Assembly: GCA_029879735.1 (NCBI GenBank)
Contig: JAOUPS010000011.1
Location: 1 to 33,225 of the forward strand
Direction of reading: 5' to 3'
DNA from: Candidatus Bathyarchaeota archaeon
GTDB lineage: Archaea; Thermoproteota; Bathyarchaeia; Bathyarchaeales; Bathycorpusculaceae
DNA length: 33,225 nucleotides
Below, one piece after another: positions 1 through 33,225 of this stretch. A program made the position numbers and the translations under genes. The notes beneath the pieces were generated by a model. It saw only the letters and a list, made by a program, of their open reading frames with translations. It searched no databases and was not told the origin of the DNA. The first letter of the stretch is position 1, and every line of letters starts with the position of its first letter.

Positions 1-326
1 GCTCCTCTAGGAGACTTAAGGGCTACCATGACATTTGCGATGACTGGCAGATGGTGAAAAGGTCTGACAACTTGAAATGTTCTAGCGATCCCCTTGTTGA
101 CGATTTTGTGCGGAGCAAGCCCGACGATGTTTTCACCTTCGAATTTCACGGTTCCCGAGTCTGGTTCCAAGAATCCACTTATCAAGTTGAACAGCGTTGT
201 CTTTCCGGAACCGTTCGGGCCGATTATGCCCACCATTTCTCCTTCATCAATTTTAAAACTGACATTTTTGACTGCTGTCAGCCCTCCGAAACGTTTGGTC
301 AAGTTCTCAACTTCAAGTAGATGCAT
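1..326 (-). CDS. livG: LivG-type ABC transporter ATP-binding protein (3' end outside window)
   Basis: ATPase of a branched-chain amino acid/amide (HAAT) importer; it would energise the LivHM permease from the cytoplasmic face. Only the first ~108 residues are present. The Walker A motif GPNGSGKTT is at residues 36-44 and the Q-loop (ARTFQ) has Gln85. The sequence LTKRFGGLTAV near the N-terminus is typical of LivG. The Walker B and signature motifs would lie beyond the window edge. The ATG at 326 is preceded by a GGTG ribosome site about 6 nt upstream. It is the last visible gene of a minus-strand run livH-livM-livG, 20 nt after livM. The family is clear; the transported substrate is inferred only from the neighbours. 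Confidence 0.92.
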   Translation of the reverse strand, partial: MHLLEVENLTKRFGGLTAVKNVSFKIDEGEMVGIIGPNGSGKTTLFNLISGFLEPDSGTVKFEGENIVGLAPHKIVNKGIARTFQVVRPFHHLPVIANVMVALKSPRG

Positions 327-346
327 GGTCAACACCGAAAGATGGC

Positions 347-1453
347 TTACTTTTTCTTTCTCTCATACCTTTTCCAGATTCTAGGTCCTCTCTCATCTAA
401 GTCTCTAGCTTCCTCAAGATCTTCGAGTTTGTCGGTTGTGAACCTTGCTATGCCTCTTGGCCACTTGATGACAAGGACTAGTACGATGAGAGTGAAAATC
501 AGGAGTTTGGCATACTCGAATTCCCCCGGAAGAGTCACGCCAAAGTATTTGCACAATCTAGGTAGCTGAATTGCTAGAAAGTACTTGTCTAAAATATAGT
601 AGATATAGGCTCCTACCAGTGGACCATAGATTGTTCCTATTCCACCTAAAAATGTCACGATTATCGGTGTAAAAGACCAGGTAAGCAGAAACATCGATGG
701 ATTTGAAACCTTTAACAGATGGGCTTGTAGGCACCCGGCAAGAGTTCCAAATAAACCGCTTATTATGAGGGACATCAGCTTATACTTAGTCACGTTGATT
801 CCACATGCTTTGGACGCCAACTCGTCATCGAGAATGGACACGAAAACGATGCCTGTTTTTGAATTTGCAACTTTGTATATTATGACCGCGGCTGCGAAAA
901 ACAAGATCAGAGTGAGGTAATATTCTGCTATTCGCTGTTGTCTTATGGGTAGAGACGCGAAAAAGGCAGGAAGTCTGCGAATGCCATATTCGCCTTCGAA
1001 TATATGACTAAGAGTGGTCCATTTAACTATGCTGTGTAGAATTATGGGGAAAGCCATTGTTACCAATGCTAGGTAAGGTCCTTTCACCCTTAGACAGGGA
1101 AAGCCGATAAGCACAGCAACTGAAGACCCTATAAGTAGGGCTATGGGTATGGTTACCCACGTTGGGAGTCCGAAAAATTTGAATAGTAGAGCTGTGGAAT
1201 AACCGCCGATTCCGAAGAAAAGGGCGTGACCGAGACTTATTTGTCCGGTTCGACCTACCAGAAGATCCCAACTTGCCGCAAAAATTGCGAGTACATTTGC
1301 ATAGATCATCACGCTCAGATAGTATGGGTTTAGTCCTGCTACCGGAATTACTAGTAGAACTAGAAGAAATAGAAAAGCCATCAGCCTTGGCGGGATGTCG
1401 AAGACGTGAGCAGTAAAGCTTGAGTATGCTCTTCTGATGTAACTTTTTACCAT
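347..1453 (-). CDS. livM: LivM-type branched-chain amino acid ABC permease
   Basis: Inner-membrane permease half of the LivHMG importer, 368 residues, a usual length for LivM. Many hydrophobic segments are visible (for example LMAFLFLLVLLVIPVAGL near residues 24-41), and the family motif GRTGQISLGHALFFGIGGY is at about residues 68-86. A cytoplasmic loop carrying the EAA-like region (KACGINVTKYKL) and the GGIGTIYGP motif follow. The C-terminus is charged (EDLEEARDLDERGPRIWKR). The start ATG is 6 nt downstream of the livH stop. The ribosome site GGAGG lies inside the last codons of livH, so translation is probably coupled. Substrate specificity cannot be read from the sequence. Confidence 0.93.
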   Translation of the reverse strand: MVKSYIRRAYSSFTAHVFDIPPRLMAFLFLLVLLVIPVAGLNPYYLSVMIYANVLAIFAASWDLLVGRTGQISLGHALFFGIGGYSTALLFKFFGLPTWVTIPIALLIGSSVAVLIGFPCLRVKGPYLALVTMAFPIILHSIVKWTTLSHIFEGEYGIRRLPAFFASLPIRQQRIAEYYLTLILFFAAAVIIYKVANSKTGIVFVSILDDELASKACGINVTKYKLMSLIISGLFGTLAGCLQAHLLKVSNPSMFLLTWSFTPIIVTFLGGIGTIYGPLVGAYIYYILDKYFLAIQLPRLCKYFGVTLPGEFEYAKLLIFTLIVLVLVIKWPRGIARFTTDKLEDLEEARDLDERGPRIWKRYERKKK

Positions 1454-1459
1454 CTAATT

Positions 1460-2338
1460 TTAGTCCTCCATCTCGATGCGCTTTCCGAACAACCCTTTGG
1501 GTCTCAACAGTAAGACAAGAACCATAACCGTGAATGGGACAACGGATACGATTTGTCCACCTTCTGGAGCTACGATAATAACAGTTTGTTCAGCGTATCC
1601 GATGATAAAGCCTCCGATAAGGCTTCCTTTGATGCTGCCCAAACCACCGAGAATAACAATCGAGAATGAGAGTGCAAGCGGATACATCCATATCCATGCC
1701 CCGGCTACTCCAGAAGTTGAACCGGAAATGAATATACCCGCCACCGCGGCTAACATTGAAGATGTGGCCATTGCCAACATGTATAACTTTTCGGTGTTGA
1801 TTCCCATGAGCATCGCCACCTCACGATCCTGCGACACCGCTCTCATGGCCTTTCCAATTTTTGATTTGCTAATGAATATCCATAAGCTGGCGAAGAGAAC
1901 TAACGAGATCGCAAAGGCTAAAATCCGAGCATAGGTCACCTTCACGCCCCATATAGGCACTGAGCCTTCAATAAGGGGAGCAACTGGCACATTTGGTGGA
2001 CCAAATACTAAGAGCATTAGCTGCTGAAAGATTAGAGCCAAGCAAACCGTAACAACCATCACGCCGACTTCGTCACCTAGAACCGGATGTATGGTTAGTC
2101 TGTATAAGATACTGCTTACAACACCTACAAAGACGACGGCGAGAATCACCGCTAGGATTGGAGGCAATTCTAGGACTTTAGGCCCGAGAACATAAAACAT
2201 GTAGGCTCCAAGCATATAAAAGGAACCGTGAGCAAGGTTCACGACCCCGGATACTCCATAAATTAAGGTGAAACCGAGAGCTAGTAAAGCATACACTCCA
2301 CCTGAAATCGTGCTGTATATTATAATTTCCTCGATCAA
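1460..2338 (-). CDS. livH: LivH-type branched-chain amino acid ABC permease
   Basis: Second membrane subunit of the importer, 292 residues, normal for LivH. The N-terminal ISGGVYALLALGFTLIYG and VNLAHGSFYMLGAY motifs are classic for this permease family. The EAA-like loop is RAVSQDREVAMLMGIN, followed by ILGGLGSIKGSLIGGFIIGY. I use the TTG at 2338: no in-frame ATG precedes the conserved N-terminus, and GGTGAAGGA lies just upstream. A TATA-like box at 2396-2404 would start transcription about 35 nt before the TTG. livHMG can therefore be transcribed separately from the binding-protein gene, which has its own terminator. Confidence 0.93.
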   Translation of the reverse strand: MIEEIIIYSTISGGVYALLALGFTLIYGVSGVVNLAHGSFYMLGAYMFYVLGPKVLELPPILAVILAVVFVGVVSSILYRLTIHPVLGDEVGVMVVTVCLALIFQQLMLLVFGPPNVPVAPLIEGSVPIWGVKVTYARILAFAISLVLFASLWIFISKSKIGKAMRAVSQDREVAMLMGINTEKLYMLAMATSSMLAAVAGIFISGSTSGVAGAWIWMYPLALSFSIVILGGLGSIKGSLIGGFIIGYAEQTVIIVAPEGGQIVSVVPFTVMVLVLLLRPKGLFGKRIEMED

Positions 2339-2395
2339 TATCCTTCACCGCGGTTATGAGAGGACGTATTGCTCTTCCAGCCTAATATGTACGGA

Positions 2396-2404
2396 GATTT
2401 AAAC
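2396..2404 (-). promoter_or_regulatory. TATA-like promoter of livHMG
   Basis: Minus-strand GTTTAAATC lies about 60 nt ahead of the livH TTG. This predicts a transcript start near 2372-2375 and a leader of about 35 nt. It is recognised by motif and position only. Confidence 0.45.
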
Positions 2405-2442
2405 ATTTTCTCTTAATAGCTTTACGATAATTATACGAGATC

Positions 2443-2475
2443 CAAAAAAAGAGGTTTTGGGCCTCTTAATAGAGG
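2443..2475 (-). terminator. Terminator after the binding-protein gene
   Basis: On the minus strand, directly after the stop codon, there is an inverted repeat CCTCT-ATTA-AGAGG. It is followed by GAGG-CCCAAAA-CCTC and a run of seven T. This hairpin/oligo-T arrangement suits transcription termination between the binding-protein gene and livH. Confidence 0.55.
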
Positions 2476-2477
2476 CG

Positions 2478-4025
2478 CTATGGCAATGGAAGAGTAACTG
2501 ATTTTCCGAAATCTTTTGCTATGGAAGCGATGTCTCTGATGTCGATTTTGCCATCGAAGTTTACGTCAGCTTCCTTTTCCCACCTTGCCTTACCAGGTTC
2601 AGTTCCGAACGCTTTCGCAGCTGTAGCGATGTCCTTAATGTCGACTTTTCCGTCATAGTTCAAGTCTGTAATCAGTGAATACATCCATGGGGGAATTGCC
2701 CATTTTTTCGAGTAGATCTGATCGGCGGGGGATACGGTCTCCATTCTACTGGCCAGCCACTGCACCACCTGGGCTCTTGCGTAGCCTTCCGTCCAGTAGG
2801 GACCAACTTCATTGCAGAAAACATCGTGAATGCTAGTGAATTTGGTTCTAGGCGACGTGATTGTTGCTGAACTCTCATATGCTGGATCTTCAAAATGAGC
2901 TAGAAGTGTGTCCTTGTCCTTTGTTCCAGTGGCCTCAAGAGCCTCTACCAAAAGGTTCATTCCATTGTATGCACCATACGCGGTGTAGATTGGCCATGCG
3001 CCTCCTGTCTTGGCAAGGAAATTATCCCAGAACACGTCCGTCACACCTGGAATTACGGGTGTTCTTGTCCCAAGAGTGCTAAGCATCCCCTCGTACTCAC
3101 ATGCTCCTCCCGTGGTATCCCAGTGAGTCTGCAGCTGTGCCATTACGTTGATGCCGAGCGGTAGAGCTTGCACGTTCATAGCGCTCCACTGTATGATGAA
3201 AGGTACTCCTGTAACTCCTGAAAATATGTGGATTAAGAGGCGAGCCTCCGAGTTAATGACATCTGTCAGCCATGGCGAACAGTCAGTGGTCCCGTCTGGT
3301 ATTCGACCCGCGTAGGTAACGTTGGCGTAAGGACCCAGTACAGCGGGATAAACTGCAGGATTCGTTAAATAGAAATACATCGTTTCTGTCCATTTAAGAT
3401 CCTCCATAACCACGGCCACCTTAACTTGAGGGTTAGGACCACCCAAATCATGTCCATATAAAGGCAGTAACTTCGCGGCTAGTAAGAACTGGGCAGCGCC
3501 AGCTATGGTCTTGAAAAGCATAGTACTGTTGATAGGGTTCACTCTGAAAAGGTATTTGTATCTCTCGTAATCGACAGCAATAGTTTCAGTAAGAAATTCA
3601 TCCGTAGATGCGCCATTGATAAAGAAAGGCGTTTCATAGTCCATTGCGACTTCAATCATCGCACCAGTGACCTCGCTTCTGAATCCTCCCATGATGAACT
3701 CGCATCCCTCAATTGTGATCAGTCTTTCCATTTCTAGAGCCGCATCAGTAGGATTTGGAGTTGGATATGCTTTCTCGTCTCCAAACGCCAACACGATCTC
3801 ATAATCACCGTCAGCCAGATGGACCCCGCCCGCAGCGTTAATCTCCTCCGCAGCCATCTCAGATGCCTCTTTCATGCCAGCAGGAGACCAGTGTGGCAAT
3901 CCCACAGGACCTATAATACCTATTTTTATTTGTCCAACGAACTGTCCTTTCGTCGGAAGAGCAGCAAACATCGCAACGATTATGAGCGCAGTAATCACCA
4001 TTCCAATAATAGCTTTTTCTTTCAT
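2478..4025 (-). CDS. LivK-like ABC substrate-binding protein with C-terminal dockerin repeats
   Basis: Extracellular receptor of the adjacent importer (periplasmic-binding-protein type 1 fold), 515 residues, longer than a normal LivK (about 370-420). A signal/anchor helix is at residues 5-25 (AIIGMVITALIIVAMFAALP). The binding-protein core begins at IKIGIIGPVGLPHWSPAGMK. The last ~63 residues hold two calcium-loop repeats, DLNYDGKVDIKDI and DVNFDGKIDIRDI, each followed by a short helix: a type I dockerin pattern. I choose ATG 4025 over an in-frame TTG at 4070 because AAGGAG is 3-4 nt upstream and a TATA-like box at 4072-4081 would start transcription near 4050, after the TTG. The receptor assignment is secure. 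A surface cohesin partner is inferred and none is seen here. Confidence 0.9.
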   Translation of the reverse strand: MKEKAIIGMVITALIIVAMFAALPTKGQFVGQIKIGIIGPVGLPHWSPAGMKEASEMAAEEINAAGGVHLADGDYEIVLAFGDEKAYPTPNPTDAALEMERLITIEGCEFIMGGFRSEVTGAMIEVAMDYETPFFINGASTDEFLTETIAVDYERYKYLFRVNPINSTMLFKTIAGAAQFLLAAKLLPLYGHDLGGPNPQVKVAVVMEDLKWTETMYFYLTNPAVYPAVLGPYANVTYAGRIPDGTTDCSPWLTDVINSEARLLIHIFSGVTGVPFIIQWSAMNVQALPLGINVMAQLQTHWDTTGGACEYEGMLSTLGTRTPVIPGVTDVFWDNFLAKTGGAWPIYTAYGAYNGMNLLVEALEATGTKDKDTLLAHFEDPAYESSATITSPRTKFTSIHDVFCNEVGPYWTEGYARAQVVQWLASRMETVSPADQIYSKKWAIPPWMYSLITDLNYDGKVDIKDIATAAKAFGTEPGKARWEKEADVNFDGKIDIRDIASIAKDFGKSVTLPLP

Positions 4026-4071
4026 TGCTCCTTTCTCCTTATTTTTCCTCACTAGTAAAAAGCCTGACAAT

Positions 4072-4081
4072 CTTTAAAAGT
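4072..4081 (-). promoter_or_regulatory. TATA/BRE-like promoter of the binding-protein gene
   Basis: Minus-strand ACTTTTAAAG is a good archaeal TATA form. Its spacing implies a start near 4050 and a ~25-nt leader containing GGAG before ATG 4025. It is the main argument for the shorter protein start. Confidence 0.5.
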
Positions 4082-4161
4082 ATTATGTAAAATTGTTCCA
4101 TAACAAGGTTTTACTTGGATGAACCAGTAAATTTCATTGGGTTAGCCAAAACATTTCTTTT

Positions 4162-4169
4162 CTATATGA
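4162..4169 (+). promoter_or_regulatory. TATA-like box ahead of candidate RNA
   Basis: CTATATGA, about 25 nt upstream of the first hairpin that begins at 4193. This is consistent with a transcript starting near 4188-4192. Confidence 0.35.
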
Positions 4170-4187
4170 TTTTATGTAGGGAGAGAG

Positions 4188-4300
4188 ATAAGCCCGCAGC
4201 CAATAACTGCTATTGGAATGCGGGGAACTAAAGAAGGCACAGTGTCTCCGTTAAGGAGCCTATAAAAGTAGGCCCTGCAAAGTCCTCGCACATGCCAGAA
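4188..4300 (+). ncRNA. Candidate structured non-coding RNA
   Basis: This gap of about 330 bases has no convincing protein gene but contains nested inverted repeats. Hairpin 1 has CCCGCA (4193-4198) pairing with TGCGGG (4219-4224), enclosing CCAATA (4200-4205) pairing with TATTGG (4211-4216). Hairpin 2 is CTCC-GTTAA-GGAG (4246-4258). Hairpin 3 is GCCTA-TAAAAG-TAGGC (4258-4273), so it competes with hairpin 2 for one base. GGCA (4236-4239) could close the last two with TGCC (4293-4296). The stretch is more G+C rich than its flanks and lies between a TATA-like box and a T-rich tract. I do not recognise it as a tRNA, C/D-box RNA or known riboswitch. It could instead be a leader of the next gene. 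Confidence 0.35.
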
Positions 4301-4313
4301 GTCACCTTTTAGG

Positions 4314-4323
4314 TTTATATATG
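4314..4323 (+). promoter_or_regulatory. TATA-like promoter of small membrane protein gene
   Basis: TTTATATATG is a strong archaeal TATA match. It predicts a transcript start near 4343, followed by GAGGG at 4356-4360 and the start codon. Confidence 0.5.
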
Positions 4324-4368
4324 AAAGTGTTTTATTTATTGGGACAAGAGAATTAGAGGGTGAAAAAG

Positions 4369-4563
4369 TTGCGCAGGATGAGATTGTTCGAAATTTGCTT
4401 TTTAGCTTTATTTGTAGTAGTTCTTGTGTTGTCCATACTCTTTGCCGTGGTCTTTCGCTTTCCCCAGATTTCCCTCGCACTGCTGATAATTGACTTTCCA
4501 ATAGCAGGAATAATTGCAATCTACGGAAGTCTAAGCATTCGAGAGGAAGAAGAGGAAATCTGA
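4369..4563 (+). CDS. Small two-helix membrane protein, unknown function
   Basis: About 64 residues with two hydrophobic segments: ICFLALFVVVLVLSILFAVV and, after a short FRFPQ link, ISLALLIIDFPIAGIIAIYG. The tail is acidic (SIREEEEEI). I do not recognise the family. A TATA-like box at 4314-4323 and GAGGG at 4356-4360 argue that it is expressed. With that ribosome site the TTG at 4369 is best spaced. A GTG at 4360 and an ATG at 4378, in the same frame, are alternatives. It stands alone between the binding-protein gene and the SCP2 gene, both on the other strand. Confidence 0.5.
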   Translation: MRRMRLFEICFLALFVVVLVLSILFAVVFRFPQISLALLIIDFPIAGIIAIYGSLSIREEEEEI

Positions 4564-4716
4564 CAAGTATTCTAGTTTTGCTAAAACCCTACCTACGGTT
4601 AAAACAAAGGCATAGTAGTTCAAAGCGGATTATTTAAGGAAAATTGATCGAGAAAGGATTATGAGATCGTGTAGACTCAAAAAAGAAAAATGGAAAGGGG
4701 CTTCAACAGGGTGGAT

Positions 4717-5067
4717 TTAGGTTGCTTTGGCTACGGCTGTTCCTATGCGTCCAAACTTCATGGCGTCAGACATGGAACCCTCTATAGTGTATTGTTTGGC
4801 GAAGTATGCTCTTGTCTGATCAAGTTCTCGAGTTAGCATCTTGTAGAAAACTTCTTCCGGTCCTTTCAAGGTTACGTCAGGTTTTTCATGTTTTCCCTCA
4901 TGAAATGTGGCCTCGCCATTCTCGAACTTAAGGTAAAAGTCTCCTTCTCCCTCTATCACGAACTGTATGACTTTGTTCCATCCAGCCATGGCACTCTTTG
5001 CTTCGGCAACCTCATTGCCCCTCTTAGCTAGTTCTTTATAACCTTCCATCACTCTTCCCATTTTCAA
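4717..5067 (-). CDS. SCP2 sterol-carrier-like lipid-binding protein
   Basis: Single-domain SCP2-type protein of 116 residues. The fold is suggested by the pattern IQFVIEGEGDFYLKFENG, then ATFHEGKHEKPDVTLKGPEE, and a C-terminal YTIEGSMSDAMKFGRI. SCP2 domains bind fatty acyl chains, acyl-CoAs or other hydrophobic ligands. Its place beside thiolase and beta-oxidation genes fits acyl-CoA handling, but the ligand is inferred. The start is TTG 5067, with GGAGAGG 5 nt upstream; ATG 5061 is a worse-spaced option. A TATA-like box (GCTTAAATTTT, 5096-5106) lies ahead of it. It is divergent from the thiolase gene. Confidence 0.82.
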   Translation of the reverse strand: MKMGRVMEGYKELAKRGNEVAEAKSAMAGWNKVIQFVIEGEGDFYLKFENGEATFHEGKHEKPDVTLKGPEEVFYKMLTRELDQTRAYFAKQYTIEGSMSDAMKFGRIGTAVAKAT

Positions 5068-5372
5068 ACACGCCTCTCCACTACATAAGCAGTGAAAAAT
5101 TTAAGCTTTTTCTAACGCCTGAGAACAAATTGATGATAAAACACATAAATCAAAAAAGGTATCCAAAAAGTTTCCAACTTCATTATGCAATTTGATGACA
5201 CACCCGAATTCTTATCTGCCTTTTTCTGCTGGTACATGGCAGCAATATCAGTAACGCGGAAAACCACAAAAGTCTTATGTTAATGACTAAATGAAGAAAA
5301 CGAAAGAGTTAGACTAAAATACTTCACGAACATTAGATCTAGACTTCTAAACGGTACTAACGGAGGAATTTG
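5068..5372. promoter_or_regulatory. Divergent promoter region, SCP2 gene and thiolase
   Basis: This ~300-base gap holds a minus-strand TATA-like box for the SCP2 gene (5096-5106). It also holds a plus-strand ACTAAAATAC at 5313-5322 that would start thiolase transcription near 5345. GGAGG at 5362-5366 is the thiolase ribosome site. I see no gene or repeat in between. Confidence 0.4.
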
Positions 5373-6578
5373 ATGAGAAAAGCGGTAATAGTTGACTATC
5401 TAAGGTCTCCCTTCTCCAGATCTAGACCCCAACAACCTGAAAGAGACAAGTTCAACCCATTGAGAATGGACCACGTAGCCGCCATGCTCATAGAAAAAGT
5501 CATCGAAAGAACAGGTGTTGCCCCCAGTGAAATCGATGAAGTAATTCCAGCGTGCGCTCTTGGTGTTTGGGAACAGTGGACTTACGGAGGGCGATCAATA
5601 ACTATGTTGGCTAAACTTCCAGTGGAAGTTCCAGCGGTCTTTGTTGACAGACAGTGTGGATCGTCAATGAGTGCCATACATTTTGGTGCTATGGAAATCA
5701 TGACTGGGTATTCGGATCTTGTGTTTGCATGTGGAATGGAACACATGACCCATGTTCCGATGGCTGAAAACCAATGGATTAATCCTCCAATGGACCTGAT
5801 TGAAAAGGAAGAGTATAGGAAAAAGTATGAAATGGATACAGGTTTCGTAATGGGATTCACGGCAGAAAGGTTGTTCAAAGAAGGAGCAGAGAAGTACGGC
5901 ATTACTAGGGAAGACATGGATAAATGGTCCTTGAGAAGCCATCAGTTGGCATCAAAAGCTCAGGAAGGAGGGTTTTTTGACGGTGAAGTAATGCCAGTAA
6001 CCGTGACTTATCCGGATGGGAACACAGAAACTATTGACAAGGACTTAAGCGTGCGACCTACAACATCCTTGGAAAGAATTCAGAGTCTACCGCCAGCCTT
6101 CACATCCGACGGAGTAATAACCGCTGGAAATTCTTCTCCATTAAACGCTGGAGCTTCCTGCGTGATGCTTGCCTCCGAGGACAAGGCAAAATCACTCGGA
6201 TTAACCCCGCTCGGAACTATCAAATCTGTGGGGTGGGGAGCGGTTCATCCCGCGGTGATGGGTAAAGGACCAGTTCCTGCAAGCAAGATGGCTCTCAAAC
6301 ATGCTGGACTAAGCGCTAATGACATTGATGTTTGGGAGATAAATGAAGCATTCGCAATTGTCGCTCTCTGGTGCATGAAAGAGCTCGGAATCAACCCCGA
6401 GAAGGTTAACGTGAAGGGAGGAGCTATAGCCATTGGACATCCGCTTGGTGCAACGGGCGCAAGACTCGTCGGCACTATACCAAGGATATTAGAAGTTGAA
6501 GGCGAAAAATATGGACTAGCAACAGCATGTGTAGGCGGAGGACAAGGAGTAGCAACCATCATTGAAAAAGAAAAATAA
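5373..6578 (+). CDS. Thiolase (acetyl-CoA C-acyltransferase)
   Basis: Thiolase of 401 residues, the usual length for the degradative/biosynthetic thiolase family. The nucleophile is Cys95 (RQCGSSMSAIHFG). The NEAFA motif, the GHPLGATGAR box with His356 and the second catalytic cysteine Cys386 (CVGGGQG) are all present, so it should be active. The reaction is thiolytic cleavage of 3-ketoacyl-CoA to acetyl-CoA, or the reverse condensation. It has full bacterial-type motifs, unlike the archaeal thiolases that pair with a DUF35 protein, and no DUF35 gene is next to it. ATG 5373 is chosen over the adjacent TTG 5370 because GGAGG then has 6-nt spacing. It would be the last step of the beta-oxidation set encoded to the right. 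Confidence 0.93.
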   Translation: MRKAVIVDYLRSPFSRSRPQQPERDKFNPLRMDHVAAMLIEKVIERTGVAPSEIDEVIPACALGVWEQWTYGGRSITMLAKLPVEVPAVFVDRQCGSSMSAIHFGAMEIMTGYSDLVFACGMEHMTHVPMAENQWINPPMDLIEKEEYRKKYEMDTGFVMGFTAERLFKEGAEKYGITREDMDKWSLRSHQLASKAQEGGFFDGEVMPVTVTYPDGNTETIDKDLSVRPTTSLERIQSLPPAFTSDGVITAGNSSPLNAGASCVMLASEDKAKSLGLTPLGTIKSVGWGAVHPAVMGKGPVPASKMALKHAGLSANDIDVWEINEAFAIVALWCMKELGINPEKVNVKGGAIAIGHPLGATGARLVGTIPRILEVEGEKYGLATACVGGGQGVATIIEKEK

Positions 6579-6681
6579 GGATTAGACCTTTAAGCCACAA
6601 ACTTTTCCTTGTTGGAAACCATCTGCTTGATCATCCGGCTTAATCGCAACATTTTTTTCCAAGGTTTGACAAAGGTGTCAT

Positions 6682-7500
6682 ATGCTTAGATGGAAACGAA
6701 TCGCTGAAAACTTCATTTCAATACATGTTGGCAAAGAATACAATGGAGAACCCTATTACTGGACAACCTTTTATTATTATAAAGGGTTGATTGTAGACAC
6801 AGGGTGTCCTCATGCAGCTGAGGAATCACTAAACTTTGTAGAGAAAAAGAAGCTTGACGCTAACGCTATTCTCTTAACCCATTATCACGAAGACCACAGC
6901 GGCGGGGCATATCTCCTCAAAGAAAGATTCGACATTGATGTCTTCGCCCCCAGAAAATCCCTTGAAATCCTTGCAAACCCTCTAGAAGTTCCCGCATACA
7001 GACGGACAGTTTGGGGGCAACCCAAGCCTATCAAAGCCAATCCCCTCAAAAAGGAAATGGAACTCGACAGGATAACAGTCACTACGATTGAGACCCCCGG
7101 CCACAGCTTTGACCACGTATCCTTTCTAACAGAAAACATCATGTTTATAGGCGACTTGGTTACAAACCCAACGCCAGTCATAATGAAGAAAGAGGAAGAC
7201 TGTATAGACCTAATTGATTCGCTCAAGAAGATTATGAACCTAGATTTTGAAACCGCATATGGGGGTCATGGATTCTGGGATAAAAACGGCGTAAAGACGA
7301 CTCTAAACAACTTGGAAAAGCTAAAGGAGAAGGTTGATGTGCTTTGGGACAAGGGTTTGAGTGTCGAGCGAGTGGTTGAAAAGATTTTTTCAAACGTGCC
7401 AGAGAAGGTTCTTTTGATGGAAGAAATGAGCGAATCCGAATGGTCAAGAAAAAATCTTGTTGAGTCTCTCCTCGGAATGAGGCACAAGCCTCACCAATAG
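6682..7500 (+). CDS. Metallo-beta-lactamase-fold hydrolase (glyoxalase II-like)
   Basis: Soluble 272-residue metallo-hydrolase. The metal site motif HxHxDH is complete (His67, His69, Asp71, His72 in LTHYHEDHSGG). The further ligands PGHS (His141), FIGDLV (Asp) and the late GGHG histidine are in order. Such proteins hydrolyse thioesters, lactones or other esters with two metal ions. In this acyl-CoA neighbourhood a thioesterase role is plausible but not shown. It lies about 100 nt after thiolase on the same strand. The ATG at 6682 follows AAAGGTG. A GC-alternating stretch (GCGCGTGCGC, 7500-7509) begins at the last base of its stop codon. Confidence 0.85.
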   Translation: MLRWKRIAENFISIHVGKEYNGEPYYWTTFYYYKGLIVDTGCPHAAEESLNFVEKKKLDANAILLTHYHEDHSGGAYLLKERFDIDVFAPRKSLEILANPLEVPAYRRTVWGQPKPIKANPLKKEMELDRITVTTIETPGHSFDHVSFLTENIMFIGDLVTNPTPVIMKKEEDCIDLIDSLKKIMNLDFETAYGGHGFWDKNGVKTTLNNLEKLKEKVDVLWDKGLSVERVVEKIFSNVPEKVLLMEEMSESEWSRKNLVESLLGMRHKPHQ

Positions 7501-7618
7501 CGCGTGCGCTTGAGCGAGTAAACTACAAGAAACGGAGAGATATGTTGTTTTAAATGTTAACTGTTGTTCGAAACGTATTAAAACCCAAAGTTTTGCTATA
7601 GTGTTAAAGTGATTAGAA

Positions 7619-9043
7619 ATGGATGCGGAATCTGCGAAACTTGATGGACTAAAATGTTTTTTTGAACCTAGAAGTGTTGCGGTTGTCGGTGCCTCACGTA
7701 ACCCCCTCAAGTTCGGCCATTTTCTCCTGAAAAACTTGATCGATTTGGGGTTCAAGGGCGAAGTTTACCCAGTTAACCCTAACGCGGATGAAGTGTTAGG
7801 TTTGCAAGCCTATCCTAGGGTTGATCTTATAGAAGACGATGTTGACTTAGCCATAATAATAGTGCCCGCGTCTTTGGTTCCTCAAGTAATGAAGGATTGT
7901 TCAATAAAACATGTTAAGGGTGTAGTTATCTGCTCGTCTGGTTTTCGCGAAGCCGGTGAGACAGGGCGGAGGCTTGAAGAGGATGTTGTGGCGATTGCAA
8001 AAAAGGCTGGAATTCGTGTTATTGGGCCAAACACAACAGGCATTCTGAACACCTCAAATAACTTCACAACATCCTTCGCGCCACTTCCCAAGCTTAAAAA
8101 AGGCAATGTAGCCTTTATCGCTCAAACTGGTCTGTTCGCGGCAGCTGCTTTTTGGTGGATAGTGTCAAAGCATCCTTTTGGAATAAGCAAGATCGTAGGG
8201 CTTGGAAATAAATCTGACGTAGATGACGCAGAAGTGTTGGAGTATCTAGCTAAGGATGAAGACACGAAGGTTATTGCAATATACATGGAGGGAATAAAGA
8301 ACGGAAGAAGACTCTTTGAGGTGTTCAGGAAAGTTGCTAAGAGCAAGCCTATAATCGTGCTTAAGTCTGGTAGAAGTCCAGCTGGCATGAAAGCATCACT
8401 GTCACATACCGGTTCCATTGCCGTAAAAGATGAAATCTTCGATGCTGTATGTAAACAGACTGGAGTCATACGGGTAAGCGGTGACCTCGAGGAGCTCTTA
8501 GACATAACCAAGGCTTTCGCACTACGATCACTACCTAAAGGAAACAAAGTTGCAATAATCACCGTTACCGGCGCGGGAGGTGTTATGACCGCCGATGAGT
8601 GTGCTAAGCAAGGTTTAAAGCTTGCAACCCTATCCGAAGAAACTCTAAGTCAGATAAGAAGTAATATGCCATCGTGGGCGTCAGTAAGTAATCCAGTCGA
8701 TATCGAACCATTATTTGAGGCTGTTGGGCCCGAAGAGAGTATAAATATAGCCCTCGACGCAGTTTTGGAAGATAAAGACGTCGACAGTATAATTATCTTG
8801 TTTGTTGTCGTGCCAAGGTTTATCCCAATCTTTAATGTGAAAAGAATCGCAAGACGCATAATGGAAAAGCATCACCAACCGAAACCAATTTTGGCCCATC
8901 TCATGGGGTTCAAGGACACTGTAGAATCATACACTGTCCAACTGGAAGGAGAAAACATTCCTATCTACTCTTCCATCGAACAATGTGTCAAAGCCTTGGG
9001 ATCGCTATGGAAGTACAAGCTATATCAGATGAATAACGGTTAA
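7619..9043 (+). CDS. ADP-forming acyl-CoA synthetase, alpha subunit
   Basis: NDP-forming acetyl/acyl-CoA synthetase alpha chain, 474 residues. It makes ATP from ADP, phosphate and an acyl-CoA, via a phosphohistidine. An N-terminal CoA-binding Rossmann domain (SVAVVGASRNPLKFG ... GEVYPVNPNA) precedes two succinyl-CoA-synthetase-like domains. The phosphorylated histidine is His263 in SLSHTGSIA. Variations: GPNTTG replaces the usual GPNC-G loop, and AQTGLFAAAAF stands where SQSG is common. The ATP-grasp beta subunit is neither fused nor adjacent, so it must be encoded elsewhere. A TATA-like TATTAAAA near 7576 precedes the gene. Context suggests it conserves energy at the end of beta-oxidation or amino-acid breakdown. 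The family is clear; the substrate is unknown. Confidence 0.88.
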   Translation: MDAESAKLDGLKCFFEPRSVAVVGASRNPLKFGHFLLKNLIDLGFKGEVYPVNPNADEVLGLQAYPRVDLIEDDVDLAIIIVPASLVPQVMKDCSIKHVKGVVICSSGFREAGETGRRLEEDVVAIAKKAGIRVIGPNTTGILNTSNNFTTSFAPLPKLKKGNVAFIAQTGLFAAAAFWWIVSKHPFGISKIVGLGNKSDVDDAEVLEYLAKDEDTKVIAIYMEGIKNGRRLFEVFRKVAKSKPIIVLKSGRSPAGMKASLSHTGSIAVKDEIFDAVCKQTGVIRVSGDLEELLDITKAFALRSLPKGNKVAIITVTGAGGVMTADECAKQGLKLATLSEETLSQIRSNMPSWASVSNPVDIEPLFEAVGPEESINIALDAVLEDKDVDSIIILFVVVPRFIPIFNVKRIARRIMEKHHQPKPILAHLMGFKDTVESYTVQLEGENIPIYSSIEQCVKALGSLWKYKLYQMNNG

Positions 9044-9090
9044 TGCTCATTTAATGATGTACACGTGCATTGCATGAAAGAAAACAAAGA

Positions 9091-9098
9091 TTTTAATA
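9091..9098 (+). promoter_or_regulatory. TATA-like promoter of first enoyl-CoA hydratase
   Basis: TTTTAATA predicts a transcript start near 9118-9122. That is after the first possible GTG start (9103) and before the GGGTG ribosome site at 9123-9127. Confidence 0.4.
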
Positions 9099-9135
9099 GC
9101 CAGTGGCGTTGAATCGGAAACTGGGTGTAACTGCT

Positions 9136-9909
9136 TTGGTGCTTGAGTGTACCTTGTACCAGAAAAGGGGCTCTATAGCATGGATAACACTAAATCGGCC
9201 GCATGTACTTAACGCGCTGAATAGAAAGTTATGGCGCGAGATATATGAAAACTTGGATCATGCTGAAAAAGATGAGGAAATACGTGTCATCATAATTACA
9301 GGGGCGGGCAGAGCCTTTTGCGCTGGAGATGATATAAAGGAAGTGATTAGCTTAGAATCTCTGGAGGAAGCAAAAGCTTTCTTTTTAGATTTCGCCACGC
9401 CAACCATAACGAAGATTGTGCAATTGCCAAAACCAATAATAGCAGCAGTGAATGGACCTGCTTACGGCGGGGGATGCGAAATCGCAATGCTATGCGATCT
9501 TGTGGTTGCTTCTGAAAAAGCTACCTTCGCCGTTCCCGAAGCACTCATTGGCGCCATTCCACCTGTAGCCGCAGTGATTGGTGCAGATCTTGTTGGAAAA
9601 CTTAACATTAATATGATGATGTTAACCGGCGAACCTGTAACAGCCGAGGAAGCCAAACTAATTGGACTCGTGAATAAAGTCGTTCCTGCCGAGGAACTGA
9701 GGCTAGCTGCTGAAAACCTCGCAAAAACTACAATGCAAGCCGCACCATCATCAGTCAAGGTAATAAAGAAGTTACTGTACCAACGATTTAAACGTGAAGG
9801 ACTAAAAGAAGCCGTGGAAGAGCTGATTAACATTGTGCAGTCTGATGAAGGAAAAGAAGGGCATAGAGCCTTTGTAGAAAAAAGACAGCCCGAATGGGCC
9901 AAGTCTTAA
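9136..9909 (+). CDS. Enoyl-CoA hydratase/isomerase family protein
   Basis: Crotonase-family enzyme of about 257 residues; it hydrates trans-2-enoyl-CoA in beta-oxidation. Visible motifs are ITLNRPHVLNALN near the N-terminus, the oxyanion-hole segment FCAGDDIKEV, and the catalytic pair equivalent to rat Glu144 (GGGCE) and Glu164 (VPEALIG). The C-terminus ends FVEKRQPEW, the usual form. The frame is open from GTG 9103, but the TATA-like box at 9091-9098 and GGGTG at 9123-9127 favour TTG 9136 or GTG 9139, which also gives the normal family N-terminus. It is convergent with the second hydratase, with a 43-nt gap. Confidence 0.88.
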   Translation: MVLECTLYQKRGSIAWITLNRPHVLNALNRKLWREIYENLDHAEKDEEIRVIIITGAGRAFCAGDDIKEVISLESLEEAKAFFLDFATPTITKIVQLPKPIIAAVNGPAYGGGCEIAMLCDLVVASEKATFAVPEALIGAIPPVAAVIGADLVGKLNINMMMLTGEPVTAEEAKLIGLVNKVVPAEELRLAAENLAKTTMQAAPSSVKVIKKLLYQRFKREGLKEAVEELINIVQSDEGKEGHRAFVEKRQPEWAKS

Positions 9910-9952
9910 CCCGCAGGGGTTTGAACATCAGAGGAAATTGGGATTTGAGCAT

Positions 9953-10756
9953 TTACGGCATGATGCCGGTGAATTTTCTAGGTTTCGTTTTTCTTTTCTC
10001 TAAGAAATCTTTACATCGTTCCCTAAATTCTTCAGATGCCCACACCATAGACGTGATGTCCCTTGCAATCATCATGTTTAACATCGCTAGGTCCGTCCAA
10101 AATTTCAAACCCGACTTCATCACTCTAAACGCTTGCGGGCTAGCATTGTCTATTATGTCAGTGGCTAGGTTTCTGGTTTCTTCCTCGACTTTTTCATCTT
10201 CAACAACTCTGTTCACAAGTCCTATACGGTAGGCTTCTTCAGCGGAGAGAAGTCTTCCCGTGAAAAGCATCTCTCTTGCTCTTTTTTCGCCAACTATCAG
10301 GGGTAGAAGCTGGACACCGACACCCATGGCTGTTGAGCCCACAAGGATCTCTGGCTGGCCCAACTTAGCAGATCTTCCAGCAACCACCAAGTCGCAAACC
10401 ATCGCGATTTCGTGCCCTCCAGCCACGCAGGCTCCCTTAACAGCAGCTATCACAGGCTTGCCAGTTTCCCTTATTATCTCAATAACTCTCCAATAGGCTT
10501 TCATCCACCTGAGACCCTGTTCAAAGTCGCCTTTCATCAATTCTTTCACATCAGCCCCAGCGGAGAACGCTTTACCAACACCTGTAACCAATAATGCTTG
10601 CACCACATCGTCTTTGTCAGCTTCAACCAGAGCTTCATGAAATTCATTCAACATCTTCAAGTGTAGAATGTTAAGTCTTTCAGGGTAGTTCAGCTTGATC
10701 CATAAAAGTCTCTCATCTTCCACGTCCTTTTCCACAATTATCCTCTCGTATGTCAT
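9953..10756 (-). CDS. Enoyl-CoA hydratase/isomerase family protein (second paralog)
   Basis: Crotonase-fold protein of 267 residues, quite diverged from the hydratase on the other side. It keeps the oxyanion-hole segment FSAGADVKEL and both glutamates (GGHE and GQPEILVG). The usual IPG-GGTQ stretch after the second glutamate is replaced by STAMGVGVQ, which may alter substrate. ATG 10756 overlaps the stop of the upstream dehydrogenase gene by 4 nt (ATGA), with AAGGTGGTG just before it. The two are therefore translationally coupled, and an upstream in-frame start that would add 10 residues is unlikely. The coupling implies consecutive steps: hydration here, then oxidation by the dehydrogenase. 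Confidence 0.88.
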   Translation of the reverse strand: MTYERIIVEKDVEDERLLWIKLNYPERLNILHLKMLNEFHEALVEADKDDVVQALLVTGVGKAFSAGADVKELMKGDFEQGLRWMKAYWRVIEIIRETGKPVIAAVKGACVAGGHEIAMVCDLVVAGRSAKLGQPEILVGSTAMGVGVQLLPLIVGEKRAREMLFTGRLLSAEEAYRIGLVNRVVEDEKVEEETRNLATDIIDNASPQAFRVMKSGLKFWTDLAMLNMMIARDITSMVWASEEFRERCKDFLEKRKTKPRKFTGIMP

Positions 10757-11655
10757 GGGTTCACCACCTTGAAGTAGTCCCGGCATCCCCCTCTGCTTCC
10801 CGGTTTAAATCGTGGGTCTCCGATGTACCCGCTCAGCACAAGTTTTCTCAGTGTCAACGGAGGCTTATATTGTGGTTCCCTTGTCAGGCTGTAAATGTAT
10901 TCCCCTATGTGAAGCATCGTGTCTAATCCAATCAAGTCCATGAGTTCAAAGGGGCCTTGCGGATGCCTAAAAGCAAGCTTCGTCATCTCATCTATATCAT
11001 TTATCTCTGCCAATCCTGCCTCAAAGAGTCTAATCGCTTCGTAGAGATAGGCGGTGATAAACCGCGTTGTGTAGAATCCTGGACCATCTTTGGCTTCTAT
11101 CGGGGTCTTTCCAAGTTTTTTGGACAGTTCAAATGTAAGGTTAAAGGTTTCATCGGATGTCAGTGAACCTCTAACAACCTCTATCAACGGCATCACTGGA
11201 GCAGGGTTGAACCAATGCATCCCAACAAATCTGTCCTTACGCTTCACAGTTGTGGCAAGTTCGGTTATCAGTATACCCGAAGTGTTAGAGGCAAACACCG
11301 TTTTTTCCGGGCATTTTTCGTCTAAAAGCCGGAAGATCTTTTTCTTCAACTCCGGATTCTCTGGGACGGCTTCGATGACAACATCGACTTTCTTAGAGAA
11401 CTCATCATAATCGGTTGTTGTCTTAATCCTCTTCATAATTTCGTTAACTTGATTCATGTTTAGTTTCCCCCTCTCAACGAGCTTCATAAGTCCAAAAGGG
11501 CCGTCTCTAATCAATCCCAGTGCTTTTTCAAGGATGTCTCTGTCCACATCTATGAGATAGACTGCGAAGCCTGTCTTGATGCACGTTTGAGCAATTCCAT
11601 GACCCATAGTCCCCGCTCCAACAACTCCAATTACTTCAACATTTTCAATCTTCAA
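10753..11655 (-). CDS. 3-hydroxyacyl-CoA dehydrogenase
   Basis: NAD-dependent oxidation of 3-hydroxyacyl-CoA to 3-ketoacyl-CoA; 300 residues, the size of a stand-alone HBD/HCDH enzyme. The Rossmann motif GVVGAGTMGHGIAQ is at residues 10-23. ASNTSGI, the catalytic histidine segment GMHWFNPAPVMPLIEVV, and the C-terminal domain with GPGFYTTR are all present. Start is TTG 11655, preceded by GGTGAT about 7 nt upstream; the nearby ATG is out of frame and meets a stop at once. GATATAAG near 11703-11710 reads CTTATATC on the minus strand and may be its TATA box. It is first in a two-gene unit with the second enoyl-CoA hydratase. Confidence 0.92.
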   Translation of the reverse strand: MKIENVEVIGVVGAGTMGHGIAQTCIKTGFAVYLIDVDRDILEKALGLIRDGPFGLMKLVERGKLNMNQVNEIMKRIKTTTDYDEFSKKVDVVIEAVPENPELKKKIFRLLDEKCPEKTVFASNTSGILITELATTVKRKDRFVGMHWFNPAPVMPLIEVVRGSLTSDETFNLTFELSKKLGKTPIEAKDGPGFYTTRFITAYLYEAIRLFEAGLAEINDIDEMTKLAFRHPQGPFELMDLIGLDTMLHIGEYIYSLTREPQYKPPLTLRKLVLSGYIGDPRFKPGSRGGCRDYFKVVNP

Positions 11656-11850
11656 GACATATCACCTGTACGTGGAGTGAAATGTATGCTATGTTAGGGA
11701 GTGATATAAGAAATTTTACGTTGGAAATGTAATCCCGAATATGGAAACAAGATAAGCGTAAAGTCCTTATGAAAGCATGAAATAGTAAAGGTTTTGTTGT
11801 TTACAAACAATCTAATAAATAACTATTAGCTCTTTTGGGGTTCGATTGAA

Positions 11851-12786
11851 ATGGAGAATTTAGAGTTGGTGATTATAGGAGCAGGTCCCGCAGGTTTAGC
11901 GGCTGGGATTTATGGAGCAAGAAGTGAACTAAAAACGCTAATTTTGGAGGAAAAGATGGCTGGGGGCACAACAGCAGACGCTCCGTTAATCGAGAATTAC
12001 CCGGGTTTCCAAAGCATAAGCGGACAGGAACTTGCACAGAAAATGGCGACTCATTGCAGAAGTGTCGGCGTAGAAATTCACGAACTGGAAAGAGTTGTGA
12101 GTTCAGACCTTAAAGGTGAGAGGAAAAGGGTGAAAACAGACAAGGCAACATATGAAGCCCAAGCAGTCATTATTGCTACTGGGACACATTACCTGGAACT
12201 TGGCATTCCAGGCGAAAAAGAGTTCCGTGGAAGGGGTGCAAGCTACTGCGGAGTATGCGATGGGCCTCTATTCAAGAACAAGCGTGTCCTCGTGGTTGGC
12301 GGCGGCAACTCAGCAGTAACAACAGCCCTTTACATTGCTGAACTGGCGTCTGAGGTCAAGCTGGCTCATCGAAGGAAGACGCTGAGAGCTGAAGAAACCC
12401 TTGTAGATGCGTTGAAGAGCAAAAGTAACGTGGAAATCTTGTGGAATACAGAAGTGAAGGAAATTGAGGGTACAAACGTTGTCGGCAAGGCATTATTGTT
12501 TGATAATGAAACCGGAGAAACGAAGGAGTTAGGGGTTGACGGCATCTTCATTCAGGTTGGAGAAGCACCCAACAGCCAGCTGGCAAAAAAAGCCGGAGTG
12601 AACGTTAACGGGGAAGGCTACATAATAGTTGAAGTGAGACAACGAACGAACATTGCCGGAGTCTACGCTGCTGGCGACGTTACAAATCACCCTGTTAAGC
12701 AGGTTGGAACGGCTGTTGGACAGGGCATAACAGCAGCCCTTGAAGCATATGGCTACATCAGACAACCATACTACTACAGAGGATAA
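11851..12786 (+). CDS. trxB: Thioredoxin reductase-like flavoprotein
   Basis: Low-molecular-weight thioredoxin reductase family, 311 residues. The FAD motif GAGPAG is at 10-15, the redox pair Cys133/Cys136 in CGVCDGP (usually CATCDG), the NAD(P)H motif GGGNSA, and HRRKTLRAEE, whose arginines resemble the NADPH-type pattern. The C-terminal FAD motif GVYAAGDV is intact. It should pass electrons from NAD(P)H to a dithiol protein, but no thioredoxin gene adjoins. TAATAAATAA at 11813-11822 is a likely TATA box, leaving a very short leader. It lies 116 nt ahead of the hdrA-like gene, which has its own TATA box. Its place next to Hdr genes suggests a thiol/disulfide link, an inference. Confidence 0.88.
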   Translation: MENLELVIIGAGPAGLAAGIYGARSELKTLILEEKMAGGTTADAPLIENYPGFQSISGQELAQKMATHCRSVGVEIHELERVVSSDLKGERKRVKTDKATYEAQAVIIATGTHYLELGIPGEKEFRGRGASYCGVCDGPLFKNKRVLVVGGGNSAVTTALYIAELASEVKLAHRRKTLRAEETLVDALKSKSNVEILWNTEVKEIEGTNVVGKALLFDNETGETKELGVDGIFIQVGEAPNSQLAKKAGVNVNGEGYIIVEVRQRTNIAGVYAAGDVTNHPVKQVGTAVGQGITAALEAYGYIRQPYYYRG

Positions 12787-12845
12787 CTTCATGGTTTGCG
12801 TTATCCTTTTTTTATACGTCAAAGATGCGCTAAGCTTAGCGTAAT

Positions 12846-12853
12846 CTATATAC
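12846..12853 (+). promoter_or_regulatory. TATA-like promoter of the hdrA-nfn operon
   Basis: CTATATAC, giving a predicted start near 12873-12877. This is downstream of the first open-frame TTG (12855), so it supports TTG 12903 as the true start of the hdrA-like gene. Confidence 0.45.
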
Positions 12854-12902
12854 ATTGAAATGTTCTTCTAAAGCGTGTGTACAGACATGCGAGGAATTAA
12901 CC

Positions 12903-14216
12903 TTGAGTAACAATGCTGTAATTGTGGTTGGCGGAGGCATAGCCGGAATGCAAGCGTCCTTGGACCTTGCCGACCGAGGGCTCACAGTCTATCTCGTGGA
13001 GAAATCCCAAAGCATCGGAGGACGAATGGCTCAGCTTGACAAGACCTTTCCAACAATGGATTGTTCGATATGCATACTTGCCCCAAAAATGATCGAGTGC
13101 TTCCGCCACCCAAACATCAAACTGTTCACATGCTCAGAAGTAAAAGAAGTTACTGGTTCAGCTGGAAGCTTCCAAGTAAAGGTTTTGAAAAACCCCAGAT
13201 TTATTGATGCAGACAAATGTACTGGCTGCGGTACATGCACAGAAAAGTGTCCCGTTAAAGTGCCAAACGAATTCGACATGGGCATGGGAACGCGAAAAGC
13301 CATCTATATGCCTTTCCCGCAAGCAGTACCCCGCATAGCCACAATAGACAAAGACCGCTGCTTATACTTTCGAAAAGGAATATGCAGAGTGTGCGAAAAA
13401 TTCTGCCCAGCGAACGCAATCAACTTCGACCAAAAGCCTGAAGAAACAACACTCGATGTTTCAAGCATTATACTGGCCACAGGACTAGACCTCTATGATC
13501 CTGCGTCCATAAGCGAGTACGGGTATAAACGCTACAAGAATGTTCTTTTGTCACTGGAATTTGAAAGGCTCATCAACGCTTCCGGACCGACTCGTGGAGA
13601 AATTTTGAGGCCCTCGGATAGAAAGCACCCTCACAGAATAGTTTTCATACAATGTGTTGGCTCAAGAACCTCGCAGAAGGGATTCCCTTACTGCTCCAGC
13701 GTCTGTTGTATGTACGCCACAAAAGAAGCAATTCTCGTAAGAGAACACAACCCAGAATGTGAAGTTTACATCCTCTATATGGATCTAAGAGTGTTCGGGA
13801 AACGATTCCAAGAATTCGTCAGCAGAGCCAAAGACGAGTGGGCTGTTAAATACGTTAATGGGCGACCATCTGCGATTATGGAAGATCCGGAAACAAGGGA
13901 TCTCTTGATTCGATACCAAAACGTTATGGATGGAAAGATAGAAGAGTTACGTGCAGGTTTAGTTGTCCTCTGTCCGGCTTTAATTCCAAGAAAAGACAAT
14001 AAGGTTCTAGCCAAAATTTTGGACTTGGAATTAAATGAACATGATTTCTTCAAAACGAATGACCCCTTGCTTACGTCAGTTAAAACAAACATACCCGGAA
14101 TCTTCGTTTGTGGCTTTTGTCAAGCACCTAGGGACATTTCTGAGTCAGTTACGCAAGCCAGTGCAGCGGCAGCCGAAGCCGCGGAGGTAGCTGTATCTGC
14201 TATTGCCGGGAGATAG
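12903..14216 (+). CDS. hdrA: HdrA/QmoA-like flavoprotein
   Basis: Short HdrA-family flavoprotein of 437 residues; full HdrA is about 650. The FAD core starts at once with VVGGGIAGMQASLDLA and the hallmark GGRMAQLDKTFPTMDCS and CILAPKM. The inserted ferredoxin domain is present: CTGCGTCTEKCP, then C-x8-C-x2-C-x3-C in the KDRCLYF...CRVCEKFCP segment. The conserved FIQCVGSR and YCSSVCCMYATKEA cysteine cluster follows. The N-terminal HdrA domain and the C-terminal ferredoxin are missing; the next gene supplies both. TTG 12903 has GAGG 8 nt upstream and follows the TATA box at 12846. By length and partner it resembles QmoA. Inferred role: FAD hub of a soluble, possibly bifurcating complex with the next three products. 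Confidence 0.85.
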   Translation: MSNNAVIVVGGGIAGMQASLDLADRGLTVYLVEKSQSIGGRMAQLDKTFPTMDCSICILAPKMIECFRHPNIKLFTCSEVKEVTGSAGSFQVKVLKNPRFIDADKCTGCGTCTEKCPVKVPNEFDMGMGTRKAIYMPFPQAVPRIATIDKDRCLYFRKGICRVCEKFCPANAINFDQKPEETTLDVSSIILATGLDLYDPASISEYGYKRYKNVLLSLEFERLINASGPTRGEILRPSDRKHPHRIVFIQCVGSRTSQKGFPYCSSVCCMYATKEAILVREHNPECEVYILYMDLRVFGKRFQEFVSRAKDEWAVKYVNGRPSAIMEDPETRDLLIRYQNVMDGKIEELRAGLVVLCPALIPRKDNKVLAKILDLELNEHDFFKTNDPLLTSVKTNIPGIFVCGFCQAPRDISESVTQASAAAAEAAEVAVSAIAGR

Positions 14217-14220
14217 CCAG

Positions 14221-16356
14221 ATGGAAAAGAACAAAGAACTAAGAATTGGGATTTTCGTCTGTCATTGTGGTTTCAACATCGGTGGAGTGGTTGATGTCCC
14301 AGAGGTTGTGGAGTATGCCAAAACTTTGCCTAATGTTGTTTGCGCCGAAGAAAACCTTTACGCATGCTCATCCGCTGGATTAAACCTCATCAAAGAATGC
14401 ATAAACAAGCATAGTCTAAACCGCGTTATTGTTGCATCTTGCACGCCTGGAACCCATGAACCCCTTTTCAGAAACACATGTGAAGAAGCTGGCTTAAACA
14501 AATACCTTTTCGAAATGGTCAACATACGAGAGCACTCTTCATGGGTTCACATGCAACATCCAAAAGAAGCAACAGAGAAAGCCAAGGACCTTATCAGAAT
14601 GGCTGTCGCAAAAGCAAGCTATCTTAAACCACAGATAGAGTCAGAACTTGAGATAAACCCCTCAGCTTTGGTGATCGGAGGGGGAATAGCTGGAATGAGT
14701 GTAGCCATGTCCCTTGCAAGACAAGGCTTCAATGTTCACTTGGTTGAAAAAGAAGCAGAACTTGGCGGAATGATAAGACGCTTATATAAGCTCCAACCCA
14801 CTGAGCGTGACGCCTCAGAAGTTCTTCGAGAAGCCGTTACAGCCGTAAAGGCTAACAAGAACATACACGTACACATGTCAACCCTAGTTAAAGAAGTGGA
14901 AGGCTTCATTGGAAACTTTGACGTAAAGCTTCAAGAGAAGGATTCAAACGAACTTGAGCAAATCAACGTGGGAACAATGATCGTGGCTACTGGAGCTGAG
15001 GCGTTCAAGCCTGTGGGAATGTATGGATATGGGGAAGATGAGAACGTTGTGACACAGTTAGAACTTGAACGGCTTCTCAAAAAGGGTGAACTAAGCGAAC
15101 CCAAAAGAGTTGTTATGATCCAATGTGTCGGAGCCAGAGAAAAAACTGGCAGAACATATTGTTCTAGAATATGTTGCATGGTAGCCCTCAACAATGCACT
15201 ACTTCTCAAAAAATTGTATCCGAATGTTGAGGTTAGCATTCTTTTCCGCGACCTGCAAACTTACGGAGAGTATGAAGATTTTTACCGTGAGGCAAGGGCG
15301 AACTTCATCAACTTCATCCGTTATGATCAGGATAGACCTCCAAAAGTCGCCTTAAAACCTGATGGGAAATTAATCGTTACAGTTTATGACTCGTATTTAA
15401 GCGCTGAAATCGAGATGGACAGCGACTTGGTTGTTCTGTCAACGCCTCTAGTTCAGCATGAGGATGGAAGAAAGCTTTCTCCTGTACTTAAGGTGCCCTT
15501 GGGTACCGATGGCTTCTTCTTCGAGGCGCATCCGAAATTGAGACCCGTTGACTTTACATCAGAGGGGATATACGTTTGCGGCACAGCCCACGGCCCGAAA
15601 GACGTGCCTGAGAGCATCGCCCAGGCTTACGCTGCCGCGTCAAGAGCAGCCATTCCCATGGCTCTGAGGAGGGTAAAGGCTGGAGCCATCAAGGCGACCG
15701 TTGACAAGGATGTGTGTGTCAACTGTGACGCCTGTGTGGTTTCGTGTATCTTTAACGCCATCGACGCTGAACCCTTTGGATTGCCCAGCATCATTGAAGC
15801 CAACTGCAAGGGCTGTGGAGTCTGTGCGGCGGAGTGTCCTATGGCTGCCATGCAACTCGCACACTTCACTGATCAACAGATCGTCGCAGCCATTGAAGCC
15901 CTCTTCAAACCGAAGAAGCTTGTGACTTCAAGCGGAAGTTTCGAGCCCATAGTTTTGTGTTTTGCGTGTCAATGGTGTTCCTATGGCGCTGCTGACCTCG
16001 CAGGAGTTTCGAGGATTCAGTATCCGCCAAACGTTCGAATCCTGAGAGTTCCTTGTAGCGGCAGGGTTGACGTGCTTCATGTTCTGAAGGCTTTTCAGAA
16101 CGGTGCCGACGGAGTCATCGTAACTGGCTGCCACATTGGCGATTGTCACTACATAGACGGAAACTTGAAGGCCAAAGACAGAATCGACGCATTGAAGAAG
16201 TCTCTAAAGGCTCTGGATATAGACCCAGAACGCCTAGAGATAGGCTTTGCCTCGTCTTCTGAGGGACACAGATTTGCAGAGATGATGACGAACTTTGTGG
16301 AAAAGATACGGAGACTTGGACCGAATCCTTTAACAGTTAAGGGAGGGGTCGGCTAA
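14221..16356 (+). CDS. HdrA-MvhD fusion flavoprotein (QmoB-like)
   Basis: 711 residues. The N-terminal HdrA domain (IGIFVCHCGFNIGG, then SCTPGTHEPLFRNTC) is followed by FAD binding from about residue 150 (VIGGGIAGMSVAMSLA), here without the inserted ferredoxin. QCVGAR and CSRICCMVALNNA follow. A two-cluster ferredoxin lies at about 493-545 (CVNCDACVVSC and CKGCGVCAAECP). An MvhD/FlpD domain with a [2Fe-2S] site is at about 578-700 (CFACQWCSYGAADLAG, PCSGRVD, GCHIGDCHY). HdrA proteins usually have a cysteine where this one reads REHSSWVH. The order HdrA-short then HdrA-MvhD is that of qmoA-qmoB. Start ATG 14221 has GGGAGA 7 nt upstream and is 4 nt past the previous stop. Confidence 0.87.
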   Translation: MEKNKELRIGIFVCHCGFNIGGVVDVPEVVEYAKTLPNVVCAEENLYACSSAGLNLIKECINKHSLNRVIVASCTPGTHEPLFRNTCEEAGLNKYLFEMVNIREHSSWVHMQHPKEATEKAKDLIRMAVAKASYLKPQIESELEINPSALVIGGGIAGMSVAMSLARQGFNVHLVEKEAELGGMIRRLYKLQPTERDASEVLREAVTAVKANKNIHVHMSTLVKEVEGFIGNFDVKLQEKDSNELEQINVGTMIVATGAEAFKPVGMYGYGEDENVVTQLELERLLKKGELSEPKRVVMIQCVGAREKTGRTYCSRICCMVALNNALLLKKLYPNVEVSILFRDLQTYGEYEDFYREARANFINFIRYDQDRPPKVALKPDGKLIVTVYDSYLSAEIEMDSDLVVLSTPLVQHEDGRKLSPVLKVPLGTDGFFFEAHPKLRPVDFTSEGIYVCGTAHGPKDVPESIAQAYAAASRAAIPMALRRVKAGAIKATVDKDVCVNCDACVVSCIFNAIDAEPFGLPSIIEANCKGCGVCAAECPMAAMQLAHFTDQQIVAAIEALFKPKKLVTSSGSFEPIVLCFACQWCSYGAADLAGVSRIQYPPNVRILRVPCSGRVDVLHVLKAFQNGADGVIVTGCHIGDCHYIDGNLKAKDRIDALKKSLKALDIDPERLEIGFASSSEGHRFAEMMTNFVEKIRRLGPNPLTVKGGVG

Positions 16357-16357
16357 C

Positions 16358-18582
<2,225 letters not shown>

Positions 18583-18661
18583 GCGAACAAGACAACACCA
18601 CAGAATTGACTTACGATTTCATATAAACATGCACTAGAATAAATAATGGAACCTTGTTTTG

Positions 18662-18674
18662 ACAGTTGAACTGT
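18662..18674. terminator. Inverted repeat between convergent genes
   Basis: ACAGTT-G-AACTGT, six perfect pairs around one base, lies in the ~100-nt gap between nfnB and the convergent PhoU-like gene. The loop is too short for an ordinary hairpin, so a protein-binding palindrome is as likely as a terminator. Confidence 0.25.
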
Positions 18675-18680
18675 GCAATT

Positions 18681-19700
18681 CTAAGATTTTTCTTCGTAAG
18701 AGCGGAGGATGGTGCTCTCGGCTATTTCTGCCGCCCAATCAGCAATTCTTTTTATGCTATCGCGTATAGAACAAACTGCACAAACTGCCACGGCGCTCAT
18801 CTGAGGAGTCAAGAAAGACTGAGAGGCGATCTCTCGATCTAATTTTTCAATCTCTTCCTCCCGCTCTATTATTTCGTTACAACTAGTAACATCCTTTGAA
18901 AAAAAAGAATTGACTGCCTTATCATATGAGTCCACAGCGTCATTACCAAATGCAAACATGAGTTTCAGCAGAGAATCTGGTATCTTCTGTTGGCTTCCGT
19001 TTAACATTATTATGTGTTTCGCAATGTTAGCTGCGTGATCCGCTACGTGCTCAATTCTATATACAAGAGTTTGATGGTCTAGGCAGTCGATGGGATCGAG
19101 GTTGATTTGCTTTGCTAAGACTGGGTCAATGGCAGCGCTACGGAGCAATCGAAGAAGAAAGAAGCAAAAGTGATCGACATCATCGTCAAGGGAGTAAACA
19201 GCCCTCGCTAGAGCCGCGTTCTGATCCTTTAGCGAATCACAAACATCTCGACACATGGAAACGGTTATCAAGTGCATCCTATGAACACCTGATACAATTG
19301 AAGCTTTTGACTCGTCTATCAAGGTTGTTATTTGCATGTTTTTAGCATCAGCTTCCATGATCCTCAAGTAAAGAACACCTGCTATACGACGAATCGCCTT
19401 TTGCTGTGCGGCAGAAAATATTTTTCTCGAGGCAAGTCTAACGCTGGAATAACCATTGAGATAACAGGCAATTATACTCCGAGCAATCGAAGCCTCAGTT
19501 TCGTTTGGATCGATATAGAGCGTTATTTTTCTTTCCTCCTTTTTCCTTTCGGCCCCTGCAAAGACTGTCAGAGAACGATCCCGTTGAACTTCTAAGGAGA
19601 CGACATCACCTCGTTTTACGTTGTTCAACTTCACCCAATGCTTCGGTAGAGAAATCACAAGGGATGACCTACCTAATGACATAACCTTACGTTGTTCCAT
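18681..19700 (-). CDS. PhoU-family protein with N-terminal AbrB/SpoVT-type domain
   Basis: 339 residues. The first ~45 residues (MSLGRSSLVISLPKHWVKLN then KRGDVVSLEV) form the swapped-hairpin AbrB-like DNA-binding domain found on archaeal PhoU proteins. The rest is helical and PhoU-like, with metal-type acidic/histidine stretches such as YRIEHVADHAANIAKHI and REEEIEKLDREI. PhoU proteins damp phosphate transport or act as regulators, but no pst genes are nearby. Start ATG 19700 has GAGGAGA upstream and ATTAATATAAC (19733-19743) as a possible TATA box. It is divergent from the duplicated-domain NfnA gene, so it may control that unit; this is inference from position only. Confidence 0.85.
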   Translation of the reverse strand: MEQRKVMSLGRSSLVISLPKHWVKLNNVKRGDVVSLEVQRDRSLTVFAGAERKKEERKITLYIDPNETEASIARSIIACYLNGYSSVRLASRKIFSAAQQKAIRRIAGVLYLRIMEADAKNMQITTLIDESKASIVSGVHRMHLITVSMCRDVCDSLKDQNAALARAVYSLDDDVDHFCFFLLRLLRSAAIDPVLAKQINLDPIDCLDHQTLVYRIEHVADHAANIAKHIIMLNGSQQKIPDSLLKLMFAFGNDAVDSYDKAVNSFFSKDVTSCNEIIEREEEIEKLDREIASQSFLTPQMSAVAVCAVCSIRDSIKRIADWAAEIAESTILRSYEEKS

Positions 19701-19704
19701 GATC

Positions 19705-19945
19705 TCTCCTCTTAATATATATCCAAATTTCAGTTATATTAATACATATTTCGTAAAATACACATTCGCATAGATCTTCAAGAACTTTGTATTCACGTGG
19801 ATGACCTTGTTTGGTTTGTCCTTTTCGGTAATTCTGTTCTTTATCGTTGGTCACGCATACCGGGTGACATATGTATATATTAGATATACAAACATATATT
19901 ACATTACGGAGAAATATATATCTGGCTTTTCTCTCTAACATGTGT
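19705..19945. promoter_or_regulatory. AT-rich divergent control region with inverted repeats
   Basis: The ~260-bp gap between the PhoU-like gene and the NfnA fusion gene holds a palindrome GTATAT-ATTAG-ATATAC (19873-19889). This is nested in ATATGT (19869-19874) and ACATAT (19892-19897). GAAATATATATC at 19911-19922 is a likely TATA box for the rightward gene. ATTAATATAAC (19733-19743, minus strand) may serve the leftward gene. The nested repeat upstream of the rightward TATA box looks like an operator. Confidence 0.4.
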
Positions 19946-19960
19946 TGAGGCTAGAGCAAG

Positions 19961-22042
19961 ATGACACACAGAAGAAAGTTCGAAAGAGAACGCCCACTTT
20001 CTGAAAAAGTGCACGTAATGGAAAAGCAAGAAAAAAGTTTCGAAAGCGCAGGGTTCTATGGAACACTATTTAACAACCTAATTAATCATGAGGAAATTGA
20101 AACAAAAGACCTGAAAAAAGGCGACATTTGCTTATATTTTGATGTTTGGCGCGAACCTTACAGGATTGGCGATGATAAGGTGTCTGAGACTTTTATGGAA
20201 GTAATTATTGGAAAGGTGGAAAATTCGGCGCCATTAACCTTTTCAGAGGCTATATGTCTAAACACCTATCAAGACAGCGTAAGCTATTCTGGAGGAATTT
20301 TTACGTGGTCTAGAGGATCAATGTTTTCTCCTCATCAACTTATACCAGTTGACCATGAAGTATTTCAAAAATTGAAGGAAGCATTGAATACAAAAAATTG
20401 GACAGAAAATGTTTCATATAATAAAAGACACGTCGCTGCTTTCGTTCGTAATTTGGAGAGCTACTTCACGGGAAAACTCCTTGTCATGAAGGCTGGAGAG
20501 GAAAAACCATCTATCTCTTTAAAGGGTGAAGGGGATTTCGAAAGGGCGAGGTTTTACGAACCATTAGTCAACATCCTGATGAGCCAAGATAAGCCTGAAA
20601 CAATGGTCCTGAAAAAAGGCGACGTTTCCTTATATTTTGATGTTTGGCGCGAACCTTACAGGATTGGCGATAGGAAAGTTTCTGAGACTTTTATGGAAGT
20701 AATTATTGGAAAGGTGGAAAATTCGGCGCCATTAACCTTTTCAGAGGCTATATCTCTAGACACTTATCAGGACAGATTAACTTATTCTAAGGGAAGATTA
20801 ACATGGTCTAGAGGATCAGTGGTTTCTCCTCACGAGCTCATACCAGTCGACCATGAACTATTTCAGAGATTGAAGATAACGCTGAAAACCAAAAAGTGGA
20901 CAGAAGATGTTTCACACAACAAAAAACACATCACCACCTTCGTTCGACACTTAGAGAATTTCTTCACGGGAAAATGCCCCGGCAAAAACTATAGAGTAGT
21001 TCAGAAAGACTTGTTAGTAAAAGGATCCAACGGACTAAATGCCATTATAAGTCTGGAGGTGAAAGCCCCAGAAATAGCGGCAGAGGCTGCTCCTGGACAA
21101 TTTGTTGTGATTAGGCTCCATGAAAGGGGAGAACGAATTCCCCTCACCATCGCAGAGATCAAAAAAGATGAAGGTTTGATTAGGATAATCTTTCAAGTTG
21201 TTGGAAAAACCACGGAAGAATTGGCAACGGTGAAAAAAGGAGAGTTTGTCTTAGATGTATTAGGACCTCTAGGAAACCCCGTTGAGCTCAAAAAGTACGA
21301 TAAACCTGTGATTTGTATTGCTGGAGGAGTTGGCGTCGCATCAATCTATGCCAAGACAAAAGCGCTGAAGGAAAAAGGCAACTACGTCGTATCAATAATT
21401 GGCGCAAAAAGTAAAGACATTCTAATCTTGGAAGAGGAGATGAGAAAAGTAAGTGACGAACTTTATGTGACCACAGACGACGGCTCTTATAAATTCGTTA
21501 GAGACGGATCGGAATGCTTGCATAGGGTAAGAAAAAACGGCTTTAAGGTATACGGTGGTTTTGTAAATAGTGTCTTAGAAGCTTTATTCGGCAATTATAA
21601 ACTACTAACTAGAGAAAACGAGGGAATAAAGGAGCCCGACAAAAAGTTTCTAAACTATGGGCCTCGCCAAATGGTTGGCAGACACTCTCTTAACAACATT
21701 GCGGAAATCATTGCTGTTGGTCCCATACCAATGATGCGGGCAATCGTAAATGTAGTCGCTGGGAATGGCAAGTATAATCCTGAAACAGATTACAGAAAAG
21801 ATCTAGTCAAGACCCTTGTGAGTTTAAACCCTATCATGGTTGACGGAACAGGTCTGTGTGGTTGCTGCAGGGTAAGAATATACAATCCAGAAAAGAAGAA
21901 GTATGAGACCAGGTTTGCCTGCGTTGACGGCCCTGTATTCAATGGACTTCTAGTTGATTTTGACTCGCTCTTAAGAAGAACCACTCAATATAAACCAAAA
22001 GAGGAGAAATCTGCAAAATATCTGGAAACCATCGGGTGGTAG
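19961..22042 (+). CDS. NfnA-like oxidoreductase with duplicated unknown N-terminal domain
   Basis: 693 residues; ordinary NfnA is about 275. Residues 27-172 and 193-338 are two copies of a domain I do not recognise, 166 residues apart. Both share LYFDVWREPYRIGD, KVSETFMEVIIGKVENSAPL and HNK/YNK-to-FFTGK ends. From about 342 the chain is NfnA/SudB-like: PGQFVVIRL, RIPLTIA, ICIAGGVGVAS, then the [2Fe-2S] loop DGTGLCGCCRV with FACVDGP. About 60 extra residues (near GGFVNSVLEALFGNYKLL) sit before that loop. Start ATG 19961 follows GAGG about 10 nt upstream. An nfnB-like gene begins 6 nt after its stop. The repeats have no cysteines matching a cluster motif; a partner-docking or regulatory role is only a guess. 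Confidence 0.85.
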   Translation: MTHRRKFERERPLSEKVHVMEKQEKSFESAGFYGTLFNNLINHEEIETKDLKKGDICLYFDVWREPYRIGDDKVSETFMEVIIGKVENSAPLTFSEAICLNTYQDSVSYSGGIFTWSRGSMFSPHQLIPVDHEVFQKLKEALNTKNWTENVSYNKRHVAAFVRNLESYFTGKLLVMKAGEEKPSISLKGEGDFERARFYEPLVNILMSQDKPETMVLKKGDVSLYFDVWREPYRIGDRKVSETFMEVIIGKVENSAPLTFSEAISLDTYQDRLTYSKGRLTWSRGSVVSPHELIPVDHELFQRLKITLKTKKWTEDVSHNKKHITTFVRHLENFFTGKCPGKNYRVVQKDLLVKGSNGLNAIISLEVKAPEIAAEAAPGQFVVIRLHERGERIPLTIAEIKKDEGLIRIIFQVVGKTTEELATVKKGEFVLDVLGPLGNPVELKKYDKPVICIAGGVGVASIYAKTKALKEKGNYVVSIIGAKSKDILILEEEMRKVSDELYVTTDDGSYKFVRDGSECLHRVRKNGFKVYGGFVNSVLEALFGNYKLLTRENEGIKEPDKKFLNYGPRQMVGRHSLNNIAEIIAVGPIPMMRAIVNVVAGNGKYNPETDYRKDLVKTLVSLNPIMVDGTGLCGCCRVRIYNPEKKKYETRFACVDGPVFNGLLVDFDSLLRRTTQYKPKEEKSAKYLETIGW
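20039..20476 (+). repeat. First copy of intragenic ~438-bp direct repeat
   Basis: Encodes domain copy 1 of the NfnA fusion. Offset to copy 2 is exactly 498 nt. Blocks 20131-20173 (43 nt) and 20183-20255 (73 nt) are identical to copy 2, while flanking parts differ at many positions. Confidence 0.85.
20537..20974 (+). repeat. Second copy of intragenic ~438-bp direct repeat
   Basis: Encodes domain copy 2. Identical blocks are 20629-20671 and 20681-20753. The mosaic of identical centre and diverged flanks suggests gene conversion after duplication. Confidence 0.85.
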
Positions 22043-22048
22043 AACATT

Positions 22049-23488
22049 ATGGAATCCAAAAGAGTTGTGATACCGAGACAAGATCCGCATTCCAGGATTA
22101 AAAATTTTGATGAAGTCGCGCTGGGTTATACCGCAGAACAAGCTATGAAAGAAGCATCAAGATGCTATGGGTGTAAGAAACCAAGATGTATAGAAGGATG
22201 CCCTGTTAACGTAGATATCCCTGAATTCATAGAATGTGTCAAGAACGGAAATTTTGAAGATGCCTATAACGTATTAACGAAATCCCTCCTCTTCCCTCGC
22301 ATCACTGGGAGAGTTTGTCCTCAAGAGACTCAATGCGAAGAATCTTGTGTAGCCGGGATCAAGGAGGGGTGTGATCCTTCAGCCATAGGCAACCTCGAGC
22401 GATTCGTCGGGGATTGGGCAGCCGAAAAGGGCATTGTTCCGTCTTATGAAATAAAAGAAAACGGAAAGTCTGTCGCAATTACTGGATCAGGCCCAGCGGG
22501 AATAACAGCTGCTACAGACCTTAGAAAAAAAGGCTATCATGTTACAATCTATGAGGCATTACATGTCGCCGGAGGAGTGCTTGTATACGGTATTCCCGAG
22601 TTTAGATTGCCCAAGACGATAGTTCGCAGTGAGATACACAAGCTAGAGAGGATGGGTGTTAAGATTAAGTATAACACCTTAATCGGAGCTACAAAATCTT
22701 TCGAGGATATAAAGGAAGAAAATGATGCCATTTTCATCGGGACAGGAGCGGGGCTACCCCGTTTCATGGGGATTCCGGGGGAAGAATTAGTCGGAGTCTA
22801 TACCGCGAATGAATTTCTGGCCCGTATCAATTTGATGGGAGCAAATAGGTTTCCTCAGTATGATACTCCTATCGATGTTGGGGATGGGGCTGCGGTTGTC
22901 GGAGGCGGCAATGTTGCCATGGATTCCGCGAGAGTAGCGCTGAGACTTGGCGCAAAGGTGGACTTGTTTTACAGGAGGACAAGAGGATGTATGCCCGCCA
23001 GAAAAGTTGAGGTACATCACGCTTTAGAAGAAGGAATTAGGTTTAGGGAGCTTAGAAATCCAATAAAATTAGTTGGTAATAAGGGAAAACTTCAGAGAGT
23101 AAAATATTCTGTGATGAAACTCAGCGAGGAACTCGACCGTTCCAGAAGGAAAATTCCAGTTGAAACGGGAAGAACATATTCCTCTCCTTACAATACTTTT
23201 ATCATAGCCATTGGTCAAAGCCCCAACCCCCTTCTGCCAAGAAAAGTACATTGCCTCAAGACAAACAAAAAGGGGTATATTATTGTAAATCCTGAAACTT
23301 TAAGAGTGGAGTCAGTGGACGACTGTCTCGTATTCGCTGGCGGGGACATAATAGGGAATCAATGCAAGGGAAGGGGAGGCACTGTAATAGATGCGATGGG
23401 TCATGGAAGACTAGCCGCAAAAAACATCGATAAACTCTTGAGTGGGGCTAAGTGGAAAAAGAAGAAAATCGTTGCGATTAGTAGATGA
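22049..23488 (+). CDS. nfnB: NfnB/GltA-like NAD(P)H oxidoreductase subunit (second copy)
   Basis: 479 residues, paralog of the nfnB at 17182-18582. N-terminal cluster ligands CYGCKKPRCIEGCP and CPQETQCEESC, FAD motif [33 protein letters not shown] motif [13 protein letters not shown] with YRRTRGCMPAR, and the last FAGGDIIG are intact, so it should be catalytic. It lies 6 nt after the duplicated-domain NfnA gene, making a second complete Nfn-type pair. The C-terminus ends in a lysine-rich tail (KWKKKKIVAISR) that differs from copy 1. A decayed fragment resembling the copy-1 C-terminus follows, hinting at recombination here. Confidence 0.87.
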   Translation: MESKRVVIPRQDPHSRIKNFDEVALGYTAEQAMKEASRCYGCKKPRCIEGCPVNVDIPEFIECVKNGNFEDAYNVLTKSLLFPRITGRVCPQETQCEESCVAGIKEGCDPSAIGNLERFVGDWAAEKGIVPSYEIKENGKSVAITGSGPAGITAATDLRKKGYHVTIYEALHVAGGVLVYGIPEFRLPKTIVRSEIHKLERMGVKIKYNTLIGATKSFEDIKEENDAIFIGTGAGLPRFMGIPGEELVGVYTANEFLARINLMGANRFPQYDTPIDVGDGAAVVGGGNVAMDSARVALRLGAKVDLFYRRTRGCMPARKVEVHHALEEGIRFRELRNPIKLVGNKGKLQRVKYSVMKLSEELDRSRRKIPVETGRTYSSPYNTFIIAIGQSPNPLLPRKVHCLKTNKKGYIIVNPETLRVESVDDCLVFAGGDIIGNQCKGRGGTVIDAMGHGRLAAKNIDKLLSGAKWKKKKIVAISR

Positions 23489-23516
23489 AGGCGCACGCGT
23501 AGTTTTCGAGGAGCTT

Positions 23517-23627
23517 CATCTTCTAGATGGAGACATATGACAGACAAAGCAACGGTCATAAGTGACATGGGAGCAGGAAAAAAAGCAGAAAAAGCAATAC
23601 ACCAATAACTTAATGGAAAAGAGTTAA
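23517..23627 (+). pseudogene. Decayed 3' fragment of an nfnB-like gene
   Basis: Downstream of the intact nfnB-like gene, 23537-23608 reads TDKATVISDMGAGKKAEKAI. This matches [20 protein letters not shown] at the end of nfnB copy 1. Before it, GGAGACATA matches the GGDI codons but a base is missing. After it, one extra A breaks what would be QYLMEKS-stop (copy 1: KYLMKSE). The fragment is closer to copy 1 than to the gene it adjoins. It is too short and frameshifted to be functional. Its 3' end overlaps the extended reading frame of the opposite-strand RNase H gene. Confidence 0.75.
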
Positions 23628-24098
23628 AGCGCACACGCGGTGACGATTAACTACCGTGTGTACACAACTTAATTTTGAACAAAGTATGACTATTTGCTTA
23701 TGCCCGAGGAAGCGCGCGCGAACGTGTATGAACGATATTTTCTGAAAACTTTGCTTCAGATCCTGCACTTTCAACCATAATCTTCTAAGATTCGGATTCT
23801 TAACTCGATACTCGCCGTTAAGCTGTTTCACAACAAGCTCACTATCTAGATAGCAAACAACTTCTTGACTCTCCGTTTTAGAAGCAACATCAAGAGCTGA
23901 TATCAAGGCCCTATACTCAGCGTGATTGTTTGTCCCCAATCCCACATATTCAGACCTTCTCTTCAAGATTTCTCCACCATCAGTGAGAATCATAAAGGCT
24001 ATCGCCGAAGGCTCAGGATTGCCCCGGGAAGCACCATCAGAATACACTTTCAACCTCAACTCATTCTTCCTCTTTTGTAACCAATTTTTTCTTTGCAT
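23610..24098 (-). CDS. rnhA: RNase HI with disrupted C-terminus
   Basis: Archaeal-type RNase HI; it cleaves RNA in RNA-DNA hybrids. Catalytic residues are seen in YSDGASRGNP (Asp), NNHAEYRAL (Glu) and YLDSELVVKQLNGEY (Asp). After FIHV the expected PRExNxxAD segment, with the last acidic residue, is absent. The frame instead runs through a GC-alternating tract (23712-23720) into unrelated sequence ending VCALTLFH. Removing 11 nt there restores PRA but then meets a stop, so the 3' end is probably decayed. Start ATG 24098 gives a 27-nt leader from a TATA-like box at 24148-24155; TTG 24059 is an alternative. Activity is doubtful. Confidence 0.75.
   Translation of the reverse strand: MQRKNWLQKRKNELRLKVYSDGASRGNPEPSAIAFMILTDGGEILKRRSEYVGLGTNNHAEYRALISALDVASKTESQEVVCYLDSELVVKQLNGEYRVKNPNLRRLWLKVQDLKQSFQKISFIHVRARFLGHKQIVILCSKLSCVHTVVNRHRVCALTLFH
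23712..23720. repeat. (GC)n tract interrupting rnhA
   Basis: GCGCGCGCG inside the rnhA frame exactly where homology to RNase HI ends. Similar tracts elsewhere in the window are otherwise mostly intergenic. Confidence 0.7.
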
Positions 24099-24147
24099 TT
24101 CCGCTTTCTGTAATCACAGGAGTTATAACTTGAATACTGCGGAAGAG

Positions 24148-24163
24148 ATTTAAACATATATAC
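24148..24163. promoter_or_regulatory. Overlapping divergent TATA boxes of rnhA and mgtC
   Basis: GTTTAAAT on the minus strand (24148-24155) serves rnhA. ACATATATAC on the plus strand (24154-24163) would start mgtC transcription at or within a few bases of its ATG, so that mRNA may be leaderless. Confidence 0.45.
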
Positions 24164-24184
24164 GGCTTATAACAACTGAAAATT

Positions 24185-24589
24185 ATGAATCTTGATTTAG
24201 AATTGGTTGCTAGGGTGATCTTGGGTTTTATACTCAGCGGAATAGTAGGTCTGGAAAGAGAAGTAAGTCTTAAGCCAGCTGGTTTAAGAACCCACATACT
24301 GGTTGGACTGGGTTCAACTCTTCTCACTGTGCTATCTTTAAATGCTTTCCCAGGTTCCGATCCTGCTCGAGTAGCTGCATCAATTATCGTCGGAATAGGC
24401 TTCCTTGGAACTGGCACAATAATCAAAACCAAGGAAAAAATCATAGGACTGACTACAGCAGCAACTCTTTGGATTGTAGCTTCCATTGGCGTGGCAACCG
24501 GAGCAGGATTTTACTTACTCGCGGCTGTTGCTACAATTCTTGCATTTTTCGTCCTAAAACTAGACGTATTTGAGAGGACACCACGCTGA
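24185..24589 (+). CDS. mgtC: MgtC/SapB family membrane protein
   Basis: 134 residues with about four hydrophobic segments. The family signatures GLEREVSLKPAGLRTH, VGLGSTLLTVLS, IIVGIGFLGTGTII and GLTTAATLWIVASIG are all present. The C-terminal cytoplasmic domain of longer MgtC proteins is absent, as is common in short SapB-like members. MgtC proteins modulate ATP synthase or adapt cells to low magnesium in bacteria; the archaeal role is unknown. The ATG is about 25 nt from a TATA-like box, so translation may be leaderless. It is divergent from rnhA and probably monocistronic; a GC tract lies downstream at 24711. Confidence 0.88.
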   Translation: MNLDLELVARVILGFILSGIVGLEREVSLKPAGLRTHILVGLGSTLLTVLSLNAFPGSDPARVAASIIVGIGFLGTGTIIKTKEKIIGLTTAATLWIVASIGVATGAGFYLLAAVATILAFFVLKLDVFERTPR

Positions 24590-24788
24590 CTTAGTATCAT
24601 AGTCCGTATTCGATTATTACTTACTTCTCTGTTATGGCACACGCTGATTTTTGCTTTGATTTCGCTTAAGAATAAGTGAATGATAAAAACTTCGTTTCAG
24701 CCGTCGACTTGCGCGCGCTGATGTACACACCTTTATGTTCTATTGGTTAATTAAAGATAAGAAATGGATGAATAAGTAAAAAGAAAGA

Positions 24789-24798
24789 ATTAAATATC
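24789..24798 (+). promoter_or_regulatory. TATA-like promoter of the hydrogenase operon
   Basis: ATTAAATATC, predicted transcript start near 24820. This is the only strong box in the ~250-nt gap after mgtC. Confidence 0.45.
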
Positions 24799-24847
24799 TT
24801 AGTATTTCTTTTATTAACTCTCTTTAAGCTAGGTTTGAGTGAAGCTT

Positions 24848-25327
24848 ATGTCAAAAATTACGACTGCACATGAGAAAGTGTTGCTCTACGACCCTAAACG
24901 ATGCACCGGATGCCGCTACTGTGAAATTGCCTGTGCTTTTTATCATTTCAAGCAGTTCGACCTTGAAAAGGCCCATTTGCATATACCGTTTGATGAGAAA
25001 AACGGTGACTTTGAAGCCATATACTGTCAGCACTGCGATGAGCCCGTCTGCGTTGCTGCCTGCCCAAGCGAAGCAGCAGTAAAAGACGAAGAAACTGGTT
25101 TGGTGGAAATAAACCCCATGAGATGCATAGGCTGCAAAACATGCACTTTCGCTTGTCCACTTTCAGTTCCGTGGTTCAATGCGGACTATCAAGTTTCAAT
25201 GAAGTGTGACTTTTGCGACGGCGACCCGCAATGTGCCAAGTTCTGTTCTCCACAAGCCATACGGGTTGCGACGCGAAAAGAGGCATGGGAATTTAATAAA
25301 AAACACTACGTAGAGGTGTTGACGTAA
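24848..25327 (+). CDS. Four-cluster ferredoxin-like electron-transfer subunit
   Basis: About 159 residues of the HycB/CooF/DmsB type. Four cysteine groups are visible: CTGCRYCEIAC, CQHCDEPVCVAACP, CIGCKTCTFACP and CDFCDGDPQCAKFC. That is 16 cysteines, enough for four [4Fe-4S] clusters. There is no signal peptide, so it is cytoplasmic. It leads the hydrogenase operon and would carry electrons between hydrogenase and HdrB-like or other partners (inferred). Start: ATG 24848 with GAGTGA 6 nt upstream, or GTG 24839 in the same frame. The stop TAA overlaps the next ATG by one base. Confidence 0.88.
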   Translation: MSKITTAHEKVLLYDPKRCTGCRYCEIACAFYHFKQFDLEKAHLHIPFDEKNGDFEAIYCQHCDEPVCVAACPSEAAVKDEETGLVEINPMRCIGCKTCTFACPLSVPWFNADYQVSMKCDFCDGDPQCAKFCSPQAIRVATRKEAWEFNKKHYVEVLT

Positions 25328-25998
25328 TGGTTTCGGAAAATGAAATAACAACTTATCTGAGGCAGGAACTCGGCGAAGACCTAATCAAAGCGTCAAAAAC
25401 CCGTGAAAGAAGAGTGTCCGTGAGAATCAAGCCAACCGCCCTCAGAAAAGCCGTAAACGCTCTGCAAAAGCAATACCCGACGCTCCGTTTCATGACCCTT
25501 TCAACGGTTGACCACGGCTTAGACTTTGAATTCCTACATCACTTTCACGTGGATGGAGCCGTTGTAACACTGAGAAGTGTAAAGCCTAAAGAAGACAACA
25601 CCCTAGAATCCATAGTAGACCTTATTCCAGCGGCCAATTTCATAGAAAGAGAGGTTGCTGACCTTTTCGGTGTAAAACTAGTTAATCACCCACAACCGCA
25701 GCATCTAATACTGACAAAGGATTGGCCAGATGACAAGCGACCATTAAGAAGACCATTAGAAGGCGAACTTCCACCGCAAGCAAGACCGGTGGCTGAAGCG
25801 TTAATATCAACCAGCTGTGTAGCCCCGATATCAGCGTTTATGCAGAAAAAACGTGAAGAAGCAGGCCTACCCAGGACTCCGCCTTTCGCGTTCACGGATG
25901 AGAAAACCATGGAAGAATTCCACGGAATCATGAAGGATACAAACTTGGCCAAGAAGGCTGGCTATGACTGGAAGAAAAAAAGGTTGCGGTACAAGTAA
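25327..25998 (+). CDS. NuoC/HycE-N-like hydrogenase subunit
   Basis: 223 residues, 30-kDa-subunit family of complex I and group 4 hydrogenases. The signature FIEREVADLFGVKLVNHPQ followed by LILTKDWPDDKRPLRRP is clear. These proteins bind the outer face of the large subunit and carry no cofactor. The C-terminal half (RPVAEALISTSCVAPIS onward) is an extra region I do not recognise. The start overlaps the ferredoxin stop by one base, so the two are coupled. Its presence places the hydrogenase downstream in the complex-I-related (group 4) class and not in the Mvh/Frh class. Confidence 0.85.
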   Translation: MVSENEITTYLRQELGEDLIKASKTRERRVSVRIKPTALRKAVNALQKQYPTLRFMTLSTVDHGLDFEFLHHFHVDGAVVTLRSVKPKEDNTLESIVDLIPAANFIEREVADLFGVKLVNHPQPQHLILTKDWPDDKRPLRRPLEGELPPQARPVAEALISTSCVAPISAFMQKKREEAGLPRTPPFAFTDEKTMEEFHGIMKDTNLAKKAGYDWKKKRLRYK

Positions 25999-26015
25999 CG
26001 GAGAGTGATTGAAGA

Positions 26016-26891
26016 ATGGTTAAATACGTATCATTCCTGGGATGCCAAATCCCTATGCGAATCCCAAGCATAGAAATAGCCTCGAGAAAAGTTTTTGAAA
26101 AAATAGGGCTGGAAACGGTTGACCTTCCGGGTTATTCATGCTGTCCCGAACCGGTAGTTTCCCGGCTGTTGGATAAAACCGCTTGGTTGGTAACGTCAGC
26201 GAGAAACCTGGCATTAGCAGAAGAACTTGGATCAGACCTAATGACATTATGCAATGGCTGCTATGAAACCCTAGTTGAAACAAATGAGGTTCTGAAACAT
26301 GATCCAGAAGAACTGCGAAAAACAAATGAGGTTCTGAAACGCTACGGCAAACAATACACTGGAAAAGTCAAAGTGAAACATGCCGTTGAGGTTCTTTATG
26401 AAGAGATAGGCGTTGACAGAATCAAGCAGCAAGTAGTCAAACCTCAGAAAATCCGGGTAGCTCTCCACTATGGATGCCACCTGTACCGCGAACCAGAAGG
26501 AGAAGACATTATGCGAAAACCAAACATGATGAAGGAATTAACCCGTCTGACTGGCGCGGAGATTGTTGACTATAGACTTGAACGTTTATGCTGTGGATAT
26601 CCAAGCATGCAAGCAGACGAAGAGTTTTCACTGAAGCAGAGGCTGCTTTTAAAATTAAGGCACATAAAAGAAGCTGGAGCAGACGCCGTAGTTCTAACGT
26701 GTCCAGCTTGCACAATACAGTTCGAAATAGGTCAAGTAATGTTAAAACGATATGGCGTTCAATACAACATTCCATGCATCAACATGATGGAACTACTGGC
26801 GTTATCCTTTGGAGTTCCATCAAAAGACCTGCATCTTGAACTTCATAAAAGCCCTGTTTTACGGTTGGCTCAAAAGATGGAGGCGATGTAA
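26016..26891 (+). CDS. hdrB: HdrB-like CCG-domain protein
   Basis: 291 residues, the size of HdrB. Two complete cysteine-rich (CCG) motifs are seen. The first runs from FLGCQIP through YSCCPEP to LCNGCYE; the second from HYGCHLYREP through RLCCGYPSMQ to TCPACTIQF. In HdrB these bind two non-cubane [4Fe-4S] clusters that reduce CoM-S-S-CoB. No methanogenesis gene is seen, so the physiological disulfide or other acceptor is unknown. HdrC is missing; the four-cluster ferredoxin may replace it. It sits between the NuoC-like gene and the [NiFe] large subunit, an odd place for hdrB. An 18-nt repeat encodes the TNEVLK copies near residues 89 and 103. Confidence 0.85.
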   Translation: MVKYVSFLGCQIPMRIPSIEIASRKVFEKIGLETVDLPGYSCCPEPVVSRLLDKTAWLVTSARNLALAEELGSDLMTLCNGCYETLVETNEVLKHDPEELRKTNEVLKRYGKQYTGKVKVKHAVEVLYEEIGVDRIKQQVVKPQKIRVALHYGCHLYREPEGEDIMRKPNMMKELTRLTGAEIVDYRLERLCCGYPSMQADEEFSLKQRLLLKLRHIKEAGADAVVLTCPACTIQFEIGQVMLKRYGVQYNIPCINMMELLALSFGVPSKDLHLELHKSPVLRLAQKMEAM

Positions 26892-26892
26892 G

Positions 26893-28020
26893 ATGCCTAA
26901 GATAGTTCAAATTGGACCTTATCGTCCCCAACTAGTGGAACCCGAACGCTTCGAACTCGTTGTTGAAAACAATAAAATAATTGACGTGAACATCGAGTTA
27001 GGGTATGTCCATCGTGGCATAGAAAAACTGTTTACCACAAAAACTTACATGCAAAACCTTGCACTGGCCGAACGCATCTGCGGGATCTGCTCAGGCGTAC
27101 ACACACTCTGCTATGCCCAAACAGCGGAAGGCGTGCTGGACGCAACTGTTCCAAACCGAGCCAGATACCTAAGATGCATCTATACGGAATTAGAACGACT
27201 TCACAGTCATTACCTATGGTTTGGGGTTCTTGCCCATAGCCTGCACGAACATGAGGCCTTCCTAAAAATAATGGGCGAGCGGGAACAAGTGCAAGACTTA
27301 CTAGAATATTTGACTGGAAACAGGATGAACTACCTGATCAACACAATCGGCGGCGTAAGAAGAGACATAACGCCAGAAAAAGCAGAGAAAATCCGGAAAG
27401 TCCTCAACAACATGAAACCGTTACCTAGCTACATACTCTCGCTTTTAGATGACAACGGTGCTTTCACGAAGAAAACTAAAGGCGTAGGAATATTACCAAA
27501 AGAAAAAGCGCTCGCAGTTGGTGCAGTAGGTCCAACCCTCCGCGGTTCAGGAATAAAAAGCGACGTACGTAAAGATGACCCGTACGCTGCATACGGAGAA
27601 CTAGACTTCGAAGTAGTAACAGAAGAAGACGGTGACGTGCGTGCAAAATCACTTGTCAGAGCTAGGGAAAATTTCGAAAGCGTAAAGATAATCGAGCAAG
27701 CCTTGGATAATCTTCCAAGCGGAGAGATTGCAGTAAAACTAGGCAAACCGCTAGAGAAGGAAGAGGTTGGAAGGGCAGAAGCCCCAAGAGGAGAACTTGT
27801 CTACTACATTAAATCAAACGGCACAAACATTCCAGAAAGAGTGAAAGTGAGAACACCTTCGTTCGCCAACGACTTCGCACTAATTGAAATGCTTCGCGGA
27901 GACATGTTGCAAAACGCCAGAGTCATAATTGAAAGCATTGACCCGTGCTTCGCATGCACCGACCGCGTAGCAGTGGTAGACACAAAAACCAGTAAAAAAC
28001 GGAGGATGATTTTGAAGTAG
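26893..28020 (+). CDS. [NiFe] hydrogenase large subunit, group 4 type
   Basis: 375 residues, the short size of group 4 catalytic subunits. The L1 motif RICGICSGVH gives Cys63 and Cys66; the L2 motif DPCFACTDR gives Cys352 and Cys355. All four Ni-Fe ligands are kept, so it is a hydrogenase and not a Nuo/Fpo-like subunit. VEPERFELVVENNKIIDVNI and GYVHRGIEKLF at the start are typical of the family. The C-terminus extends 20 residues past DPCFACTDR. ATG 26893, 1 nt after hdrB, has GGAGG 9 nt upstream; an upstream open frame inside hdrB is not a real extension. No membrane subunits accompany it. Confidence 0.92.
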   Translation: MPKIVQIGPYRPQLVEPERFELVVENNKIIDVNIELGYVHRGIEKLFTTKTYMQNLALAERICGICSGVHTLCYAQTAEGVLDATVPNRARYLRCIYTELERLHSHYLWFGVLAHSLHEHEAFLKIMGEREQVQDLLEYLTGNRMNYLINTIGGVRRDITPEKAEKIRKVLNNMKPLPSYILSLLDDNGAFTKKTKGVGILPKEKALAVGAVGPTLRGSGIKSDVRKDDPYAAYGELDFEVVTEEDGDVRAKSLVRARENFESVKIIEQALDNLPSGEIAVKLGKPLEKEEVGRAEAPRGELVYYIKSNGTNIPERVKVRTPSFANDFALIEMLRGDMLQNARVIIESIDPCFACTDRVAVVDTKTSKKRRMILK

Positions 28021-28031
28021 GAGGAACAAAC

Positions 28032-28928
28032 ATGAGTGAAAAAATCTCGATTTACCGTTTCATGTCCGCCGGATGCAACGGATGCGATGTCCAAATCCTA
28101 GAATGCCTCGTTCCACGCTACAAACTCGCAGAACTAGGTGTAGAAGTTGTTTTCACACCAGAAGAAGCAAATGTCTTAGCAACAACAGGGGGCATAAACG
28201 TCAAAGGAAGAGAAGAATTAAAGAAAGCCTATGAAAAGCTTAAGCCGCCGAAACTTGTTGTAGCAGTTGGCAACTGCGCCATCACAAAAGAAATCTTCGA
28301 TAAAGGCTATCCAATGGTTGGACCACCAGACCAAATAATTCCTGTCAACTTTTACATTTCCGGATGCCCACCAAGACCACAAGCAATCGTCACAGCAATC
28401 GCAAAAGCCTTAGGAGCAACTCTAGAGGAAAAGGAGGATTATTGGGCAACTCCTGAAGGTTTCAGAGGAAAACATGAATTCGACAGCGAAAAGTGCATGG
28501 GCTGCAGTGCATGTGCCCAAGTCTGCAGTTCCGACGCAATTGATGTTTTAGAAGACAATGGAAAACGCATTATTAAGGTTGATTATGGACACTGTTCCTT
28601 CTGCGCCTTCTGCCAAGATGAATGCCCAACTGAAGCCATAAAACTAACGCAAGAATACCATCTGTTGACGGATAACCGAAGCACGACGAACGTCACAAAT
28701 GAGGTGGACTTGTTTAAATGTTCATCTTGTGGAACCTACTTTATACCAGTGCCCCAAGTCGATTGGGCGCTTGAAAGAATAGGAAATGAAGTCAGCGAAT
28801 ACAAAGATTTTCACAGCGACCTAAAAACCGCGATTGAAGTATGCTTAAACTGTCGAAGAGAAATCAGAAACATACGAAATGCGAAAAAACTATTGGCACA
28901 ACTCTCAGCAAAGGTTCGAGCAGTTTAG
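28032..28928 (+). CDS. Hydrogenase small subunit fused to HycF-like ferredoxin
   Basis: 298 residues. The first ~130 are a NuoB/EchC-like small subunit with proximal-cluster cysteines Cys15 and Cys18 (GCNGCDVQ), Cys82 (VGNCAITKE) and Cys112 (GCPPRPQAI). Residues ~145-205 hold two [4Fe-4S] sites (CMGCSACAQVCSSDAI, CSFCAFCQDECPTEAI). The C-terminus has two paired cysteines (CSSCGTYF, CLNCRREI), a HycF-like zinc-ribbon-type tail. In Ech and FHL the small subunit and ferredoxin are separate proteins; here they are one chain. GGAGGA precedes ATG 28032. It closes the operon; T-rich DNA follows. Confidence 0.9.
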   Translation: MSEKISIYRFMSAGCNGCDVQILECLVPRYKLAELGVEVVFTPEEANVLATTGGINVKGREELKKAYEKLKPPKLVVAVGNCAITKEIFDKGYPMVGPPDQIIPVNFYISGCPPRPQAIVTAIAKALGATLEEKEDYWATPEGFRGKHEFDSEKCMGCSACAQVCSSDAIDVLEDNGKRIIKVDYGHCSFCAFCQDECPTEAIKLTQEYHLLTDNRSTTNVTNEVDLFKCSSCGTYFIPVPQVDWALERIGNEVSEYKDFHSDLKTAIEVCLNCRREIRNIRNAKKLLAQLSAKVRAV

Positions 28929-29130
28929 CGTTTATTAATAAATACTTTTTCTTTCTTGAAGATTTTCTCGATTTTTTCACCTGTAAGCCGTTCTGCCTTC
29001 TCTACAGATCTAGCGGTTGCTGAGTGATAATTGTATGCTCCCAAGTTTACAAGACTAGAGAAAAAGATTAAAGAAACAAATGAGGAAGAATAGTCGTTCG
29101 TGAAATTTATAGTCCAAAGGAGTTATTTGG

Positions 29131-29337
29131 ATGGAAAAGTCTGTAAGAAGTCTAGCCAAAACGATATCTTGGCGCATAGTAGCAACTTCAACTACAATTC
29201 TTCTAGTGTTTCTGTTCACTGGAAACTTAGTCATAAGTGCAAGTGTCGGCTCCTTAGAGCTAATATCGAAAATTGTTATATACTACATTCATGAACGAGT
29301 ATGGAACTTGTCAAATTTTGGTAGAGAAACACCTTAA
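29131..29337 (+). CDS. DUF2061 small membrane protein
   Basis: 68 residues matching the DUF2061 pattern: SLAKTISWRIVATSTTI, a hydrophobic stretch LLVFLFTGNLVISASVG, then ELISKIVIYYIHERVW and a final NFGRE. Two helices are likely. Function is unknown in the family. GGAGTT lies 8-13 nt before the ATG. It stands alone about 200 nt after the hydrogenase operon, in T-rich DNA with no clear terminator hairpin. A GC-alternating tract (29345-29352) begins 8 nt after its stop. Confidence 0.82.
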   Translation: MEKSVRSLAKTISWRIVATSTTILLVFLFTGNLVISASVGSLELISKIVIYYIHERVWNLSNFGRETP

Positions 29338-29738
29338 TGTCTATCGCGCGCGGATTTTGGAACACGGCTTGGAGACTACATATTTAGATCAAAGAAGAAC
29401 GTGGTAGTGGGCGTCACAATTCTCAACGCCATGGAACATTTTAGAAGACGTTTTGAGGATATGCCCCCTATTTTAATTGCTTAATCTTTTAAGCTATTCT
29501 TACACTATTATTAATTTGGATTTTGCCATCTGTGGATACTATCAGGTCTGAGAATCTACCTCTCCAAGGTATCCGCGCGCACTAATTTTAGTATGTTGTT
29601 TTTAGAGGATTCCCATGAAAAAAACCTCTAAACAACCTCTAAACTCCTTTTTTTGCAAAAACGCGCGCGCGAACGGTGAAGAATGCGCAACGCAGCAAGA
29701 GCAAGGAACATGAACAGGGAGTACGCTGCGCACATCGA
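29338..29738. other. Intergenic region with (GC)n tracts and T-run
   Basis: No gene is seen. The stretch holds GC-alternating tracts at 29345-29352, 29574-29580 and 29661-29670. It also has a palindrome GCTTAA-TCTT-TTAAGC (29479-29494), and a tandem AACCTCTAAAC repeat near 29624 leading into a T-run at about 29647-29653 that may end transcription of the DUF2061 gene. Confidence 0.5.
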
Positions 29739-30668
29739 CTATGGGAGTAGTTGTTCGGCTATCCATCGCTTCAGGGGCTCTCTTGCCGGCATCTTCTTGC
29801 TCCACTCGGGATCCTGGTAGAATCCTTCGTGGCGAAAGGTTACCACTTCTTCTAGGCTGGAGGGACGGTGGTCTGTGACGTCCTCCGCATGCAGGTGGAG
29901 GGGGTAGTTGTATTTCGAGGGCAGGTCCTGGATTTCGTCGGTCGCCAGAGTCGAGAGAACGACACCTGAGAATATTGCTTGGTGGATGAAGACCTTGTAG
30001 CGCTCGTCTTGCTTATAGAGTTCCTGGAGGGGTGGCTTAAGGTAGACCTTGAGGAAGGTGTCTCGCCAGTTCCGGAGCAGGTGCTCCTCTGGGCGGGTGA
30101 TGTGGCAGCCGGCGTTGAAGTATGGGCGGAGCTTTACGCCGTCCACGTGGGTCGTCATGGGGAAGACGCGGTCTTCGGGAACGTTGCAGTATCGGTAGAC
30201 TAGGATCCAGAAGGCATCGAGGGGCTCGTCGTAGCGGGAGCCTATGAGGGCGTGGTGAACGGGCATATAGCCCAGGCTCTTGTCATGCCGTAGGATGAAA
30301 TCCCTCGGCTCTTGTAGGACTACGGTGTTGGCGCTCAGCCATGCGAGGAGGTCGGCCTGGCCCCATGTCTTTGACTCGGCCAAGGCAGCAGCAACCGCCA
30401 TGCTCGTGAAGGGGAAGTGTGCGACTTCAGGATCGATCTCGAATGGGATCAGGGTTACGTTCAGGGCGAGCAGCTTGTCTCTGACGGCTGAAGAGAGTTG
30501 CGTTTCGTTTTCTGGTACGAAGAATAATATGGGGGCTTGAGAAAGGGAACCTGCAAAGGTGCGGATGCTTTCTGCCAGAAGCAGTGCGTTTGTTTCTGAC
30601 GACTTGCTTGGGAAGATGATTGAAGCAAATAACAGTCTCTCCTGCTTCTCAGACCCTTCGACCGACAT
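29739..30668 (-). CDS. Glycosyltransferase-like protein, G+C-rich, probably acquired
   Basis: 309 residues. The order of motifs resembles GT-A glycosyltransferases of the GT8 kind: LFASIIFPSKSSETNALLL at the start, DLLAWLSANTVVLQEP where a D-x-D region is expected, RPYFNAGCHITRP, and HQAIFSGVVLS near the end. A canonical DxD is not evident, so the call is tentative. Base composition is plainly unlike the neighbours: bases 30061-30120 are 40 of 60 G+C by hand count, against about half in the hydrogenase genes. No cell-wall or glycan genes adjoin. ATG 30668 follows GGGAT. Recent horizontal transfer is likely. Confidence 0.6.
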   Translation of the reverse strand: MSVEGSEKQERLLFASIIFPSKSSETNALLLAESIRTFAGSLSQAPILFFVPENETQLSSAVRDKLLALNVTLIPFEIDPEVAHFPFTSMAVAAALAESKTWGQADLLAWLSANTVVLQEPRDFILRHDKSLGYMPVHHALIGSRYDEPLDAFWILVYRYCNVPEDRVFPMTTHVDGVKLRPYFNAGCHITRPEEHLLRNWRDTFLKVYLKPPLQELYKQDERYKVFIHQAIFSGVVLSTLATDEIQDLPSKYNYPLHLHAEDVTDHRPSSLEEVVTFRHEGFYQDPEWSKKMPAREPLKRWIAEQLLP

Positions 30669-30728
30669 GATTGATCCCAGAATCTACGCTCTCTCTCTTT
30701 CTTTCCAATCCTCTTCTTCTTTTCATAA

Positions 30729-31022
30729 TCATCTTTTAGCGCGCGCGGAAAACAATCCGACGAAGCAGATGATTTCCACTAAGAAAAAAGATATCTGTAT
30801 CACAGAGATAGCCCCGATTTTATATAAAACCTTCAGACCTGGTCTCATAGTGTCGGAATACCAGCAATAGACTAGAAGAGCAAAAGTGAAAGTCAATATC
30901 GGAAGGTCGGAATAAGCGAGAAGGTGCACCTGTTTCAGGAGTAAAACGAGTACACCAAGACCTGTACTGAATGCGCCCAAATAGAGCACGTCCCAAAATC
31001 GACGTGAATAATTCTTAAACAT
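30729..31022 (-). CDS. Small membrane protein, unknown function
   Basis: 97 residues with three hydrophobic segments: VLYLGAFSTGLGVLVLLL, LPILTFTFALLVYCWYS and IQISFFLVEIICFVGLF. I do not recognise the family. ATG 31022 is preceded by AGGACACG; a start 27 nt upstream is possible. The C-terminal codons (SARAKR) are written by a GC-alternating tract at 30739-30748. So this gene, like rnhA, has its 3' end inside or beyond such a tract. It lies upstream of the G+C-rich gene on the same strand with a 60-nt gap. Moderate confidence that it is expressed. Confidence 0.45.
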   Translation of the reverse strand: MFKNYSRRFWDVLYLGAFSTGLGVLVLLLKQVHLLAYSDLPILTFTFALLVYCWYSDTMRPGLKVLYKIGAISVIQISFFLVEIICFVGLFSARAKR

Positions 31023-31188
31023 TCGTCGTGTCCTACCCTGATGATACAAACATAATTATCATTTCCAACCAGTATATTTGCATTTCTCGCGTACGCAGAA
31101 AACGCACGCATGCAATAGCGCGCGTATGAGAAATATCAGACGAAAGGAGTGAGATCATAGGTAAAGACCGGAAAAGAATGTGCACATT

Positions 31189-31240
31189 GGAAGTAATTGT
31201 TGGAAGTAATCGTTGCAAGTAATTGTTACAATCAATGTTT
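31189..31240 (+). repeat. Four-unit 13-bp tandem repeat (iteron-like)
   Basis: Units GGAAGTAATTGTT, GGAAGTAATCGTT, GCAAGTAATTGTT and a degenerate ACAATCAATGTTT follow one another with no spacer. The array is flanked by TGCACATT and TTGCACTC. Confidence 0.75.
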
Positions 31241-31264
31241 GCACTCAACGGCGCGCGCGCTTTT

Positions 31265-31303
31265 TCAGAAACAGTGAATTTTCAATCAGAAACAGTAAAA
31301 TTT
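31265..31303 (+). repeat. Direct repeat TCAGAAACAGTRAAWTTT
   Basis: Two near-identical 18-mers begin at 31265 and 31286, 21 bp apart (two helical turns), just after a GC tract. Confidence 0.6.
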
Positions 31304-31409
31304 ATCTCAACCCAGTGTTTTGAGAGGTTCCCGTTTAGGAACATGAGAACTGCAAATTGAGCTTCTTTTCAGGAACAAGCGTGAACATAGGGGATAGATC
31401 AACTTGCAA

Positions 31410-31434
31410 CAGGTTTTCAACGTTGATTAACCTG
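31410..31434. repeat. Nested palindrome
   Basis: CAGGTT (31410-31415) and AACCTG (31429-31434) flank a perfect 10-bp palindrome TCAACGTTGA (31417-31426). This is a plausible protein-binding site. Confidence 0.5.
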
Positions 31435-31637
31435 CATGAACAAATGGTGCACTTGTAAGAACAGAGGAGTGAACAAATTCGCGCGTGCCTTATCGGGCTT
31501 TTCGGTAATTGGTAGAACGTAATGCATGCATATGGTAGTGAGTGTGTTTTTTACCTTCCCATTTTACATGTAAAATTTGAACATTATCTTGCACGCAAAA
31601 AAGATTAGCACTTTTAAAAAAGAACGTTGAATTCGTA

Positions 31638-31660
31638 ATATTTATATGTCACCGGTGATG
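31638..31660 (+). promoter_or_regulatory. padR promoter and palindromic operator
   Basis: A TATA-like ATATTTATA (31638-31646) is followed at once by the perfect palindrome TCACCGGTGA (31649-31658). A related GGTGATATA lies just before the start codon. A repressor bound here would cover the transcription start, fitting PadR autoregulation. Confidence 0.5.
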
Positions 31661-31686
31661 TCTTTGCTGATATCGTTGGTGATATA

Positions 31687-32223
31687 ATGGTTGATCAATG
31701 GATGAGGCGAACCGCAGGTGTCCCCAGAGGCCTTCTCCGATTCTTAGTCTTGAGATTGCTGACGGAGAAGCCTATGTCAGGTGCAGAGATTGTAGAGGAA
31801 ATTGAACGGGAAACAGGTGGACGGTGGAAACCAAGTTCAGGATCAATCTATCCACTTCTGGCTTGGCTTCAAGATAAGGGCTACACCAACGAGTCACCCA
31901 CCGGGGAAAGTGGAATGAAACAGTATGTGCTTACAGATGAAGGAAAAACTTTCTTTGAAGAACAGGTAAAGTTTGGACAAAAGTTCTTGAAAAAGCTGGA
32001 ATTTCTTGCACCAATGCTCGTTGGAGGATTTCAGTTTGGCATCAACCATGAAAACTTGCGTGGTGTCAGAGGATCTGCGAAAAGAGTTGTGAAGACATTT
32101 ATAGACCTCCGAGCTGCCATGAAAGACAACTTGACAAAGCAAGATGCAGAAGAAATAGCCGAAATTTTGAATGATTGTTCTAAAAAGCTTGAGAAAATTG
32201 CGCAAAGAATCAAAGAGAAATGA
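31687..32223 (+). CDS. PadR-family transcriptional regulator
   Basis: 178 residues. The winged helix covers about 14-80: RFLVLRLLTEKPMSGAEIV, then the family motif KPSSGSIYPLLAWLQDKGY and a wing KQYVLTDEGK. A helical C-terminal half (residues ~90-178, ending KKLEKIAQRIKEK) should mediate dimerisation. PadR proteins commonly repress a neighbouring transporter gene in response to a small molecule. The promoter contains TCACCGGTGA. GGTGAT at 31678-31683 serves as ribosome site. A FtsX/MacB-type permease gene follows 110 nt downstream, and TGATATAA is found before both genes. Control of the permease is an inference from order and this shared word. Confidence 0.88.
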   Translation: MVDQWMRRTAGVPRGLLRFLVLRLLTEKPMSGAEIVEEIERETGGRWKPSSGSIYPLLAWLQDKGYTNESPTGESGMKQYVLTDEGKTFFEEQVKFGQKFLKKLEFLAPMLVGGFQFGINHENLRGVRGSAKRVVKTFIDLRAAMKDNLTKQDAEEIAEILNDCSKKLEKIAQRIKEK

Positions 32224-32283
32224 ACCCGCCCAGATTCTCTAAGCAATTTGAGCCTATGTGACTGTGATATAACAGCAACACAA

Positions 32284-32293
32284 CCTTAAATAC
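32284..32293 (+). promoter_or_regulatory. TATA-like promoter of the permease gene
   Basis: CCTTAAATAC predicts a start near 32313, giving a ~20-nt leader with TTTGGTG before GTG 32334. TGATATAA about 20 nt upstream repeats a word of the padR promoter. Confidence 0.4.
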
Positions 32294-32333
32294 ATGACCG
32301 CAAAACAGAAATTGATCAAATTTGGTGTTTCCT

Positions 32334-33225
32334 GTGGGATTGAAAGCCAGTTTTATGATAGCCAAAAGATCTTTGATGAGAAGAAAGACAAAGAATCTGA
32401 GCGCTATCCTCGCAGTAACCCTTGGAGTATCTTTGTTGGTAGGTATTCAAATCACCACAGATACCTTAGGAAATGCATTTCTCACAAGCCTGCTTCAAAG
32501 TGAGGGCGAAGTTGACATTCGCGTATTGAATGTTGCCGCTGGTGGTTATCTAAAGGCGGCTGATCAAGAAAAGATCAAAGCTTTGGTTCCCGAAGCGATT
32601 GGAATCATGCCAGAATTATCTACACAGTTGCCGATAATGGTAGGTTCTCAGTTTGATCCCTCTGTTAAGATAGCTGGAATTCCCAGTAATTTCCCAGAGG
32701 CATTTGGCTCTTTTTATGATTGGAAATCAGGAGAAAAAATTGACATCAGCACTGTTTTGACCGACAATTCAAGCATTTTGTTGTCAAGTCGTCAAGCAGA
32801 AAGTTTGGGATTAGATCAGAGTACAATCTTTCCAGTTTCGTTGGATACGGAGGTTACAAATGTTACTCTAACTGTGTCGGTCAACTCCACTACTGGGTTA
32901 CCCATCGTAACACCAACCTACGCCATTGAGAGTGTTGAACTCAATATTGTCGGTGTTTTTGATTCGAAACGTCCTGGGATTGGGCCCCAATATAGTGGAG
33001 CACTGTTTGCTCTGGAGCATCTCCAGGATTGGGTAAGTTTACAGGATCCAATGCGGGAAAAGAATCGTGTTACCGCTTATCTCTTAGCTCTTAAAACTAA
33101 TCATTTTGCCTCAGAAATTGACGAAGAGTATCTTCAAGAACAAGTGGATGCGTTAGAAGCAGCTATCCCTGAACAGATAGACCCCTTTACAGGAAATTCC
33201 TACAAAGTCTACAGGGTTGAATCCC
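32334..33225 (+). CDS. FtsX/MacB-type ABC transporter permease (3' end outside window)
   Basis: The open frame runs to the window edge, 297 codons visible. The N-terminus GLKASFMIAKRSLMRRKTKN leads into a transmembrane helix (LSAILAVTLGVSLLVGIQIT), then a long extracytoplasmic domain (from TTDTLGNAFLTSLLQSEG) typical of MacB-periplasmic-core permeases. Family members export lipoproteins, peptides or antibiotics, or act in mechanotransmission, with a separate ATPase not visible here. The start is uncertain: GTG 32334 has GGTG 7 nt upstream and gives the usual family N-terminus; ATG 32355 is the first ATG but lacks a ribosome site. It lies after padR, its probable regulator. Confidence 0.8.
   Translation, partial: MGLKASFMIAKRSLMRRKTKNLSAILAVTLGVSLLVGIQITTDTLGNAFLTSLLQSEGEVDIRVLNVAAGGYLKAADQEKIKALVPEAIGIMPELSTQLPIMVGSQFDPSVKIAGIPSNFPEAFGSFYDWKSGEKIDISTVLTDNSSILLSSRQAESLGLDQSTIFPVSLDTEVTNVTLTVSVNSTTGLPIVTPTYAIESVELNIVGVFDSKRPGIGPQYSGALFALEHLQDWVSLQDPMREKNRVTAYLLALKTNHFASEIDEEYLQEQVDALEAAIPEQIDPFTGNSYKVYRVES

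Follow-up and report, generated by a model that had tools for sequence, protein, structure and literature searches.

A five-gene [NiFe] hydrogenase operon of Bathyarchaeia that carries HdrB and seems to lack a membrane arm

Some Bathyarchaeia encode a hydrogenase of the complex I family whose membrane part seems to have been lost entirely. Complex I and the group 4 hydrogenases are regarded as enzymes that act by way of a membrane arm; the operon described here encodes a group 4-type large subunit next to the disulfide reductase subunit HdrB. It lies on contig C103 of a Bathyarchaeia MAG (2.14 Mb, 156 contigs, 91% complete), the whole analysed stretch of which (33,225 nucleotides) is called the window. 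We put the probability at about 0.55 that the product is a cytosolic group 4-type [NiFe] hydrogenase without a membrane arm, in which HdrB would be the second catalytic site of an H2:disulfide oxidoreductase. The link between HdrB and group 4 hydrogenases has been published; complete loss of the membrane arm and a NuoC with an HdrC-derived tail were not found described.

Results

The operon (24848-28928, + strand) consists of five genes in the order HycB-like ferredoxin, NuoC, HdrB, [NiFe] large subunit and NuoB-NuoI/HycF-like fusion (Table 1). The gaps between them are -1, 17, 1 and 11 bp, and the ferredoxin stop and the NuoC start overlap as TAATG. A first-pass annotation, made from the sequence alone, had located the five genes correctly on one strand, and its family calls (a leading 16-cysteine ferredoxin, a NuoC-like partner, and an HdrB-like CCG protein between the NuoC and large-subunit genes) agreed with Pfam and NCBIfam; it had passed over the fusion of NuoB with NuoI, the tail of NuoC that resembles HdrC, and the HdrB-linked group 4 hydrogenases in the literature. 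The 16 cysteines of the ferredoxin are conserved across orthologues, its ATG start at 24848 agrees with theirs (a GTG at 24839 is also possible), and its PDB profile matches include HycB of formate hydrogenlyase and HycB3/HycB4 of HDCR. For HdrB, the best NCBIfam match was TIGR03288 (E 8e-85; its 285 bits fall short of the curated cut-off, 345), and the top PDB matches were all HdrB (E 3e-76). It has the two CCG motifs and ten cysteine ligands of an HdrB-type disulfide reductase, and all ten cysteines expected to ligate its two non-cubane clusters are invariant in orthologues. Successive parts of the NuoB-NuoI fusion matched MbhJ, HycG and HycF in the PDB, and the alignment shows a HycF-type CxxC...CxxC metal site in the NuoI/HycF-like part. 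The operon encodes a relay of HycB-, HycF-, HycG- and HycE-type proteins as in formate hydrogenlyase, and family searches of the five proteins found no flavin or other known coupling site.

Table 1 Features of the hydrogenase operon, in window positions
Feature	Position	Strand	Evidence
16-Cys HycB-like ferredoxin, four [4Fe-4S] sites	24848..25327	+	Pfam Fer4 families; PDB profile matches
NuoC-like subunit (N-terminal ~145 residues)	25327..25998	+	PF00329 E 2e-19; predicted fold NuoC/MbhK/HycE
HdrC-derived C-terminal domain on NuoC, proposed HdrB dock	25762..25995	+	PDB HdrC matches, TIGR03290; HdrB binding putative
HdrB, two CCG domains, ten cysteine ligands for two non-cubane clusters	26016..26891	+	PF02754 twice, TIGR03288
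[NiFe] large subunit, NuoD/HycE type	26893..28020	+	PF00346, PF00374; Ni ligands and HycE catalytic residues kept
NuoB-type small subunit fused to NuoI/HycF-like two-cluster ferredoxin part	28032..28928	+	PF01058 and Fer4

The arrangement is conserved. Among named genomes, a scan found 17 archaeal loci with large subunits 77-88% identical to that of the window; all except one carry the label Bathyarchaeota. The order ferredoxin-NuoC-HdrB-NuoD-NuoBI, a synteny that the first-pass annotation had proposed to check, is identical in all 13 uncut relatives; L070, L079, L084 and L085 are ended by contig ends and stand outside this count. Within the order, 18 of 163 genomes have the window-type large subunit (at least 76% identical), and the next relatives are at most 51% identical. 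Among 398 genomes drawn from the phylum, the sole member outside the class was G168 (L115/L135), whose NuoD is 57% identical and whose 5.8 kb contig carries the same five genes. Because all 13 uncut relatives and one genome of another class share the five-gene arrangement, it is not due to chance.

The large subunit keeps its catalytic site. As had been noticed at first pass, the four Ni-ligand cysteines are present (63, 66, 352 and 355, numbered from ATG 26893), and they are invariant both in 15 aligned orthologues and in 17/17 members of the clade in the tree alignment. Window-type large subunits also retain residues equivalent to the proton-transfer Glu193, the canopy Ser283, Arg478 and Asp529. 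In relatives, a HycI-type maturation protease adjoins the operon (Pfam-confirmed in L078, by similarity in others), and several have HypF- and HypD-like genes, as read from the sequence, which supports a real NiFe enzyme. The membrane interface differs in two respects. In E. coli formate hydrogenlyase, His188 in the beta1-beta2 loop of HycE lies packed against HycC and HycD, two membrane subunits, and the N-terminal extension of NuoI/HycF is near the membrane surface in solved structures (PMC9474812). At the His188 column, 46 of the 47 other sequences in the alignment have His, among them MbhL, HycE, NuoD and three from membrane-bound HdrB-linked hydrogenases, whereas all 17 window-type sequences have Arg or Lys (Arg in the window protein). 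As the alignment shows, the membrane-proximal NuoI extension is missing where NuoI is fused to NuoB. These two changes may reflect the loss of coupling. In G168, outside the class, the interface His is kept; its genome has a NuoH/NuoL contig elsewhere, unlinked to the operon, and G168 may therefore be an intermediate.

Genes for a membrane arm were searched for at several levels. In the window, no NuoH or NuoL homologue lies in or beside the operon, as the first-pass annotation had stated, and a crude hydropathy scan found no transmembrane segment in any of the five proteins. At 14 loci, no multi-spanning membrane protein was present among the same-strand nearest neighbours of the operon. A small DUF2061 gene (68 aa, one transmembrane segment) lies 203 bp downstream of the operon in the window and occurs also in L069, but does not adjoin it in the other loci. 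In the genome of the window, there are three NuoD-like proteins and only two NuoH, both of which adjoin their own NuoD in complex-I-like clusters on C90 and C128. Unlinked membrane arms are present in the order, which is why a genome-wide search is important: in G126, a NuoBCDI cluster lacks NuoH and the membrane genes lie on other contigs. In three carriers judged as MAGs (G133, 92% complete; G136, 97%; G147, 94%), neither PF00146 (NuoH) nor PF00361 (NuoL/M/N), the NuoH-like and antiporter-like families of membrane-bound energy-converting group 4 hydrogenases, was found genome-wide, and the window-type NuoD is the only PF00346 protein. The first-pass annotation had named membrane subunits encoded elsewhere as what would speak against its reading; an unlinked NuoH as partner was rejected, since it is absent from these three near-complete carriers. 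Contig sequence is shared between G133 and JZ_bin_14, and between G147 and A05DMB-4.

At 223 aa, NuoC of the window is longer than the NuoC of the C128 complex in the same genome (160 aa). Its final 78 residues are similar to the C-terminal part of HdrC. When this tail was searched as a single sequence, the four best PDB matches were all HdrC (E 0.003 to 0.03), and as a profile it matched HdrC in the PDB with E 1.3e-11. The HdrC model TIGR03290 was matched by 17/17 NuoC members, and hhalign against bathyarchaeal HdrC gave E 3.4e-5 with a probability of 72. The tail is all that NuoC carries of HdrC, as the two-cluster part is absent; the five-gene unit has no HdrC gene of its own, and HdrC follows the operon in some relatives. 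AlphaFold modelled the tail with pLDDT <50 in the full model and a mean of 61 when alone, and a fold search with the predicted NuoC matched only the NuoC part. Because of this low-confidence structure, the HdrC assignment is drawn from sequence comparison. The tail is a likely dock for HdrB. Such an HdrC-derived C-terminal domain on NuoC is new here and was not found described.

The phylogeny that had been suggested at first pass was made with 65 large subunits, and in it the window clade stands as a clade of its own (support 100/100), with G168 as its first branch. Its sister group (91/81) consists of three Ehd-like loci from this analysis, L137, L138 and L147. Their gene order is NuoC-HdrB-NuoD-NuoH-NuoI-NuoB, two of the three have an antiporter-like gene in addition, and they fit the published description of Ehd/Ehe (PMC9723716). 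The likeness to published Ehd, Ehe and Drh is taken from their descriptions in the papers. The earlier reading of a soluble hydrogenase linked to HdrB holds as far as a group 4-type module without a membrane arm is concerned, but the HdrB link itself is not new, as the HdrB-linked group 4 hydrogenases Ehd, Ehe, Drh and Ehg are already described (PMC9723716). In Bathyarchaeia, hdrB2 has been reported in an fpo-like operon, and fpoBDHL are reported as always present (PMC8407382). For a membrane-free HdrB-linked form, no description was found in the literature (open-access text). In a tree of HdrB, the sequences from membrane-free and membrane-bound hydrogenases group together, apart from HdrB of HdrABC clusters (94/85), and therefore HdrB and the hydrogenase seem to travel together. 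This tree is not fully congruent with that of NuoD: the HdrB of L138 lies closer to the membrane-free clade than do its counterparts in L137 and L147, in a part of the tree where branching is poorly supported.

Discussion

Electrons in this complex would follow the relay of formate hydrogenlyase (FdhF-HycB-HycF-HycG-HycE), with HdrB in place of FdhF. From H2/H+ at the NiFe site, they would pass through the NuoB cluster, the two NuoI/HycF-like clusters and the four HycB-like clusters and reach HdrB, at whose two non-cubane clusters a disulfide would be reduced to thiols; HdrB would be docked by the HdrC-like tail of NuoC. For known thiol couples, the reduction of a disulfide with H2 runs downhill, and membrane coupling is therefore not needed. 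This is the likelier direction and would proceed without ion pumping; to run the other way, the enzyme would require another electron source of low potential. The methanogenic heterodisulfide was rejected as the substrate, as McrA was absent from all 22 carrier and sister genomes tested, and a membrane-free H2:disulfide oxidoreductase in archaea without McrA would therefore use an undescribed disulfide. The fuller proposal, that a member of the complex I superfamily has shed its entire membrane arm and acts in the cytosol as a free hydrogen:disulfide oxidoreductase, in which an HdrC domain transferred to NuoC docks HdrB and the disulfide is an undescribed one in archaea without McrA, we consider evenly balanced between right and wrong.

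As the main rival, HdrB may be a conduit by which the module plugs into an HdrA-containing, flavin-based bifurcating or confurcating assembly, with HdrA setting the reaction (H2 with ferredoxin, NAD(P)H and/or disulfide). We regard this as rather unlikely. HdrA, MvhD, HdrC or HdrB genes adjoin the operon in L073, L074, L078, L079, L080 and L083, and HdrC-HdrB, HdrA or MvhD next to it in several relatives points to a larger assembly; the window itself has, at 12855-18582, NfnAB-like genes and a split HdrA that is fused to MvhD. These HdrA genes, however, lie ~8.5 kb upstream of the operon with other genes between, the five-gene unit is without HdrA, L071, L075, L076, L077 and L082 have no Hdr neighbour, and NuoC lacks the two-cluster part of HdrC.

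Continued attachment to the membrane, through a NuoH-like subunit encoded elsewhere or through a small membrane protein, for instance DUF2061, appears quite improbable. The separate membrane arm in G126, the unlinked NuoH in G168 and the DUF2061 gene downstream of the operon in the window and L069 are in its favour, but it must be set against G133, G136 and G147 without any NuoH or NuoL/M/N, the placing of both NuoH of the window genome beside their own NuoD, the lost interface His and the loci where DUF2061 is not beside the operon. We give the least credence to an H2-evolving enzyme, in which reduced ferredoxin would feed the HycB-like subunit and either thiols would be co-donors at HdrB (confurcation without flavin) or HdrB would be only regulatory. 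A HycB-like subunit could act as such an entry port, and the beta-oxidation genes read from the window sequence suggest a need to discard electrons; the five proteins, however, have no flavin or other known coupling site, and the full conservation of the HdrB ligands makes a purely regulatory role unlikely.

A cytosolic hydrogenase with HdrB as its second catalytic site would be of use in several ways. An anchor-free relative with an intact catalytic site is a natural test for telling coupling residues from catalytic residues, with the interface His as a first example. The HdrC-tailed NuoC offers a concrete, testable model for how HdrB may be attached in group 4 hydrogenases, among them the membrane-bound ones already described. 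Some Bathyarchaeia may pass electrons between hydrogen and a cytosolic disulfide, which points to an undescribed disulfide couple in non-methanogenic archaea.

Comparison with known systems

HdrABC-MvhAGD (group 3c) is likewise soluble, with an HdrB that has two non-cubane clusters and an HdrC whose C-terminal domain is shared with the NuoC tail, but it uses a group 3 hydrogenase, the flavin site of HdrA and a full HdrC. Membership in group 3c was rejected, given the NuoD/HycE-type large subunit and the five-gene unit without HdrA; the genome of the window encodes a separate set of the HdrABC-MvhAGD type on C59. Hfo, the 11-subunit 4g hydrogenase of Bathyarchaeia (PMC7886697), is also a bathyarchaeial group 4-type enzyme, and the C128 cluster of the same genome resembles it. 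Unlike the operon, Hfo has a full membrane arm and no HdrB and stands on a separate branch of the tree, and 4g membership was rejected by this branching and the lack of membrane subunits in the operon. In E. coli formate hydrogenlyase (PMC9474812), HycB, HycE, HycF (with its CxxC...CxxC metal site) and HycG have counterparts in the operon; it has FdhF where the operon has HdrB and a HycC/HycD membrane arm, and neither FdhF nor HycC/HycD is encoded in the operon.

Closer likeness is found among the HdrB-linked enzymes. Drh of Methanocellales, compared by description, joins HdrB to a group 4 hydrogenase without an antiporter, and direct disulfide reduction with H2 has been proposed for it, as for the operon here (PMC9723716, PMC6046458), but it is described as putatively membrane-associated (PMC6046458). 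Ehd/Ehe of Methanomethylicia and Culexarchaeia and the Ehd-like loci also encode a group 4 large subunit together with HdrB (PMC9723716). The operon shares with these enzymes a large subunit with all Ni ligands and an HdrB within the hydrogenase operon; their NuoH-like anchor is found neither beside the operon nor in the three near-complete carriers. Ehd and Ehe also co-encode HdrC, of which the five-gene unit has the C-terminal domain as the tail of NuoC. The Ehd-like loci keep NuoH and separate NuoB and NuoI, whereas the window clade is without a membrane subunit and its NuoB and NuoI are fused. L137, L138 and L147 share with the window clade the order NuoC-HdrB-NuoD and the HdrC-like tail of NuoC. 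The operon appears to be a membrane-free variant of the HdrB-linked group 4 hydrogenases, themselves a published type.

Gene neighbourhood of the hydrogenase operon

Despite the two copies of the exact 19-bp repeat acaaatgaggttctgaaac within the HdrB gene, the length of HdrB is unchanged relative to its orthologues. In several relatives, a gene for an AsnC/Lrp-type regulator lies divergently just upstream of the operon, and its product, which has C(L/I)GCPAT as a conserved C-terminal motif, may sense redox state or metals. A small membrane protein gene (DUF2061, PF09834) adjoins the operon only in the window and in L069, the locus of a close relative, and is not next to it in the remaining loci examined. 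Elsewhere in the window, the second gene of a split HdrA-like protein carries an MvhD/FlpD (PF02662) fusion, and neither HdrB nor HdrC is present with this HdrA-like/Nfn-like set. The long N-terminal part of another NfnA-like protein contains two similar copies of an unassigned domain of ~165 aa.

Positions of the features in the window and in loci of other genomes
Feature	Locus	Position	Strand	Remark
19-bp repeat, two copies	Window	26284-26341	+	Within HdrB gene
Split HdrA-like (two genes), then NfnA- and NfnB-like genes	Window	12855-18582	+	
NfnA-like protein	Window	19961-22042	+	Upstream of GltA/NfnB-like gene
AsnC/Lrp-type regulator	L071	4573-5133	-	
AsnC/Lrp-type regulator	L075	5238-5840	-	
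AsnC/Lrp-type regulator	L082	406-981	-	
AsnC/Lrp-type regulator	L085	5220-5786	-	
DUF2061 protein, 68 aa	Window	29131-29337	+	~205 bp downstream of operon
DUF2061 protein, 68 aa	L069	4734-4940		~205 bp downstream of operon
NuoB-NuoC-NuoD-NuoI cluster	L103 (genome G126)	7728-10164		Also L095, L097, L104
Large subunit ending at L2	L032	16503-18092	-	
Large subunit ending at L2	L099	8657-9793	+	
Large subunit ending at L2	L087	8004-9086	+	

Related large subunits and NuoBCDI clusters

In some group 4-type large subunits, the L2 motif DPCxSC(T/A)DR forms the exact C-terminal end, and, having no extension beyond it, these proteins would not need maturation cleavage. The Ni ligands are present in the four NuoB-NuoC-NuoD-NuoI clusters without an adjacent NuoH; only NuoD and NuoI of the set were seen in L104. 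Because the membrane genes of G126 are located on contigs other than that of its cluster, this cluster is probably part of a split complex of the Fpo-like 4g branch and not a soluble enzyme.
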